Made by a program: the position numbers and the translations under genes
The notes under the pieces: generated by a model
Database searches by the model: none
The model's input: the letters and a program-made list of their open reading frames with translations, nothing else
Told to the model about the DNA's origin: nothing
Assembly (NCBI GenBank): GCA_030835305.1
Contig: JAURPJ010000040.1
Coordinates: forward strand, 1 to 63,897
DNA: 63,897 nt
Direction: 5' to 3'
Origin: Verrucomicrobiota bacterium
GTDB lineage: Bacteria; Verrucomicrobiota; Verrucomicrobiia; Verrucomicrobiales; Akkermansiaceae
Shown here: piece after piece, positions 1 through 63,897 of the stretch
Position numbering within the stretch: the stretch's first letter is position 1
Layout: every line of letters starts with the position of its first letter

Positions 1-828
1 CGTGACCCCGGCGCCTCGACTTATGCAAGCGCCATCAGCCTCACCACCAGCGCCACTTACAACTCCCGCGTGCTCGAAAACGGAGTTTGGTCGGCCCTGC
101 AATCGGCCGACATCATCGCCGGCAGCCACGCCGATGCCACAAACCTCGTGATTTCCGAACTCTACTACAACCAACCCGGTGCCTACGAAGAAAACGAATT
201 CATCGAACTGGTCAATATCTCTAATAGCGAGGTCGACCTGAGCAATCTCACTTTCACCGCCGGACTCACCTACACCTTCCCTCTCGACACTACCCTTGAC
301 CCCGGAGCACGACTCATCCTCGGACCCAACGACTACGAGGGTAATCTCGACAATGGCGGTGAGGAAATCACTCTTAACGACGCCTCCGGTAATATCATCG
401 AAAGCTTTACCTACGATGACAACCTTCCTTGGCCCGCAGCGAGCGACGGCGAAGGATTCAGCCTCGTCCGAATCAGCCCGTCGTCGCAACTCGATCCCAA
501 TCTCCCGTCCAGCTGGCGCGCCTCGTCCACCGTCGGCGGAAATCCAGGCTCGTCTGATGCGACCACCTTTCCAGGCGGCGACTTGCTCGACTACGCTATT
601 CAGGACAAGAGTCTTATTCCGACCGAAAACGGTGTCCTCGCGCCCCGAAACCTCGCGGCCGACGACATAATTCTGCAAGTTCAAACCTCCACCGACCTCG
701 AAAACTGGACTACCCTTGCCGACCCCGTCCTCGAGTCGCTCCCTGAAAATGGTTTTAGCATCCAAACCTACGAAGCCGGTCCAATCACCAGCGCCCGATT
801 TTACCGTCTCAAAGCAACCCTCCGCTGA
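1..828 (+). CDS. Secreted lamin-tail domain protein, C-terminal part (5' end outside window)
   Basis: The frame is open from the first base, so only the last 275 residues are seen. The first ~35 residues (DPGASTYASAISLTTSATYN, then a VLENGVWSAL stretch) look like the end of a CotH/chitobiase-type C-terminal beta domain, in which 'DGSDPR..GAS.YA..I.L' is usual. A lamin-tail domain follows (about residues 48-165, with LVISELYYN, FIELVNIS and EGFSLVRI). The last ~60 residues form a short beta-rich domain with STDLENWTTLADP and RFYRLKATLR, which recurs at the C-terminus of two other secreted proteins in this window. Such proteins are exported and often bind surfaces or polymers. The substrate cannot be told from this fragment. 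The family call is good and the function is unknown. Confidence 0.8.
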   Translation, partial: RDPGASTYASAISLTTSATYNSRVLENGVWSALQSADIIAGSHADATNLVISELYYNQPGAYEENEFIELVNISNSEVDLSNLTFTAGLTYTFPLDTTLDPGARLILGPNDYEGNLDNGGEEITLNDASGNIIESFTYDDNLPWPAASDGEGFSLVRISPSSQLDPNLPSSWRASSTVGGNPGSSDATTFPGGDLLDYAIQDKSLIPTENGVLAPRNLAADDIILQVQTSTDLENWTTLADPVLESLPENGFSIQTYEAGPITSARFYRLKATLR

Positions 829-878
829 CCCACCTTAAAACCTTCGCGCCATTGCGTCTTTGCGGTTAAACCTCACCC

Positions 879-3095
879 ATGCCCCTCGCCGCCAGTGTTC
901 TCATCGATGGACCTTCCGAGCTCGTCTTTGACTACGCCATCCCGGATCACCTCAGAGTCCTACCCGGCTGCCGGGTGCGCGTTCCCCTTCGAAATCGAAA
1001 TGCCACCGGCACCGTCCTCCGCGTTCAGGAAGCCCCTCAATCTGAATTCGACCTTCGCTTTCTCACTAGCCTTGTCGACCCGGAACCTCTCATCACTCCT
1101 CCGCTCATAAACCTCGCAGACTGGATCACCTCCTATTACGGAACTCCACTCGAGCAGGTCATTCGCTCCATCATTCCGGCCTCCATTCGCGGAGAGAAAA
1201 CATCAGCGAAAGTTCGTAAGGCCGCCGTCCTCAAAAACAAACCGTCCGACGAAGAACTCGCCACGATCGCCAAACGGGCCAAGCGACAGCACCAAATTCT
1301 CAACCTGTTATTGATCTCAGACAAGCCCATCCCCATCACCGAACTCGGTGGAGCCTCTGCCTCATCATCGCTCAAAACCCTCGCCGAAAAAGATTGGGTC
1401 CAAATTATCGATCTCGAAGTCCGGCGGGATCCCGATGAGAACGAAACCTTCGTTCCCACCGCTCCTCTCACCTTGAACAACGAGCAGGCCGAGGTTCACG
1501 AAGTGATCACCAAAAGCCTCCACTCGGAAAAGCCAACGCCAATTCTACTTCAAGGCATCACTGGCTCCGGAAAAACCGAGGTCTACCTGCAGGCAACTCG
1601 CGCCGCACTCGATCTCGGTAAAAACGTCATTGTCCTCGTCCCGGAAATTTCCCTCGCCCCCCAAACCGTTCAGCGCTTCAAAGCCCGTTTCCACGACCTC
1701 ACCGATCAAATCGCCATCCTTCACTCCAACCTCTCCCAGGGCGAGCGCTTCGACGAATGGCACCGCATCCGCGCCGGCAAGGCCCGCATCGTCATCGGGG
1801 CTCGCTCCGCCATCTTCGCCCCCGTTAAAGATCCCGGCCTCATCATCGTCGATGAGGAACACGAACCTGCCTACAAACAGGAAAACGTCCCAAAGTATCA
1901 CGCCCGTGATCTTGCCGTCGTCCGCTGTCATCTCGAAAAATGCACCGTCGTCCTCGGCTCCGCCACCCCCTCGCTAGAAACCTTCCAAAACACCCGACTT
2001 GGGAAATACCAGATGGTCAAAATGACCGAGCGTGCCGACGGAGCCTCGCTCCCCCTCACCCGGGTCGTCGACATGCGCATCGAGGCCAGGAAGCACAAAG
2101 GCCGCGATGCCATCATCTCAGACATTCTTCGTACTTCCGTCGAAAAACGTCTCGAAGCCAACGAGCAAGTCATCATCTTCCTCAACCGCCGCGGCTTCGC
2201 CCGCTCCCTCCAGTGTCCTCCCTGCGGCCATGTAATCGAGTGCAATCACTGCGCCATCCCCCTCACCTACCATCGTGGTGATGAACGCCTCGTCTGCCAC
2301 ATCTGCGGCTTCCAATCCATCGTCCCCCGCCTTTGCCCAAACTGCCAGGACCGCGCCATTCGCTTCCACGGTTACGGAACAGAGAAGGCTGAAGCCATCC
2401 TCCGCAAAGTCTTCCCTTCCGCAAAAATCGCCCGCCTTGATACCGACACCACCCGCCGCAAAAACACCCTTCGTGACACCCTTCGGGACTTCCGGGCCAA
2501 GAAAATCAACATCCTCCTCGGCACCCAAATGATCGCCAAGGGCCTCGACTTCCCAAACGTCACCCTCGTCGGGGTCCTCAACGCCGACCTGTCCCTTTAC
2601 GCACCCGACTTTCGGGCCGGCGAGCGCACTTTCCAACTCCTCACCCAGGTCGCAGGCCGCGCTGGTCGCGGCAAAATGGCGGGAGAGGTCATCATCCAAA
2701 CCTCCACCCCGCACAGTCCCTCCATCCAATTCGCAAGGCATCACGACTTCGATGGCTTTGTCGCACAGGAACTCGATGTCCGTCAACAATTCCAATACCC
2801 GCCCTTCACCCACCTCGCCCTCCTCCTCGCGAGATCCAGCCACGAACGGCGCGCCGAATTCACCCTGCAAACCCTCCACCGAAAACTCGCCGAGAACCTC
2901 CCCGAAAACGTCATCCTTGGTGACCCCATCCCCTCGCCTCTGACCAAATCACACTCCCAATTCCGCTTTCAACTTCTCATGCGCGGACCCAACGCCAGAG
3001 TGCTCTCCCACCATCTCAACAAAACCCTGAGAGCCACCCCCACCCCCGAAGACGTCATCGTCACCGCCGACCTCGATGCCCACGACCTCGGATGA
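879..3095 (+). CDS. priA: Primosomal protein N' (replication restart helicase PriA)
   Basis: This is a 3'-to-5' superfamily 2 DNA helicase that recognises stalled forks and reloads the replisome in the cytoplasm. The 738 residues match the usual PriA length. The N-terminal 3'-DNA-binding domain is followed by a Walker A motif (GITGSGKTEVYL, near residue 225) and a DEEHEPAYKQEN Walker B motif (near 324). Paired cysteines between about residues 445 and 495 (CPPCGH, CNHC, CHICGF, CPNC) form the two zinc sites typical of PriA. The helicase motifs GTQMIAKGLDFPNVTLVGVL and VAGRAGRG follow. The gene starts 50 nt after the preceding stop and is followed by 78 nt of spacer before the response regulator, so it may be transcribed alone. 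All key residues seen are intact. Confidence 0.97.
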   Translation: MPLAASVLIDGPSELVFDYAIPDHLRVLPGCRVRVPLRNRNATGTVLRVQEAPQSEFDLRFLTSLVDPEPLITPPLINLADWITSYYGTPLEQVIRSIIPASIRGEKTSAKVRKAAVLKNKPSDEELATIAKRAKRQHQILNLLLISDKPIPITELGGASASSSLKTLAEKDWVQIIDLEVRRDPDENETFVPTAPLTLNNEQAEVHEVITKSLHSEKPTPILLQGITGSGKTEVYLQATRAALDLGKNVIVLVPEISLAPQTVQRFKARFHDLTDQIAILHSNLSQGERFDEWHRIRAGKARIVIGARSAIFAPVKDPGLIIVDEEHEPAYKQENVPKYHARDLAVVRCHLEKCTVVLGSATPSLETFQNTRLGKYQMVKMTERADGASLPLTRVVDMRIEARKHKGRDAIISDILRTSVEKRLEANEQVIIFLNRRGFARSLQCPPCGHVIECNHCAIPLTYHRGDERLVCHICGFQSIVPRLCPNCQDRAIRFHGYGTEKAEAILRKVFPSAKIARLDTDTTRRKNTLRDTLRDFRAKKINILLGTQMIAKGLDFPNVTLVGVLNADLSLYAPDFRAGERTFQLLTQVAGRAGRGKMAGEVIIQTSTPHSPSIQFARHHDFDGFVAQELDVRQQFQYPPFTHLALLLARSSHERRAEFTLQTLHRKLAENLPENVILGDPIPSPLTKSHSQFRFQLLMRGPNARVLSHHLNKTLRATPTPEDVIVTADLDAHDLG

Positions 3096-3173
3096 ACTTC
3101 CGCCCTAACCGTTTGAAAGATCTTCACACACCCCTCGCTTGCTTCCATGATGGGCCACCTCTAAACTCCAGCC

Positions 3174-3842
3174 ATGCCCGCAGTCCTAATTGTTGAAGAC
3201 GAACACACCATCGCGGACACCCTGATCTATGCGCTGGAGACCGAAAACTTCTCGGTCACTCATGTGACAACCGCACAAGATGGGCTCGATCACTTCAATT
3301 CCCACGCCCCCGACTTAGCGATTCTCGATATCGGCCTGCCCGATTTCACCGGCTTCGATCTCTGCCGAAAGATCCGCGACTTTTCACAAGTCCCCATCCT
3401 CTTCCTCACCGCCCGCGATTCTGAAATCGACCAAGTCCTTGGCCTCGAGCTCGGTGCCGACGACTACGTCACCAAACCCTTTTCACCAAGAACCGTGGTT
3501 GCGCGTATCCGGGCCATCCTGCGCCGCGGCAAAACGGCACCTGAAGTGATTTCTTCGCTCCTTCACCACGATCCGGACACCATGAGTATCACTTGCTGCA
3601 ATCATCACCTCGATCTTACTGCTCACGAATACAAGCTTCTCGCTATTCTCCTCGGACAACCCGGCCGCGTTTTCACCCGCGAGCAGCTTCTTGAACAAGC
3701 CTGGGACGATCCGGGGTCGGCCATGGATCGCACCATCGATGCACACATCAAATCCCTCCGGGCCAAAATCCGCCAACATTCCGAAGACGCAGCCGAAACA
3801 ATCCAGACCCGCCGTGGCCTCGGATACACCCTCATCCTCTAA
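3174..3842 (+). CDS. creB: OmpR-family response regulator, CreB-like
   Basis: This is a two-domain DNA-binding response regulator of 222 residues. The receiver domain (1-120) has the acidic pocket VEDE near residue 8, the phosphoacceptor Asp52 in ILDIGLPD, and a conserved FLTARD and Lys in DDYVTKPFSPR. The winged-helix effector (about 130-222) ends in RRGLGYTLIL. The IADTLIYALETENFSV and GLPDFTGFDLCR stretches resemble E. coli CreB closely. Its TAA is immediately followed by the ATG of the histidine kinase, so the two are co-transcribed. CreB controls a small carbon- and envelope-stress regulon in enterobacteria. The targets in this organism are unknown. The OmpR class is certain, and CreB orthology is likely from sequence and the partner. 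Confidence 0.9.
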   Translation: MPAVLIVEDEHTIADTLIYALETENFSVTHVTTAQDGLDHFNSHAPDLAILDIGLPDFTGFDLCRKIRDFSQVPILFLTARDSEIDQVLGLELGADDYVTKPFSPRTVVARIRAILRRGKTAPEVISSLLHHDPDTMSITCCNHHLDLTAHEYKLLAILLGQPGRVFTREQLLEQAWDDPGSAMDRTIDAHIKSLRAKIRQHSEDAAETIQTRRGLGYTLIL

Positions 3843-5261
3843 ATGCGGCTCACACGTGTCACCCTGCTCTTCATCACTCTCATTATGGGAGCGGGATTCT
3901 ATCGCCTCACCGACTACCTTCTCGAAGACCTCGAAACGCAGACATTACAGGCGACCGAGGAGGCGATGATCGACACCGCCCAAATTCTCGCTAACCTCGC
4001 TGGGAAGGATCCGGATCTTAACAAGGTTTTCGATGGAGTTGACGAGCGCAAACTCAGCGCCAAAATCTTTGTCGTCGCAAAAGAAAACGTCGGACTGAAT
4101 GCCTACCTTACTGATGAAAAAGGCATCGTCCTTTTCGATAGCGGCCATCCAGAAAACGTCGGTAAGGACTTCAGTGGATGGAGCGACGTTTACAAAACAC
4201 TTCGTGGCAAGTACGGGGCACGCTCAACCCGGGAGGACGAATCAAAATCAGACTCATCCGTCATGTTCGTTGGAGCCCCGGTGAACCAAGATGGAAAAAT
4301 CGTGGGCTGCCTCAGCGTTTACAAGGCCCAGAAAGATGTCCTGCCTTTCGTGCAGGATCGCCGCAAAACCATCATCTGGTCGGTCGTCCTCATCGGCCTT
4401 GGCATTCTTGCCCTCATTGTCTCAGTCTTCATGTGGCTTTTTCGTCCGGTCGGCAAACTCACCGCCTATGCCCGGGCCATCACGCGCGGCGAACGCCGGC
4501 CTAAACCACAAGTTGGACTTGGTCGTGAGGTGAACACTCTCGCCAATGCCCTTCACGATATGCGGGAATCCCTCGAAGGACGCCAGTATGCCGAACGCTA
4601 CATCCAGACTCTGACCCACGAACTTAAGTCTCCCCTCGCCGCCATTCAAGGAGCCGCCGAACTTCTGAACGAAGACATGCCCCAGTCTGATCGCGCCAAA
4701 TTCGTGGGGAACATTCGGAATCAAACGAAGCGGTGCGAAGCGATGATTCACCAACTGCTTGAGCTTTCAACGCTGGAAACTCAAAGCCATTTGGAAAACT
4801 CTCGCGAATTCGGACTGGCGACGTGCGGACGCAGGGTTCTTTCCCAGCTGACCGGTCTGGCCGAGTCTGCCGGAGTCACCCTGGATTTCGATATCCCCGA
4901 ACCACTTCAATTTTTCGGGAACGAACCCCTCCTAGGATCGGCTTTCACCCACCTTCTTGAGAATGGCATTCAGTTCTCGCCCAGGGGAGGAACCGTTCTT
5001 CTGGCTGCAAGAGTTCACGAAGATCAGGTCATCCTGTCGGTTCGCGATGAAGGAGCGGGAATCCCCGAATTTGCAGCGACCCGGGCCTTTGAGCGCTTCT
5101 ATTCATATCGCAGCGAAGACCGCGGCAAAGGAAACGGGCTTGGCCTCACCTTCGTCAAGGAAGTGGCCGAACTCCACCAAGGGAAAGCACGGATTCTCCG
5201 TCATGAGGGAGGTGGAACCGAGGCCAGAATGGAACTCCCCGTGATACCCGCCTCCACTTGA
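3843..5261 (+). CDS. creC: Membrane sensor histidine kinase, CreC-like
   Basis: This is a 472-residue sensor kinase encoded directly behind its response regulator with no spacer. An N-terminal transmembrane helix (about 5-22) is followed by a periplasmic sensor region of about 150 residues resembling the CreC sensor (VFDGVDERKLSAKIF, LTDEKGIVLFDS). A second helix (about 178-202) leads into a HAMP-like linker. The phosphoacceptor is His259 in TLTHELKSPLAAIQG. The ATP-binding domain has the N box (HLLENGIQFSP), G1 (RDEGAGIP), F box (FERFYS) and G2 (GKGNGLGL). All catalytic boxes are present. It is expected to phosphorylate the neighbouring regulator. No creA or creD follows. A different membrane protein occupies that place. 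Confidence 0.9.
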   Translation: MRLTRVTLLFITLIMGAGFYRLTDYLLEDLETQTLQATEEAMIDTAQILANLAGKDPDLNKVFDGVDERKLSAKIFVVAKENVGLNAYLTDEKGIVLFDSGHPENVGKDFSGWSDVYKTLRGKYGARSTREDESKSDSSVMFVGAPVNQDGKIVGCLSVYKAQKDVLPFVQDRRKTIIWSVVLIGLGILALIVSVFMWLFRPVGKLTAYARAITRGERRPKPQVGLGREVNTLANALHDMRESLEGRQYAERYIQTLTHELKSPLAAIQGAAELLNEDMPQSDRAKFVGNIRNQTKRCEAMIHQLLELSTLETQSHLENSREFGLATCGRRVLSQLTGLAESAGVTLDFDIPEPLQFFGNEPLLGSAFTHLLENGIQFSPRGGTVLLAARVHEDQVILSVRDEGAGIPEFAATRAFERFYSYRSEDRGKGNGLGLTFVKEVAELHQGKARILRHEGGGTEARMELPVIPAST

Positions 5262-5376
5262 GGGTTTCTCCAAACCTTCACATTACGGGCATAATGACTT
5301 CACAGTCCCGATTCAATTTCCTGAGATGATTTAAGCAGACTAGGGTCGCTTACATCTTTTTCCCCTTTTACTCTCC

Positions 5377-6174
5377 ATGCGTCACAAACTTGCCATTCTC
5401 CTCAGAGGATCCTCCGAAGATCTCCGCAAGTGGATCAATGATCCCGGTGCGGCAAGTCTGCGCTTGTGTCTCGGGACCATTATCCTGGCCTTTGGAATCT
5501 ACGGCATGACGGTAGGATTTTGGCGGGATCCGAAGATGGGAATCTACGTTGGGATTAAAATGCCGGTCCTCATTCTCCTCACCCTCGCCTGCAATGGATT
5601 CCTCAACGGCATGCTGGGTCTTCTTTTAGGGAGCGGACTCGGCTTCCGGCAATCGATCATGGCGCAACTCATGAGCTTCACCATTGCCGCCCTCGTCCTC
5701 GGGGGATTGGCTCCTGTGACCTTCTTTATGTCCCTCAATGCTCCGGCACCAGATGCCGTAAACGCTACAAGCGCCCATGCCTATTTCCTGGTCGCTCACA
5801 CCGTGCTCATCGCTGTGGCAGGCATTATTGCCAACCTCCATCTTGCCAAGCTGCTTATCGCCGTCACCCCCAATTCCCGCACCGCAATCACCACCCTCCT
5901 TGCCTGGCTCGGCGGAAATGCTTTCGTAGGCGCCCAACTCTCATGGATCATGCGGCCGTTTTTTGGAACCCCCACTATTGAAGTAGCTTTTCTCCGCCCC
6001 GAGCCATTCGATGGGACCTTTTACGAGGTTTTTTGGGACAAGCTCCAAGCCATCAGCGGAGGAGGTGGCTTTATCTTACTGATGCTGATCGCAATCGTGC
6101 TGTTTTTGCTTCACCTGCCTGTGATCAAACTCTTCTCGTGCGGAGACTCCGGGAAATTAGGGCGCCCAGATTGA
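5377..6174 (+). CDS. Six-helix membrane protein next to the CreBC-like pair
   Basis: I do not recognise the family. The 265-residue protein has about six hydrophobic segments: LCLGTIILAFGIYGMTVGF near 30, a long one near 62-90, then near 96-120, 136-160, 170-190 and 230-252. It has no obvious signal peptide and no catalytic motif. It lies 115 nt after the histidine kinase gene on the same strand, roughly where creD sits in enterobacterial cre loci. It is much shorter than CreD and lacks a large periplasmic domain, so I do not call it creD. A Yip1-like fold is possible from the helix count and glycine-rich helices, but this is a guess. It may be an effector or accessory of the two-component system. 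Confidence 0.7.
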   Translation: MRHKLAILLRGSSEDLRKWINDPGAASLRLCLGTIILAFGIYGMTVGFWRDPKMGIYVGIKMPVLILLTLACNGFLNGMLGLLLGSGLGFRQSIMAQLMSFTIAALVLGGLAPVTFFMSLNAPAPDAVNATSAHAYFLVAHTVLIAVAGIIANLHLAKLLIAVTPNSRTAITTLLAWLGGNAFVGAQLSWIMRPFFGTPTIEVAFLRPEPFDGTFYEVFWDKLQAISGGGGFILLMLIAIVLFLLHLPVIKLFSCGDSGKLGRPD

Positions 6175-6264
6175 CAATATACCTCTCAATCCACCCATGA
6201 TAGGCTTCGCATTTCATTTTTATAGTCACTCCTGACAGCTCTTTCTAAAAGATGGGCCTGAACT

Positions 6265-6278
6265 CAGAAAATTTTCTG
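6265..6278. promoter_or_regulatory. Perfect 14-bp palindrome upstream of the tiny lipoprotein
   Basis: CAGAAAATTTTCTG is a perfect inverted repeat with no spacer, 22 nt before the ATG of the 33-residue lipoprotein gene. It could be an operator or just an AT-rich palindrome. No regulator can be named. Confidence 0.25.
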
Positions 6279-6300
6279 TCTTCATCCATTAAAAAGAAAA

Positions 6301-6402
6301 ATGCACATCATTCATCGTTCAATCATCGCCGGACTACTGGTATTGACAGCGGTGAATCTTTCCAGCTGCGGATCTTCAAAACCGGCCCAACGCCCGAGCT
6401 AA
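6301..6402 (+). CDS. Very small lipoprotein (33 residues)
   Basis: This short ORF encodes MHIIHRSIIAGLLVLTAVNL and ends SSCGSSKPAQRPS. It has a basic start, a hydrophobic core of about 13 residues and a lipobox-like LSSC, so the predicted mature product is a lipidated peptide of about 11 residues. The shape is that of entericidin-like or other tiny lipoproteins, which are widespread and poorly annotated. The upstream 125 nt contain a perfect 14-bp palindrome (6265-6278, centre AAAATTTT). No clear ribosome-binding site is visible. The lipoprotein architecture is the only evidence that it is a gene. Confidence 0.55.
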   Translation: MHIIHRSIIAGLLVLTAVNLSSCGSSKPAQRPS

Positions 6403-6498
6403 TCGGCACCCCGAAAAGTCGTCTTTAAACCTCTCGTCACTATTCGGAACAATTCCTACAAATCCATTCTTTTGGATCTCAGGAGACTGGTAACCCGC

Positions 6499-6509
6499 AT
6501 TGTTTCAAT
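6499..6509. promoter_or_regulatory. Palindrome ATTG-TTT-CAAT, first copy
   Basis: This 11-bp inverted repeat shares the nine-base core TTGTTTCAA with a longer palindrome 167 nt downstream. Both lie in the interval before the permease start. A repeated palindromic core suggests a dimeric regulator. This is inference only. Confidence 0.25.
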
Positions 6510-6665
6510 ATCGGTTCGCTCCATCCGCTCGGTGAATCTCTAGTCTAGAGCCCACAAATACGCCGCAACGAGGTAGAATACGCATAACATGTTGGGTTGC
6601 AAGTATTGCGGAACAAACCGGAAACACACCTGCAACTTCAGGGTCAGCTAGAGTCGATTTCACTC

Positions 6666-6680
6666 CATTTGTTTCAAATG
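6666..6680. promoter_or_regulatory. Palindrome CATTTG-TTT-CAAATG, second copy, close to the permease start
   Basis: This is a perfect 6+3+6 inverted repeat ending 62 nt before the GTG start of the permease gene, a position suited to an operator. The core TTGTTTCAA is repeated at 6499-6509. A metal-responsive Fur/Zur-type repressor would fit the His-rich product downstream, but the sequence is not a clear Zur or Fur consensus. Confidence 0.35.
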
Positions 6681-6742
6681 CAGGTCAATCGGCCCGCTTT
6701 TTTGTTGGAGTAGTCTACCCTCCTTGCGCTTGAATCCCTCCT

Positions 6743-7684
6743 GTGACTCAGGAACGGCAGGAACAACTGGCAGATGGCTCTTACGAGTTCCTCGCAATTT
6801 TTTTGGAGGGTCTTCCTTTCATCTTTCTCGGCACCCTCGTTAGTGGCTTCTTGGGAACCTATTTGCCGCGTCAAGCATTCGACAAAATCCTTCCAGAAAA
6901 CAAAAGCCTCGCCATTTTCATAAGCGGACTTCTGGGCGCTGTTTTTCCGGTCTGCGAATGCGCCGTCGTTCCAGTTATCCGGCGACTCATCAAAAACGGA
7001 CTTCCAGTCTCCTGCGCACTCGCCTACATGCTAGCCGCTCCGATCTTTAATCCCGTCACCGCGATCAGCACATATAAGGCCTTCAACAACTCTTCAGAGA
7101 TCGCCATCTCGCGACTTGCCATGGGATATATGATCGCGGTCTTTATCGCCCTGATCGTGGCACGCATGGCCCACAGCTTCTTCCTCAAGGAATCGGTCAA
7201 AGCCGAAGAGGAGTATGAACACCGCCACCCACGCAATCTCAACGCCGCACTCAACAACTCGTTGCGCGACCTCATGGATGTCGGACTCTACTTCTGCATT
7301 GGAGTTGTTCTCACCGCCATTCTCAAAACCACCGTCATTGACCCCACGGATGACTTCTGGAAAGACTTGGCAAAAAATTCAATCTTGGGCTCTATTGGTA
7401 TGATGTGTCTAGCTTTTGTGCTCTCGCTCTGCTCAACCTCCGACGCCTTCATTGCGGCAAACTTCCACAATTTCAAATACGGCCCCAAGCTTGCCTTCAT
7501 GGTCTTTGGCCCCATGATGGATGCCAAGTTGGTCTTTCTCTATTCTACCGTTTTCAAGTGGAAGTTTATCCTCTTTCTTTTCGTCGCAATCTTCATTTTG
7601 ACGGGGGCTCTCAGCCTCATCTTTGAAACAAAAATCCTTCCTGCGTGGATGCCGCAACAAACAGAAATCCCCTTAGCTCAATGA
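6743..7684 (+). CDS. Permease of the DUF318 (YraQ/YcgR) family
   Basis: This 313-residue multi-pass protein starts at GTG and has about eight hydrophobic segments. Features typical of the DUF318/ArsP-like permease family include LPENKSLAIFISGLLGAVFP leading into a conserved CECAVVPVIRRL with Cys-Glu-Cys, and SCALAYMLAAPIFNPVTAIS. A second half contains CSTSDAFIAANF and a FGPMMDAKL motif. Relatives include YraQ of E. coli, YcgR of Bacillus and the ArsP organoarsenical exporters. The gene overlaps the next by ATGA, and that partner is the TIGR03943/YcgQ type, which normally pairs with this permease. Transport of a metal or small molecule is inferred. The substrate is not known. Confidence 0.88.
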   Translation: MTQERQEQLADGSYEFLAIFLEGLPFIFLGTLVSGFLGTYLPRQAFDKILPENKSLAIFISGLLGAVFPVCECAVVPVIRRLIKNGLPVSCALAYMLAAPIFNPVTAISTYKAFNNSSEIAISRLAMGYMIAVFIALIVARMAHSFFLKESVKAEEEYEHRHPRNLNAALNNSLRDLMDVGLYFCIGVVLTAILKTTVIDPTDDFWKDLAKNSILGSIGMMCLAFVLSLCSTSDAFIAANFHNFKYGPKLAFMVFGPMMDAKLVFLYSTVFKWKFILFLFVAIFILTGALSLIFETKILPAWMPQQTEIPLAQ

Positions 7685-8523
7685 CTGCCCTGGACACTCG
7701 GCTCTTTGGATTTCTCGCCAGTATTTGGGGAGGGCTCTTAGTCTACTTTTATCACTCGACCCGGGTCCGGGACTACCTCGATGTGAGCTTCCACCACTTC
7801 ATCATGATCGGCGGCATCGGCATGCTGATCCTGGGATTCTATTCGATCATCAATCCAAAATCGCAACCCGTAAAAGAGCAATCTCAAGGGTCATGTGGAC
7901 ATGATCATGATCACAGCCATAACCACGGGGATCATTGCGACTCTTGCGATCACGTACACGAAGAAGGACACGGGCCCTTTGTCACGATTTTGCTCACGCT
8001 CATCCCCCTCACCCTGGCCATGACCTACACCCAGGACAAGCTATCCAACCAGGGAAGAGCCAAGAAGGGACTCTACGAAAAACCGGCTCTTACCAATGCC
8101 GACATCCCGCCCTTCACCCGGGAAGATCTCGAGAAGAATGTTCCTAAAAACGAATACGGTGAATTCCAGCTCCGTATGATCTCGGCCTACTACGCCGCCG
8201 GGGATCGTGAAATCCAGGACATTTTTGACGGACTCCCGGTCGAACTTGAAGGGCGTATTGCCCCTGAACAGCTCAACAACGAATCAGGTGATCGACTTCG
8301 CATCTTCCGAGAAATTATCACGTGCTGCGCAGCCGACTTGCAAATCGTGGGAGTCTCGCTGGAATTTCCTGAGGGAGCCAAACGCCCTCAGGCTGAAGAC
8401 TGGGTTAAGGCTGGTGGCACTCTCACTTTTGAAACCGTAAATGGTGACGTCTTCCCTCTCCTCAAGATCCGTGAAGTGATTCCTGCCGAAGAGCCCTACT
8501 CGGAATTCCGCCGCCGCCAATAA
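7681..8523 (+). CDS. Permease partner, TIGR03943/YcgQ-like, with a histidine-rich loop
   Basis: I start this gene at the ATG that overlaps the permease stop (ATGA), giving 280 residues. Two N-terminal hydrophobic segments flank the start of the protein. A loop at about residues 71-98 is extremely rich in His, Asp and Cys (GHDHDHSHNHGDHCDSCDH) and must bind divalent metal. A third hydrophobic segment (FVTILLTLIPLTLAM) and a soluble C-terminal domain of about 150 residues follow (LRIFREIITCCAADLQIVGV). This organisation matches YcgQ/TIGR03943 proteins, encoded beside DUF318 permeases. The metal-binding loop suggests that zinc or a similar ion is the cargo or signal. That role is inference from composition. 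Confidence 0.85.
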   Translation: MTALDTRLFGFLASIWGGLLVYFYHSTRVRDYLDVSFHHFIMIGGIGMLILGFYSIINPKSQPVKEQSQGSCGHDHDHSHNHGDHCDSCDHVHEEGHGPFVTILLTLIPLTLAMTYTQDKLSNQGRAKKGLYEKPALTNADIPPFTREDLEKNVPKNEYGEFQLRMISAYYAAGDREIQDIFDGLPVELEGRIAPEQLNNESGDRLRIFREIITCCAADLQIVGVSLEFPEGAKRPQAEDWVKAGGTLTFETVNGDVFPLLKIREVIPAEEPYSEFRRRQ

Positions 8524-8528
8524 TCCCC

Positions 8529-9431
8529 ATGCCTCTTAAAGCACTCCGCCAAGAACTTCTCGCGACCATCCTCGGTTCCGACGAAGCGGTCGACCTGCTC
8601 CTTACCTCACTCCTGGCGCGTGGCCACACGCTGGTCACCGGACCACCGGGAATTGGCAAGACCACCCTAGCCCAGACCCTCGCGACTCTTCTCAGCGGAA
8701 GCTACCGCCGCATTCAATTCACCCCGGATTTACTTCCCTCCGATATTTTGGGATACCAGCTCTATCGCCCTCAAAACGGCGATTTCGAATTTATCGCAGG
8801 CCCGGTCTTTGCCAATTTCGTCCTTGCAGACGAGATCAACCGCGCCTCACCCCGCACCCAGTCCTCGCTGCTCGAGGCCATGAACGAACGCCAGGTCACC
8901 ATTGACGGCTCGACCCGTGAGCTACCTGATCCTTTTCTCGTCATCGCCACTCAGAACGACACCTCCTCAACCGGAACCTTCCCACTTCCCGAGCCCCAAC
9001 TCGACCGCTTTCTCCTCTCGATTCCCATGGGTCTCCCGGACGACCAAACCCAGCTGGAAATTCTCCGCTATCACGCCAGTGGAAATTCCGCTCAAAAATC
9101 CAAGCCCATCATCTCGCTTGAGCAACTCACCCAACTCCAGTCCCGAAGCACAGCCATTTCCGTTTCAGATACTTTGCAACGGTATCTTCTCGCGCTCTGC
9201 CAGGCTGTCCGCTCGATGATCGGTCAGGATCACGCCGTCTCAACACGGGCCACTCTTGCCCTCCAAAAAGCAGCCCAAGCGTCGGCTCTCCTTGACGACC
9301 AGGAGGCGATTCATCCCGACCACGTCCAAAAAATCTTCCCCCACGTCTTACGCCACCGCCTCCTCACCGAAGACACTCCCGATCCCGACCACCTCCTCCG
9401 GGCTGCTCTTGAGCAAACGCCTGTTCCTTGA
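8529..9431 (+). CDS. MoxR-type AAA+ ATPase
   Basis: This 300-residue AAA+ protein of the MoxR group acts as a chaperone-like ATPase, usually assembling or activating partner enzymes with a von Willebrand A domain. It has a P-loop GPPGIGKTT (near residue 38), a Walker B ADEINRASPRTQSSLLEAM (near 100), sensor 1 in FLVIATQND, and the LPEPQLDRFLL arginine-finger region, all in standard order. The C-terminal lid domain is complete. MoxR genes normally precede DUF58 and VWA genes. Here an AsmA-like gene follows after 43 nt, so the usual partners are not adjacent. The gene starts 5 nt after the previous stop and is probably co-transcribed with the permease pair. Confidence 0.92.
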   Translation: MPLKALRQELLATILGSDEAVDLLLTSLLARGHTLVTGPPGIGKTTLAQTLATLLSGSYRRIQFTPDLLPSDILGYQLYRPQNGDFEFIAGPVFANFVLADEINRASPRTQSSLLEAMNERQVTIDGSTRELPDPFLVIATQNDTSSTGTFPLPEPQLDRFLLSIPMGLPDDQTQLEILRYHASGNSAQKSKPIISLEQLTQLQSRSTAISVSDTLQRYLLALCQAVRSMIGQDHAVSTRATLALQKAAQASALLDDQEAIHPDHVQKIFPHVLRHRLLTEDTPDPDHLLRAALEQTPVP

Positions 9432-9474
9432 TTAAACATTGAGATTGTGATCAATCCAGCCTAACCTTGGCGCG

Positions 9475-11967
9475 ATGATTCAAACCATCCGCGTTGCTCG
9501 GACCGCCCTCCTACTTTCTCTTGGTTTGATTGGCTTGGCGATTGTCGGAGGCCTGACCTACCTCAACCAGGTTGGTTTCCCCGGCCGTTACGGAGATTGG
9601 TTAAAAAGCGAACTCGCCATCAGAGGAGTCTACCTTTCCTTTGAAACCCTTCGCTTCGACTTTCAACGGGGATTAGTTGCAACCGATGTTTCATTCTATG
9701 GCGGCAAAGATCAATCGGCTCCACTCGTTGAAGGAGAAGAGATGACTCTCGATCTCGATAAAACGAAAGCGCTACGAGGGAAATTCAAGCTCCGCAGCCT
9801 TAGGATTATCGACGGCACCGCTCACATCCCGGTTAACTACAAAGGGCAAACCATAACCGCTCTCGACATCAATGGTGAGTTAAAGATTACCGAAAGTGGA
9901 CGCATCCTCGTTGAAGACGCCAGCGGCTTGATCGAAGGACTTCGAGTCAACTTTTCCACTGACCTCCGCATACCAACGGCCAAGCCGCAGGATAATCAAA
10001 CCAAGCCCGTGGATACCCTCAAATCGAATCATATTCTCAGCAAGGTTCTCGATGAACTTGCCCAGTGGACCTTTTCATCGGAGAGCCCTCCCCAACTGGC
10101 ATTCGAAATCAAGGGAGACCTGGCCACACCCAAGCGACTACAAACCTCTTTCCGGCTAGACGCCGTCCGATTGATGCGGAACCAGTATCAGCTCAACAAA
10201 CTCCTGATCGCCGGTGATCTGCAAGCTCAAATCGTGACCCTCGATGAGATTCTGTTGCAGGACAACAGCGGTTCCGCATCCGGCCAGGCCGATTGGAGCG
10301 TTTCCAGAAACAGCGGTCACTTTGAAATCACCTCAGATCTGCAGATCCAGAATTTTTTGAAGAGTTGCTTCGATGTGAGGGTGCTCAAAGATCTTGAGAT
10401 CAACGAAGGCCCGCCTGTCTTGAAGCTCAATGGCTCGTTTTCCGCCCTGGAGGACGGTGGATTTTCAGTCGCCGCCACCGGCCACGGTGACATCAACAAG
10501 CTCTCTTTCCTCGGCACAAATTTCGACAATCTGTCGTCTGATTTTTCATGGAAGGATGGTGATCTTTACCTTCGGGATTTGGAAATCATCCACGAAGGGA
10601 AATATTTGAATGGCAACATGATGAGACAAGGCACCCGGGTTCAATTTGACCTCAGGTCATCGCTCCCTCTGGCCGCCTTCAAACCATTCATCAAAACCGG
10701 CGGCCCTCTCGACCAAGCCCTCGCGCTGGTCACTTTTTCCAATAACTCAACAGTCGCTCTTGACGTGGTTGGAATGCTTGACCTCACTGACCACACCAAT
10801 TGGGCCGCCACCGGACAAATCTTCCTGAATAACCTTACCTACAAGGGCACAAAAATCCATCACCTCGCCACCAGCTATCAAATCTCCCCCGAGAAAGCTG
10901 AATTCAACAAGATCGAAGGACTCCTCAATGATGATCAGGAAAACGCCCGCCTTCGCTTCAACGGTGGTGCATCCGGCCCCATCTATGTCGACCGGATTCT
11001 CTATGATCCCAGGACCCGCTTCACAACCATCAGTAATCTCCGGGGCGAAGCCTGGCCAACTCCTATCGTGCGAATCTTTGCCCCAAAGACCGCTGCACAC
11101 ATTGAAGAAAATTATCGCTTTCACAACCTACCGCGCATCGCCCTCGATGGAACCTTCGCTGGAAGAAAAGAAGATCTTGAAAAGAGCTTTTTCAGGGTGG
11201 AAGTCAAAACAGAAGGCCAGACCGACTTTCCTTTTCTTGGATCCGATCTGCCGCTTCAGAAGCTGACCGCCGACCTCTCAATACAAGGATCCGGGATCTC
11301 CGTGCAAAATCTGTCCTGCGAAACCTTGAACGGCAGCATTGCAGGTTCGGTTTTTTGTGATGTCACCCCGGGACAAAAAACGAAGTATCGCGGCGCCATT
11401 AAATGGGATGATCTTTCATTCCGGCAGCTTTCCCGAGTTTACAAATTTAAGGAAGAAGAGAAAGGCACCCTCACCGGGAATATCGATTTCCGGGGAATCG
11501 CCGGAGGAATTCGGGGCTTCAATGCCGATGGGCTTCTCGCAATCAATCAGGGCAATCTCGTCTCGCTTCCGATTCTCGGCCCCCTCTCTCCAATCATCGC
11601 CGGACTACTCGGCGACAAAAGAATGGGGTACGAGCGAGCCAAGGATGCCTCGGCCCACTTCAAGGTCACCAATGGAGTCTTAACAACCAATGACTTCATT
11701 GCCATTTCCACCAGCATCATTCTCACCGGGGAAGGATGGATCGATCTGCTCACCGAAAAATTGGACATGACAATACGGATGAATGCGCGCGGGCTCCTGG
11801 GCTTCATCACCCTTCCCTTCCAGCCCTTGAAGGGAATATTCCAGTTCCGGGGCACCGGAACTTACGGGCAACCAGAGTGGCGGAGCTCTCCCTTCACGAG
11901 GCCGGCCAAGGGACTTAACGATCCCATTTTCGAGAAGCTCGAAAAGGCTAAGATTGTTACTGAATAA
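9475..11967 (+). CDS. Large AsmA-like envelope protein
   Basis: This 830-residue protein has an N-terminal signal anchor (about residues 10-30, ALLLSLGLIGLAIVGGLTYL) and a long periplasmic part of repeating short beta strands such as LRDLEIIHEGKYLNGNMMRQ, LDVVGMLDLTDH and LSIQGSGISVQNLSC. The C-terminal region (VSLPILGPLSPIIAGLLGD, KVTNGVLTTNDFIAIS, LDMTIRMNARGLLGFI) is characteristic of AsmA_2/AsmA-like C-terminal domains. AsmA/TamB relatives bridge the inner and outer membranes and are implicated in lipid transfer or outer-membrane assembly. Only the fold class can be assigned here. It stands alone between the MoxR gene and a secreted protein gene. Confidence 0.8.
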   Translation: MIQTIRVARTALLLSLGLIGLAIVGGLTYLNQVGFPGRYGDWLKSELAIRGVYLSFETLRFDFQRGLVATDVSFYGGKDQSAPLVEGEEMTLDLDKTKALRGKFKLRSLRIIDGTAHIPVNYKGQTITALDINGELKITESGRILVEDASGLIEGLRVNFSTDLRIPTAKPQDNQTKPVDTLKSNHILSKVLDELAQWTFSSESPPQLAFEIKGDLATPKRLQTSFRLDAVRLMRNQYQLNKLLIAGDLQAQIVTLDEILLQDNSGSASGQADWSVSRNSGHFEITSDLQIQNFLKSCFDVRVLKDLEINEGPPVLKLNGSFSALEDGGFSVAATGHGDINKLSFLGTNFDNLSSDFSWKDGDLYLRDLEIIHEGKYLNGNMMRQGTRVQFDLRSSLPLAAFKPFIKTGGPLDQALALVTFSNNSTVALDVVGMLDLTDHTNWAATGQIFLNNLTYKGTKIHHLATSYQISPEKAEFNKIEGLLNDDQENARLRFNGGASGPIYVDRILYDPRTRFTTISNLRGEAWPTPIVRIFAPKTAAHIEENYRFHNLPRIALDGTFAGRKEDLEKSFFRVEVKTEGQTDFPFLGSDLPLQKLTADLSIQGSGISVQNLSCETLNGSIAGSVFCDVTPGQKTKYRGAIKWDDLSFRQLSRVYKFKEEEKGTLTGNIDFRGIAGGIRGFNADGLLAINQGNLVSLPILGPLSPIIAGLLGDKRMGYERAKDASAHFKVTNGVLTTNDFIAISTSIILTGEGWIDLLTEKLDMTIRMNARGLLGFITLPFQPLKGIFQFRGTGTYGQPEWRSSPFTRPAKGLNDPIFEKLEKAKIVTE

Positions 11968-12005
11968 ACTGATATAGCTGTCGGACAAATCGAGTATGAT
12001 CTGAC

Positions 12006-13019
12006 ATGAACCGATCCCTCGTCGCAGCGGCCTGCTCGCTTTCATTCTTTATCGCTCCGGCTTCCGCTGAAATCAAGGCGGGTGGTGAGCTCGAATATGC
12101 CACACTCGCCTTCTATCCCAAGCGTTGGAAGGAACAAAAAATCGACACCATCATGTTTCCCTGGGTCGGAGAAAACGTTGCCTTTCTCACCATCACTGAC
12201 GGCTTTGATCCCAAGGTCATGACTCAATTCGTGGGCTCACTCGATCAAGGATGGGCCACCTACCTCAAATTCACCGGCAAGGCGCCCGCCCCAAACAAAC
12301 AGGTGCAGGGCAAGCCGGTGATCGCCGCCATTCCAAATGGTAATCTGACGTGCGGCGCAGGTTGCGGATACGTCGGATCAACCGGTATCGAAGCGCACGG
12401 CTTTTACTCCACCACCTACAAGAACTTGCAAAAGAACCCAAAGGCGATCCCCCACCTCTACTTTTATGAGATGGGCCGGAATTTCTTCACCTTCGGTCGT
12501 AAGCACAGCTGCTTTACAACGGGCTTTGCCGTCTTCATGCGCTACGTCTGCATCGATACCATGAACGTCGTAGATCACGACAAGCGGACCCGCGAAACCA
12601 TCAACAGGGCCATTGACCAATATTCCGAAAGTGACCTCGGTTTCCTGAAAACATTCACGAACGCCCACGGACTCAGCGAAAAACAAAACCGCCTAAAAAC
12701 GAGCCCCACCGATCAACCCGTGATGTATGCCTCAGCCATGATTCATCTCTGGAAATCACTCGGAGATGACTGGCTTTCGGCCTACTACGAAAACATCCAT
12801 AGTTTGCCACCCTTTCCGGACAACACAAGGGAAGGCTCCCTTTCACAATCACTGGGCTGGTATCTCGCCGCTTCGGTTGCAGCTCAAAAAGACCTCGCGG
12901 AAATCTTTGTCAAGAAATGGCGTCTTCCGCTGACCGACCAGGAAAAGAAGGCACTCTTCAAAGTCGACTGGAAAGCCAAAGGACTCAGCGCAGGCCAGCT
13001 CATTCGCACAATCCGATGA
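12006..13019 (+). CDS. Secreted zincin-like protein apparently lacking catalytic histidines
   Basis: This 337-residue protein has a clear signal peptide, cleaved after about residue 21 (APASA). The mature part includes CGAGCGYVGSTGIEAH and, near residue 155, a stretch HLYFYEMGRNFFTFGRKHSC. The segment YEMGRNF has the context of metalloprotease helices of the HEMGHNF type, but with Tyr and Arg at the two histidine positions. Together with the following SCFTTGFAVFMRY segment, this suggests a gluzincin-like fold without a classic HExxH site. Several cysteines could form disulfides. I do not recognise a named family. Alternatives are a carbohydrate-binding or structural role. It is flanked by an AsmA-like gene and a pseudogene, which gives no functional hint. 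Confidence 0.65.
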   Translation: MNRSLVAAACSLSFFIAPASAEIKAGGELEYATLAFYPKRWKEQKIDTIMFPWVGENVAFLTITDGFDPKVMTQFVGSLDQGWATYLKFTGKAPAPNKQVQGKPVIAAIPNGNLTCGAGCGYVGSTGIEAHGFYSTTYKNLQKNPKAIPHLYFYEMGRNFFTFGRKHSCFTTGFAVFMRYVCIDTMNVVDHDKRTRETINRAIDQYSESDLGFLKTFTNAHGLSEKQNRLKTSPTDQPVMYASAMIHLWKSLGDDWLSAYYENIHSLPPFPDNTREGSLSQSLGWYLAASVAAQKDLAEIFVKKWRLPLTDQEKKALFKVDWKAKGLSAGQLIRTIR

Positions 13020-13123
13020 CGTTCGGAGGAGAAAGTTTTTCACAAGGCCTGCTCAGCACTCTCCCCCATGAAAACTGGGGTCCCGGAGGACTGGCCCCAA
13101 ATGAACCATAGACTAACATTAGA

Positions 13124-13543
13124 TTGTTCTTTGATTGGTTGAGCGACCGTGGATTCAGCGACCTCGAGAAGAAGCTCCTTCTTACAGAGACTCCAAGAAT
13201 TAATCTCAGCACAAATCATGGGCCCTTGTTCGGAGTGAAGGATTTTATCGAGAGAAACTCACAACCCGATGCCCCAGTTCCGGAGAGAGGCTTTACCATC
13301 GTCGCTTCCAGCCCAAATGGCAATGACATCGTCGTCCGGAGATCTGACAGCTCGGCCGGTTGGCTCCCCATGGCGATGACCGGGGGAAAGAGTCACAGAG
13401 AAATTCGAGAGTTATTTGTCGCCACTCATTAGTCGCTCGGCGAACTTCTCCGGGATGCGGAATATCATTGGGAATCTGTTTCGAAAGATTGGTATGAAGC
13501 GAAAAACTCCCAAGAGACGTCAAAAAACTCGAGAGATTCTTAA
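13124..13543 (+). pseudogene. SMI1/KNR4-like (SUKH) gene interrupted by an in-frame TAG
   Basis: Reading from a TTG, the frame encodes about 102 residues including FTIVASSPNGNDIVVRRSDS and GWLPMAMTGG, then meets TAG at 13430-13432. The same frame continues without a shift as SLGELLRDAEYHWESVSKDW and closes at TAA 13541-13543. The part after the stop is protein-like and fits the SLGEFL-type C-terminal helix seen in SMI1/KNR4 (SUKH) proteins. A standard ATG start is also absent, since an in-frame stop lies only 15 nt upstream. I read it as a degraded SUKH-type gene. SUKH proteins are often immunity proteins against contact-dependent toxins. No toxin gene is nearby. Confidence 0.5.
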
Positions 13544-13556
13544 TGAATTCCCGCAG

Positions 13557-14825
13557 TTAAAATCCGTAAACGCGATTCACTTCATCTGCAATAACCTTGA
13601 TCCCGTATTCCACCGTATCCACATCCATGGTATAGCTGACTCGGATGCACTCTCTCGTGTGCTTCCAATCGGAACCCTCGGGCAGCCCGAAGAAAAAGTA
13701 TTCGCTCGGCACCACCAGAACCCCGCACTTTTTAAGGCGCTGGTAGAGTTCTTTCGCCGTGATGGGAAGATCCTCAAACCACAGCCAGAGGAATAATGCA
13801 CCTTCACTCCGGTGAATAAAATACGGGACCGAATCATTAAGCTCCCCCGCAAAAAGGCTTTGCGCCATCCGGGAACGCTCTTCATAGAACGGCTTCACCA
13901 CTTCTTTACTCAAGCGCAAAATCTCGCCGCTTTCAACGAGCGGACGGAAAATCTCTTGTCCGATATTCGCATTGGCCAATCCTACAATCGAAGTCATCGA
14001 TGACACCTGACGGCACACTTCCTTGCTCGCCACCACAATCCCGGTGCGGGTGCCAGGCAAGCCGATCTTGGAAAGACTCAGTGTTAGAATCATTCCTTCA
14101 TCCCAAACCGGCGTCACCTCGGAAAAAATGACATTTGGAAATGGCGCTCCATAGGCGTTGTCAATGATGAGCGGAATCCCTTTCGCGCGTGCGACCTCCC
14201 GAAGTCTCTCGATCTCATCATCAGTGAGAACATTACCGGACGGGTTCGTCGGTCGGGAAACACAGATGGCCGCAATGTCCTCAACGGGATTCACCGCATC
14301 GAAGTCGACCCTATATTTAAACTCGTGGGGCCCCGTTTTTTCAATACGAGCCGGCAGTGCCTCAAAGAAATCAGCGCCCACCGATTGATTCGCGTAGCCA
14401 ATATATTCCGGCAGCAATGGCAAAAGGATCTTCTTTCTTGATCCGTCATCGAATCTTCCAGCGAGAGCATTGAACAAAAAGAAAAACGCAGTCTGCCCGC
14501 CCATCGTCACCGCAAAATTCTCATGCGTCACTTCCCAGCCAAATTCCTTCCTAAAAAATTTGGCCAGAGCCATTCGGAATGCCTCGTTCCCTGCCGGAAC
14601 ATCGTAGTTTCCGATCATTTTTTGCAGACTGCCCGGCTCCGCCATGATCTCTTCCATTCGCCGACGCCACACCGCATCCATCTCCGGCACATGGGCCGGC
14701 TGCCCGCCTCCCAACATCTTGACATCCCCGCCACCGGCGAGAGCCTCGCCCAAATCATCCATCAGTTCTCCGATACCACTCCCCTCACATAGGTTTTTCC
14801 CAAATTTTGAAAGCTCCCAGCTCAT
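13557..14825 (-). CDS. avtA: Valine--pyruvate aminotransferase
   Basis: This is a PLP-dependent class I/II aminotransferase that interconverts valine and 2-ketoisovalerate using pyruvate/alanine. It aligns along its length with E. coli AvtA: MLGGGQPAHVPEM, VTMGGQTAFFFLFN, LLPEYIGYA, CVSRPTNPSGNVLTDDEI, IIDNAYGAPFPNVIFSE, the PLP lysine in LSLSKIGLPGTRTGIVVA, and SEGALFLWLWFEDLPITAKE. I chose the start at MSWELSKFGKNL (422 residues) because it lines up with the family N-terminus. An upstream in-frame start would add 20 unrelated residues. The gene is transcribed divergently from the FAD oxidoreductase gene with a 94-nt shared promoter interval. Confidence 0.93.
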   Translation of the reverse strand: MSWELSKFGKNLCEGSGIGELMDDLGEALAGGGDVKMLGGGQPAHVPEMDAVWRRRMEEIMAEPGSLQKMIGNYDVPAGNEAFRMALAKFFRKEFGWEVTHENFAVTMGGQTAFFFLFNALAGRFDDGSRKKILLPLLPEYIGYANQSVGADFFEALPARIEKTGPHEFKYRVDFDAVNPVEDIAAICVSRPTNPSGNVLTDDEIERLREVARAKGIPLIIDNAYGAPFPNVIFSEVTPVWDEGMILTLSLSKIGLPGTRTGIVVASKEVCRQVSSMTSIVGLANANIGQEIFRPLVESGEILRLSKEVVKPFYEERSRMAQSLFAGELNDSVPYFIHRSEGALFLWLWFEDLPITAKELYQRLKKCGVLVVPSEYFFFGLPEGSDWKHTRECIRVSYTMDVDTVEYGIKVIADEVNRVYGF

Positions 14826-14919
14826 AAGGCGGATCATTCTCTCCTCCACCCGACTTGTCACTGAAATCCCTCTACTTTGGCGCAAAAATCACCACACTCA
14901 CTCCGTAACAAAGCACGAA

Positions 14920-17172
14920 ATGAAGATACCTATCCTCATCGCCCTTTTCACAACCTCCCTCCACGCCTCCGACTCCCTTTTTGTGGAAGCCGAAGCATTC
15001 ACTGATCGCGGAGGTTGGGCCGTCGACTCCCAATTCATTCTAAACATGGGATCGGCCTACCTCATGGCGCATGGACTTGGCACTCCGGTCGCAGATGCAG
15101 CCACCGAAGTTACCTTCCCCTCCACCGGCACCTACCATCTCCATGTTCGAACCAAGGATTGGGTTGCGAAATGGGAGGCGCCCGGTGCCCCCGGAAAGTT
15201 CAATATTAGTATGAACGGCAAGCCGGCCACCACTACGTTTGGAACCGAAGGAGCCGAGTGGTATTGGCAGAACGGAGGCACGGTCGATATCACGACATCA
15301 AAGACCACCCTCAAACTTCACGACCTCACTGGATTCAATGGTCGCTGCGACGCCCTATACTTCACCAAAGATCCCAAAGACATTCCGCCAAACGACGGTC
15401 AGGCTCTTTTCGAATTCCGAAGAAAGGCTCTCAAACTCCCAGCCACCCCTCCCGTCAAAGATGGCTATGATCTCGTGGTTGTCGGTGGAGGTTACTCCGG
15501 TCTCGGTGCCGCCATCTCCGCCGCCCGACACGGATTGAAAGTCGCTCTCATCCACGACCGCGCCGTTCTCGGTGGCAATGGTTCTTCCGAAGTCCAGGTC
15601 TGGGCCATGGGCGGAACCCAGCTCGGCAAGTTTCCCCACCTCGGCGAAATCGTGAATGAATTCTCGGACTTCTCGCGCGACTCTCCTGGATTGGTCCGCG
15701 AGTTTGTCGATGATTTGAAGGAGAAGGTCGTTCGCTCCGAAGACAACATCGATCTGTTCCTCAATCACTTCGCATTCCGGACAAACGCCAAGAACAACCA
15801 GATTGAATCTGTCGACGCTGTTGATACCACCACTGGGGCATTTACCCGCATCGCGGGCTCTCTCTTCTGCGACGCGACTGGTCACGGAACGATCGGAGCC
15901 CAAGCCGGAGCCGATTTCATGATCGCTGAAAAAGGTCACATGGGCATGTCCAACATGTGGTCTGTCAAAGATGCTGGGAAAAAAGTGGAATGGCCCGAAA
16001 CCCCATGGGCTCTCCCACTTGGAAAGGGAGACTATCCGTCTCTGCATGAATCTCGCGGACCTTATGTGAAGTTCAAAAAAGCGGAATGGTTCTGGGAAGG
16101 TGGTTACGACAAGCACCCCATCAACGATCTCGAGGAAATTCGCGACTGGAACCTTCGCGCCAACTTCGGAGCCTTCACCCACATCAAGCAATCCGATGCC
16201 AATGGCAAGCTGATGTGGATGGCCTTTATTGGAGGCAACCGCGAGTCACGAAGACTCGAGGGCGACATCATTCTCACCGGAGATGACATCGCCGCCAAAA
16301 AGGTTTTTCCGGACGCCAGCGTTCCGACCACTTGGTCCATCGATCTTCACTACCCTAAAAAGGAATTTCACAAGGGGGTCGCCATAGACAACCCTTTCAT
16401 CTCAATCGCAGTCCACGATCGCAAGGTTAACCGTCAGACCGGATACAACATTCCATACCGTTGTTTTTACTCCAAGAATATCGACAACCTCTTCATGGCG
16501 GGTCGCTGTGTTTCTGTGGATCGTCGGGCTCTCGGCACCACCCGTGTCATGCGAACCTGCGGTATGATGGGCGAGGTGGTTGGTAAAGCAGCCTGGATTG
16601 TCACCACCCGCAACACTTCACCACGGGGAGTCTATCAAAATTACCTACCCATCTTGATCGACCTCATGGAAAAGCCGGGCCGCGCACGAAGGGAGACCCC
16701 AAATACCCCCCTTGTTGTTCCACCGATTCCCCAGCAAGGCCTCAGGGTCAAACCTCAGAAACAGAACATCATCAATCTCAAGGGACTTGTAATTGATGAT
16801 GTGAAGGCAAAACTCAAGGGGTCGTGGAAACAGGGTGACGGCCTGAAACCAAACCAGGGGCTCGGTTATCAGTATGCTCCGCACCCGGCTTCGGCCACCT
16901 ACAACATTCGGGTTAAGGACACCGGAAAATATGAAGTGCGGGTTCATTGGCTCAACCATGAAAATCGGACCACGGCGGCCGAGCTCAGCCTGACTCACGC
17001 CAAGGGAACAGAGACCATCACCTTGGATCAGACCAAGCCACCAGCTCAGAAAACCTACACTTCCCTCGGAATCTTTGAGTTTGTCGATGTCCTGCCGGCC
17101 AAACTGACAATCACCTCAAAATCAGCCGGTAATCTCCACATCGATGCCGTCCAGCTTCTCAAGTCAAAGTAA
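14920..17172 (+). CDS. Secreted FAD-dependent oxidoreductase with flanking carbohydrate-binding-like domains
   Basis: The chosen ATG gives a signal peptide (MKIPILIALFTTSLHAS) and 750 residues. The N-terminal ~150 residues form a beta-sandwich module (FVEAEAFTDRGGWAVDSQFI). A Rossmann FAD domain follows with DLVVVGGGYSGLGAAISAAR (near 185) and a conserved LGGNGSSEVQVW, characteristic of the FAD-dependent oxidoreductase family PF12831. The C-terminal ~110 residues (YNIRVKDTGKYEVRVHWLNH, then AELSLTH and IDAVQLL) resemble the golvesin/Xly carbohydrate-binding domain. Such proteins are abundant in polysaccharide-degrading Verrucomicrobia and Planctomycetes. An extracytoplasmic sugar- or glycan-oxidising role is inferred. 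No sulfatase or glycosidase is adjacent. The NosR-like gene starts 9 nt later and may form a redox partner operon. Confidence 0.82.
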   Translation: MKIPILIALFTTSLHASDSLFVEAEAFTDRGGWAVDSQFILNMGSAYLMAHGLGTPVADAATEVTFPSTGTYHLHVRTKDWVAKWEAPGAPGKFNISMNGKPATTTFGTEGAEWYWQNGGTVDITTSKTTLKLHDLTGFNGRCDALYFTKDPKDIPPNDGQALFEFRRKALKLPATPPVKDGYDLVVVGGGYSGLGAAISAARHGLKVALIHDRAVLGGNGSSEVQVWAMGGTQLGKFPHLGEIVNEFSDFSRDSPGLVREFVDDLKEKVVRSEDNIDLFLNHFAFRTNAKNNQIESVDAVDTTTGAFTRIAGSLFCDATGHGTIGAQAGADFMIAEKGHMGMSNMWSVKDAGKKVEWPETPWALPLGKGDYPSLHESRGPYVKFKKAEWFWEGGYDKHPINDLEEIRDWNLRANFGAFTHIKQSDANGKLMWMAFIGGNRESRRLEGDIILTGDDIAAKKVFPDASVPTTWSIDLHYPKKEFHKGVAIDNPFISIAVHDRKVNRQTGYNIPYRCFYSKNIDNLFMAGRCVSVDRRALGTTRVMRTCGMMGEVVGKAAWIVTTRNTSPRGVYQNYLPILIDLMEKPGRARRETPNTPLVVPPIPQQGLRVKPQKQNIINLKGLVIDDVKAKLKGSWKQGDGLKPNQGLGYQYAPHPASATYNIRVKDTGKYEVRVHWLNHENRTTAAELSLTHAKGTETITLDQTKPPAQKTYTSLGIFEFVDVLPAKLTITSKSAGNLHIDAVQLLKSK

Positions 17173-17181
17173 TCGACTACG

Positions 17182-18777
17182 ATGCCGGTAGGGACAGAGC
17201 TTTGGGTTCGCCTCTACCGGCTTCTGGTGGTTGCCGTGATCTCTTGGCTGATCCATGAAAAATCGAACTACAGTGAAGCTCTCAGCGACGGAGATTTCAA
17301 GCTTCTCTTTCCTGAGGCCGTCCGCATTGAAAACGAAGAAGTCTTCAATCAGGAAGGCCGTTCGCTCGGCTATTTTCTGACGACTTCACCTCAATGTGAC
17401 CACCTTAGAGGATACTCCGGCCCCACGAATCTTGCCCTTGCACTTGATAGAACTGGGAGACTCACCGGGGCCCGGATCATTGCATCCTCCGATACCCCCG
17501 ATCACGTCCAATCGGTGGTGGGCGACACGGGTTTTTGGGAGGCACATCGTGGCCTCAGCCTCGGCTCCCCGGGCAACCCAAAGATTGATGCCGTTACCGG
17601 CTCCACCCTGACCAGCTCCGCAATCTCGAGGAGCATCATCGAACGGCTCGGAGGACTCACCACCTCCCGGCTCTTCCCAACCGATATCCTTGCCACCGAG
17701 CTCCCCGAAGCAGCTTCCATCGAGGAACACCCCGATTGGTCCGGCGTTTTCCGTATGTACGACAAAAATCGTAATATCGTAGGACACGCCCTTCGCACGG
17801 CACCCTCCCAGGAGTACCTCCACGGATACCAGGGCCCAACCGATGTCCTCATCGTCCTTGACAGGGAAGCAAAAAAGGTGACCCGGATTCGCTTCCGAAA
17901 AAGTTACGATAACGAGGACTACTACGAACGAATCCTCGACGACCCCGACTGGCTTGACCTATACGATAGCTTGTCGATCGAAGAAATCCTTGCCATCGAC
18001 CAGTCGAAAATCGAAGGCGTCAGCGGAGCCACTCACACATCCTGGGCGATCGCCGATAGCGTCGCCAGGCGTCTCGCCCGATTTGAGTCCGATCGTGAAC
18101 CCCAATCCCGGAAGATCCCGTGGCGCAACATTGCGCTCGTGGCGTTAACCGGCGGCGCCGCGATCTTTTCTTTTACCAGCTTACGGGGGAATCCAATGGC
18201 CCGGATCGTCTGGCAGGTGATTGTCGTGATCTCCCTTGGGATTATTCTCGGCGATCTTCTTTCCCAAGCCCTACTTCTCGGCTGGGCACGTCACGGACTT
18301 CCCTTCTCGGACTCCTGGGGCCTCCTATTCCTCGCTGCCGCAGCGCTCCTAACCCCCTGGGCCACAGGTAACCAACTCTATTGCCATCAACTCTGCCCCC
18401 ACGGCTTCCTGCAACAATGGCTTGGAAAGCTCCCCGTAAAGCCGGTTAAAGTCCCACCAAAACTCAATAAATTCCTCTCGCGATTGCCCACTCTTCTCCT
18501 CGTCATTTTGATTGCCTCAACCATTGTCGGAGCTTCGTGGAATTTGGCCAACTGGGAGGGATTTGACGCCTGGCTCTGGCGCTCGGCAGGAATCGCCACA
18601 ATCACGATCGCGATCGTTGGTCTTATTGCATCCATCTTCAGCCCTCTGGCTTATTGCAAATTTGGCTGTCCCACCGGGGCACTCTTCAAGTTCCTCCGCA
18701 AAGCTTCCGGAGCAAAACAGTTCAGCCTTCGCGACCTCATCGCCGGGATTCTTTGCCTTGCTGCATTCCTCGCCTGA
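17182..18777 (+). CDS. NosR-like membrane flavoprotein with two FMN-binding domains and CX3CP motifs
   Basis: This is a 531-residue integral membrane protein. After an N-terminal helix come two FMN_bind domains. The first ends in DAVTGSTLTSSAISRSIIER (near 145), the second in EGVSGATHTSWAIADSVARR (near 290). Both fit the S/T-G-(A/S)-T flavinylation motif, in which FMN is attached to threonine by ApbE. About five transmembrane helices follow, with two cysteine clusters, CHQLCPHG (near 398) and CKFGCPTG (near 495), as in NosR/NirI/RnfD-related electron-transfer proteins. It probably passes electrons between the quinone pool and an extracytoplasmic acceptor, possibly the preceding FAD enzyme. 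The 9-nt spacing supports an operon. No nos genes are present, so a role in nitrous oxide reduction is unsupported. Confidence 0.85.
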   Translation: MPVGTELWVRLYRLLVVAVISWLIHEKSNYSEALSDGDFKLLFPEAVRIENEEVFNQEGRSLGYFLTTSPQCDHLRGYSGPTNLALALDRTGRLTGARIIASSDTPDHVQSVVGDTGFWEAHRGLSLGSPGNPKIDAVTGSTLTSSAISRSIIERLGGLTTSRLFPTDILATELPEAASIEEHPDWSGVFRMYDKNRNIVGHALRTAPSQEYLHGYQGPTDVLIVLDREAKKVTRIRFRKSYDNEDYYERILDDPDWLDLYDSLSIEEILAIDQSKIEGVSGATHTSWAIADSVARRLARFESDREPQSRKIPWRNIALVALTGGAAIFSFTSLRGNPMARIVWQVIVVISLGIILGDLLSQALLLGWARHGLPFSDSWGLLFLAAAALLTPWATGNQLYCHQLCPHGFLQQWLGKLPVKPVKVPPKLNKFLSRLPTLLLVILIASTIVGASWNLANWEGFDAWLWRSAGIATITIAIVGLIASIFSPLAYCKFGCPTGALFKFLRKASGAKQFSLRDLIAGILCLAAFLA

Positions 18778-18780
18778 CCG

Positions 18781-19557
18781 ATGTCCAAAAATCTCTATGA
18801 TGATCTCGATCTTCTTTATCGCGGAATCTGGGGCCGCTCTCTTCACCATGGAGTCTGGATGACAGGCCACGAGTCGATTGCAGAAGCTCGCGAAAATCTG
18901 ATCAAGCTCGCCCTTGGACAATTGGATCCGACGGGAACGATCGCCGACATCGGATGTGGCTACGGAATCCTCGCACGCAGACTCGTGGATCAATTCAACT
19001 GCGAGGTCATCGCCAACACCAACTCAGAGAGGCAGGCCGCACAGATTTTACCGGGTCCCGGCTTGGAAGTTCTTCAAGGTGATTGGCTTCAACAAAAACT
19101 TGAACCGGAATCTCTTGAGGGGGTCATTGCCGTCGAGAGCCTTTCGCACTTCGCTTCATTCGAGGAGTTTTTCAAGCACACTCTCCCCGCGCTCAAACCG
19201 GGTGGACGGATCGCGATCTGCGATTGGTTTTCCGAAACCGGCTCCCGTCTGTTTCTGCGTGAACTGGCAGCGACTGGAAACCTCCCACCCTGGCGTTCCA
19301 TCTTGTCACTTTCTGAAAAAGCCAGAGCGCTAAATCTACAAGTGCACCATTCACAAAATCTTTCAAGAGAGGTCGCTCCGACCTGGTCCGCCCTTCTTTT
19401 GCGATCGATCCTGCTTCCCTTTCGGAGACCGGATCTGCTGTCCGCCTTATTGAGAAAAATTATCACCCGCCCTTCGCTTCTCCTCGCATTTCCATTGATT
19501 CAGCTGGCCTACGAGACCGGTGATCTCGAATATCATATTATCTGTTTTGAAAAGTAG
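18781..19557 (+). CDS. SAM-dependent methyltransferase
   Basis: This is a 258-residue class I methyltransferase. The N-terminus MSKNLYDDLDLLYRGIWGRS followed by LHHGVWM is typical of the gamma-tocopherol/sarcosine/cyclopropane-fatty-acid-synthase-like group. Motif I is IADIGCGYGILARRL (near residue 57), and the later SHFASFEEFFKHTLPALKPGGR carries the post-motif strand. The substrate could be a lipid, quinone or small amine. The sequence does not say. It begins 3 nt after the NosR-like gene and is almost certainly co-transcribed with it, which hints at a membrane or redox cofactor substrate. That is inference. Confidence 0.85.
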   Translation: MSKNLYDDLDLLYRGIWGRSLHHGVWMTGHESIAEARENLIKLALGQLDPTGTIADIGCGYGILARRLVDQFNCEVIANTNSERQAAQILPGPGLEVLQGDWLQQKLEPESLEGVIAVESLSHFASFEEFFKHTLPALKPGGRIAICDWFSETGSRLFLRELAATGNLPPWRSILSLSEKARALNLQVHHSQNLSREVAPTWSALLLRSILLPFRRPDLLSALLRKIITRPSLLLAFPLIQLAYETGDLEYHIICFEK

Positions 19558-19611
19558 TTTGTTCTTTGCTCTCGCGATTTGATTCGTAATCCCGTATCTT
19601 CATCGCAGGCC

Positions 19612-20220
19612 ATGAAGAAAGCACGTTTCCCCCGCTCCATTATCCTCGTGGTCGCCTTCTACCTGGTCGCGGCCATCAGCGCAGCAGTAACCCAGCAGAA
19701 TTGGGAATTCCTCAAGGTCTACATCCCTTTCTTCATCATTATTGCCGGAGTTGTTGCCCTGATGCACGCGCGGGTCAACTTCTCAATCTTTCTTCTTTGG
19801 TGCCTCACTCTCTGGGGAGCAATGCACCTTGCGGGCGGACTGATCCGCCTTCCCGATGGCTGGGCATATAACGGCGAACACCAGGTTCTCTACTCATGGT
19901 GGGTTGCCGGACAGTGGCTCAAGTATGATCACATCGTTCATACCTTTGGCTTTGGGACCTGCACCTGGCTCACCTGGGAAGCGCTTCGAGCAAGTGTCCA
20001 ACAGAGACTGGGAAGAAAGCTCTTTCCTTCCATGGGCATGATCGCCCTCTGCGTCTTCACAGGGATGGGTCTTGGGGCCTTGAACGAAATAATTGAATTC
20101 ATAGCTGTTCTAGTGATCCCCGAGACGAACGTGGGAGGTTACATTAATACCGGCTGGGACCTTGTTGCAAACCTAGCAGGCTGCCTCTTTGCCGGAATCC
20201 TCATTCTCTTCCGCGGCTAA
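19612..20220 (+). CDS. DUF2238 (YjdF-like) integral membrane protein
   Basis: I use the ATG giving MKKARFPRSIILVVAFYLVA (202 residues). A TTG 33 nt upstream is possible. The protein has about six transmembrane helices. Motifs include MHLAGGLIRLPDGW, a YDHIVHTFGFG segment with paired histidines, and GALNEIIEFIAVLVIP with conserved glutamates, all of which match the DUF2238/YjdF family. The function of the family is unknown. The conserved His and Glu inside the membrane suggest metal binding or proton transfer. It lies 54 nt after the methyltransferase and 13 nt before rluD. Confidence 0.8.
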   Translation: MKKARFPRSIILVVAFYLVAAISAAVTQQNWEFLKVYIPFFIIIAGVVALMHARVNFSIFLLWCLTLWGAMHLAGGLIRLPDGWAYNGEHQVLYSWWVAGQWLKYDHIVHTFGFGTCTWLTWEALRASVQQRLGRKLFPSMGMIALCVFTGMGLGALNEIIEFIAVLVIPETNVGGYINTGWDLVANLAGCLFAGILILFRG

Positions 20221-20233
20221 GAATTTTTCCTTT

Positions 20234-21202
20234 ATGATGACTCTTGAGGTGTCAGATGGAGACAGCCAACGACTTGACGCTTTTTTAGCTTCGGAGCTGC
20301 CGGACCTGTCCCGTTCACGTATTAAAAGCTTGATCAAGGAGGGCCACATTCTCCTGAACGACACCAAGGTTAAAGCACGGGCCTCGCTAAAATCGGGCGA
20401 TACCATTTCAATTCAGATTCCGAAAGAAAAGCCAACTGCGCCCCAACCACAGGATATTCCTCTCTCGGTTCTTCACGAAGACGACGCCATCATCATCATC
20501 AATAAGGCAACCGGAATGGTGGTCCACCCCGCTGCCGGCAACGAAGACGGAACCCTCGTGAACGCGCTGCTTCATCACTGCTCGGGCCATCTTGCCTCGG
20601 AAGGTGGAAACGGCCGGCCGGGAGTCGTTCACCGGCTGGACAAGGACACTTCTGGATGCCTCGTTGCCGCTAAAACCAACTCCGCGCTCAAGCACTTGGT
20701 CCACCAATTTTCCGAGCGCCAAACCTCCAAGCTCTACCTTTGCGTTGCACAATCGCCTCCGAAGGAAGCCCACCAAACCGTTTTCAATAACATTGCGAGG
20801 CATCCCGTTCATCGTCAGAGAATGGACGTCTGTAATCCTGGATCTGGAAAGCCCGCGATCACTGACTTACACCTGCTCCACACCGCGGCTGATGGAACCT
20901 CACTCATTCTATGCGCCTTGCATACCGGTCGGACCCACCAAATCCGGGTCCACAACCGCTTTCTTGGACATCCCCTGCTTGGCGATCCGATCTATAGCAA
21001 ACCCGCCCGCCAAGTATTCAAGACATCACGCCTCATGCTCCACGCATGGCGCCTGGGAGTCACCCACCCAAAATCCGGCGAGTGGATCCAGAACGAAGCT
21101 CCCATCCCGGAAGAATTTGAGCCTTGGTGCGATGAAGTAACAGGGTGCCTTGACCAAATTCGTTTGATTAAAGACAGTCGAGATCTCGACGCGCTCTGGT
21201 AA
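20234..21202 (+). CDS. rluD: Ribosomal large subunit pseudouridine synthase, RluD type
   Basis: This enzyme converts specific uridines of 23S rRNA to pseudouridine. The 322-residue product has an S4 RNA-binding domain (about 10-70, RLDAFLASELPDLSRSRIKS) and a RluA-family catalytic domain. The catalytic aspartate is in VVHRLDKDTSGCLVAAK (near residue 138), and the TGRTHQIRVH and GDPIY motifs are intact. I start at the first of two tandem ATGs. RluD in E. coli modifies U1911, U1915 and U1917. The exact target here could differ within the RluA/C/D family. The gene stands at the end of a run of same-strand genes with short spacers. Confidence 0.92.
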   Translation: MMTLEVSDGDSQRLDAFLASELPDLSRSRIKSLIKEGHILLNDTKVKARASLKSGDTISIQIPKEKPTAPQPQDIPLSVLHEDDAIIIINKATGMVVHPAAGNEDGTLVNALLHHCSGHLASEGGNGRPGVVHRLDKDTSGCLVAAKTNSALKHLVHQFSERQTSKLYLCVAQSPPKEAHQTVFNNIARHPVHRQRMDVCNPGSGKPAITDLHLLHTAADGTSLILCALHTGRTHQIRVHNRFLGHPLLGDPIYSKPARQVFKTSRLMLHAWRLGVTHPKSGEWIQNEAPIPEEFEPWCDEVTGCLDQIRLIKDSRDLDALW

Positions 21203-21247
21203 ACCTTTCGCTCGACTCACACTTCGGAAAGTTGTTCCTCATCATTC

Positions 21248-21862
21248 ATGACCTCTGGACTGAAACGTCGCTATCTGCGGATTGTTCGGAAAGCCTACCG
21301 CTTTCTGCGAAGTCCGGGTATGCGGCGACGAGTCTGGCTCCAGAAAACAATTTCGCCCATGTTCGAGAGAGGCCTCTGGCATCCGTGCCGCGATTCCGTG
21401 GCAAGCGGCCTCGCGGTTGGCCTCTTTGTCTCCATGCTTCCCATCCCTGGACAAATGCTTTTAGCCGGAATTTGGGCCGTCCCTTTTCGAGCAAATATTC
21501 CGATCGCCTTGGCCGCTTGCTGGGTCACCAATCCCATCACCCAGATTCCCATCGTGCTCTTTCAGGAGAAATTCGGAGACTTCCTCAGAGAATCTCTGCA
21601 CATTCCAATCCATCCCCTCCTTCAGAAAATTCAGATTCCACTGGGTCTTTTCCCGGGAATGGAAGGGGAATCTCTTAATGGTGGCAGCTTCATTCTGGGA
21701 TTTCTCTCCCTTGGCTTCCTCCTTTTTATTCTAGCCTATCCAACGGTCTATCTTCTCTCGGCTTCAATGCCCAAACTTCTCCCTAAGACCCGCTATCAAA
21801 GAGCCAAGGCCAAAGTCATCGCCCGCCAGCGCAAGCAGCAACGCCGCTCCGAAAGCAACTAA
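21248..21862 (+). CDS. DUF2062 membrane protein
   Basis: This 204-residue protein has a basic N-terminus, a conserved SVASGLAVGLFVSMLPIPGQ segment (about 57-76), a PNIPIA-like transmembrane turn (RANIPIALAACWVTNPITQI) and a C-terminal helix pair before a strongly basic tail (RYQRAKAKVIARQRKQQRR). These match DUF2062. Members are small inner-membrane proteins of unknown function, sometimes fused to glycosyltransferases. Its stop overlaps the stop of lspA on the other strand by 4 nt, so the two genes converge with no room for a terminator. Confidence 0.85.
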   Translation: MTSGLKRRYLRIVRKAYRFLRSPGMRRRVWLQKTISPMFERGLWHPCRDSVASGLAVGLFVSMLPIPGQMLLAGIWAVPFRANIPIALAACWVTNPITQIPIVLFQEKFGDFLRESLHIPIHPLLQKIQIPLGLFPGMEGESLNGGSFILGFLSLGFLLFILAYPTVYLLSASMPKLLPKTRYQRAKAKVIARQRKQQRRSESN

Positions 21863-22470
21863 CTTTCGGACAACTCATCGTTCTTAACTGTCTCCTCTTC
21901 CGGACTGAAGGCGGAGAGAAAGAGCAAGATAGCCGCGACCGAAATACAGGAATCGGCGACATTGAAGGTCGGAAAGAAACCCTGGCTTCTCGGGGCAATT
22001 TTTTCGTACCCGGGTAACTTCACACGGATAAAATCAACGACATATCCCTTGGATAGGCGCGTTACAAAGGACTTCTCCTCGTGCTGCTCCAGCCAAAAGC
22101 CCTGTAGCAAACGGTCGGTCAAATTTCCAAGAACGCCCGCAACCAAAAGAGCGGCGGCAAGTCGGGCAGGCAGATTTGCAAAGGCTCCTTTCCTCCAAAA
22201 AACGGTGATGAGCACTAATGCAAGAATGAGAACCAGAAGAAAGACGAAGGGAGCCCAGGTGGTCCCATTGCCCAATCCAAAGGCAACCCCCTGGTTATGG
22301 ATGCGCCACCACCAGAGAAAGCCATCAATGACTTCAACCGGAGCATCAGGAGTATGGAAGTCAGCCGAGATTGGCTCGCGAAAGCGAAACACCACCCACC
22401 ATTTCGTAATTTGATCCAGCACGAAAAGCGGAAGGCTGAGAACAAGGAATATAATCGGAAGGCGCTTCAT
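21859..22470 (-). CDS. lspA: Lipoprotein signal peptidase (signal peptidase II)
   Basis: This aspartic membrane protease removes the signal peptide from diacylglyceryl-prolipoproteins. The 203-residue protein has four hydrophobic segments. Conserved motifs are FVLDQITKWWV, NQGVAFGL, GNLTDRL and FNVADSCI, with the catalytic aspartates in the last two. A longer than usual loop between the two catalytic motifs (about 40 residues, GFWLEQHEEKSFVTRLSKGY onward) makes it larger than E. coli LspA (164). The gene follows nrnA and truB on the minus strand with a 36-nt spacer and is probably in the same transcript. Several lipoproteins in this window would be its substrates. Confidence 0.94.
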   Translation of the reverse strand: MKRLPIIFLVLSLPLFVLDQITKWWVVFRFREPISADFHTPDAPVEVIDGFLWWWRIHNQGVAFGLGNGTTWAPFVFLLVLILALVLITVFWRKGAFANLPARLAAALLVAGVLGNLTDRLLQGFWLEQHEEKSFVTRLSKGYVVDFIRVKLPGYEKIAPRSQGFFPTFNVADSCISVAAILLFLSAFSPEEETVKNDELSES

Positions 22471-22506
22471 GATCTTCTTGGGCTGCTATCAGAAACTCGC
22501 ATGCGA

Positions 22507-23244
22507 TCAAGCGCCGCGCATCAAGGAAATTTCAGCCAAACTAATAAAGGAATTGACCAGATCCTCCCTGCTTGCCTCTTTCAAGACAGCCACCGGGACA
22601 GCCCGCTCCAAGGTGAATTTGCCGGAACGGGTTCGTCTGAGCGAACTCAAATGCGCTCCGCACCCCAGATCCTGCCCGATGTCATGGGCGTAGGTCCGGA
22701 CATAGAACCCTTTCGAACAATCCACCGTGAAACCAACCTCGGGAAGATCAACCTTGGTAATTTGATAGCCCTTGATATACACCGAACGCGGTTTACGCTC
22801 GACCACTTGCCCCTTTCGTGCCAATTTGTAGAGTGGAACACCATCTTTTTTGATCGCCGATACCATCGGCGGGATCTGCTCAAAGTCACCCGTATATTTA
22901 TCGAAAGCGACAGCGAGTTGTTCGACCGTAAAATCAGGTATTGCTTTCTCCTCCTCGATCTCTCCTTCCTTGTCCTGCGTCGAGGTCGTGGCCCCAAGAG
23001 TCAGAGTCCCCGTGTAGGTTTTATCCTCACTCATCAAAAGGTCTTGAATCTTTGTCGCACGATTGATCACCAACATGAGCAGACCGGTGGCCATCGGATC
23101 AAGCGTTCCGCAGTGACCGATCTTTTTCATATTGAGCTGTCGACGGGCGATCGCCACCACATCGTGGGAAGTCATTCCGGGAGCCTTGTCGATCAAGAGC
23201 ACGCCGCTTGGCAGGTCATTGGGATTTTGCATTAAGTCAGTCAC
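22507..23244 (-). CDS. truB: tRNA pseudouridine(55) synthase
   Basis: This enzyme makes pseudouridine 55 in the T-loop of tRNAs. It has 245 residues, within the shorter end of the family. The N-terminal GVLLIDKAPGMTSHDVV and the catalytic aspartate in HCGTLDPMATGLL (near residue 49) are canonical. DKTYTGTLTLGATTSTQDKE and SKGFYVRTYAHDIGQDLGCG complete the core. The C-terminal PUA domain seems absent or minimal, as in some bacterial homologues. The start codon overlaps the nrnA stop by one base, so the two genes are translationally coupled, a common arrangement near rbfA. Confidence 0.94.
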   Translation of the reverse strand: MTDLMQNPNDLPSGVLLIDKAPGMTSHDVVAIARRQLNMKKIGHCGTLDPMATGLLMLVINRATKIQDLLMSEDKTYTGTLTLGATTSTQDKEGEIEEEKAIPDFTVEQLAVAFDKYTGDFEQIPPMVSAIKKDGVPLYKLARKGQVVERKPRSVYIKGYQITKVDLPEVGFTVDCSKGFYVRTYAHDIGQDLGCGAHLSSLRRTRSGKFTLERAVPVAVLKEASREDLVNSFISLAEISLMRGA

Positions 23245-24239
23245 TAAGAGATTCCGGCACGCTTTAACGATTCGCGGATTACCGCCAAGACTTTCTCCCT
23301 GGTCTCATCCAAAGGTCCCGGCATCCGAATTCCGGCCGCAAGCGCGTGTCCACCACCACCGAAAACTCCGCAAATTTCGCTGGCATTCACACGGGCATCT
23401 TTTGAGCGCATCGAAACGCGCACCTTCCCCCCATCGAGGTCCTCAAAGAAAACCGCAACCACAACCCCGTGCACGGAACGGATGAAATCGATCAACCCCT
23501 CGGAATCATCGTCCATCAATTCCAATTCATTTTTAGTGGCCATCGGGAGATCCCACCAGACAATAAGGCCGTCATCACTCCGATCGAGAGTGTTTAAGAG
23601 AGCCCTCATCAACTCGACCCTGCGATAAGGTTGATTATCGTAGATCAGTTGATTAATTTTCCCAACATTCAATCCCCGCCCCACCAAATCAGCCGCCATT
23701 TCGTATGTTCGTTGAGTCGTGCCGGGATACTGAAATGATCCGGTATCGGTGGAGACCGCCACATAGATTGAGTCCCGGGAAATTCTGGAAACCGGAAGAC
23801 CCAAGGAGATCAGGAGTTCGTAAATGATCTGTCCGGTTGCCGGACTATTCGGATCGACATAACTCAAATCTCCATAGCCGGGATTCGAAATATGGTGATC
23901 GATATTTATCAAAAGCTTCGCGTTCTTGATAGCCTCGAGGCTCCCTTCGCCAATCCGCATATGTGCAGCGGTATCCAGGGTAATGGCAACCTCGACCTCA
24001 AGAACACCAACCTCTCCGGAAATCTCCACTTTCTCCGAACCCGGCAGAAATTCCAAGCTCTTCGGACATCCGTCGTTATTCAGATAACGAACCGATTTCC
24101 CGAGTTGCTCCAAGGCATGCCCGAGCGCCAAAACAGATCCGATGGCATCCCCGTCCGGACGCACATGACTCACCACCGCGAACGAATTGTGATCTGCGAT
24201 GGCTTTTCCGATCTCGGAAAATGTGGCGTTGTTTGGCAT
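23244..24239 (-). CDS. nrnA: DHH-family phosphoesterase, NrnA-like (oligoribonuclease / pAp phosphatase)
   Basis: This 331-residue protein has the DHH and DHHA1 domains of NrnA. The metal ligands are visible in VSHVRPDGDAIGSVLAL, ITLDTAAHMRIG, NIDHHISNPGYG (the DHH signature) and VSTDTGSFQYPGTT. GGGHALAAG near the C-terminus is the DHHA1 substrate-binding motif. NrnA degrades short oligoribonucleotides and 3'-phosphoadenosine-5'-phosphate. It precedes truB with a one-base overlap, as in many bacteria. Confidence 0.92.
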   Translation of the reverse strand: MPNNATFSEIGKAIADHNSFAVVSHVRPDGDAIGSVLALGHALEQLGKSVRYLNNDGCPKSLEFLPGSEKVEISGEVGVLEVEVAITLDTAAHMRIGEGSLEAIKNAKLLINIDHHISNPGYGDLSYVDPNSPATGQIIYELLISLGLPVSRISRDSIYVAVSTDTGSFQYPGTTQRTYEMAADLVGRGLNVGKINQLIYDNQPYRRVELMRALLNTLDRSDDGLIVWWDLPMATKNELELMDDDSEGLIDFIRSVHGVVVAVFFEDLDGGKVRVSMRSKDARVNASEICGVFGGGGHALAAGIRMPGPLDETREKVLAVIRESLKRAGIS

Positions 24240-24314
24240 GATTGCGAGCGCGCAAGTTTCCCCACATCGCCTTTTGGATCAAGTATTGATCGAAAGAATC
24301 GCCGCCCGTAGGAC

Positions 24315-25067
24315 TTACTTCCTTTTCTTGGAAAAGAGCCACTTCCAAACCTCGGGATTACGATAAGTGGCCGACCATGAATCGTGTCCCACGCCGGGAT
24401 ACTCCTTAAACTTCACCTCGGCTCCCGCATCCTTTAAGGCGTCCACCATGACGGCAGATGCTCTCAGCGGAACAACCCGATCGGCAGCCCCGTGAAAAAC
24501 CCAAAACGGCACACCCTTCATGGCCTTGGCTGTCGATGGATCACCACCACCACAGACGGGTATCGCCGCCGCGAAGAAATCGGGCCGACGGGCCACTGCT
24601 CCGAATGATCCAAACCCGCCCATCGATAGTCCGGTCACATAAATCCGCTTGGGGTCAACCTTGTGAGCCTTCGCCAATTGATCCACGATTTCAAACACCA
24701 TCGTCATCATTGCGGAAGGCTTATCCGCCAAACTACCACCTTTTGGAGAGCGAAAATCGCCCTTGAGATCTGCCCACCAAACGCCAAGATTACACTGTGG
24801 CGCAACAACCACCGCACTTTGATCATTAGATTTCAGCCATGTCAGCAGATCGGGAATCCCATGCGTAAGCTGCGCTTTATTATCATCGCCTCGTTCGCCC
24901 GCACCATGCAGAAACAAAATCAAGGCAGGCTGCTCTGCTTTCCCGACTTTTGTCCATCGATACGGGAGTGACTTTTCACCCTTCTTGTGAATTTTCGCTT
25001 TCATCTCATCAACAGGACCTGCCCAAGCCAAACAGACAGATGTCGCCACTAGTAGGAATATCTTCAT
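24315..25067 (-). CDS. Secreted alpha/beta-hydrolase esterase
   Basis: The start is placed at MKIFLLVATSVCLAWAGPVD, which gives a signal peptide and 250 residues. An upstream in-frame start would add 13 residues before it. The nucleophile elbow is GLSMGGFGSFG (Ser near residue 150), with the acid in FHGAADRVVPL and the histidine in YPGVGHDSW. An oxyanion-type motif ILFLHGAGERGDDN is near residue 50. This is the PHB-depolymerase/prolyl-oligopeptidase-like esterase group, often acting on acetylated or feruloylated polysaccharides. The substrate is not known. It is transcribed in the same direction as nrnA with a 75-nt spacer. Confidence 0.85.
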   Translation of the reverse strand: MKIFLLVATSVCLAWAGPVDEMKAKIHKKGEKSLPYRWTKVGKAEQPALILFLHGAGERGDDNKAQLTHGIPDLLTWLKSNDQSAVVVAPQCNLGVWWADLKGDFRSPKGGSLADKPSAMMTMVFEIVDQLAKAHKVDPKRIYVTGLSMGGFGSFGAVARRPDFFAAAIPVCGGGDPSTAKAMKGVPFWVFHGAADRVVPLRASAVMVDALKDAGAEVKFKEYPGVGHDSWSATYRNPEVWKWLFSKKRK

Positions 25068-25114
25068 CTTATTCCTCAATCTAAACATAACGAATCCAAC
25101 TGACAAGCAGGCAG

Positions 25115-26317
25115 GTGAACCCTGTGAAACAAGAGCTCCACCGTTTAATTCTAATCGATTGGGTTCGCTTTCAGCGTTTGGGTTGTTTGGTAAGGAAGCT
25201 ATGGGACCCTGTTATTCAAAAAGCTGAAGACGCTATAAAAACAGCCGGTCTACTGCTCGATGACGGAATGAAGTTCTTCCGCTCCAAGCTCGGAACACTT
25301 CCTCTTTTGTCCTCCGAAACTGCCTTCGTAGGTGACGTCCACGACAGGACCCACTAGTTCCTCGTGCCGACTTTCTAGGAACAAGGCAATTACGCCCTAT
25401 ACCGCATCCGTTCGCTTCCAAACGGCGTGGGACCGGAAAACGATCTCCCGAAAGCCCGCATTTTTCAGTTACCGGCCAGCGGAACCGAGAACCACCTCAT
25501 AAATCTGCTGACCAAAGAACTTACGGACGAGCAACTCAAGGGGATCGATCCCGATTCACCTCTTGCAGACCACCTCGAAAAAAATCGCTGATGAGATTGA
25601 TTATAAGAGCAACCTCGTTTCCGGCGGACTACTCATTATCGGCGGAGCGATCGCAATTACCAACCCGCTGCTTCGAATGGGCGGCGCAGCGAACAGCCTG
25701 CTTCCTAGTTTGGGAGCAAAATTGACGCCCTACTGAGTGAAACATGCATCGGACTGGCTCAGAGAATTGCGCAAAAAAGCGGCGGAAACAAAAGGTCAAA
25801 CCGCCGCGCGGAAGGAAGCCACCGCCGGAGCGCCCGAGATCCGTCAACACCCTCTTCTCTCCATCCTCAAAAAACGATTCACGACCGTAATGGTGACTTT
25901 GACCTCATGATGGAACCCCAGATTCTTTGGGACGACCCCACCCAGTTGACCAATCTGAGGCTTGGAATTCAGGCTATCGGAGTTGTTAACGAAAACCGAA
26001 AGGCGCTCTTGCCCGCCGTCCACAACTGGATGAAACATCCTCGAAGAAATAGACTTCGCCTTGGAATAATACAAAATACCGTTTGAAAGCCGGCAGCGTT
26101 TTCAGTTTGACCATTTTGGATCAGCCTGCGCTCCGCAGAGGTTGGCGGTTCGGGCACTTTTGCCGGCAGGTTCATTGTCAGCAAGTCGAAAAGGAAGCAT
26201 CAACCTAATTTTATCTGGGCCTTCGAACACGATTCCTCCAGCCATTCGACCGGTTTCAATTACTCATTACCAAAAAATCCCGCGGGCCGAAGGCGACTCG
26301 CAGGATCTTTAAAGTGA
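25115..26317 (+). pseudogene. Decayed membrane-protein gene with several stops and two frameshifts
   Basis: Coding-like sequence of about 400 codons can be followed across two frames. It starts MNPVKQELHRLILIDWVRFQ and is stopped at TAG 25355 and TAG 25376. It continues as QGNYALYRIRSLPNGVGPEN and ELTDEQLKGIDPDSPLADHL. A run of seven A at 25578-25584 marks a frameshift, after which EIDYKSNLVSGGLLIIGGAI encodes a transmembrane segment. TGA at 25734 interrupts, coding-like sequence resumes at VKHASDWLRELRKKAAETKG, and a second shift near 25888 leads to GDFDLMMEPQILWDDPTQLT. TGAs at 26084 and near 26117 precede the last piece, VGGSGTFAGRFIVSKSKRKH. I do not recognise the family. The number of lesions shows it is no longer a gene. 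Confidence 0.65.
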
Positions 26318-26339
26318 AACCGCAGAGTTTGGAGAATTG

Positions 26340-27416
26340 CTATTCAGCCATCGCAGCCTTCACTTTCTCTTCGATTTCAGCGTAAAGAGCTTCATCTTCT
26401 TTAAGAGCAACCTTTGTCGCATCGCGCCCCTGCCCCAGCTGTGAACCATCATAGCTAAACCAACTTCCGCGCTTTTGGATAATATCAAATTCCTGGGCCA
26501 GATCGATCAATGATCCAACCGAGGAAATTCCCTCGTTATACATAATGTCAAATTCCGCATCGGTAAATGGAGGAGCGACCTTATTTTTCACAATCTTAAT
26601 CTTGGTCCGGCTCCCCATGACCGTACCGTCCGTTGCCTTGATTTGGCCAATTCGGCGAATATCGACGCGAACGGATGAGAAAAATTTCAGCGCCCGACCA
26701 CCGGGAGTGGTCTCCGGACTACCGAACATCACCCCGATCTTCTCTCGGATCTGGTTGGTGAAAATACAAGTGGTCCGAGCCTTCGAGATAAAGCTTGTCA
26801 GCTTCCGCATCGCCGCGCTCATGAGCCGCGCCTGTGTGCCCACGGTGGAATCCCCAATCTCGCCGGAAAGTTCCTGCTTGGTGACCAAGGCCGCCACCGA
26901 GTCCAATACCACCACGTCAATGGCATTGGAGCGGACCAAAGTCTCTACAATCTGGAGTGCTTCCTCACCCGAAGAAGGTTGGGAGACCAAAAGGTCATCT
27001 ACATTCACTCCAAGCTTGCGGGCATACCTTGGGTCGAGAGCGTGCTCAACATCGATGAAGGCAGCCAAACCGCCGGCTTTCTGTGCCTGCGCGATCGCAG
27101 TTAAGGTCAAGGTGGTTTTACCGGACGATTCCGGTCCGAAAATTTCAACAATCCGGCCCCGCGGAAAACCACCCACTCCGAGAGCGCGGTCGATGACGAG
27201 GTTCCCCGTGGGAATGGCCTCCACGTCCATCCGGCGATCATCGCCCAAACGCATAATGGCAGCCTCGCCAAAATCCTTCTGGATCTGGGTGATTGCAAGA
27301 TCCAAGTTTTTCTTACGAGCGGCTGCTAGCTTATCATCTCCTTTGGCGGCCGCAGCGGCGGGAGCTTTCTCTTTCTTTTCAGACATGGCGGTATTTTTAG
27401 TGGTAGTAGAACTCAT
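26340..27416 (-). CDS. recA: Recombinase RecA
   Basis: This is the central homologous recombination protein and SOS coprotease. The 358-residue product contains the P-loop [12 protein letters not shown] (near residue 93), the Walker [14 protein letters not shown], loop L1/L2 sequences ([39 protein letters not shown]) and a full C-terminal domain. The N-terminus carries an extra Ala/Lys-rich stretch of about 25 residues ([15 protein letters not shown]), longer than E. coli RecA. A perfect palindrome (27459-27469) sits 43 nt upstream of the start, a plausible regulatory site. Confidence 0.98.
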
Positions 27417-27458
27417 GACAACGTTAGGTGTAAGTTAAGTTAACGGAGGTAATCACAA

Positions 27459-27469
27459 GAACAGTGTTC
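27459..27469. promoter_or_regulatory. Palindrome GAAC-AGT-GTTC in the recA promoter region
   Basis: GAACAGTGTTC is an 11-bp inverted repeat 43 nt upstream of the recA start. Its half-sites are those of LexA boxes (GAAC/GTTC in Gram-positives). From memory, verrucomicrobial LexA uses TGTTC-N4-GAACA. Here the same half-sites occur in the opposite order with a 1-nt gap (GAACA-G-TGTTC). It may be an operator of a LexA-like repressor or a coincidence. Confidence 0.35.
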
Positions 27470-27639
27470 ATAAAAGCAAAATTTTGCGAGAATCGAAAAT
27501 AATTGATCTCCCAAACAGGCCCATTCTTCCCAATCAAAGAGAATCGTTGCCCGCAGCTCTTATTCCTTGTTCATTCGAGGCACGTCTATGTCATTCCGGA
27601 TAGCCGTCCGATGACAAGCAAGAACACAACGCTACGAGA

Positions 27640-27729
27640 CCCTTGCTTAAAGATGGCTACGAAGAATTGGCAGCGACACAAAGCAGGCTGATCGACAAGC
27701 TCGCAGCCGAAATTGCAGCCAAACTATGA
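27640..27729 (+). pseudogene. 3' remnant of a PqiC-like (ABC transport auxiliary lipoprotein) gene
   Basis: The last ~30 codons before the lipocalin gene encode LLKDGYEELAATQSRLIDKL followed by AAEIAAKL and a stop. This resembles the C-terminal helix of PqiC/DUF330 proteins, which typically end '..Y..L..A.S..L..L...IA..L'. No intact upstream frame is found in the preceding 220 nt. The stop codon overlaps the lipocalin ATG as ATGA, the signature of translational coupling. The piece is probably the end of a lost upstream operon partner. The family assignment is tentative because so little remains. Confidence 0.4.
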
Positions 27730-28277
27730 AATTACTCTTACCAGTCATTGCCCATCTCCTATTGATTTCCTGCTCGCAGTCTCTCCCACCGCTTCAAACG
27801 GTGCGGGACCTCGATCTCAATCGATACGATGGTGAATGGCATGAAGTGGCGAGACTCCGAAACCTTTTTGAGAAGGACCTCATCGCAGCAAAAGCAACCT
27901 ATGGAGTGGGGCTGGAGGGACCGGTTCGGATTTTGAGCGAAGGCCTGAAATCAACAGGTGAAACCACGAGAATTACGGGCTCGGCAAAGCTTGTCGGCAA
28001 AGGAAAGCTCGAAGTTCTCTTCGACCCTTTCCCGGCAAACCTATTCACCGGAAATTACTGGGTTCTCTGGATCAATGAAAGCTACGAACGGGCCATCGTG
28101 GGAACACCCGATCGCAAGCATTTATGGCTTCTCTCCAAGGATCCAAAAGATATGCTGAGGGATTTCACCGAACCTCTTCAGATGATCCAGGCCCAGGGAT
28201 TTGAAATTGAAAAGCTTTTCGAAAATCCAAAGCGCCTGGCCCCGAATACGCGCACCAGGTTATTCGTGGTCCGATGA
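27726..28277 (+). CDS. blc: Outer-membrane lipocalin (Blc-like)
   Basis: This is a 183-residue lipoprotein. The signal peptide ends in LLLISCSQS, so Cys17 would be lipidated. The lipocalin fold is shown by DLNRYDGEWHEVARLRNLFE (motif 1, the G-x-W near residue 39), the NYWVLWINESYERAIVGTP motif 2 region and LWLLSKDP near the third conserved region. Bacterial lipocalins bind lysophospholipids or fatty acids at the outer membrane. The start overlaps the stop of the upstream PqiC-like remnant, suggesting that it once belonged to a lipid-trafficking operon. Confidence 0.88.
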   Translation: MKLLLPVIAHLLLISCSQSLPPLQTVRDLDLNRYDGEWHEVARLRNLFEKDLIAAKATYGVGLEGPVRILSEGLKSTGETTRITGSAKLVGKGKLEVLFDPFPANLFTGNYWVLWINESYERAIVGTPDRKHLWLLSKDPKDMLRDFTEPLQMIQAQGFEIEKLFENPKRLAPNTRTRLFVVR

Positions 28278-28355
28278 GAATTACTCTTCCCAGCCAAGGA
28301 AGTCAAGAATGTCCTTGACGTTCGCAGAGTAAATCCCGTCAGAATCAGAGGTATT

Positions 28356-29789
28356 ATGTGGTTAAGATGTATTATCAACTTAAACCGCACAACCTTCTCA
28401 ATTATCCGCATGGTGGTAATTGTTCTATCCCCTTCGGCGGGGGCGGTCGACTTATAGGTGGAAGGCTTTGAAGCCGGTGATGGCGGCTTCCCCGTCACCA
28501 ACGAAAATAATCATGATGATCCATGGGCCTACGACGCCGATGCCGGAACTTGATCGACAGACAACTCGCCAAATGGAGCTCCCAACGAGTACAAACGACT
28601 GACGAGTTCAGAAATCGCGATCACTACGACCGGAGATTATCTCGTGAATTTTGATCATCGCTACGACACTGAAGGAGGCGATTGGGACGGAGGAGCGCTA
28701 TATATAAGGGCCAATAGGGGACCGTTCACCTGTGTCGAAGGGGAAAGGTTCACTGAGAACGGTTGCAACACCGAAAACCTAATCGGCGCACACGCCTTCC
28801 CGGGATTGACCGCCTTTGGTAGAATCTCTCGCGGCCACCCTGCGGGAACCCATATCACATCCACGGGCGGTCCGTTTACCTTAGGAGTCGGTGACACCGT
28901 TCAGTTTCAGTTCCTGATGGCTAACCATCAAGGTGTAGTCGGCACAATAAGCCCAAACTTGGAAATCGACAGTATCAGTGCTGTTTCTGTCCCCGACGGT
29001 GATGGCGACGGCATGCCTGACGACTATGAAGACGCCAACGGGCTCGACAAGGCGGCAAACGACTCCGCAGGAGACTCTGATTTGGATGATTCAAGCAATC
29101 TTCATGAATTCCTCACCGAAACCAATCCCCAGAACGATGACAGTGATGATGATAGCATCTTAGACGGTTCGGAAACCAATACCGGAATTTTCGTCAGTGC
29201 CACCTATACCGGAACCAATCCTTTGAGTGAAGATTCGGACAGCGATGGACTGACCGACGCTGTTGAAACCAACACCCAAATTTTTGTGGACGCAAATAAT
29301 ACCGGGAGTAACCCGAATCTCGCTGACACCGACAATAAAGGTTTCAGCGATGGCTTCGAAATCAATTCAGCAGTCGATCCTAACGACGACGCCTGCGTTC
29401 CGGCGGTCTGGTCAGTTCGCAATGCTACTTCAAGTGTCCCACTAAATTCAATCGTCGATACCCGGGCTCTTTTTGAATCTCCGGCGAATATCATCGCCGA
29501 GATCCACACTTTCGAGATTAACATCAATTTCCGGGAAAACGCCCAAGGACCATTCCCGGATTCGCGCACCTTCCCCGTTCTTCCAGGACAGGACACGGAC
29601 ACCAACGACTATGGTCTGCTCGCTACCAGCACGATCTTTATTGGTGACCCCGGGGTTTGCACCTTCGGCTTCAACAAGGATGACGGTGGCGGTTTGTTTA
29701 TCGATGGAGAAGTCGCCATGATTGATGGTCGCAACCGTGGCTCAACGACCACTCTCAGAGCAACCTACCTCCCCTATGGAACCCTTTGA
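28356..29789 (+). pseudogene. Secreted protein with calcium-binding repeats, broken by TAG and TGA
   Basis: A single frame runs for 477 codons with two stops, TAG at 28455 and TGA at 28551. Before the first stop are a short start and a hydrophobic signal-like segment (IIRMVVIVLSPSAGAVDL). Between and after the stops the sequence is protein-like: VEGFEAGDGGFPVTNENNHD, YKRLTSSEIAITTTGDYLVN, and then thrombospondin type 3-like repeats such as DGDGDGMPDDYEDANGLD, NPLSEDSDSDGLTDAVETNT and NPNLADTDNKGFSDGFEINS. The 381-codon part after 28644 is open but lacks a signal peptide. I considered selenocysteine for the TGA but the TAG in the same frame argues for decay. The intact protein would have been exported. 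Confidence 0.6.
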
Positions 29790-29910
29790 TAGAATTTGTC
29801 TACTAGAAAAGAGGGGGCGAAGCCAAGGTCCAGCTCTTTGTCGCGAATGAAAAAGGCAAGAAAACTGAAAGTTTCAATAGCGCAGACTCTGAATAGAAGG
29901 AACCGTAAAC

Positions 29911-31401
29911 TCAGCCTTTTAGAAGATCCCGAAATCGCCCGTAGGCAGTCGCCCACTCATCAGGATGCGCCGGCTCAAAACGCCTGGTTTGGAAAGACTC
30001 TCGAATCATCGCCCGCCCTTCAACCAAGCTACCAAAACCCCCAAGCGCCGCTTTCTGCATCATGACATTTCCTGCCGCTGTGGCCTCATAAGGCCCAACC
30101 ACAACCGGACGATTGATACTGCTCGCAATACTCTTGTTCAACTGGTCATTCTGACCGCCGCCACCGATGATGTGGAGAACTTCAATTTCATCTCCAATCA
30201 CTTCCTCCAACCTTTCCAGCACGAAGCGAACTTTCATTGCAAGACTATCAGTCACCAACCGGAGAATCTGGGCTGGTTCATCCGGAACCACTTGTCCGGT
30301 CTCCCTACAGAAATCCTGAATGACCCGCGGCATGTCACAACGTCCCGTAAAGCGCCCATCATCAGGATCGATAAATGACTGCAATCTTTTAGCACCCGAT
30401 GCCATCTCGGCTAACTCACGGTAGCTCCAGTCACTCCCCTGCTCTCTCCAAACCCGCCGACATTCCTGCACCAACCAAAGCCCGTTGATGTTTTTCAATA
30501 ATCGGATGGTATCGAAAACCCCGACTTCGTTCGTGAAATTATACGAGCGCGCCAAAGGGGTGATGATGGGCATCTCAAGCTCCACACCCAACAAGGACCA
30601 GGTTCCCGAGCTAAGATAAGCGAATTTCGATCCACTCTCCGCAGGCACCGCCGCCACCGCCGAGGCCGTGTCGTGACTCCCCACCGTGACCACTTTGGTA
30701 TCCGTTGACAGTCCTATTTCATCTCTTAGCGAAGCCTTGACGGTTCCGAGATCTGTTCCCGGATCCACAAAATCCGGAGCAACATCCATTGAAAGTTCAA
30801 GCGCCTCGAACAAAGCCCGCGACCAGTCCTTTTTGATTGGATTGTAAAACTGGGTCGTGCTCGCATCCGTGCGCTCACAAAAGGCTTTCCCGGTCAGCCG
30901 GTGATTCAGCAAATCAGGCACCATCAGAAATTGATCTGCCTGGGGCAGCACCGAATTAGGATCTTTCACCTCCGCCCGCATCTGTGGCAAAGTGTTAATA
31001 TCCATAAATTGGATTCCCGTCTTTTCGAAAATGATCTCTCTCGAAACTCGTGTTGCAAGATCATCGTACATTCTCTTGGTCCGTGGGTCACGGTAGTGTC
31101 GCACACCCCCCAAAAACTTACCCTCCTTATCGATAAATCCATAATCCACCCCCCACGTATCGACTCCGATTGAACGAATATTTACAGCTCCGTATCGTTC
31201 AACTGACAGCCTTAGCCCCTCCATCACCCCTGTCCACAGCCCCTCGAAGTCCCAATAAAGACCTTCTCTCTTTTCCACTGGCTCGTTCTCGAAGCGATGA
31301 ACTTCTTTCAGGGAAAGCCTCCCCCCGGAGATGATCCCGGCAATCACCCGACCGCTTCCCGCGCCCAGATCAACTGCCAGATATACCGAACCATCGGACA
31401 T
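29911..31401 (-). CDS. rhaB: Rhamnulokinase
   Basis: This FGGY-family sugar kinase phosphorylates L-rhamnulose to L-rhamnulose 1-phosphate. The 496 residues match the family length. The N-terminal phosphate-binding loop is LAVDLGAGSGRVIAG, with further motifs SIGVDTWGVDYGFIDKEG, TVGSHDTASAVAAVP and LHIIGGGGQNDQLNKSIASS. The gene lies 3 nt behind the mqo-like gene and in one direction with the aldolase-dehydrogenase gene, so it is the last gene of the rhamnose cluster. All motifs seen are intact, although the isomerase that supplies its substrate is truncated in this locus. Confidence 0.93.
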   Translation of the reverse strand: MSDGSVYLAVDLGAGSGRVIAGIISGGRLSLKEVHRFENEPVEKREGLYWDFEGLWTGVMEGLRLSVERYGAVNIRSIGVDTWGVDYGFIDKEGKFLGGVRHYRDPRTKRMYDDLATRVSREIIFEKTGIQFMDINTLPQMRAEVKDPNSVLPQADQFLMVPDLLNHRLTGKAFCERTDASTTQFYNPIKKDWSRALFEALELSMDVAPDFVDPGTDLGTVKASLRDEIGLSTDTKVVTVGSHDTASAVAAVPAESGSKFAYLSSGTWSLLGVELEMPIITPLARSYNFTNEVGVFDTIRLLKNINGLWLVQECRRVWREQGSDWSYRELAEMASGAKRLQSFIDPDDGRFTGRCDMPRVIQDFCRETGQVVPDEPAQILRLVTDSLAMKVRFVLERLEEVIGDEIEVLHIIGGGGQNDQLNKSIASSINRPVVVGPYEATAAGNVMMQKAALGGFGSLVEGRAMIRESFQTRRFEPAHPDEWATAYGRFRDLLKG

Positions 31402-31404
31402 CGA

Positions 31405-32895
31405 TCAGACAAGATTAAGATCAGCGATGGCCCTCCCATGAATCTCAAGATAGCGATCACGTGCAAGGTCTACTTTCAGATCCTCATTCCAGTTTGGAAT
31501 CATCTCACTCATCCGGGCCTTTGCCTCGTCAGATTCAAGCAACTGCGGCAGGCAACGCTGGATACATTCGAGCATCACCTGGGCCGAAACCGAGGCACCC
31601 GGCGAGGCACCAAGAAGGGCCGAAAGTGTCTTGTCGGAACTGGTCAAAACTTCCGTACCATAATGCACGATTCCCGGTTCTTCACCGGGTTCCTGCTTGA
31701 TGGCCTGAACCCGGATCCCGGCATCAATCACCTCCCAATCCTCCTCACGAGCATCCGGATAGAAATTGCGCAGTTCCCGCATTCTCGATTCCTTGGATTG
31801 CAACCCCTGCTCGACCAGGTATCTCACGAGATCCAAATTGTGTATTCCCACCTTCATTAAGGAGAGAATATTTCCGGGGCGGACCGAGCGTGGCAAATCA
31901 AGATGACTCCCACCATCATGGAGGAACTTTCCGGTCCAAGCCGCAAATGGCCCGAAAAGAAGATAACGCTCACCATCAATCACCCGCGTATCAAGATGCG
32001 GCACCGCCATCGTAGGTGCGGCCCCCAGCGCCTGCCCGTAAACCTTGGCAGTGTGCTTTGCAACCACCTCGGGGTTCCCGGTAATCATCCACTGCCCGCC
32101 AATCGGAAAGCCGCCATAACCCTTTACCTCCGGGATCCCTGACTTTTGAAGCAACGGAAGCGATCCTCCGCCCGCTCCCACAAAGACAAAGTCAGCATGC
32201 ACCATTTGTTTTTGGCCCGTTTCCTCATCACGAACAGTGACAATCCAGCCCTTCTCCAAAGTTTTTTTATAGAGATCCACAACCCGCTGACCAAAGTGCG
32301 TTCCGCAATGATCCTGCTCATCAAGCCACTCGCAAAAATGACGGGAAATCTCGCCGAAGTTCACATCGGTACCTCCCTCCATGTAGGTTGCCGCAACTGG
32401 CTGCCCCTGATCCCGTCCCTGCATCAAAAGCGGAGCCCACTCCTCTATTTCCTTCCGGTCAGTCGAGTGCTTCATCGGCTCGAAGAAGTGATGCTTCTTC
32501 AACCCCTCATACCGGGCCTTCAAATATGGAACCTGCTCTTCGGTGTGAACGAGCGAAATATGCGGTAAGGCATTCAAACATTCACCGGTGTCTTTGATGA
32601 TCCCTCTTCTTGCGGCATACGCCCAAAATTGGAGGGAATGTTCGAAGTCTTCGAAAACCGAGATCGCCTTGGTAACATCGACAGCTCCGTCCCCTTCTTG
32701 GTGGGGAGTGTAGGATAACTCACAGATTCCGGCGTGGCCGGTCCCCGCATTATTCCATCCATTCGAAGCCTCTTGGGCGGGTTTCCCGGTCACCTCGAAA
32801 AGATGCACCGAGAGACCTGGTTGCAATTCCTTTAGCATTACCCCGAGCGTCGAGGACATGATCCCGGAGCCGATAAGAAGAACGTCGGTTTTCAT
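31405..32895 (-). CDS. mqo: Malate:quinone oxidoreductase family protein in the rhamnose cluster
   Basis: This FAD enzyme family oxidises (S)-malate to oxaloacetate and reduces membrane quinone. I start at MKTDVLLIGSGIMSSTLGVM (496 residues). The ORF could extend 28 codons upstream, but these would overlap the preceding gene. The FAD dinucleotide motif is at the N-terminus. ASNGWNNAGTGHAGICELSY is a hallmark of Mqo, and GGGSLPLLQKSGIPEVKGYGGFP is further support. It lies 13 nt after the aldolase-dehydrogenase gene and 3 nt before rhaB, so it belongs to that transcript. Mqo is not a standard rhamnose gene. It might act on another 2-hydroxyacid such as the L-lactate made from lactaldehyde. That is inference. 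Confidence 0.88.
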   Translation of the reverse strand: MKTDVLLIGSGIMSSTLGVMLKELQPGLSVHLFEVTGKPAQEASNGWNNAGTGHAGICELSYTPHQEGDGAVDVTKAISVFEDFEHSLQFWAYAARRGIIKDTGECLNALPHISLVHTEEQVPYLKARYEGLKKHHFFEPMKHSTDRKEIEEWAPLLMQGRDQGQPVAATYMEGGTDVNFGEISRHFCEWLDEQDHCGTHFGQRVVDLYKKTLEKGWIVTVRDEETGQKQMVHADFVFVGAGGGSLPLLQKSGIPEVKGYGGFPIGGQWMITGNPEVVAKHTAKVYGQALGAAPTMAVPHLDTRVIDGERYLLFGPFAAWTGKFLHDGGSHLDLPRSVRPGNILSLMKVGIHNLDLVRYLVEQGLQSKESRMRELRNFYPDAREEDWEVIDAGIRVQAIKQEPGEEPGIVHYGTEVLTSSDKTLSALLGASPGASVSAQVMLECIQRCLPQLLESDEAKARMSEMIPNWNEDLKVDLARDRYLEIHGRAIADLNLV

Positions 32896-32908
32896 AAAAA
32901 ATGATCTA

Positions 32909-35101
32909 TCAGCGAAGAAACGCTTCGTGAAGCCCTCCGTCAACCGCCAAGACCTGCCCGGTCGTTTTTGAAGAGGCATCGCTCAACATAAAGAGCATCC
33001 CTTGCGCCTGATCCTGCAGCGTGATGGGAGCCTTGGTCAGCGTGCGATTGGCATAAAAATGCGCCAGCTTGCCACGAAGATTCTCCGTGCTTTCATCGTC
33101 ACTAAAGGGAATTTCGTACTTAGTTAGAGAGGCAATGACCCGATCCCGCGGAAACATCCCGCTTCCAGCCACCACCGTGGCCGGGGCCACCCCGTTCACA
33201 CGCACGAGCGGCGAGAGCTCGATCGCAAGCTCACGAAGCAAATGATTCGCAGCCGCCTTCGATGCATCGTAAGCAAGACTCCCTTTTTTGGAAACGACGG
33301 CATTGGCACTCGTCGTGACCACCATCGAACCTTTAAGCCCCTGGGCCCGCCAAATATTGGAAGCCTCATCCGCGACAAAATAAGGCCCGGCGACATTGAT
33401 CCCGAAGGTAAGCGCCCACTTGTCGTCGGGAATGTGCCCGTTGCGGTCCGGCGGCACAAAAATCCCGGCGGTAACCGCAATATGATCAAAACCACCATAG
33501 GCATAAACCACCTCATTAAGCATGGCTTTGATCGAATCTCGATCAGTCACGTTGCAGGCCAGCCCAATGGCATTCCCACATCCTGAAATTCCCGTTCCAG
33601 CCACCCCGATCCCCTGCCCGACCTTTGCGATCAATTCAGCCGAGGTCTCTTCGGCAGCTTCCAGATTCAAATCAGCGCAAACAACATGCGCTCCCTGGTC
33701 GATCATCAAGTGGGCCATTTCCCTGCCAATTCCGCTACCTGCCCCGACGACAATGACCACTTTGCGGGCATACTCACGCTCGGGTGGCATGCGCTGAAGT
33801 TTCGCCTCTTCAAGAGCCCAATATTCAATATCAAAAGCCTCTTTTTGAGGAAGACCAATGTATTCATCAATCGCCTCCGCACCGCGCATCACCGAGATCG
33901 CACAGTTGTAAAATTCAGCCGTCACGCGCGACTCCGATTTATTCTTTCCGAAGGCCACTATCCCGATTCCCGGAATAAGGACTACGGTCGGATTCGGGTC
34001 ACGCATCGCAGGCGAAGAGGGCTCCTTGTTGGCCTCGTAGTATTCCGCGTAGTCGGCACGATACTTTTCCAATCCCTCAACCAGCTTGGCCCGGAGGATC
34101 TCAAGATCTTCATTCTGCGGATCCCAATCGACGTAGAGCGGCTTGATCTTGGTCCGCAGGAAGTGATCCGGACAAGAAGTCCCCAACTCGGCAAGGCGCT
34201 TCGCGGCGCGAGAATTCACAAATTCCAAAGCCGCGTCCGTTGATTCAATCGTCGCAATAAATCGATGCTGCTGGCTCACCTGTCCACGCAACCACGGCAC
34301 GATTTCGCCCACCAATTCTTTTTGCTGGGCAATAGATAGCTTTTCATATTTCTGCCCTTCAAATGTCTGGTCTCCCTTGCCTCTGTCTTCGATGTATCGA
34401 CCGGCCCGTTCAATCAACTCCAGGGTGAGTTCGTAACACTCCTTGTCGTCGTCCGCCCAATTGATGAGACCATGTTGCCCCATGTTAATCCCTCTGGCTT
34501 GAGGGTATTTTTCGCAGACGTTTTGAAACAAAAGTCCCAGGTCAAATCCCGGACGTTGCCAGGAAGTGTAAATCACTTCATCCCCGAAAATCTCTCTTGT
34601 AATCGCTTCCGAGTTTTTGGTCGCACAGATCGAGATGAAGGCATTTGGATGCATGTGATCGACATGCTTGTGCGGAATGAAGGAATGCAAGGGAGTATCA
34701 ATCGACGACGGCCTCGGATTCAGATTAAAAGTGGTGTGGCGATACATCCCAACCATATCGTCTTCGATCCCGGTCTTCACCCCATTCGGGGACGTCTCGT
34801 TGTAGATCTTCTGCAATGCGATCAGCTTGTCTTGATATAGAGACGAGAAATTTCCAACCCTTGCAGTCCGCAAGTCACCACCCGATCCCTTAACCCACAG
34901 AATCTCAACTTCTTCACCGGTCAATGGATCGACCTCCATCACTTTCGAAGAGGTGTTTCCCCCTCCAGTATTGGTGATACGTTGATCGTCACCGAGGATA
35001 TTTGATCGATAGGCAAGACGCTCAACAGCATTCATTGAGCCGACTTTCGCGTCGTCCCAATCGTAATTCACATGGCGATATTCGGATGGTTTAAATGACA
35101 T
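32909..35101 (-). CDS. Bifunctional rhamnulose-1-phosphate aldolase / short-chain dehydrogenase
   Basis: This is a 730-residue fusion. The N-terminal ~400 residues form a class II aldolase domain with zinc ligands in the HKHVDHMHPNAFISI and MGQHGLINWADD stretches. The C-terminal ~280 residues are a short-chain dehydrogenase with the NAD motif VVGAGSGIGREMAH and catalytic YDASKAAANHLLRELAIELS. Such fusions split L-rhamnulose 1-phosphate into dihydroxyacetone phosphate and L-lactaldehyde and oxidise the latter to L-lactate (RhaEW type). This makes it the central enzyme of the cluster. The start MSFKPSEYRHVNYDWDD lies 71 nt downstream of the rhaI remnant. Confidence 0.92.
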   Translation of the reverse strand: MSFKPSEYRHVNYDWDDAKVGSMNAVERLAYRSNILGDDQRITNTGGGNTSSKVMEVDPLTGEEVEILWVKGSGGDLRTARVGNFSSLYQDKLIALQKIYNETSPNGVKTGIEDDMVGMYRHTTFNLNPRPSSIDTPLHSFIPHKHVDHMHPNAFISICATKNSEAITREIFGDEVIYTSWQRPGFDLGLLFQNVCEKYPQARGINMGQHGLINWADDDKECYELTLELIERAGRYIEDRGKGDQTFEGQKYEKLSIAQQKELVGEIVPWLRGQVSQQHRFIATIESTDAALEFVNSRAAKRLAELGTSCPDHFLRTKIKPLYVDWDPQNEDLEILRAKLVEGLEKYRADYAEYYEANKEPSSPAMRDPNPTVVLIPGIGIVAFGKNKSESRVTAEFYNCAISVMRGAEAIDEYIGLPQKEAFDIEYWALEEAKLQRMPPEREYARKVVIVVGAGSGIGREMAHLMIDQGAHVVCADLNLEAAEETSAELIAKVGQGIGVAGTGISGCGNAIGLACNVTDRDSIKAMLNEVVYAYGGFDHIAVTAGIFVPPDRNGHIPDDKWALTFGINVAGPYFVADEASNIWRAQGLKGSMVVTTSANAVVSKKGSLAYDASKAAANHLLRELAIELSPLVRVNGVAPATVVAGSGMFPRDRVIASLTKYEIPFSDDESTENLRGKLAHFYANRTLTKAPITLQDQAQGMLFMLSDASSKTTGQVLAVDGGLHEAFLR

Positions 35102-35172
35102 GATTTAAAAAAATTACTTCTAAAAAAATTTGAGGCTTTAAGCGCAGCTTCCGCTTTCGGAGACCCCGAGAG

Positions 35173-35445
35173 CTACTCGCCGTGCCGCGCGGCCAGCCTT
35201 GCAACCTCTGCCGGGTCATCCCCTTCCTCGAAATCCCACAGGACGTGCACTGCCACCTTAGGGCAGCAGCCCGAAAATTTATGGACCTCTCCGGCATCAG
35301 CGAGCTTGTCGGCCAGATCGATGGCTGCGCCGTCCTGCAAAAACTTCCCAAACCGGGTTCCAGTATCGGCAAGCCCCCACGAAGGAAGCTCAATCTCAAA
35401 ACGATCGAGTGCTTCGTGAATACAGAGTCGAATTTCCGGAGTCAT
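35173..35445 (-). pseudogene. rhaI: 5' remnant of L-rhamnose isomerase gene
   Basis: Only about 90 residues remain, starting MTPEIRLCIHEALDRFEIEL and containing LPSWGLADTGTRFGKFLQ, DAGEVHKFSG and VAVHVLWDFEEGDDPAEVAR. These match the N-terminus of RhaI-type L-rhamnose isomerases, which are about 420-430 residues long. The frame stops after AARHGE, where complete proteins continue 'AARHGV.AG.INPN.FQ'. The metal-binding and catalytic parts are missing. The break lies just ahead of the aldolase-dehydrogenase gene, consistent with an internal deletion of about 1 kb. The stump cannot be an active isomerase. Confidence 0.75.
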
Positions 35446-35715
35446 TGAAATGCTGTAAAAAAAGATGCCAGGTCGTTCACGACAGGTCGCGTCTCGAAAT
35501 GAGAAATTTCCAAGCAATCCGATGATCAAAAAACGAACAGAAGGTATTACGCAGCACTCTCGATAACACAAAACGTTTCATGTTGATAGACTTGTGCTCA
35601 CGCGGCTCAAATACAAGGCAAAGATCAGGACTTGGTACTAACAGATTCCTGCTGGACAAAATGCGTGGAGAATTCGGCCTAGCGCGGGTCCTGATTGGTA
35701 TCGCCTTCGATTCAC

Positions 35716-36249
35716 TCAATCAAAAACTCCACCGCTGGATGCCATTTCAAAATGAGGCTGGACCACCGTCGAAAGTGAAATTTTGAGCTGCTCTTCGAGC
35801 GGAATCCCATCAATACCAACCACCGAGACATCCTCCGGCACCTTCAAGCCCAGATCATTGGCCGCCCGCATCACGCCGATCGCGGTAAGATCATTCAAAG
35901 CCACCACCGCGCTGGGCCGGCTTTCGTGGGCCAAAATCCTGTGAGCAGCCTCGCAGGCTTCCACCACCGACGGTTCGCAACCAACCGCTTCGGTTTCGGC
36001 GTCGCCAAATTCCGCAATCATCTTCCGGAAAAACCCGGGGCGTCCCCCCACCCGCTGACCTTGCGAACGGGCATCCAAAAAAGCAAAGCGCCGGTGACCT
36101 AGTTCATAAAGATAATCTGCAGCGTCTCTCAGGCCCATCGCAAAATTTGGGATCACGACATCAACCGAGACATCCTCGATCCCGGGCATCGTCCCTTTAT
36201 CGTCCGACTTCTTCATCCTCGGAGACCATGCCCCCAACCGACGGTCCAA
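35716..36249 (-). pseudogene. LacI-type regulator lacking its DNA-binding domain
   Basis: The ORF of 177 residues matches the C-terminal ligand-binding half of LacI/GalR regulators: GLRDAADYLYELGHRRFAFL, PSAVVALNDLTAIGVMRAAN and VPEDVSVVGIDGIP. The helix-turn-helix and the first half of the effector domain are missing. The end also looks shifted. After FEMASS the present frame gives GGVFD and stop, whereas dropping one G gives VEFLIE and stop, the usual LacI-family ending. The fragment probably was the regulator of the rhamnose cluster and is now non-functional. An unusual DNA-free sugar-binding protein is a less likely alternative. Confidence 0.6.
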
Positions 36250-36274
36250 CTACCGCTACCAACCGCAGGAGTAA

Positions 36275-37471
36275 CTAACTCGCGCGAAGCTCGCCGAGAT
36301 ACATCGAGGTCTGGCGGACCTTGCCGTCCCACTCCTGCCAGATCATGACGAGATGAACCTCTTCACCCAGCATCGCCGGACCATCAAAGCGGCCCACACT
36401 TTCAAGATCGAAGCCATGCGCCCCGACCGTGCCTCGCGAAATATCCACTAGAGTATCACGCCAGTCGGGATGATTCTTCTTCCACTTGTAAAACGACTGC
36501 CCGCTTGGCCATCTGCCCAGACCGACACGACAGGATCGAAAGTTATCGTCCTCATCCGGATCCGACATCCAGAGAACCCTCACCTTGTCATGTTCGCCAA
36601 TTGAATTTCCCGAGCGCCAACCATCAAAAAAGAAGACCAGCCCCGGTGGCTGCGGACCACGGAAGCGCCGGAACGTCATCCAGCCTAGCACCAAGCCAAC
36701 CAGCGTAAACGGCACCAACGCACCAGCGACATACCTCCATCGCAGATCTCCAAACTTCAGCATCAGAAGCCCTCCTGCGAGGACAAGCAGAACCAAAAGA
36801 ATCCAAAAGGTCGCCCACACCAAAAGCCGGAAACCCCGGTGAATCGTAGTCATCGAAGAGAAAAGCAACTTGGGATCGCCATGACCACCTTTCAGCGAAT
36901 TCGCGATCAACTCAGAGACACCCTCTATAAACTGATGACGCAACTTACGTCGCCACCAATAGGCAATCGTAGGAAGTAAAGCATATACCGACATCACGGT
37001 TCCCAATATTAGCAACACCAGCGAAAGCGGGATTGCCATCCACGTCTCCGGAGTCAAGGCACGCTGAATCACCGCCTCGCCTACTCCCTCCGGATTCAAG
37101 AAAACCGTAAACTCCTCGTCCGAGGGTTGGTTCTTGATAAACAGCGCGACCTCTTGCTCTGCCAACTTGCCACTCGCATCGCCAAAAGAAAACCGCGTGC
37201 CCGAATACGACTCGCCCTCGACCTGATACGAATAGCGTATCGCAGTTTGCCCGTGATCCTCGACCAGCGTCGCCGCAGCCTCTTCCCACCAAATGCTGCG
37301 AACCAACTCGCTCACCGCTGAGATCCATTTCCCGGCAATCATTCCGCCGCCAACTAAAAGCACTGGCGCGAGCAATACCGCGATGACACGGTTCCACCAT
37401 CGCGGCCTCGAGTCGCCCAGCGCTCGTACCACTCTCGCCAAAAATCCGAGGCTTTTCCTTTCGTCACTCAC
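36275..37471 (-). CDS. DUF3592 membrane protein
   Basis: I place the start at the GTG preceded by GGAG (398 residues). A more upstream GTG would add 19 residues. Hydrophobic segments lie near residues 28-50, 150-172, 215-245 and 250-270. The extracytoplasmic part contains TAIRYSYQVEGESYSGTRFS and EEFTVFLNPEGVGEAVIQRA, characteristic of DUF3592. Members are membrane proteins of unknown function common in Verrucomicrobia and Bacteroidetes. The gene has its own context between the rhamnose remnants and parC, with 240-300 nt of spacer upstream. Confidence 0.75.
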   Translation of the reverse strand: MSDERKSLGFLARVVRALGDSRPRWWNRVIAVLLAPVLLVGGGMIAGKWISAVSELVRSIWWEEAAATLVEDHGQTAIRYSYQVEGESYSGTRFSFGDASGKLAEQEVALFIKNQPSDEEFTVFLNPEGVGEAVIQRALTPETWMAIPLSLVLLILGTVMSVYALLPTIAYWWRRKLRHQFIEGVSELIANSLKGGHGDPKLLFSSMTTIHRGFRLLVWATFWILLVLLVLAGGLLMLKFGDLRWRYVAGALVPFTLVGLVLGWMTFRRFRGPQPPGLVFFFDGWRSGNSIGEHDKVRVLWMSDPDEDDNFRSCRVGLGRWPSGQSFYKWKKNHPDWRDTLVDISRGTVGAHGFDLESVGRFDGPAMLGEEVHLVMIWQEWDGKVRQTSMYLGELRAS

Positions 37472-37770
37472 TTCAGTTGCTCTCCGGACAAGCCTAGGAC
37501 GAATCCGAGCAAAACCAAGGCCTTGCACACGCTTACAGAAAGCGTGGAATCACTGCCTCCGTCAAGGTTGATCAGGAATCGCTACTACCGGAATGGCAAT
37601 TCCATTTGCCTTGAGTGGCGCTGGCCGCGGCACAGCCTGAGGCGACGTTTCAGGCCCCAGACCCTGCTGCGGGTAATTTTTACCCGCCAACGGGCCCAGC
37701 TCAATCGAATTCGCCAATATGCTTTAGTGTTCACATGAACAATTTAAGGATCTCGGTGATTTCGGCAAGC

Positions 37771-39759
37771 CTAACTTTCGCCAAGATCACTCGCGGACGC
37801 ACGGACAACCCGATCCACGTTCAGCTTGGTGACAATATTTCCTCGTGAGCCCCGGCTCTTGATCGCAATTTCACCAAAGGAGAAGAGCCGTGAAACATTG
37901 CGCAGCCTAAGGGCGGGCTTGAGATGAACCACCACGGTATTGGCCGAGCTTTCCTCCTCTGTGTCATGCACTGCAAAGTACATCACGCGCGACCCTTTGG
38001 TCCCTTTCCCCATATTGTAAATCTTGTCACGGGTCACGCCGCCCGCTTTGAAACGCTTGGCGTAGTATGGACCTTCGCGACCTTCACGATAGATCATGGA
38101 GTATACCTTGGGCTCGTCTTTCCGGAAAACCGAGACGTGAACCGGACGTTTTCCAACGAAAATCTTGTCGGCCACCTTGGTCACGCGCATCTCGGCATCG
38201 AGCGAAAAAATGATGATATCATCAAGCGTTGAACATTTCTCAAGCGCCTCTTCCTTCTTTAGGCTGATCCCGGCAAAGCCGTTCTTTCGATCCAGGTAAA
38301 GAGTCTCACTCGCAACAACGACCGCCGAACGCTTCACCACACCGAACTCGGTAAGCTTGGTCTTGCGCTCGCGGCCCTTGCCAAACTTTTTGATGAGCTC
38401 CTTGAAGTAGGCGATGGAGTATCGCGTGATGTTCTTGATGTTCTTTTCGGTCTCCGCGATTCGGTCTTCGAGACCCCGGATTTCTTCGTCAGCCCGAAAA
38501 CTATCGTACTTCGAAATCCGCTTAATTTTGATCTCGGTGAGACGAATAATATCATCCCGGGTGACCTCACGCTTGAGCAGTTTTTTGAAGGGATCCAGCC
38601 CTTTGTCGATGGCTTCGATGACCGCTTCCCAAGTCTCGCATTCCTCGATGTCGCGGTAAATTCGGTTTTCGATGAAGATCTTCTCAAGCGAGCTGAAGTG
38701 CCACTTTTCGTTTAGCTCCCCAAGCAGAATTTCAAGCTCCTTCAGCAGGAGCGCCTTGGTCATGAAGGCGCAATTTTTGAGGATCTCGGTCACCGGCATA
38801 AAGAGCGGACGACCATCGTGGATGACACATGAGTTTGGCGAAATACTAACCTCACAATCAGTGAAGCCATAGAGAGCTTCCCGGGTCATCTCGGCATCAG
38901 CGCCGGCTGGAAGGTGCACCAGAATTTCGACGTTTTCCGCCGTGTTATCCTCAATCTTTGAGATCTTGATCTTCCCTTTGTCATTTGCGCTGACAATGGA
39001 ATCCATCACTCCACCGGTCGTCGTCCCAAACGGGATGGAACTGATGCGAATAAGCTTTGACTTGACGACCTCAACATTGGCCCGCACCCGGATCTTACCA
39101 CCGCGGAGTCCTTCACGATAATCGCTCACGTCAACCAACCCTCCGGTCGGAAAATCCGGAAACAGCTCGAAGGGCCGCTTTCGAAGGGCGCAGATGCAGG
39201 CCTCGATGAGTTCAATAAAATTGTGAGGAAGAATCTTGCAGGCCAGCCCCACCGCAATGCCTTCAACGCCCTGTGCCAGAAGAAGAGGAAACTTCATCGG
39301 CAGCGTGACCGGTTCCTTGTTCCGACCATCGTAACTGCGGGTCCAATTCGTGGTCTTGGGGTTAAAGGCGACCTCGAGCGCAAAAGGAGTCAGTCTGGCC
39401 TCGATGTATCGGGGTGCCGCCGCCCGATCTCCGGTAAGCACGTTTCCCCAGTTTCCCTGGGTATCGATGAGGAGGTCTTTTTGCCCCAACTGCACCATGG
39501 CATCACCAATCGAAGTGTCGCCGTGCGGGTGATACTTCATGGTATTTCCAACGACGTTGGCAACCTTGTTGTAGCGGCCGTCTTCAAGCTCACGCATCGA
39601 GTGCAAAATCCGGCGCTGCACCGGCTTCAAGCCATCGCCCAGATGTGGAACAGCGCGCTCCATGATCACGTAGCTAGCGTAATCGAGAAAGTAATCGGAA
39701 TACATTCCACCCAGCGAAAGATTCTCGCGCGGTTCCTGGGAGTCGTTGGTTTCGTCCAT
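37771..39759 (-). CDS. parC: DNA topoisomerase IV subunit A
   Basis: This is the DNA-cleaving subunit of a type IIA topoisomerase. The 662-residue protein begins with the winged-helix region (MYSDYFLDYASYVIMERAVP, KPVQRRILHSM) and has the catalytic tyrosine in AAAPRYIEARLTP (near residue 116). The coiled-coil dimer arm (RIAETEKNIKNI, FKELIKKFGKGRERK) is present. The C-terminal beta-propeller is short compared with GyrA (over 800 residues), and no GyrA box is seen, so ParC is preferred. parE lies upstream in the same direction, separated by a lamin-tail gene. The shorter form resembles ParC-like proteins of Bacteroidetes and Verrucomicrobia. Confidence 0.9.
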   Translation of the reverse strand: MDETNDSQEPRENLSLGGMYSDYFLDYASYVIMERAVPHLGDGLKPVQRRILHSMRELEDGRYNKVANVVGNTMKYHPHGDTSIGDAMVQLGQKDLLIDTQGNWGNVLTGDRAAAPRYIEARLTPFALEVAFNPKTTNWTRSYDGRNKEPVTLPMKFPLLLAQGVEGIAVGLACKILPHNFIELIEACICALRKRPFELFPDFPTGGLVDVSDYREGLRGGKIRVRANVEVVKSKLIRISSIPFGTTTGGVMDSIVSANDKGKIKISKIEDNTAENVEILVHLPAGADAEMTREALYGFTDCEVSISPNSCVIHDGRPLFMPVTEILKNCAFMTKALLLKELEILLGELNEKWHFSSLEKIFIENRIYRDIEECETWEAVIEAIDKGLDPFKKLLKREVTRDDIIRLTEIKIKRISKYDSFRADEEIRGLEDRIAETEKNIKNITRYSIAYFKELIKKFGKGRERKTKLTEFGVVKRSAVVVASETLYLDRKNGFAGISLKKEEALEKCSTLDDIIIFSLDAEMRVTKVADKIFVGKRPVHVSVFRKDEPKVYSMIYREGREGPYYAKRFKAGGVTRDKIYNMGKGTKGSRVMYFAVHDTEEESSANTVVVHLKPALRLRNVSRLFSFGEIAIKSRGSRGNIVTKLNVDRVVRASASDLGES

Positions 39760-39822
39760 GTTTTAGCTCAAGCAGTCGATTATTAAGAAAAGCTAACAAT
39801 CGAAGCCCACCGCCCCAACAAA

Positions 39823-39848
39823 AAAAGGGCGGGAAATCCCGCCCTTTT
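39823..39848 (-). terminator. Strong intrinsic terminator after the lamin-tail gene
   Basis: A near-perfect hairpin of about 12 bp (AAAAGGGCGGGA against TCCCGCCCTTTT, two-base loop) lies 23 nt after the lamin-tail stop. On the minus strand it is followed by seven T. It separates the lamin-tail gene from parC, so parC needs its own promoter or read-through. Confidence 0.85.
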
Positions 39849-39870
39849 GAATTAAGCTCAAAGTTAAAAC

Positions 39871-41625
39871 TTACCGCTGCTCGATTAAGCGGTAGTAACG
39901 GGCCGATGTCGCTGAGACGGCATCGAAAAATTGGATTGTCGTGGAACCATCCGGATTATCGATTTCAGAAAAGCCCCCAGGCAATTCCTCCCATACATCA
40001 GTCAAGCCGAGATCATCTGAAAACTGAAGAATCCAGACCTTGGTTCCCAGCCCAGTAACGATGAGGTCGCCACGGCCCAATTCGGCGTCCACACAGAAAC
40101 CAAGCACCTCAAGTTCGACTCCCACCGGAGGACCACCGCCTCCGAACACACCCGGAGTCATTTCAGCAGTCGTAGCCGCCTTGATAGTCCACTGCGCGAC
40201 ATCGAAGGTCGCACTAGGTCCGGGCACACTGCGCTCTACCTGGGAATCCAAAAACTCAAAATCCTGCCCTTCTCCATTTGTTCCAACGATACCGTAAATA
40301 TCGACAAGAACACCGGTATCGGCCCCACCTCCAAAGCGCAGCTCGAAGGTCTCATTACCATTGGAGTTGATCGAACCACTGGTCTGATTGGGGAATCCGG
40401 CATCAGGATACGCTGTGGTAAAATTGGTTTCACTGTTTGCCACAACGTAAGTCGTCCCAGCCGAAATCACGCCCACCAAAGGGATAGTCTGCCCCGAAGT
40501 GTTCCCGTTGAAATAGACAATGATGTTCCAGTTCCCGGCAGCCAAATCGATATCTGTCTCGGTTGGGTTGAAGATCTCAATGAAGCGGGCGCTGAAAGCA
40601 TCGGATGGATCGGCAATCTCAGAAATATATAGGGGTTGAATCTCGATATCATCATCGAGAATTCCGAGAGTAAACACGTTACTCCCTCCGACTATCGCCT
40701 CCCCCGCGGTCTGAATATTCTCCAAATTAAAGAATGCCTGCTCGGTTGGCTCCTCGTCATTGTCATTTGCAATATTCACTGTGATACTCCGGGTATCGCC
40801 GCTCGCAGCCGTCGATGGAAACGTGACCGTTTGAGTGGCAAAACCACCTACCTCGGCAGAGGACACCGTGCTCAGGCTTGTGTCCAAAGTGACATCAACC
40901 GAAACCCCCTGCCCATCGGGATTCAGAATTTCGACCGTGATTTCCACCGAACCGGAATCCTCTGAAACTGTCGTCGAAGCCGCCGAAAAACCGACCACGG
41001 GAAGGCTTTTACCAAGCGCACTGGACCCCAGAAAAGCATCTTCTCCCAATGAGGCCATATCCGCGGTTTCTAGGTCAATTGTTTCCCAGACTGCCGGAAA
41101 ATCGGCAAAGGTCGTGCCAGTAGAAGTGTTATAACCCAAAGCTTGCGCCTTCCGTAGCACACTAATGTCGTTTGCGCCCACCGTGACCGAAAAAGCATCC
41201 ACAATTGCTGCCGTTGTGGTAATCGGCACATCGAACTCATCCAGCCCTTCGTAAAGGACCATAGAGTCATTTCCATTGAAAGTGATGATCGAGCTAATGA
41301 GATTTGCCTCGTCAGCATCGTAAGGCACCGATGCCCCCCCATTAGCCAACACGAGAGAAGCCCCCGCCTCAAGAGTCCCAGAAAGCCGCTCGATTGCATT
41401 TGGAACACCATCGTTCTTCCAATCTTCCGCGCCGTCGTTGATAAAGCGGGCCAATGTATAGGTTGAGAGATCAACAGCCTCGTCTCCCGTGTTCGTGAGT
41501 TCCAAATACTTGTTGTTGGATCTCCCCTCGTGATATTGCGTGATTAGCACTTGGCCAGCGGCCAATCCCGACAGCAAACCCGCGAAAGAGAATGCGAGGT
41601 AAGGTTGCAATTTATTTCGTTTCAT
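39871..41625 (-). CDS. Secreted protein with two lamin-tail domains and a Calx-beta domain
   Basis: This 584-residue exported protein has a signal peptide (LAFSFAGLLSGLAAGQ). The first lamin-tail domain (about 28-130) has ITQYHEGRSNNKYLELTNTG. A Calx-beta domain (about 215-315) has VSEDSGSVEITVEILNPDGQ and NIANDNDEEPTEQAFFNLEN. A second lamin-tail domain (about 330-470) has YISEIADPSDAFSARFIEIF. The C-terminal ~80 residues are the short beta domain WILQFSDDLGLTDVWEELPG ending in ARYYRLIEQR. The domains are adhesive or calcium-binding in general. The gene sits between parE and parC and is closed by its own strong terminator, so it is probably an insertion into an ancestral par operon. Confidence 0.85.
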   Translation of the reverse strand: MKRNKLQPYLAFSFAGLLSGLAAGQVLITQYHEGRSNNKYLELTNTGDEAVDLSTYTLARFINDGAEDWKNDGVPNAIERLSGTLEAGASLVLANGGASVPYDADEANLISSIITFNGNDSMVLYEGLDEFDVPITTTAAIVDAFSVTVGANDISVLRKAQALGYNTSTGTTFADFPAVWETIDLETADMASLGEDAFLGSSALGKSLPVVGFSAASTTVSEDSGSVEITVEILNPDGQGVSVDVTLDTSLSTVSSAEVGGFATQTVTFPSTAASGDTRSITVNIANDNDEEPTEQAFFNLENIQTAGEAIVGGSNVFTLGILDDDIEIQPLYISEIADPSDAFSARFIEIFNPTETDIDLAAGNWNIIVYFNGNTSGQTIPLVGVISAGTTYVVANSETNFTTAYPDAGFPNQTSGSINSNGNETFELRFGGGADTGVLVDIYGIVGTNGEGQDFEFLDSQVERSVPGPSATFDVAQWTIKAATTAEMTPGVFGGGGPPVGVELEVLGFCVDAELGRGDLIVTGLGTKVWILQFSDDLGLTDVWEELPGGFSEIDNPDGSTTIQFFDAVSATSARYYRLIEQR

Positions 41626-41731
41626 AGGTCTAATTTTCGATGCTTTGGCAAATCACCATTTTCCATGCCACTCCTTAGCCCGTTTCACCTAAAGCGCAAA
41701 TCCCGTAATCGGTGACGAGTCTGTAACCCGC

Positions 41732-43585
41732 CTAAACCTCCGCCGAATCAACGTCATCACGAAGATTCTCAATAATGAACCCTTGTCGATCGGGAGTATT
41801 TTTCCCCATGTAAAAGGTTAACATCTCTTTAAGACCTTTGCCTTCCTCCATCTGAACAGGATCCAGGCGCATGTCCTTGCCGATCATGAATTTAAACTCG
41901 TCAGGTGAAATCTCACCCAAACCCTTGAATCGGGTGATTTCTGGATTGCGACCCAGTTCCTTCATCGCAGACTCCCGCTCGTCTTCATCGTAGCAATAAA
42001 TGGTCTTCTTTTTGTTCCTCACGCGGAAAAGAGGAGTCTGCAAGATAAACAGATGCCCCTCACGAATCAGTTCAGGGAAAAACTGGAGGAAGAAAGTCAG
42101 CAGAAGTAGACGAATATGCATTCCATCGACGTCGGCATCGGTCGCAACCACGACTCGATTGAACCTCAACGATTCGATCCCTTCCTCAATCCCCAAAGCT
42201 GCTTGCAGGAGGGCGAATTCCTCGTTTTCATAAACCACCTTTTTGGTCAGGCCGAAGGTATTGAGAGGCTTCCCTCGCAAGGAAAACACCGCCTGGGATT
42301 CCACATCGCGACACTTCGTAATCGATCCACTGGCCGAATCGCCCTCGGTTAAAAACACCGTGGTGTCCTCGCGGCGCTTGTGCTTGGTATTAAAATGCGC
42401 GCGGCAATCACGGAGCTTCTTGTTGTGGACCTTCGTCTGGCGCGCACGCTCACGGGCCAATTTCTTCACTCCGCTGAGCTCCTTTCGCTCTCTCTCGGCA
42501 GAGAGAATGCGTTTTTGAATCGCCTCGGCGGCCGCAGGCGTTTTGTGAAGGTAGTTGTCCAACTCCTCCTTCAAAAAATTTCCGATGAATGTCCGCACGG
42601 TCTCCCCTTCCGGAGCCACCGTGGTGGAGCCCAATTTCGTCTTGGTCTGACTCTCGAAAACAGGTTCTTCGATCCGCACCGAAATGGCACCCGTGATGCC
42701 CGCACGGATATCCGAAGGATCGTAGCTCTTTTTATAAAATTCCCGAATTACCTTCACCATGGCCTCACGGAAGGCCGCTAGGTGTGTTCCGCCTTGCGTC
42801 GTATTCTGCCCGTTAACAAAGGAATAGTAATCTTCGCTGCCACCTGGACTGTGAGTGAACGCCACATCGATATCCTTGCCGGTCAAATGAATCGGTTCAT
42901 AAAGCGGAACCTCATCCATTTCCTCTTTAAGCAGATCCAACAGACCATTCTTCGACTTGAATTTCTTTCCGTTAAAAATCAGGGCGAGCCCCGGATTCAA
43001 ATAGGAATAATAACGACACATTTTCTCCACAAAAGGAGCACGAAACTTGGTGCGCTTCGGAAAAACCGTCCGGTCCACATCAAAGGCCAGGCGCGTTCCG
43101 CCCGCCGACTTATCAGCCTTCGGTCGCTTCATTTCCTCGACCACCATCCCTTTTGAAAACTCGATCGCCTTCGTCTTGCCCTCTCGCCACGCCTGAATCT
43201 CAAAGAATTCGCTCAAGGCATTCACCGCCTTGATTCCCACTCCATTTAAACCTACCGACTTCTTAAAAGCCTCACTGTCATACTTCGCACCCGTGTTGAT
43301 TTTGGCAGCACAGTCCATGAGCTTGCCGAGCGGAATCCCCCGGCCGAAGTCCCTCACCTCGACCCAGCTTTCGTCATCGATCTCAATCGTGATTTCCTTG
43401 CCATGGCCCATCACAAACTCATCCACCGAGTTATCAAGTGCTTCCTTTAGTAGGATGTAAATGCCGTCGTCCGCCGAGGAACCGTCTCCCAGCTTGCCTA
43501 TGTACATCCCCGGACGCAAACGAATATGCTCTCGCCAATCGAGGCTCTTAATGTCGTCTTCAGTATAACTCGCGGTAGCGGCCAT
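41732..43585 (-). CDS. parE: DNA topoisomerase IV subunit B
   Basis: This is the ATPase subunit of topoisomerase IV. The 617 residues include the GHKL ATP-binding domain ([61 protein letters not shown]), the transducer with the switch lysine region, and the Toprim domain ([39 protein letters not shown]). The C-terminal [20 protein letters not shown] is standard. Length and the ParE-type GDSASG/DADVDG motifs fit ParE rather than GyrB. It is followed by a lamin-tail gene and then parC. Confidence 0.92.
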
Positions 43586-43735
43586 GGACTGAGAATATTT
43601 AACTTTCCCAAAGCATCAAGAACTCTCTCCACTCTTGATCCAATTCCGCGCCCACGCCTGGAGCTCCCATGAATTTCGGAAAAATGCAACCACTTGAATT
43701 CTTCAAGCTGGCAAGGTGGTCACCAAGGCAAAGAA

Positions 43736-43765
43736 AGCCCCCGGAAGCTAGAAGCTCCGGGGGCT
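43736..43765 (-). terminator. Intrinsic terminator of the SNF2 helicase gene
   Basis: A perfect 10-bp stem AGCCCCCGGA / TCCGGGGGCT with a 10-nt loop lies 17 nt past the stop of the SNF2 gene. On the minus strand it is followed by a T-rich run (TTCTTTG). Confidence 0.8.
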
Positions 43766-43781
43766 AGATGAGTTGGTAAAA

Positions 43782-46700
43782 TTACTTTGCAGAGTCTTTT
43801 TTGGCGGACTTCTTGGCCACTTTCTTGGTCGCCTTTTTCGCGACCTTCTGGACGGCGGACTTATTCTTAGTCGCAACCTTCTTCACGTCCGCATCCTTGA
43901 CCGGTGGTGGTGGCGGGATCTCATCATCATCTCCTCCTCCGTGACTGAGGATGAACTGAAGATCATCGACCCCAAGGTTACTGGCAAATCCTTCGTCGCC
44001 CAAAATATTGGTCACCAGAGCTGTCTTCTGGTGCTGCAGGATCCGGATCTTCTCTTCCACGGAATCGCGGGTGAGAAGACGGTAAGCGATAACCTTGTTC
44101 TTCTGGCCGATTCGGTGCGTCCGGTCAATCGCCTGATTCTCGACGGCAGGGTTCCACCATGGATCGTAAAGGATCACGTAGGAAGCCGAGGTCAGGTTGA
44201 GACCGGCACCACCCGCTTTCAGCGAGAGGAGGAACACCGAAGCGTCCTTGGTCGTCTGGAATTTTTCGATCTCTCCTTTTCGATCCTTGGTCTGACCGGT
44301 GAGGTAATTGAACGGACGGCTCTCAACTTCAAGACGCGTCTTGATGATATCGAGCATCGATACGAACTGCGAGAAGACAAGAACCTTGTGCCCTTCTTCG
44401 CGGAGCTGGTCAAGCAGGTAGAAAAGAGCATTCATCTTGGAGCTCTCCTCCTTGAGCCACTTCGGATCAATGAGACCCGGGTGACAACAAATTTGTCGCA
44501 ACCGCATCAAGCCCTGGAGAATCGCGAAGCTGTTCTTCTTCACTGCCTCGTCGGAATCGAGTCCCAGCAAGGCCTGCTGAATCCGCTTGAGCTCCACCTT
44601 GTAGAGTTCCTCCTGAATTCCCTCCATTCCTGCGAACACTTCCTCCTCGGTTCTTGGGGGGAGATCTTTCGCAACCTGACCTTTTGTCCGGCGAAGCAGA
44701 AAAGGACGAAGACGGGCGGCAAGGCGGTTTTGGCTACTTGGATCCTTGCGCTTATCGAAGCGACGCTTGAAGTAGGCACGGGTACCAAGCACTCCGGGCA
44801 TTGCAAACGCCATCAGAGACCACATGTCCATAAGACGGTTCTCAATCGGAGTACCGGTGAGGACCAGACGGTTCTCGGCATCCAGTTCACGGGCGCATTT
44901 CGCAGCCTTGGAGTCCGGGTTTTTGATCTGCTGTCCCTCGTCAAGAATCACGGTCAGCCAACGGATCTTATTCAACTGATCGCCGCAAACACGAAGTTGG
45001 GCGTAGTTGAGAACGAGAATATCAAGAACGTTGTTTACCTCTTCGATATCGAGATCATCGCGGGTGCGAAGCACCTTCACCTCGAGCCCGGGAGCAAATT
45101 TCCCGGCCTCGGTCGCCCAAACATCAAGAACAGACTTCGGACATACCACGAGAGCGGGCCCAATCTTCGTTTTCGTCTCCTTTGTTTCGGCGATGTGTTT
45201 CCGCAACCACAAAATGTAAGTGATACTCTGGATAGTCTTACCCAGCCCCATGTCATCGGCAAGAATTCCGCCGAAACCATTCGTCGCGAGATAAGCGAGG
45301 AATTGGTAACCTTCCACCTGATAGGGTCGCAAGGTCGCATTAAGTTCCTTAGGAACATCCGGCTTGATGTCGATCTGAATATCACGGGCACGATCCTTGA
45401 TTCGCTTCCAGGCTTTGGGATCAAAGACCTCGGCAGCCTTCGGATCAGCCAGCTGCATGGCGTGCATGCGGTGGGTTTCACCGGAGAGGTCAAAGGGATC
45501 GAGACCCAAGCGGGTCACGGCATCGCGTTGATCAGGATCAAGTTTGATCTCAAGACGCATCCATGAACCGTCGTCCATCCGGACATAACCACCGCGGGCA
45601 GCGACCAGTTGACGGATCTGGGATTTGGAAAGATTGACGCCATCTACATCGATCACCACACGAAGATCGAACCAATCGATCTCCTGATTCACGACCTCGA
45701 AGCGGATCGCCGCCGTAACAGGATCGCTCAGAATTGTCTTCAGTTTGGCCTCGATATCGAGCTCCACCGACTCCGGCATTACTTCGATCCACTCCGCAAA
45801 CTTCTCCGGAAACTGCTTGGTAATCCGCCCTTTGAAGGCCTCCAATTTCTCGTCGTAGGTCAGGCCCATCTGGAGAAGAATCTCCGGGATCGGATAAAGC
45901 TTCTCGCGCGCAAAGCGGAGAAGAGCCTTTCCTTTCACGGGTTCCTGCTTGATGAGATCCCAGCCGGCTTTGATCAATTTTTCCTCCCGACGTCCCTTGG
46001 CCTCAAGTGCTTTGACGTCAACGACCAAGTGCTCGGTCTCGGCTGCGGTCAATCCTTGCTCAACCCACATCTTGAGATGAGGGAAAAGATCCAGGTCGGT
46101 CACCCGACGCTTCATGGAAGGCGGCAAAGTTGCTCCGACTTTGCGAAGAAACTCCACTCCTTCGAGGGAATCGATCACCACCTTGGGGATCGAGTAACGA
46201 GGCATGATCTCGGTATCCTCCAGCCAACGCGGAGGTCCTGGAAAGACGGTCTCGTCGGACTGATAAAGCTCGGTTCGGCCCGGAAGCAAACGCACCGAGT
46301 GGGAGACATTTTCACCGCTTTGGGTCACCAGCTGCAGGGCAAACGAATTCGGATCTATGGGATCGTCATCGCAAAGCCAGCGGAGCGGCTCATCGACCAC
46401 GCGGAAGGGGCGTTCGTCAAGGTTCACCATATAACCCTTCAGCTCTTTCTGGTGAAAAAGAAGATTCATGAAGCAGCAGGCGTCTTCATTCTCCAGATCA
46501 AGATAGAGTTCACCGGTCTTTTCGCTGTAGCGTAAAAAGTGCTCCCATAGAATTTGGCTTGCAGCATCCATACGCAGAGCCGAGACATCAAACAATTTCA
46601 CGATTCGCTCAATCTCCCCCTTTTCCCTGAGTGAAACCCACTCTTCCTGAAACTCCTCGCGCGCTTCGACCCGGGCTTCGTTGATGGTGGAAATAAGGCG

Positions 46701-47438
46701 AAATTCAATCTTGTGCGGGATCTCCTGGGGCGGACGCTCATTGACACTCTCAATCCGGTCATACCAGGCTGCAACCTCCCTTTCCCGCTCCCAATCGCTC
46801 ATACGACGTTGGACATCTTCAAGGTCCGTAACCGCATCCATGAAGTCGGGGTAGCGGAGATTCTTCTTATCGAAGGCGTAGGCCAAATAGTTCCAGAACT
46901 CCAGAATATCACCGGGAGGAACAGGCCACAGCTCGAGAGGCTCGTAGCTAGCAATCTCCCACCGGGGATTCAGGCGGACCATATCATGATCGTGAATCTC
47001 TCCCTCAATGACGTATCTCCGGTAACGCTTCTCGACCCGAAAAACAAAATCTGCCTCCTTGTCATCAAGCTCGCGATCGAGCTTCTCTTCGATGAGATCA
47101 ACAATCGGGGTGTCGTCAAATTCGTTGGGTGACTCCGGGAGATCCTCACCGCGGTGAAGGCGCTCAAGCATCGCTGCAAACATAACCGCCCCAGCGGTCT
47201 CCTCGTCCTCGGTCGAGCAACTGCCAAACCAACGGTTGCCCTGAAGCCTCAAGGTCGTGCGGTGCACACCCCCCTTTTCTTCAACCCTCCCCTGAATAAA
47301 AAGGTGGTTTCCAAAGATCTGTGTCACCGCCCCCTCTTCCTGTAGGTGCTCCCCGCGCTTCCGGGCAACTTCCGGGAAACTATTGAGAAAATTCAATGTC
47401 GCCCGGTCCGGATTCAGTGCCGTCATGTTACTAGCCAT
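43782..47438 (-). CDS. Large SNF2/Rad54-type helicase with lysine-rich tail
   Basis: I start at MASNMTALNPDRATLNFLNS (1218 residues). The ORF extends 14 codons further. The N-terminal ~110 residues resemble a SWIM-type module that has lost most cysteines (one in RWFGSCSTEDEE). The middle ~550 residues are the SNF2-associated region. The helicase core has the P-loop ILADDMGLGKTIQSI (near residue 725), LDEGQQIKNPDSK as motif II, and the C-terminal helicase lobe with KVLVFSQFVSMLDIIKTRLE, LKAGGAGLNLTSASYVILYD and QAIDRTHRIGQKNKV. The C-terminal ~45 residues repeat AKKATKK-like basic motifs similar to histone H1, suggesting DNA binding. Bacterial SNF2 proteins act in DNA remodelling or transcription recovery. 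The exact role here is unknown. Confidence 0.88.
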   Translation of the reverse strand: MASNMTALNPDRATLNFLNSFPEVARKRGEHLQEEGAVTQIFGNHLFIQGRVEEKGGVHRTTLRLQGNRWFGSCSTEDEETAGAVMFAAMLERLHRGEDLPESPNEFDDTPIVDLIEEKLDRELDDKEADFVFRVEKRYRRYVIEGEIHDHDMVRLNPRWEIASYEPLELWPVPPGDILEFWNYLAYAFDKKNLRYPDFMDAVTDLEDVQRRMSDWEREREVAAWYDRIESVNERPPQEIPHKIEFRLISTINEARVEAREEFQEEWVSLREKGEIERIVKLFDVSALRMDAASQILWEHFLRYSEKTGELYLDLENEDACCFMNLLFHQKELKGYMVNLDERPFRVVDEPLRWLCDDDPIDPNSFALQLVTQSGENVSHSVRLLPGRTELYQSDETVFPGPPRWLEDTEIMPRYSIPKVVIDSLEGVEFLRKVGATLPPSMKRRVTDLDLFPHLKMWVEQGLTAAETEHLVVDVKALEAKGRREEKLIKAGWDLIKQEPVKGKALLRFAREKLYPIPEILLQMGLTYDEKLEAFKGRITKQFPEKFAEWIEVMPESVELDIEAKLKTILSDPVTAAIRFEVVNQEIDWFDLRVVIDVDGVNLSKSQIRQLVAARGGYVRMDDGSWMRLEIKLDPDQRDAVTRLGLDPFDLSGETHRMHAMQLADPKAAEVFDPKAWKRIKDRARDIQIDIKPDVPKELNATLRPYQVEGYQFLAYLATNGFGGILADDMGLGKTIQSITYILWLRKHIAETKETKTKIGPALVVCPKSVLDVWATEAGKFAPGLEVKVLRTRDDLDIEEVNNVLDILVLNYAQLRVCGDQLNKIRWLTVILDEGQQIKNPDSKAAKCARELDAENRLVLTGTPIENRLMDMWSLMAFAMPGVLGTRAYFKRRFDKRKDPSSQNRLAARLRPFLLRRTKGQVAKDLPPRTEEEVFAGMEGIQEELYKVELKRIQQALLGLDSDEAVKKNSFAILQGLMRLRQICCHPGLIDPKWLKEESSKMNALFYLLDQLREEGHKVLVFSQFVSMLDIIKTRLEVESRPFNYLTGQTKDRKGEIEKFQTTKDASVFLLSLKAGGAGLNLTSASYVILYDPWWNPAVENQAIDRTHRIGQKNKVIAYRLLTRDSVEEKIRILQHQKTALVTNILGDEGFASNLGVDDLQFILSHGGGDDDEIPPPPPVKDADVKKVATKNKSAVQKVAKKATKKVAKKSAKKDSAK

Positions 47439-47640
47439 TGTCGTCTCGTTGATGCGTGAAAGAAAACCGCAGCCAAACACCCCGAAAAGGCCGTTAGCGA
47501 CGGCGAGGGATTCATTTTAAGGGCAAGTTGTAAAAATACGCAACAGAAAGCGTCATTGAATTCATCGCAGAAACACCCACTGCCTGAAAGAACCCTGATT
47601 TCATCACTGTTAGAACCCCGACGATTTCTCGATCTACTGT

Positions 47641-48942
47641 ATGAAAATGACTTCTCACAGCGCACTAATCGCCGTTTCGTGCCTGGTTGCCCTTGCGATC
47701 GGCGTTTTTATTGGACGGCAAAGCGCTCCGAAAGTCAGCTCCGCAGATGATCCTGAATTTTCAGACTCACCCGGGGCCTCGCTTGCGTCCCGCTCACCCG
47801 ACTCCCCTTCGAACGTCACCGGAGCCCGCAAATCAGGACGCCGCAAAGTCACCGCCGGAGCCACCTCAAACGACAAGGAAGCCATTCATCAGAGTATGAT
47901 CGAGCTCTCCGACGTCCTGAACGTTGGGAATCGCACCGAGCGCATCCGCCAAATGATTGGGTATATCGACCGTCTCGATGACAGTGAAATCGCAGACATC
48001 GTCCAAAATTTTCGCGAAGCCGGCTGGGTCGACTACAATCGGGGCGAATTTTCAATGCTTATTTCTGCGTGGATGGACCGCGATCCTTTCACCGCAATCG
48101 CCTTCCTCGATGAAAATGAGAGTGACGGCTGGATCCGCAAGACAGCAATCTCTGCCTGGGCTGCCGATAGCCCCAAGGATGCTGCCAAGGCCATTCAGGG
48201 GCTCGAAGACAGCGGCGAGGTCAATGACTGGGTGGTCGGCCTCATCGAAGGGATGGCTCGAAACGATCCCCAGGGCGCGCTTCTCGCTCTGAAGGACATC
48301 GAAGACGGAAACACCAAAAATCAAGCCATTCGCGAAATCCTGCCCGAAGTGGTCATTCGAGGAGCCGAATTTGCCGGCGAATGGATCGAGCAAATCCAGG
48401 AACCCAAGCTTCAACGGGAGACCGCAAAACACCTCGCCAGTTCCCTGGCACGCAGAGATCCGGAGTCAGCCTCCGATTGGATTAGTAACATGACAACCGT
48501 CGCCACCCGCCGCGATGCCTCCGAAGTGGTATCGGAAATTTACGCCCAACAAGATCTTGATGGCGCCAAATCGTGGGTCGAAAGCCTCCCACAGGACACC
48601 ATGACCGAAGCTGCCGAAGGAGTTGCCAAGCACCTCGCCCGCAAAGATCCGCTCGAAGCCGCCCTCTGGTTACTCGGTTTGGGAGACGATCCAGACCTCG
48701 ATGGCGCCCGTATGCGCTTCCTTCAGGAATCAGGCCGCCAGGACCCCCAAACCGCCCTCGAAAACGTCTCCACCCTTTCCCGACCCAACGACCAGGAACG
48801 CTACTATCGCGACATTCTCGGCCGCTGGCGCAAAACGGACCAAAACGCCGCCGTTGCTTGGGCCACTGAGAACTCGGAGTCACTCCCGGACAAGGTTCTG
48901 AGGGGAATTCTTCCAAAGCCTAAAAAGCCCAAAAAGAAGTAG
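47641..48942 (+). CDS. Exported repeat protein (DP/W repeats), copy 1
   Basis: This 433-residue protein has an N-terminal signal anchor (SALIAVSCLVALAIGVFIGR). The region from about 110 to 420 consists of helical repeats of about 33 residues built on 'DP..A..W': WMDRDPFTAIAFLDENES, WAADSPKDAAKAIQGLEDSG, ARNDPQGALLALKDIEDG, ARRDPESASDWISNM. The C-terminus is basic (KPKKPKKK). The architecture resembles TPR/Sel1-like solenoids that bind proteins. This group is abundant in Verrucomicrobia, but I know of no assigned function. A paralogue with the same order lies 640 nt downstream across the YlbF-like gene. The gene is divergent from the SNF2 helicase gene. Confidence 0.75.
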   Translation: MKMTSHSALIAVSCLVALAIGVFIGRQSAPKVSSADDPEFSDSPGASLASRSPDSPSNVTGARKSGRRKVTAGATSNDKEAIHQSMIELSDVLNVGNRTERIRQMIGYIDRLDDSEIADIVQNFREAGWVDYNRGEFSMLISAWMDRDPFTAIAFLDENESDGWIRKTAISAWAADSPKDAAKAIQGLEDSGEVNDWVVGLIEGMARNDPQGALLALKDIEDGNTKNQAIREILPEVVIRGAEFAGEWIEQIQEPKLQRETAKHLASSLARRDPESASDWISNMTTVATRRDASEVVSEIYAQQDLDGAKSWVESLPQDTMTEAAEGVAKHLARKDPLEAALWLLGLGDDPDLDGARMRFLQESGRQDPQTALENVSTLSRPNDQERYYRDILGRWRKTDQNAAVAWATENSESLPDKVLRGILPKPKKPKKK

Positions 48943-49026
48943 CCAAGAAGAAGAGAGATCATCACGACCACCCTTCCCAGTTTAAATAAGATAGATCCGA
49001 CAAACTGCCGGAAGGCTTTAGCAGCC

Positions 49027-49455
49027 TCATCCGCCACCTTCGCCACCCCCTCCTCCGCAGCAACCACCTCCGGTCGCCTGGGCAATATCCTCGGGAGTCG
49101 GAACGCGTCCAAGCTCCAAAGTCATCCCCACCATCCGGCTTACGCTCGACTGAAGAGTCTCAAGAGTTTGCTGGGCTTGCATGAAGTCGGACGCAACCGG
49201 GTTATTCAAAAGCTGCGTGCGGGCACTCTCGAATTCCGCGATTTCACTCTCAGACAGTTGCAGGCCGGCTTGCTGTTTCTGATTCAGAGCCTGGCCGCTC
49301 TCGTGCACGGACTGGTAGCTCAAACGAGCTTCGTCATCGCCGAGAAACGTCTCAACTTTTTCGAGAAGTTCACGGTAATCCGAGTCGCTGGCAATAGTTT
49401 CGCAAAGATCGCGGGTCTTCGCCATGACGGTTGAGTCGTCCTCTAAAAGGTTCAT
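49027..49455 (-). CDS. YlbF/YmcA-family protein with Cys-Gly tail
   Basis: This 142-residue helical protein has the Com_YlbF motif region: DYRELLEKVETFLGDDEARL, then YQSVHESGQALNQKQQAGLQ and LLNNPVASDFMQAQQTLETL. The last ~15 residues (GGGCCGGGGGEGGG) form a flexible tail with adjacent cysteines, which could bind a metal or iron-sulfur cluster. In Bacillus, YlbF, YmcA and YaaT form a complex that modulates RNase Y and binds [4Fe-4S] clusters. The same function here is inference. It is transcribed opposite to and between the two repeat-protein paralogues. Confidence 0.78.
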   Translation of the reverse strand: MNLLEDDSTVMAKTRDLCETIASDSDYRELLEKVETFLGDDEARLSYQSVHESGQALNQKQQAGLQLSESEIAEFESARTQLLNNPVASDFMQAQQTLETLQSSVSRMVGMTLELGRVPTPEDIAQATGGGCCGGGGGEGGG

Positions 49456-49583
49456 GGCCTCGACATACGCTTCACCGCCCCCTGCCGCAACCGCAGATTT
49501 ATGCTTTATTGAAACAAGATCGAATCAACGGATCCGAAAAAAAGTCAGGCCCGGCGCCGTTTAGAGGATAGTAGTTCAATATC

Positions 49584-50882
49584 ATGATTTCAAAAACCGG
49601 ACTTTTTGCGGCAGCTTGGGCAGTCAGCTGCGGGGCAGCCTTTCTCGTCGGACGAGGCTCTTCAGACTCTCCGGAGACGACCGGGAACCTTGATTCTCAG
49701 AAGAATCTCATCGCCCCCAGCTCAAGATCCGTCCCTCGTGGACAACAATCCGTCGTTCCCTCGAAGCCCTCCGGCAGGGTTGCCTCCATTACCACCGGAA
49801 GCTCAAGCAGCGGGCAAATTAAGGCTATTCGCGAAGAAGCCAAAGCCCTCAAAAACACGTCCGACCCAATCGCCCGGGCCGAAAAATTTCTCGAATTCGT
49901 CAAAAATCTTTCCCCTGATCAATATCTCGCCGCTGTCGATGCTTATCGTGAAGGCGGAATCGAAAACGAACAATTCGGCGAATACCGCATGCTCTTGTCT
50001 GCCTGGGCCCAGGTGGACCCACTACAGGCTCTCGACTATGCCAAGGAAAATACCGGGACCAACTTCGCCCGCCAAACGATCCTCTCAGCCTGGGCTAAAA
50101 ATGACACCGAAGGTGCCGTGGCGTGGGCTCGCGACAACTTCGATAGCGAAGCCAAGGGCGCTGACGCCAATCCATGGCTTGTTGGCGTCATCGAGGGGAT
50201 TTCATCGCTCGACCTCGGTCGCGCCACCCAGCTCCTCGAAGAACTCCCCTTTTCCCGGGGGCGAGGACAGGCACTCGATGCCGTCTTCGCCGAAGTAACC
50301 GCTTCCGGCCTTGAAAATGCGAAACGCTGGATCGTAAGCCTCACCGACGAGAAACTCAAATCTGGAGCGGCCGGCCGTCTCGCCGGTCAACTTGCCAAAG
50401 AAGATCCCCGCGCCGCCGCCGAATGGGCCACGTCAATGGGAGCGGAGATCCTAAAATCCTCCGCCGGAGAGATTGTCCAGCAGTGGGCCGATAACGATCT
50501 TCCCGCCGCTCTCAGCTGGATCGAAAGCCAGCCCGAGGAGATCGTTGCCTCCGCCGGCCCCAGCCTCGTTCGCGAAATGATTCAAAATGAAAACGTTGTA
50601 GCCGCCTCCGATTGGCTTGCCAACTACGAGGGGAATCCCGCATTTGATGATAGCGTCAAATCACTCGTGTGGCACTCTATCGGCGACGAACCAGCCCTCG
50701 CCGCCGATTGGATTATGAGACTCTCCACCGAAGACGATCAGCGAAACACCTTTCACCGCATGATCGGAAAATGGATGAGCAAGGACGAAGCCGAAGTCGT
50801 TGACTACGTGAACAACAATCCTGTTCCCGAGGGAATCAAGCAACGTGTCGAAATGACTTTGAGACGCAAAAATCAAAAGTAG
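49584..50882 (+). CDS. Exported repeat protein (DP/W repeats), copy 2
   Basis: This 432-residue protein is a paralogue of the one starting at 47641. It has an N-terminal signal anchor (GLFAAAWAVSCGAAFLVGRG) and the same helical repeats, for example WAQVDPLQALDYAKENTG, WAKNDTEGAVAWARDNFD, AKEDPRAAAEWATSMGAE and WADNDLPAALSWIESQPE. The Trp-Ala and Asp-Pro signature spacing is about 33 residues. Both copies begin with 'GRQS/GRGSS' immediately after the anchor, which supports duplication. msrA starts 9 nt downstream, so the two genes are probably co-transcribed. Function unknown. Confidence 0.75.
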   Translation: MISKTGLFAAAWAVSCGAAFLVGRGSSDSPETTGNLDSQKNLIAPSSRSVPRGQQSVVPSKPSGRVASITTGSSSSGQIKAIREEAKALKNTSDPIARAEKFLEFVKNLSPDQYLAAVDAYREGGIENEQFGEYRMLLSAWAQVDPLQALDYAKENTGTNFARQTILSAWAKNDTEGAVAWARDNFDSEAKGADANPWLVGVIEGISSLDLGRATQLLEELPFSRGRGQALDAVFAEVTASGLENAKRWIVSLTDEKLKSGAAGRLAGQLAKEDPRAAAEWATSMGAEILKSSAGEIVQQWADNDLPAALSWIESQPEEIVASAGPSLVREMIQNENVVAASDWLANYEGNPAFDDSVKSLVWHSIGDEPALAADWIMRLSTEDDQRNTFHRMIGKWMSKDEAEVVDYVNNNPVPEGIKQRVEMTLRRKNQK

Positions 50883-50891
50883 TATTTCACC

Positions 50892-51512
50892 ATGCAAACC
50901 CTATTTAAGATCGTCGCAATCCTAAGCACAGCACTGCTCCTCAATTCGTGCAAGACTGAGACAGTCGATGTGAAACCCGACGAGCCGACCGATCCCGACA
51001 AACATGAAACCATCACCCTTGGAGGAGGTTGTTACTGGTGTGTCGAAGCCGTCTTTCAACAGCTGGATGGAGTGATTTCAGCCACCTCGGGATTCATGGG
51101 TGGTCACATTCCCAAACCGACTTCCGACGATGTCTACTCAATGGCTTCGGGGCACGTCGAAGTGGTTCAGGTCGTGTTCGATCCACAAAAAATCTCCACC
51201 GAGGAAATCCTGAAATGGTTTTGGAAAGCCCACGATCCCACCGACCAACTCGGCCAGGGTGTCGACAAAGGCCCGATCTACATGAGCCACATCTTTGTTC
51301 ACTCGGAAGAGCAGCGGCAACTTGCGGAGGCGTCAAAAAAAGAGGCTCAGGCCGGTTTTGACAAGCCCATCGTCACCACCATCCGGGACGCCGAGACCTT
51401 CTACCCGGCGAAAGAAGAGCACCAGGACTACTACTTCCGCATGAAGGGTGAGAATCCCTACTGCCCGCAGCAAATCACTCCAAAGCTCAAGAAGTTGGGG
51501 CTCGATCACTAG
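50892..51512 (+). CDS. msrA: Peptide-methionine (S)-S-oxide reductase, lipoprotein form
   Basis: This enzyme reduces methionine-S-sulfoxide in oxidised proteins. The 206-residue product has a lipoprotein signal (STALLLNSCKTE, Cys near residue 19), so it acts in the envelope rather than in the cytoplasm. The catalytic motif GGGCYWCVEAVFQQLDGVIS is intact, with the nucleophilic Cys in GCYWC, and EHQDYYFRMKGENPYCPQQI near the C-terminus is typical. It follows the second repeat-protein gene by 9 nt. The periplasmic location suggests protection of exported proteins from oxidants. Confidence 0.93.
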   Translation: MQTLFKIVAILSTALLLNSCKTETVDVKPDEPTDPDKHETITLGGGCYWCVEAVFQQLDGVISATSGFMGGHIPKPTSDDVYSMASGHVEVVQVVFDPQKISTEEILKWFWKAHDPTDQLGQGVDKGPIYMSHIFVHSEEQRQLAEASKKEAQAGFDKPIVTTIRDAETFYPAKEEHQDYYFRMKGENPYCPQQITPKLKKLGLDH

Positions 51513-51717
51513 CAGGAGGCACCGGAACCTGCCGAAGTTCGTTGCAAAGCTCTTCCCCAGCGGAATCGGTGAAAAATTTTTTCTCCAAAAAAGTTGGAGT
51601 CTATACCCTTCACGCCGGTAGCCGATCCGGGCACAGAGATCGTTCATCGGGGTCTCCTCGATTTCGGAATTTGTGATCTTCCTCATTATTCCATTATCGC
51701 GCTAGACCCGAAGCAAA

Positions 51718-51747
51718 AGCGGATCGATCTCATCTAGGCGATCCGCT
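51718..51747 (-). terminator. Hairpin over the stop of the small membrane protein gene
   Basis: A perfect 9-bp stem (AGCGGATCG / CGATCCGCT, 12-nt loop) surrounds the stop codon of the minus-strand 76-residue ORF and is followed on that strand by TTTGCTTC. It probably terminates that gene and so supports the ORF being real. Confidence 0.6.
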
Positions 51748-51964
51748 CCCCAGCCTTCTCTTTCTGTGAGCGAATGAGCAAAACTGCGACACTCAAATAT
51801 CCAACACCCATAAACCAGTCCTGTTTATCGAAAACACAATAATCGATCGTGAGATAGATCAATACAGCCGCGAGAAGATATCCCCGGATGGGGCGAAACG
51901 GCTTCTCGTTTTCGATGCAGATCATTGTTTGGAGGAAGACTATGCTAGCCGGTATGGCGCTCAA
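51734..51964 (-). CDS. Small membrane protein (76 residues)
   Basis: The product has one or two hydrophobic segments (YLLAAVLIYLTIDYCVF and MGVGYLSVAVLLI) and a charged C-terminus (RSQKEKAGERIA). I do not recognise a family. The ORF is divergent from the PSD1-like gene with a 47-nt interval, and a terminator-like hairpin sits exactly on its stop codon. These two points raise it above background. No function can be proposed. Confidence 0.5.
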   Translation of the reverse strand: MSAIPASIVFLQTMICIENEKPFRPIRGYLLAAVLIYLTIDYCVFDKQDWFMGVGYLSVAVLLIRSQKEKAGERIA

Positions 51965-52011
51965 GGTAAAAGCGCGGCAGGATTGACCTCACCCGGGGAA
52001 TCCACTTATCT

Positions 52012-53889
52012 GTGCTTGTGCGTATCATTTCCGCCTTCATCCTCACTATTCTGCTAACGGGATGTCAGGATGAAGCCGAATCCAAGCCCCCTCCCGCGCC
52101 ACCGGCCAGGATCTCCTACTCACTCGAAGTGCGCCCCTGGTTCATCAAGAACTGTCTCGCTTGCCATGGAAATCTCCCGCTCCACGCTCCTGGAGATTGG
52201 GACCCGCTTCACGACCACCGGGACGACATCAAATTCGAGACCCCGGAATTCGTCAAACTCTGGGTCGAACAAGGTTCAATTATCGATCCCCATTGGTCCG
52301 GACTTCCCTTGCGGACCATCAAAGCCCGTTCGCTCGATGACCTGATCCAATCTCCCGGCCGCCTCCTGTGGGCCAAGCGAAAAAAAGTCCCTCCGATGTT
52401 CACCGCCCCAGTCGCAGATCTTCTCGCAGGTGATCTCATGGAAAACCATCGCCGCACAATTTCCACCGGCTACTTAAGAAAAGGCGATGACACCCCGGAG
52501 TGGCGAATTGAAAAGATCACCCGCGAATTCATGGGCGTGCGGGTTGGCTGCGCCAGGTGCCATGACCATCCGACAGAACAATGGTCAACCGCGCGGTATC
52601 AAGCTTTCAAGGAGCTTTTCACCACACCCTACGACCATGTTCCAAAGGCCCTGCCACCCCTCTACATTGAACGAAGCGAGAAGGACGTTCAACGCATCGC
52701 CGAACTGCAATCAGCGATCGCAGAAGCCCGCAATCCCATACCGGTCCAGGCCAAAGAGTTCGATCTCTGGAAGGAGTCTACCGGCAACACCCCACAACTT
52801 CCCGGCCTCCTCGCGGCCTACTCATTCGACGACCACCAACTGACTAATCTTGCTCCCATCGACCGCATTTCCGCAGACGGAAACCAGCTCATTTCAAAAA
52901 ACGGAGCCCATGGGCTTGGGATTTATTTCGATGGGAAGAACAAGCTCACTCTCAACGACGTGCCAATTGCCTCGGAGTTGGATCCCTTCACAATTTCAGC
53001 CTGGATACAGGCCGAAGAACAGGCTCTCGGTGACACTCCCATCCTCACCATCGGCAAGCGAGACCGCGGATTCGAACTCCGCATCCTCGAAGGCAGACTC
53101 CAAGCGCGCTGGATCAAGGTCTGGCCGCAATTCGCAATCGCCGTCACATCGAAGGCTCCTGTTCTCACCCCCGATCGTTGGGCGCATTTGGCGGTCACGT
53201 ATGATGGCAGTCGCCAAGCCCGGGGCCTCAAACTGTACCTAAACGGCCACGCCATCGACACCACCCAACCCGGGTCTTCACTCTTCCAGCAGATCCTAAC
53301 CGGTGATGCCGTATGGAATTTTGCAGGTGCGGGAATCACCCTCGACGAACTCCAGATTTATGGGACCCCCCTGACCCAAATCGGAATTCGACAACTCTTC
53401 GACGGCACCAGCCTAGCAAACGCGACCCCGGAGGAGCTTCGGATTTTTTTCCAAAGGCACTTCGCCAACGAGATCACTGCCAGGAATGCCCAACTTCGAA
53501 AACTGAACGAAGCGCTTCTCGAAATAGAAAACGGGCTGCCGGTCTATCTCGTTATGAGCGGCACTTCCAACTCGGATCCCCTCCGGGATTCCTCACTCCC
53601 AAAAGACCGCCTCGAGTTCGCCCGCGGACTCAACCAAGACCTCCTTGCTCGCTCCCTCGCAAACGAAGTCTGGAGACTGCACTTCGAATCGCCTCTCGCC
53701 CACGGTCTCGGGTTCAGCGACCTCCCGCCGCAGTACCCGGAACTCCTGGAGTGGCTCGCCTCTCAACTTAAGAGCTCAAACTTCGACCTCGTCAAACTTG
53801 GCGAAGTGATCACCGCGTCAAAAACATGGCTTAGAAAGTGGCCCCAACTTAATTACCAACCGGTGGACTGCCCCCGCCCCATCAAATAA
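52012..53889 (+). CDS. PSD1-like cytochrome c lipoprotein with LamG domain, short form
   Basis: This 625-residue lipoprotein starts at GTG (a second GTG lies 6 nt later) and has a lipobox in ILLTGCQDE. The N-terminal part has a cytochrome c motif CLACHG (near residue 47). It also has a DUF1549-like region with a CxxCH motif, VGCARCHDHPTEQWS (near 182). A LamG/concanavalin-type domain (about 270-470) has DGKNKLTLNDVPIASELDPF and TPDRWAHLAVTYDGS. The final ~100 residues correspond only to the beginning of DUF1553. Complete PSD1 proteins continue for some 250 more residues. These families are expanded in Planctomycetes and Verrucomicrobia and are linked to polysaccharide use, mechanism unknown. 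Confidence 0.82.
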   Translation: MLVRIISAFILTILLTGCQDEAESKPPPAPPARISYSLEVRPWFIKNCLACHGNLPLHAPGDWDPLHDHRDDIKFETPEFVKLWVEQGSIIDPHWSGLPLRTIKARSLDDLIQSPGRLLWAKRKKVPPMFTAPVADLLAGDLMENHRRTISTGYLRKGDDTPEWRIEKITREFMGVRVGCARCHDHPTEQWSTARYQAFKELFTTPYDHVPKALPPLYIERSEKDVQRIAELQSAIAEARNPIPVQAKEFDLWKESTGNTPQLPGLLAAYSFDDHQLTNLAPIDRISADGNQLISKNGAHGLGIYFDGKNKLTLNDVPIASELDPFTISAWIQAEEQALGDTPILTIGKRDRGFELRILEGRLQARWIKVWPQFAIAVTSKAPVLTPDRWAHLAVTYDGSRQARGLKLYLNGHAIDTTQPGSSLFQQILTGDAVWNFAGAGITLDELQIYGTPLTQIGIRQLFDGTSLANATPEELRIFFQRHFANEITARNAQLRKLNEALLEIENGLPVYLVMSGTSNSDPLRDSSLPKDRLEFARGLNQDLLARSLANEVWRLHFESPLAHGLGFSDLPPQYPELLEWLASQLKSSNFDLVKLGEVITASKTWLRKWPQLNYQPVDCPRPIK

Positions 53890-53891
53890 TC

Positions 53892-56117
53892 CTACTCGCC
53901 GTCGACCTTGGCGATTGCCTCCGACTCAATGGCTTCAATCAGGTCACGCAACACGTGCAAACCTTCGCGTTTTATCGCGTCGATTCCACTAGGCCATTTT
54001 AGAGCATCCTCAAGATCCGCGATCTCATCGACGGCACGGCGAATATAATCGTCTGATTCGTCCTTGCGGTCCACCAAAGGAAGTTGTCCGGAGTTCACAT
54101 CATCCAGAGTGAGTCGGTAAATCTTAAATTCTTTTTGGTCTTTTTTCTCGATTTCCGCAAAGCGTTCGGCCCGCTCCTGCATTCGCAGGGCGCGCCGTTC
54201 TTCCTCCTCTTTCAGCTCGGCCAACCTCTCGTCAAAATTGAGCGATATTGAATTTTTCTCTCGCTCCGTCCTGGCCCTCTCGATGTCAGCGCGCAGATAC
54301 TTAAAATACTGCCCGGCCTCGACTCGCTGGCTGCTCTTCTGCGCAAGTTTGTCGATAAAAAGTCCGCCCCGATCAAATGGTTTGAAGTTTGGGCTCCGGC
54401 GAATAACATCGTGCGGAAGAGCATACGTCTTGAACCCCTCCCCCTTCTCGTAAGCGTCACTGAAATCAGGCAATATCAGATCCGGAATCACGCCCTTGAT
54501 TTGAACCGAGCTTCCGGAAACCCGGTAATACTTCTGGAAAGTCAACTTCAGCCAACCTGCCCCTTCACGATCGGCAAGAATGGGCATGTAATCGGAAATA
54601 TCCATCGTTTTCTGGACGGTTCCTTTCCCGTAGGTTGAGGGCGCGCCAACCACGACCGCACGGTTATAATCCTGCAGTGCACCTGCCAGAATCTCGGTTG
54701 CCGAAGCACTATTCTTGTTGGTCAAAACAATCAGGGGACCATCGTACAGAGGCTTGCGATGAAGAGAATTGAGCGCGCTAATCTGACCGCTTTTTGAACG
54801 AACCTGCACCACCGGACCACGTCCCGTAAAGAAACCGGTGAGGCGCTGGACCTCCGGAAGTGATCCTCCCGTATTATCCCGCAAATCAAGGACAAGCCCG
54901 TCTAATTTTTCCTGCATTAGCCGTTCCAACAAGCGCTCGACATCCACCGAGACGCGACTTCCCGAGTCATCAAAATCAAAGTAAAACGACGGAATCGTCA
55001 TCACCGCCAGGCGCAGGGATCTCTCGCCTTTTTGATAGTCGTAGATCCGGGCGGTGGTGAGTTCCTCCTTCATCGTCACCACTCCCCGCGGAATGGCGAT
55101 GTCGATCACCTGATCTTCTCCATCCACTTCACGCCTGACACGCAAGCCAACCGGAAGACCTTCCTCTCCCAAAACATCTTCGATGACCCTGTCGATCGAT
55201 TTGAAAACAACATCCTTCCACTTGTCATCATTCCTGGCTGACACTGCGATGATGCGATCGCCCAGCTTCAAATCGCCCTGACGATCGGCCGGGCCATCAT
55301 TCACGATTCCCTTGATTTCAATTTCACCGTTATCGTTGCTATCCAGCCTCGCCCCGATCCCCACCAACTCGTTACTGACATCAATCTTAAACTGCGCCAT
55401 TTCATTCGCACTAAAATATTCGCTGTGCGGATCATACGCCTTGGTCACCGCCGAGAAAAAGTAATTGGCAATATCCTCTTCCTTCATCTCCTCGATCGCC
55501 TTAAGCAATCGATCAAATTTGAGCTCAACGGTCTTCTTCGCGGAGGGCTTCTTCCGAAATGGATCCGGCTTTCCCGCTTCAATGGCCCGGGCCTTGAGGC
55601 GCTCGCGACGCACCATTTCGGAAAGCAGCAGATTCTCCAGATTATCACTCCAAAGTTTTTGGAGTTTCAGACCATCGGTCGGCCGGGAAGCCTGACTGCG
55701 GTCCTCGATGATACTCCTCTTTTCCTCGAAGGAAAACTCCTTGGTCAGGAGAAGATACTTCACATAAGTCACGCGGGCGGTGACGCGCCCCCGGTAGACA
55801 TCGTGGATACTTTTCGCCACCGGCATGATGGACTTGGTGCTGATCCTATCATGTAGAACCCGATCGTAGCGGCGCTTGTACTCCGCCACTTCCCGATCCA
55901 AAAAGTAGATTTTATCTCCGTCGAGCGAGTCCAGATATCGCTCCAGAAATCGACGACTTAAATGTTCGTTGAATGCCGGGCGCGCATAATGGCCGTTCTG
56001 GAGCATCCGCACCAACTCCCGGCCAACGAGCTCAAAGTCCGCTCCACGGGCTGGCGCTGCCGAGAAAATCCCGGCAGCCAAGGCCACAACAGTCGTGAGT
56101 TTGCGAAAATTCAACAT
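53892..56117 (-). CDS. prc: Tail-specific protease (Prc/CtpA family, S41)
   Basis: This periplasmic serine protease removes or processes the C-termini of envelope proteins. I start at MLNFRKLTTVVALAAGIFSA (741 residues), which gives a proper signal peptide ending in ARG-AD. The N-terminal helical region (FLERYLDSLDGDKIYFLDRE) is typical of Prc. A PDZ domain (about 235-320, GEIEIKGIVNDGPADRQGDL) precedes the S41 core with DGLVLDLRDNTGGSLPEVQR, the nucleophilic Ser in NKNSASATEILAGAL and Lys in YGKGTVQKT. The C-terminal ~180 residues are DUF3340. Prc and its substrates control peptidoglycan hydrolases in Gram-negatives. Convergent with the PSD1-like gene with a 2-nt gap. Confidence 0.93.
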   Translation of the reverse strand: MLNFRKLTTVVALAAGIFSAAPARGADFELVGRELVRMLQNGHYARPAFNEHLSRRFLERYLDSLDGDKIYFLDREVAEYKRRYDRVLHDRISTKSIMPVAKSIHDVYRGRVTARVTYVKYLLLTKEFSFEEKRSIIEDRSQASRPTDGLKLQKLWSDNLENLLLSEMVRRERLKARAIEAGKPDPFRKKPSAKKTVELKFDRLLKAIEEMKEEDIANYFFSAVTKAYDPHSEYFSANEMAQFKIDVSNELVGIGARLDSNDNGEIEIKGIVNDGPADRQGDLKLGDRIIAVSARNDDKWKDVVFKSIDRVIEDVLGEEGLPVGLRVRREVDGEDQVIDIAIPRGVVTMKEELTTARIYDYQKGERSLRLAVMTIPSFYFDFDDSGSRVSVDVERLLERLMQEKLDGLVLDLRDNTGGSLPEVQRLTGFFTGRGPVVQVRSKSGQISALNSLHRKPLYDGPLIVLTNKNSASATEILAGALQDYNRAVVVGAPSTYGKGTVQKTMDISDYMPILADREGAGWLKLTFQKYYRVSGSSVQIKGVIPDLILPDFSDAYEKGEGFKTYALPHDVIRRSPNFKPFDRGGLFIDKLAQKSSQRVEAGQYFKYLRADIERARTEREKNSISLNFDERLAELKEEEERRALRMQERAERFAEIEKKDQKEFKIYRLTLDDVNSGQLPLVDRKDESDDYIRRAVDEIADLEDALKWPSGIDAIKREGLHVLRDLIEAIESEAIAKVDGE

Positions 56118-56246
56118 AAGGGGGGATATTTGGGGGGAGACAGCCCGACTGTTCCACCGGGAAGCGATGTCGGGCAATCAATGTCTGTCACTTCTTGCAG
56201 TGACACCGACTGAAACTACGCTCAGTATCGCGGAAATCTTTAACTT

Positions 56247-57821
56247 ATGTTCGACCAACTCCCCACCGCCCTCCAACACGAAGGTCGCCTTTCACGACGA
56301 CTCTTCCTGTCCTACGCCGCCTCCCTCTCCGCAATTCCTCTGCTCGGCCAAACAGCAGGAACCCCAAAAAAAGTTAATTTTTCGGCTGATCCATTCTCGA
56401 TGGGAGTGGCCTCCGGCGACCCGGATCATGAGAGCGTCATTCTCTGGACACGCCTCGCCCCCAACCCACTCGAAGCTGGAGGCGGTATGCCCGACCAACC
56501 AGTCGAAGTCCGCTGGGAAATCGCGGCCGACGATTCCTTCGAAAAGGTCATCACCTCCGGAAAAACCATCGCAACTTCCGCACTTGGATTTTCGATCCAT
56601 GTCGAAGTAAAAGGCCTTAAACCCGATCACTGGTATTACTATCGCTTTCATTCGGGTGATGCCACCAGCGCGACCGGCCGTACCCGCACCCTGCCCACGC
56701 CAGATGCCAATCCGGAAAAGCTCCGCTTCGCGGTCACCTCCTGCCAACATTGGGAACAAGGACTCTTCACCGCTTACCAGCAAATGAAGCGCGACCAGCC
56801 TGACTTCGTTTTCCACCTGGGCGACTACATCTATGAATATGCCGCCGGCAAAGGAGGAAACGTCCGTCGTCACCTCGGACCGGAAATCGAAACCCTCGAA
56901 CAGTATCGTCTCCGCTACAGCCAATACAGAACAGACCCCGATCTCCAGGCCATGCACGCGGCTTGCCCCTGGTTCCTCACCTGGGACGATCACGAAGTTG
57001 ATAACAATTACGCTAACGACATCTCTGAACAACGCGGCGTCACCCCGGCCCAACTTCTCCTGCGCCGGGCCAACGCCTACCAGGCCTACTACGAAATGAT
57101 GCCGCTCCGGACGACCTCTCTTCCGAAGGGGCCGCACATGCAGCTCTACCGTAAGGGCAACTTTGGAAGGCTCGCCGAATTTTCTGTTCTCGACACGCGG
57201 CAATACCGCACCAACCAACCGAACAACGATGGTCGTGGCCCGCTCAACGAAGAGGCTCTCAATCCGCGCAACACCCTCCTCGGCCGGGAGCAGCGCAAGT
57301 GGCTCTTCGATTCACTCGAATCCTCGACCGCCACCTGGAACATCCTCGCCCAGCAAGTTATGATGGCCCTGGTCGATCGAAACACTGCAGGTGCCGCAGC
57401 AGCCTACTCCATGGACCAATGGCCCGGCTACGCCGCCGAGCGCCAAAAACTCCTCCAACACATTCACGATCACAAAATTTCCAACACCGTCGTCCTCACT
57501 GGCGACATTCATTCGAATTGGGCCAACGAACTCCGGGTCGATGACCTCCAGGCCGACCTCCCGACGGTCGCGACGGAATTCGTCACCACCTCCCTCTCCA
57601 GCGGCGGGAATGGAACCTCCAGGGCCTACGACCTCTCCGCCCGCAATCCCTGCAACAAGTTCCACAACCGGGAGCGCGGTTACATCATCTGCGAAGTCAC
57701 GCCAAAAACCTACGCGGCCGACTACAAAGTCATCAGCGATGTCAAAAAACCCGGCGGCGTCACCAGCTCCCGCGCTAAGTTTGTCGTCGAGGCTGGCAAG
57801 CCCATCATCCACACCGCCTGA
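56247..57821 (+). CDS. phoD: PhoD-like alkaline phosphatase / phosphodiesterase
   Basis: This is a Tat-exported metallophosphatase of 524 residues. The N-terminus carries SRRLFLSYAASLSAIPLLGQ, a twin-arginine signal. A beta-sandwich domain precedes the catalytic core (FSMGVASGDPDHESVILWTR). Metal ligands are visible in CQHWEQGLFTAYQQ, HLGDYIYEYAAG, WDDHEVDNNYAND and VVLTGDIHSNWANEL. These match PhoD, which needs calcium and iron and releases phosphate from mono- and diesters. The upstream 129 nt, shared with the divergent protease gene, probably contain the promoter. A Pho box was not identified. Confidence 0.93.
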   Translation: MFDQLPTALQHEGRLSRRLFLSYAASLSAIPLLGQTAGTPKKVNFSADPFSMGVASGDPDHESVILWTRLAPNPLEAGGGMPDQPVEVRWEIAADDSFEKVITSGKTIATSALGFSIHVEVKGLKPDHWYYYRFHSGDATSATGRTRTLPTPDANPEKLRFAVTSCQHWEQGLFTAYQQMKRDQPDFVFHLGDYIYEYAAGKGGNVRRHLGPEIETLEQYRLRYSQYRTDPDLQAMHAACPWFLTWDDHEVDNNYANDISEQRGVTPAQLLLRRANAYQAYYEMMPLRTTSLPKGPHMQLYRKGNFGRLAEFSVLDTRQYRTNQPNNDGRGPLNEEALNPRNTLLGREQRKWLFDSLESSTATWNILAQQVMMALVDRNTAGAAAAYSMDQWPGYAAERQKLLQHIHDHKISNTVVLTGDIHSNWANELRVDDLQADLPTVATEFVTTSLSSGGNGTSRAYDLSARNPCNKFHNRERGYIICEVTPKTYAADYKVISDVKKPGGVTSSRAKFVVEAGKPIIHTA

Positions 57822-57966
57822 TAATGCGGGCATGCCCCCCAATCGATCATTGCTTCGATCCTGCTCGCTGCGAGCTTTGCATCGCGAAGAAAAAATGCGG
57901 AATTCGCCGGAGAATTGAAACAAGGTCGCTCTCGTGCTTCAGGCAATCTAAGGGAGAACCATACCA

Positions 57967-58122
57967 GTGATCGGGGGGCGTTTTAGTCAACGCGAAATGA
58001 CCGTTGGCCAGCTCCTTCAACTAGGCCCCGATGTCAGAAATGTCGGAGCCCTCCTAAGAGCATTATTCTTTGGGCCAAAACGTGGAAACGACGGTATCTT
58101 CATGCAACTTAAGAAAAGCTAA
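57967..58122 (+). CDS. Small uncertain ORF between phoD and rpsU
   Basis: This 51-residue ORF from GTG contains MTVGQLLQLGPDVRNVGALL and ends FGPKRGNDGIFMQLKKS. The composition is protein-like but no family is recognised, and no ribosome-binding site or terminator supports it. It might be a remnant of a longer gene. The 408-nt space from phoD to rpsU otherwise shows no feature, apart from the rpsU promoter that must be there. Confidence 0.3.
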   Translation: MIGGRFSQREMTVGQLLQLGPDVRNVGALLRALFFGPKRGNDGIFMQLKKS

Positions 58123-58229
58123 GGTTTATTAGGCCAGACTATGCATATTTTCCCGTAAATGCAGGCTTGACGGTTCACTGCCTCCCTCCTAGTTTCCCGC
58201 TCCCCGTCGGACCCCGGGGGCTATTTATC

Positions 58230-58487
58230 ATGGAAAAACATACTCGTGGCGTTGAAGTCAAAAGTGGAGAGAGCGTCGATCGCGCCCTGAAGCGCTTGAA
58301 AACCAAGCTCGACACCGAAGGAATTCTTGAGGAAATGCGTCGTCGTCGCGCCCATGAGAGCACCATCACTCGCGCCATCCGCAAGGCCCGCACTGCTCCC
58401 AAGCGCAACAAAGTCCGTTGGAGATTCCAGAGTGAATCCCAAGTCGCGACAGCTGAAGCAGCCCAAGCCGCCCGAAACGCCGAATAA
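58230..58487 (+). CDS. rpsU: Ribosomal protein bS21
   Basis: This small basic 30S subunit protein is needed for efficient initiation on mRNAs. The chosen ATG gives 85 residues, and the core VEVKSGESVDRALKRLKTKL followed by EEMRRRRAHEST is diagnostic of bS21. An earlier in-frame start would add 21 residues that do not resemble the family. The C-terminus is longer and more alanine-rich than in E. coli (71 residues), as in related phyla. It is followed by a terminator-like hairpin. Confidence 0.93.
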   Translation: MEKHTRGVEVKSGESVDRALKRLKTKLDTEGILEEMRRRRAHESTITRAIRKARTAPKRNKVRWRFQSESQVATAEAAQAARNAE

Positions 58488-58524
58488 GATCTTACGAACT
58501 TCAAACTCGGGTCCAACCAATTGC

Positions 58525-58560
58525 CGCCTCGCAGGATTTTTCCTCTGGGGCGCTTTTTTT
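58525..58560 (+). terminator. Probable terminator of rpsU
   Basis: An imperfect hairpin (outer stem CGCC/GGCG, inner AGGA/TCCT with a TTTT loop) is followed by seven T. It separates rpsU from the selenoprotein candidate, which should therefore have its own promoter. TTGCAG and TATATA separated by 16 nt occur at about 58613-58640, very close to the ATG. Confidence 0.55.
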
Positions 58561-58644
58561 AGACAAATCCGGAGGGGTTGTTTGTGCGCTAAAAGCAAAA
58601 ACACCTCTTGCAGCGCCAATTTCGTGCGTTATATAGAGGGCGCT

Positions 58645-59211
58645 ATGAATGCAAAAATGAGATTCGGCATTATGTGTGCCTTCGGAGCAATGACCCCGGT
58701 AGCTCTCGCTGCCCCGGTTGATGCTGAAGACGTCGCCGCATCGACCATCCCGGGATACTCGGTATCCTTCAGCGGTGGTGGGTGAGGTGCTGCTAAAAAG
58801 GCCCGTGCGGCCTTGGGGAAAATGGAAGGAATTGAGAAGGTAATGCTTTCGGGCATGACCGCTTTCGTAACCACCAAAAACGAAGAGGTTAAATTCACCC
58901 GCTTGAACGTGGGCAAAGCCCTCTCCGCTGGTGGACTGAAGCTCGAACGTGTTAAGAAAAGAGAAATCGCTGCACCCGAGGAAGCTTATGCAATCGCCGT
59001 CACCGGTGGCACATGAGCGCAGACCAATGAGAGATTGCGTGCCGATCTCGAAAAGTTGGACGAAGTAAGTGCTGCATTCGTCAATGCCGGTTCCATCACC
59101 CTTCTTATGGCGAAAGCCGACTCCTTTGATGAGGAGAAGATTGGTGAAATGACCAAAAAGCGCAAGTCCGTCATTAAGAAGGCGACCAAGCTTGCCGCGA
59201 GCCCACTCTAG
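58645..59211 (+). CDS. Candidate double-selenocysteine exported protein with two HMA-like repeats
   Basis: One frame of 188 codons plus stop runs from ATG to TAG with TGA at 58783-58785 and 59014-59016, which I read as Sec47 and Sec124. The N-terminus is a signal peptide (MRFGIMCAFGAMTPVALA then APVDAED). Two repeats follow. Repeat 1 has GYSVSFSGGG-U-GAAKKARAAL and then GIEKVML, and repeat 2 has AYAIAVTGGT-U-AQTNERLRADL and then DEVSAAF. In each, Tyr lies 9 residues before the TGA codon. The pattern strand-GGx[C]xxx-helix-G(V/I) is that of heavy-metal-associated domains, with the TGA at the first Cys of GMxCxxC and no second Cys. A hairpin with loop CGTGC follows each TGA. The likely role is periplasmic metal or redox chemistry. 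The alternative is a pseudogene with two nonsense mutations. Confidence 0.8.
58798..58814 (+). promoter_or_regulatory. Putative bacterial SECIS element 1
   Basis: The stem AAGGCC/GGCCTT (6 bp, perfect) closes the 5-nt loop CGTGC. It starts 12 nt after the first in-frame TGA, and the loop guanine lies 20 nt after it, within the range of bacterial SECIS hairpins. It lies in the coding region, as bacterial SECIS elements must. Confidence 0.65.
59031..59049 (+). promoter_or_regulatory. Putative bacterial SECIS element 2
   Basis: The stem GAGATTG/CGATCTC (7 bp, one G-T wobble) closes the same loop CGTGC as the first hairpin. It starts 14 nt after the second in-frame TGA, with the loop guanine 23 nt after it. 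The stem sequence is unrelated to that of element 1, so the structure is conserved while the sequence is not. Confidence 0.65.
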
Positions 59212-59241
59212 GCTCTGCCGTTACAATCAATTATCTAACCG

Positions 59242-59287
59242 AAAAACCCGGGACTGTTCTAGACGGCCCGGGTTTTTCTTTGTCCGG
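59242..59287 (+). terminator. Intrinsic terminator after the selenoprotein candidate
   Basis: AAAAACCCGGG pairs with CCCGGGTTTTT (11 bp) across a 24-nt loop, and the stem ends in a T run. It lies 31 nt after the TAG at 59209-59211, so the transcript reads through both TGA codons before ending. This fits an intact gene. Confidence 0.85.
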
Positions 59288-59363
59288 ACATCCGGAGAAC
59301 TCCTATAAATTTTTCTCATTTCCCAGTTTGCATCCCACCAACCTCAACTATGTTTCTCCCGTT

Positions 59364-59858
59364 ATGAGCATCAAAGTTGGCGATCAAGCCCCTGATTTCT
59401 CCCTCGTCGGACTTGGCGAAGGTGGTCCCGAAGTTGTCACTCTCTCCGAAATCACTGGCGAGCAAAACATCCTTCTCCTTTTTGTCCCTATGGCCTTCAC
59501 CGGCGTTTGCACCCAGGAGTTTTGCGAAATCTCCGCCGGACTCGGGGCTTACTCGGATCTAAACTGCAAGGTCCTCGGGATCTCCGGAGACAATCCATTT
59601 GCCCAAGCCGCCTGGGCCGAGAAGGAAGGCATCAGCCTCAAGCTGCTGTCCGACTACGACCACAAGGCAACCGAAGCCTATGGCATCGCATACGATCAGT
59701 TTCTCCCTGAGAAAAACCTCATCATGGGCGGCGTTCCCAAGCGTTCCGCATTTCTGATCGATAGGGCTGGTGTCGTGCAATACGCCCAAGTCAACGAAAG
59801 TCCCGGCGACCTCCCTGATTTCGAAGCAATCAAGGCGAAGCTCGGCGGACTTTCCTAA
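59364..59858 (+). CDS. Peroxiredoxin (AhpC/TSA, AhpE-like)
   Basis: This thiol peroxidase reduces hydrogen peroxide and organic peroxides. I start at MSIKVGDQAPDFSLVGLGEG (164 residues). Earlier starts would add an unlike tail. The peroxidatic cysteine is in PMAFTGVCTQEFCEIS (near residue 48), the PxxxTxxC motif. A second Cys is 5 residues later. The arginine of the active site is in GGVPKRSAFLID. The family placement is the AhpE/BCP-like single-domain group. It follows the selenoprotein candidate but is separated by a terminator, so a shared transcript is unlikely. Confidence 0.9.
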   Translation: MSIKVGDQAPDFSLVGLGEGGPEVVTLSEITGEQNILLLFVPMAFTGVCTQEFCEISAGLGAYSDLNCKVLGISGDNPFAQAAWAEKEGISLKLLSDYDHKATEAYGIAYDQFLPEKNLIMGGVPKRSAFLIDRAGVVQYAQVNESPGDLPDFEAIKAKLGGLS

Positions 59859-59879
59859 TTTTATTCCCCAAAATCCAGT

Positions 59880-59915
59880 CCCGCTCTCCCCTCACGGAGG
59901 AGCGGGCTTTTTTTT
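59880..59915 (+). terminator. Intrinsic terminator of the peroxiredoxin gene
   Basis: CCCGCTC pairs with GAGCGGG (7 bp, 13-nt loop) and is followed by C and eight T, 21 nt after the stop. It lies between two convergent genes. Confidence 0.85.
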
Positions 59916-59925
59916 GCCCTCAGGC

Positions 59926-60405
59926 TCATTCTGCCGCGGTCAAATCCACTTCAAAGAAATCACTCATAACCTCTCGATAGGTCTCCTTCTTAAAATCGGG
60001 CAGCCAAGCCAGCTCAAACTCCCCGGGACGAATCCATTTTGCCGCACCAAACTCACGGGGCTCCTGCATCAAATCCACCTCGGGAGCCTCATCATTTAGC
60101 CGGCAAAGAAAGTAGGTTTGCTCCTGGCCTGCAAACTTCGCCTTGTGAGGCGGCTTGTTTTTTCGGGCCTCCGGAGGGTAGTCATACCGGTAACCACCCT
60201 TAAACCGCTCGATTTCATAATCTCTCGGCTTCAGCCCAATCTCCTCCTCCACCTCCCTAAAAATCGCCACTTCCAGCGATTCACCCTCGTCCACTCCCCC
60301 CTGCGGAAATTGCCAGGCACCGGGATTTAGCAATCTTTCACAAACCAGCAGACGCCCTTCCCCGTTGATCATCAAGGCCGCGACATTCGGGCGATACTCA
60401 TTCAT
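59926..60405 (-). CDS. rppH: RNA pyrophosphohydrolase (Nudix)
   Basis: This Nudix hydrolase removes pyrophosphate from the 5' end of mRNAs and so starts their decay. The 159 residues match E. coli RppH in length. The Nudix box is GGVDEGESLEVAIFREVEEE followed by IGL, with all metal-binding glutamates. The N-terminal MNEYRPNVAALMINGEGRLL and WQFPQGG, and the RYDYP and FLCRL parts, are RppH-like. Diadenosine polyphosphate hydrolysis is a possible alternative activity. Monocistronic in context. Confidence 0.9.
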   Translation of the reverse strand: MNEYRPNVAALMINGEGRLLVCERLLNPGAWQFPQGGVDEGESLEVAIFREVEEEIGLKPRDYEIERFKGGYRYDYPPEARKNKPPHKAKFAGQEQTYFLCRLNDEAPEVDLMQEPREFGAAKWIRPGEFELAWLPDFKKETYREVMSDFFEVDLTAAE

Positions 60406-60503
60406 ACCCCGAGAATAGTGGAACGAAGCCTCATTTCAATCCGTAGCACTCTTGAAATTCAGGCTTTGACGTCTACCCCGGATCAAACGATATTTTAACC
60501 ACA

Positions 60504-61091
60504 ATGAAAATGACCTCGTTCCTCCTCGCCTTCGCTCTTTCTACCTTTTCGGTCACAGCCCAAACCACTCCGGTTCCTGGAGGTCAAAGAACGCCGGCCG
60601 AGCAACAAGAAGCAGACCGTGAACAAACAGCCGCAGACAAGCAGGCCCTCGAAGGGGTCAACGACGACGAAAACCGCAAGCGTCGCTGGGAATGCAGCCT
60701 TCCTGGAGGTGAGTATTCCGTAAACCTAGGCGCCATCACTTCGGTCAGCAAACACTCCTACGTCCTTGACGGCACTCTTCTCGTCACCGAGGTGACTGTT
60801 GATACCACCGGCACCGCACTGGCCCGCTTTTACTACATTGAGCCCATCACCAAAGATACAACCTTCAATGCGCTGGCCCGTCTTCAGAAGCGTGCCGAGC
60901 AGCTTCGCAACCGCGGTCAGCAGAGATCGGGCACCAAAGCTGATGAAATGGTCCAAAAAAGCTACCCGACCACCACGCACGCGCGCGCAATCGAATTTCG
61001 TATCATGAACGAAGTCGAGCTCAACGCACTATACGGATCTCTTTACCGCGCTTGGAACTCTGGCAAAGGACGCACCTTCCGTATTCAGTAA
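60504..61091 (+). CDS. Exported protein of unknown function
   Basis: This 195-residue protein has a signal peptide ending at VTAQ. The mature part starts with a Gln/Glu-rich helix (PAEQQEADREQTAADKQALE) and a beta-rich middle (SVNLGAITSVSKHSYVLDGT, LLVTEVTVDTTGTALARFYY). A long helix (FNALARLQKRAEQLRNRGQQ) follows. I do not recognise a family. Its position beside an azurin-like gene with 75 nt of spacer may mean joint expression. Confidence 0.65.
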   Translation: MKMTSFLLAFALSTFSVTAQTTPVPGGQRTPAEQQEADREQTAADKQALEGVNDDENRKRRWECSLPGGEYSVNLGAITSVSKHSYVLDGTLLVTEVTVDTTGTALARFYYIEPITKDTTFNALARLQKRAEQLRNRGQQRSGTKADEMVQKSYPTTTHARAIEFRIMNEVELNALYGSLYRAWNSGKGRTFRIQ

Positions 61092-61166
61092 AATTGAACA
61101 TTCTTGCGAAGGATTTGAAATAATACCGCTTGCAGATCCGTCTCATTCGCACAACTTGGCATCGAT

Positions 61167-61661
61167 ATGAAGCAAATCACCACCACCCTCTTCGCAGCCG
61201 CTCTCACCCTTGGTCCTGCGACCCTTTTCGCCGCACCGGACAACGACACGACCACTGAAAAGAAGGAAGAAAAGAAAGCCGATCAGGAAGTCCTGATCGA
61301 AGCAAATGACCAGATGCAGTTTAACAAAAAGGCTTTTGAAATTAAAGCCGGCGAGACCGTCAAACTGACTCTTAAGCACGTCGGTAAACTTCCTAAGATA
61401 GCGATGGGCCACAACGTCGTCATCCTCAAAAAGGGAACCAACCTTGCTACTTGGGCCAGCAAGGCCATGACTGCTGCGGCCACAGATTACATCCCGGCAG
61501 ATGAGGCCTCGAAGAAGGCCGTCATCGCACACACCAAGGTTCTTGGTGGCGGTGAAACCGACTCCATCACCTTCAGCATCGAGGATGCCGGTGAATACCA
61601 GTATCTCTGCAGCTTCCCCGGTCACTTCGCCATTATGCAGGGAAAAATCACCGTAAAGTGA
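61167..61661 (+). CDS. Azurin-like blue copper protein
   Basis: This periplasmic type 1 copper protein (cupredoxin) shuttles electrons. The 164-residue precursor has a signal peptide (AAALTLGPATLFA) and a Glu/Lys-rich linker. Copper ligands are visible: His in MGHNVVIL (near residue 90), Cys in YLCSFPGH, the following His in PGHFAIM, and the axial Met in IMQGKITVK. The DQMQFNKKAFEIKAGETVKL start fits azurin. The partner could be a cytochrome c or the terminal oxidase. No partner is encoded adjacently. Confidence 0.92.
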   Translation: MKQITTTLFAAALTLGPATLFAAPDNDTTTEKKEEKKADQEVLIEANDQMQFNKKAFEIKAGETVKLTLKHVGKLPKIAMGHNVVILKKGTNLATWASKAMTAAATDYIPADEASKKAVIAHTKVLGGGETDSITFSIEDAGEYQYLCSFPGHFAIMQGKITVK

Positions 61662-61685
61662 TTTTCACTAGCTTCTTCTAAATTC

Positions 61686-61719
61686 AAAAACGCGGATCTC
61701 TTTTGAGCCCGCGTTTTTT
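61686..61719. terminator. Bidirectional terminator between the azurin-like gene and recR
   Basis: AAAAACGCGG pairs with CCGCGTTTTT (10 bp, 13-nt loop), with T runs on both strands. It serves the convergent azurin-like and recR genes. Confidence 0.85.
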
Positions 61720-61725
61720 CTTTTT

Positions 61726-62325
61726 TCAGTGACGGCCCTCAAAGGCTCGCGAGAGTGTCAGCTCATCAGCAAACTCCAACCCGCCTCCGGCAGGAAGACC
61801 TTGCGCGAGTCGAGTCACCTGGCAACCGGTGCTCGCCAACACTTCGCAGAGGTAATTCGCAGTCGCTTCACCCTCGACATCAGAACTCGTCGCCAGGATG
61901 ACTTCGGTTCCCGGATTCTCACGAACGCGGCGCACCAAACCTCCGATACGCAGATCCTCCGGGCGAACATCATCAAGAGGCGATAACTTGCCCCCAAGAC
62001 AATGGTAGAGGCCGCGAAAGACTCCAGACCTCTCGATCGGCAGGACGTCGGTGGGTTGCTCCACCACACAAAGAACCTGGGTGTCCCTACCCTGCTCACT
62101 GCAAACCCCACACCCTGCCTGACCGGTAAAAAAACCGCAGGTCTGGCAGGCTTTCACGATCTCGTGGCAATCCCTGAGTGCACCTGAAAGATCCATGGGC
62201 GTGGCCTTGGGATTCTGGAGTAGAAAAACCGCAATTCGCTCGGCACTCCTGGGCCCGACTCCGGGGAGACGCTTCAACTCCCCAACCAATGAACGAACTT
62301 CGGAGGGGTATTCAACTTTTGCCAT
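61726..62325 (-). CDS. recR: Recombination protein RecR
   Basis: RecR works with RecO and RecF to load RecA at gaps. The 199 residues contain the helix-hairpin-helix (LKRLPGVGPRSAERIAVFLL), the zinc finger with four cysteines (CQTCGFFTGQAGCGVCSE), and the Toprim domain (VLCVVEQPTDVLPIE, VILATSSDVEGEATANYL). The start overlaps the end of the upstream membrane-protein gene by 14 nt, suggesting translational coupling. dnaX and ybaB, the usual neighbours, are not here. Confidence 0.95.
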   Translation of the reverse strand: MAKVEYPSEVRSLVGELKRLPGVGPRSAERIAVFLLQNPKATPMDLSGALRDCHEIVKACQTCGFFTGQAGCGVCSEQGRDTQVLCVVEQPTDVLPIERSGVFRGLYHCLGGKLSPLDDVRPEDLRIGGLVRRVRENPGTEVILATSSDVEGEATANYLCEVLASTGCQVTRLAQGLPAGGGLEFADELTLSRAFEGRH

Positions 62326-62830
62326 CTGCTCGATTCGAATGTTGCTTGATCATGTGTTCGCCTTTCTCGAGGCTGATCACGTTTTGAGCATCTTCTTCCA
62401 AAATACCTTCACAGGGCATGCGGTGGGTTCGGGCATAGATGGTTGCGGAGAACCAAGACCAAATGACGGCCAGAATGAGCCCGAAAGGTTTCCAAAAAAT
62501 CCCCCAAACCGCAAAGGCCGGAATCAGAGTCAGGCTCAAAAAGAGTGCCGAGGCTCCCAAAATTACTCTCCGCCCTCCACCGGGTGTCCCCAGAATAGCA
62601 GCGATTAGCCCGAAGGAAGCAGCCGCGGTGATCAAAATCCCAGCCATCCCGGGAAGCCCCATCTCGGCCCGGATCACCAAAGAATTTGCGGCCCATAGCC
62701 CCCGTATCGATTCATTCATGCTGTCAAAAGCACCCGTCACTTCGGTCGCGGTCCCCAAGAGGAGAGACACGAAGCCGAAGGTAATCAACGGAACCGGAAG
62801 ATGTCCGATCGGTTTTGCAGTTTGGGGCAT
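62312..62830 (-). CDS. Four-helix membrane protein coupled to recR
   Basis: This 172-residue protein has about four hydrophobic segments (LPVPLITFGFVSLLLGTATE, MAGILITAAASFGLIAAILG, VILGASALFLSLTLIPAFAV, WGIFWKPFGLILAVIWSW) and a hydrophilic tail (CEGILEEDAQNVISLEKGEH). I do not recognise a family. The 14-nt overlap with recR places it in the recR transcript. Nothing indicates a role in recombination. Confidence 0.6.
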   Translation of the reverse strand: MPQTAKPIGHLPVPLITFGFVSLLLGTATEVTGAFDSMNESIRGLWAANSLVIRAEMGLPGMAGILITAAASFGLIAAILGTPGGGRRVILGASALFLSLTLIPAFAVWGIFWKPFGLILAVIWSWFSATIYARTHRMPCEGILEEDAQNVISLEKGEHMIKQHSNRADGKS

Positions 62831-63267
62831 TGAAGTGGTGCCGAAGCTACCAGAGATAACGCCATCGAGAAAGAGTTTTGCTCATCCGATTTCAAGCGGT
62901 GTCAATAACAGTCGGAATAGGCAAGAGAGGATTCCTCCCCCGAAACCAACGCTAAAATCCCGACAACAAATATCTTGAAGCCAAATTCTCCCCGTGAAAA
63001 TCACGCACCTTCCCCTGAGTTCCTTAACCACTTTACCTACCAGCAGAGCACTCGTAAGGACCGGAGGTAGCGACGGCAACTATCAGGCTTACTCTATTCA
63101 AGGGATTCCCTCCCCGATGAAGCTCCAAAATCTCATGGGAACTGATCATCGACACATTCAACAAAAACGGCGATTCATGAAAGGTGCGTCTGGAAAGAAA
63201 GCGCTCCCGGATATCCGAAAACGCTTGGAAACTGAACGCCAAATCGAGTTCAGGCAAGCCAAGAGCC
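62831..63267. other. Interval with weak ORFs only
   Basis: The 437 nt between the membrane-protein start and the LamG-like gene contain a plus-strand ORF (62994-63377, GTG start) with some protein-like stretches (TGGSDGNYQAYSIQGIPSPM, IRKRLETERQIEFRQAK), but it overlaps the LamG-like gene by 110 nt and matches nothing I know. A minus-strand ORF (63033-63257) is equally unsupported. It may hold a gene remnant. Confidence 0.3.
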
Positions 63268-63897
63268 CTACTCCTCGATCACCCGATAAAATGCTCTTCC
63301 CTCAGGCGCGGAAATGGCCGATGAATTGGTCTCTTCGCCACCCGAAACAATTCCCGTTTCAATGGCCTCGAAGGTGAACAAATCGAAGGAACGCTCAACG
63401 GTGTATGTCTTTCCAGGCGCGGAGGCAAAGGTCAGAACTGCAGTCCCGGCCTCACGATTCAAGGCGAGGTTTGTGATTACCAAAGCCTCCTCAGGCCCGC
63501 CCGTAAATAGGGTGTCATTGTAGACGGTCAGCCCCTTGTTTGCGTTGACTGTCCCCGAAGTAAAAGTAATTCCCGTCAAAGGAACATTCATTCCGTCGCC
63601 AGCCATGTTTCCACTGGCAACGCCAAAAGAGGATCCGTTGGTTCCTGTCCAGACGCCACCCAAGGGCTTGACATCAGAGGCCACCAAGACCCCATTCAGA
63701 TAGACCGCAATTACTGAATCTCCGTTTTCATCAGTAACATCGTACGTCACAACCACTGCGATTTCATCGCCTGCAAGCTGGCCGGCCGTAAGTGTGTGAG
63801 TTGCCACGGCGAGCTCAAGCCCTCCGCTGCCGGAGGCCCGGAAAATCAGGTTATTGCCCGCTTCATAGACCAATGAAATTCCAATCGTTGCTCCTCC
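63268..63897 (-). CDS. Secreted LamG-like domain protein, C-terminal part (5' end outside window)
   Basis: The frame is open to the window edge, so 209 residues of the C-terminus are seen. The concanavalin/LamG-type part has GQLAGDEIAVVVTYDVTDEN and VIAVYLNGVLVAS, and the NGSSFGVASGNMAGD and ITFTSGTV stretches. The last ~70 residues are the short beta domain (TAVLTFASAPGKTYTVERSF then GRAFYRVIEE) related to the ends of the proteins at 1-828 and 39871-41625. It is an exported protein of unknown target. Confidence 0.78.
   Translation of the reverse strand, partial: GGATIGISLVYEAGNNLIFRASGSGGLELAVATHTLTAGQLAGDEIAVVVTYDVTDENGDSVIAVYLNGVLVASDVKPLGGVWTGTNGSSFGVASGNMAGDGMNVPLTGITFTSGTVNANKGLTVYNDTLFTGGPEEALVITNLALNREAGTAVLTFASAPGKTYTVERSFDLFTFEAIETGIVSGGEETNSSAISAPEGRAFYRVIEE

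Follow-up and report, generated by a model that had tools for sequence, protein, structure and literature searches.

A probable two-selenocysteine protein carrying one selenocysteine in each of two tandem HMA domains

MerP is a periplasmic protein of the heavy-metal-associated (HMA) type. A 'Mercuric transport protein MerP' is listed among the selenocysteine (Sec, U) families of the Global Ocean Sampling set in the accessible part of that paper (PMC2398784), which gives a published basis to the marine MerP-like selenoproteins mentioned in the initial annotation of the DNA studied here; any likening of these to the protein described below, and to a single-HMA GxxU-xxx-C kind from the same bacteria, is by family name only. 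A 2026 review tabulates 119 prokaryotic selenoprotein families and subfamilies, and in its accessible part most characterised selenoproteins are of thioredoxin-like fold with a redox motif, while the NF041115 type is given as a 'putative mercuric reductase' with a UxxU motif and 2 Sec (PMC13188914). NCBIfam holds NF041115 itself (UxxU_metal_bind, a metal-binding (seleno)protein) and NF045683, a MerT/CopZ fusion-like heavy metal transport selenoprotein, and tandem HMA domains with Cys loops occur in CopA (1p6t, 2rml) and ATP7B.

In the window, i.e. the whole stretch of 63,897 nt of DNA from a Verrucomicrobiota bacterium related to the Akkermansiaceae analysed here, lies a gene (Table 1) whose product is best explained overall as a genuine two-selenocysteine protein with tandem HMA domains, most likely binding a soft metal, a reading to which we assign a probability of about 0.8. 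The window protein reached the cut-off of no model in NCBIfam release 20.0; the nearest one, NF041115, gave 16.5 bits versus a cut-off of 95 and was matched by 33/35 members of the new group at E-values up to 1 (best 4.5e-9). In both, the metal loop of a domain related to HMA contains Sec; however, NF041115 has 74 positions and both Sec in one UxxU loop, whereas each of the two domains of the present protein has a single Sec without a second ligand, position U+3 never being U (51 sequences at site 1, 50 at site 2). NF045683 is likewise an HMA-type selenoprotein, with metal transport in its name, and was matched by 2/35 members (best E 0.06), but it is by name a fusion, of 235 positions, in contrast to a free-standing and apparently exported tandem in which no MerT part was seen. 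For MerP (TIGR02052, cut-off 92.55 bits) the window protein had no match at E up to 1, and 20/35 members matched at that level, the best at 1.4e-5. CopA and ATP7B resemble it in having two consecutive HMA domains (Foldseek E-values of 1e-5 to 7e-4), but they have Cys CxxC loops and a P-type ATPase part, unlike a free-standing, apparently exported protein with Sec and no CxxC. An exported-looking Cys protein of the same taxonomic family (L111 and kin) also has two HMA domains, but with GxxCxxC in both loops (10 tree loci), and the Sec protein falls into a separate tree group (support 100/100). By their names, domains and motifs, none of the 119 families and subfamilies in the accessible part of the review is a tandem HMA protein with one Sec per domain (PMC13188914), and no report of a two-Sec tandem-HMA protein was found among the matches listed by searches of open-licence literature. 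HMA-type selenoproteins as such are known, and the tandem form with one Sec per domain looks so far unlisted.

Table 1. Features of the putative two-Sec gene (window coordinates)
Feature	Position	Strand	Details
Two-Sec tandem-HMA protein gene (probable)	58645..59211	+	188 aa from ATG to TAG, with TGA codons 47 and 124 read as Sec
Likely signal peptide, residues 1-23 (MNAKMRFGIMCAFGAMTPVALAA), cleavage site estimated	58645..58713	+	read by eye; residues 1-31 with pLDDT < 50
HMA domain 1 (predicted), residues 34-109, beta-alpha-beta-beta-alpha-beta	58744..58971	+	predicted structure, profiles
TGA codon 1, Sec 47, counterpart of first Cys in GMxCxxC	58783..58785	+	51/51 copies; U47 aligned with U124
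SECIS-like hairpin 1 of bacterial type, with stem AAGGCC/GGCCTT and loop CGTGC from 19 nt past TGA 1	58798..58814	+	comparative
HMA domain 2 (predicted), residues 113-182	58981..59190	+	predicted structure, profiles
TGA codon 2, Sec 124, aligned with first Cys of GMxCxxC	59014..59016	+	50/50 copies reaching the site; CopA profile alignment
SECIS-like hairpin 2 of bacterial type, with stem AGATTG/CGATCT and loop CGTGC from 22 nt past TGA 2	59032..59048	+	comparative
Intrinsic-terminator-like hairpin 3' of the stop codon	59241..59278	+	-25.9 kcal/mol, z -5.6

When the two halves of the protein were compared as profiles (hhalign), they aligned with a probability of 98.3 and an E-value of 9.5e-14, U47 lying opposite U124, in agreement with the initial annotation of one frame with two TGA codons at equivalent positions of two repeats. 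A gene caller without Sec reading would stop this protein at the first TGA. The strong terminator that had been claimed after the TAG is visible as a hairpin (Table 1), though it is absent from the output of the consensus pattern scan, and promoter and terminator pattern scans around the gene returned nothing useful; the hairpin suggests that the transcript ends there.

The gene was carried by 51 of the 260 genomes of the same taxonomic family as the window, in five genera. The TGA at site 1 was kept in all 51 copies and that at site 2 in all 50 copies reaching it, the 51st (L050) ending at a contig end before site 2, and the TGAs were still kept in the most distant copies, with 25-30% protein identity to the window protein. 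These counts leave out a weak second match of G229 (E 6.6e-4; 52 places reduced to 51), which is a different, single-domain gene. A Cys codon was seen at neither site among the 51 copies, and the homologues with Cys at residues 47 and 124 that the initial annotation had suggested looking for were not found as orthologues. Within the aligned protein, TGA is confined to sites 1 and 2; the extra in-frame TGAs of L082 lie only past the C-terminal motif, the first apparently being the stop, and the '2 TGA, 1 TAA' of G208 comes from an alignment overrunning the gene's own TAA. The motif first proposed, Y-x5-GG-x-TGA, is better written as G-x-G/T-U, with GGGU in 33/51 and GKGU in 11/51 copies at site 1 and GGTU in 20/50 and GTGU in 10/50 at site 2; beside the Sec residues, G44, G46 and G121 are invariant across 35 diverse proteins. 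Median Ka/Ks values, determined from 7 close sequences with the window included, were 0.16 for residues 29-46 (20 pairs), 0.13 for residues 48-123 (21 pairs) and 0.045 for residues 125-188 (21 pairs), so the sequence past each TGA is constrained as protein, as expected from the earlier view that coding goes on there. Homologues are interrupted at the same two positions and not elsewhere, and neither random nonsense mutations nor sequencing errors, both of which had been considered from the start, can account for identical codons in 51 genomes.

The genome of the window, 96.9% complete, has selA, selB, a tRNA-Sec with anticodon TCA and selD, i.e. every component of the machinery whose absence would have spoken against recoding. 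Its selD (L113, G000:C27:15132-16061) has one in-frame TGA within the motif CGGU, and its selenophosphate synthetase is, as read from this codon, likely itself a selenoprotein. Within the family, selA was detected in 48/51 carriers versus 22/209 non-carriers (Fisher p 2e-31, a value that ignores kinship). The three carriers with no selA match (G183, G184 and G243) all have selB above cut-off, and G183 and G243 also tRNA-Sec, so that each of the 51 carriers has at least one Sec gene. When the 22 non-carriers with selA were searched with the profile, together with G240, G201 and G209, the double-Sec gene was found in 0/25 of these genomes, which means that it is not the sole reason to retain Sec; the two matches obtained among the 25 belong to the two other HMA kinds described below.

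Downstream of each TGA a SECIS-like hairpin was recognised by comparison of the copies. With 172 placements scanned per site, both hairpins, each of a 6-bp stem and a 5-nt loop, were the best placement: 95.1% of cells were paired at hairpin 1 and 98.2% at hairpin 2, versus medians over placements of 37% and 35%, with 38 and 80 double-sided changes, respectively, tallied as alignment cells that are not independent events. Shuffling of synonymous codons in 36-nt windows gave the lowest mean z at codon offset +3 for both sites (-1.71 and -1.56), and weaker dips were seen 15 and 12 codons before site 1 (-0.94 and -0.85) and 36 codons after site 2 (-0.82). The loop reads xGTxx in 50/51 distinct sequences at site 1 and in 44/47 at site 2, the remainder having GG. 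Taken alone, the window sequence folds at the two hairpins no better than shuffles (z 0.63 and -0.55), and an Rfam search of the gene yielded no SECIS family or other relevant RNA, only two chance-level matches. In the repeat alignment both loops fall on the same codon, that of R54 and R132, which suggests that the hairpin was duplicated along with the domain. R132 is invariant in 35/35 aligned proteins, its codon being the loop CGT and rarely CGG, and its counterpart in domain 1, residue 54, is R, S or G with always an xGT or CGG codon; this suggests that the invariance of R132 is due at least partly to an RNA constraint, and would make it a case in which RNA constraint can mimic protein conservation. 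The gene would also offer a natural pair of duplicated SECIS elements in one gene. From these sequence comparisons, recoding of UGA as Sec at both sites appears close to certain.

The protein fold was approached by profiles and by structure prediction. Searching the PDB with a 35-member profile retrieved both CopA HMA domains (E 2.8e-8), and the Sec column of domain 2 sits on the first Cys of the CopA GMTCAAC, so the earlier placement of the TGA at the first Cys of GMxCxxC stands. Pfam HMA (PF00403) scored the window protein at 13.1 bits, below the gathering threshold of 24.8, and three further members at 24.2 bits, 20.0 bits and no match; 23/35 members matched at E up to 1, the best at 1.1e-7. 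AlphaFold2 with 11 sequences predicted two beta-alpha-beta-beta-alpha-beta units (mean pLDDT 79.4, pTM 0.70), i.e. a ferredoxin-like fold in both halves, as HMA domains have it. VIA-align superposed domain 2 on the HMA7 copper domain with a Z of 10.5 and an rmsd of 2.0 over 72 residues, and domain 1 on PacS with a Z of 9.3 and an rmsd of 1.9 over 64. Full-length Foldseek TM-scores to CopA were low (0.30-0.32 by query), thus the arrangement of the two domains differs from that of CopA or is uncertain. A tandem HMA fold is very probable on the strength of the profiles and the predicted structure, both of which support the HMA-like fold of the initial annotation. In place of the two-Cys GMxCxxC loop there is Sec in the first place and neither Cys nor Sec at U+3 (51 sequences at site 1, 50 at site 2); domain 1 has A, G, S, T or P at this position, and domain 2 has T in 43/50 sequences. 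The mature protein is free of Cys in 48/51 copies, one of these cut short, and has a single Cys in L074, L082 and L084; hence any soft-ligand chemistry in those 48 must use Sec.

From its N-terminus, read by eye, the two-Sec protein is in all likelihood exported. Within the likely signal peptide, Cys11 (window 58675-58677) is kept in 11/11 sequences of the close alignment (window plus 10 relatives) and is expected to be removed by cleavage; it is missing in many distant homologues. A loose lipobox pattern matched 11 N-termini. By eye, lipoprotein-like N-termini, with S-C after a hydrophobic stretch, were seen in L078, L079, L081, L083, L084 and L085, all of genus g13, L079 having been overlooked by the pattern, and the two-Sec protein of this genus may be membrane-anchored.

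Putting these observations into a scheme, each of the two UGAs would be read as Sec under the hairpin just downstream, as the comparative evidence indicates, and the product, judging from the N-terminus, would reside outside the cytoplasm, either exported or lipid-anchored. In each of its two tandem HMA domains one Sec would stand in for the first metal-binding Cys, with no second Cys, and the protein would most likely bind a soft metal ion, i.e. Cu(I), Ag(I), Hg(II) or Cd(II), via selenolates. Each loop would give one ligand, and the site could be completed by the other domain, a second molecule, a partner HMA protein or a small thiol, in keeping with a putative role in scavenging or chaperoning metal in the periplasm. 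To judge from the tree and the matching hairpin positions, a single Sec-bearing domain was probably duplicated, hairpin included, to give the two-domain form. With fold and ligand position as the grounds, metal binding is somewhat favoured as the main role, and a lone Sec per HMA loop with no usual second ligand does not assure metal affinity. More tentatively, the duplication of domain and SECIS could have created a selenium-only site, in which two selenolates, one from each HMA loop, jointly hold a single metal ion, or pair as a diselenide, across domains or molecules; if this is true, selection acts both on the repeat in the protein and on that in the RNA. Sec here twice takes the ligand position in a fold that is classical for metal carriers, with no helping Cys, and if metal is bound, it becomes a testable question why evolution pays for Sec as a metal ligand.

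The same scaffold could instead serve a two-Sec redox protein, a selenol/diselenide oxidoreductase or peroxidase of HMA type and not a metal carrier, which we consider unlikely though the most serious of the alternatives. That neither domain has a second metal-binding Cys would leave single reactive selenols, and most uncharacterised selenoproteins are likely redox proteins according to the accessible part of the review (PMC13188914); but the solved relatives of the HMA fold are mostly metal carriers, and no resolving Cys is available in the 48 Cys-free mature proteins. The surroundings of the gene lend themselves to the redox role in part, as a peroxiredoxin-like ORF lies downstream of the gene in the window and was found there in 5/50 loci (4 genomes), and in 10 loci of a different genus (g9) a FAD-oxidoreductase-like ORF, identified by eye, follows on the opposite strand; such redox-type neighbours, however, vary by genus and fit local synteny. 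Clustering of the neighbours of the 50 loci, which are partly duplicate records, mostly recovered local synteny, the largest cluster comprising 14 loci that all belong to the window's genus. In the 30 largest clusters, read by eye and without family models, no metal gene was noticed beside the two-Sec gene and no mer-like gene either. The neighbours do not decide between metal and redox roles.

It is very improbable that the UGAs serve mainly to sense selenium, or the protein to store it, a scheme in which a lack of Se would yield a useless 46-residue peptide and its supply would bank Sec outside the cell membrane. Two UGA sites in a short protein with no Cys alternative would suit it, but domain 2 is strongly constrained (median Ka/Ks 0.045) and the invariance of the three glycines beside the Sec residues in 35 diverse proteins points to a folded function. 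Reading of UGA in another way, e.g. as Trp (code 4), or by unspecific read-through is scarcely credible, as the complete Sec machinery, tRNA-Sec(TCA) included, is encoded in the genome, the selD of the same genome has its TGA in CGGU, and TGA is confined to two sites of the aligned protein. A decayed gene, a frameshifted overlap or a sequencing error, for which only the two stops themselves speak, has a negligible chance, given the same two codons in 51 genomes and the low Ka/Ks after each TGA.

Two other HMA kinds accompany the two-Sec protein in these bacteria. One is a second HMA selenoprotein kind with a single exported-looking domain and the motif GxxU-xxx-C (L086:639-956 (G229:C131), L112:461-784 and L135-L154), in which TGA stands at that place in 21/21 loci read and, when the 42 nt that follow are folded, the best structure contains the same downstream stem in 18/21. 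Two members tested passed no NCBIfam cut-off, and one member tested was above the Pfam HMA cut-off; the gene was not found in the window's own genome. On each of three contigs (G213:C47, G211:C188 and G212:C32), two such TGA-bearing matches lie close together and are perhaps tandem gene copies. The other is the exported-looking tandem-HMA Cys protein with a Cys-rich leader (L111:1108-1731, L115-L126, and in the window's own genome L155:5557-6147, the same gene as L134), which coexists with the double-Sec gene in several genomes (e.g. G211, G212, G213 and G217). The own-genome copy (L134) is more divergent, domain 1 having no CxxC loop; it and several further copies with changes in one domain were left out of the tree. 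A tree of 69 domains over 72 columns, with Sec entered as C, midpoint rooting and many forks unresolved, set the 40 double-Sec domains apart from the 29 others (Cys-tandem and UxxxC) with support of 100/100, so the double-Sec protein is probably a lineage of its own, most simply derived, as far as the sequences tell, by duplicating one Sec-bearing domain. The Cys tandem-HMA proteins were considered as Cys orthologues of the double-Sec protein and rejected, since they form a separate group on this tree.

Beyond the family, 387 genomes of the phylum were searched with the profile and 13 matched, of which 3 had the two-TGA gene, all in the window's family, and no carrier was found outside it among the 387. 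The other 10 were partial matches, and the six of them that were read (L101, L102, L104, L105, L106 and L110) are ordinary Cys-loop HMA proteins. Viral contigs and plasmids gave no match, and a contig scan with short exact peptides of the window protein returned 11 close relatives. Upstream of the gene in the window lies an S21-like (rpsU) ORF (58230-58484), and a gene of this type precedes the two-Sec gene, on its strand and at a distance of 143-253 nt, in 20/50 loci, all of the window's genus, which is probably plain synteny. Ten loci of the window's genus share a solute-symporter-like ORF, identified by eye, as a neighbour, and L063 and L069, which belong to two genera, have a sulfatase-like ORF less than 100 nt downstream.
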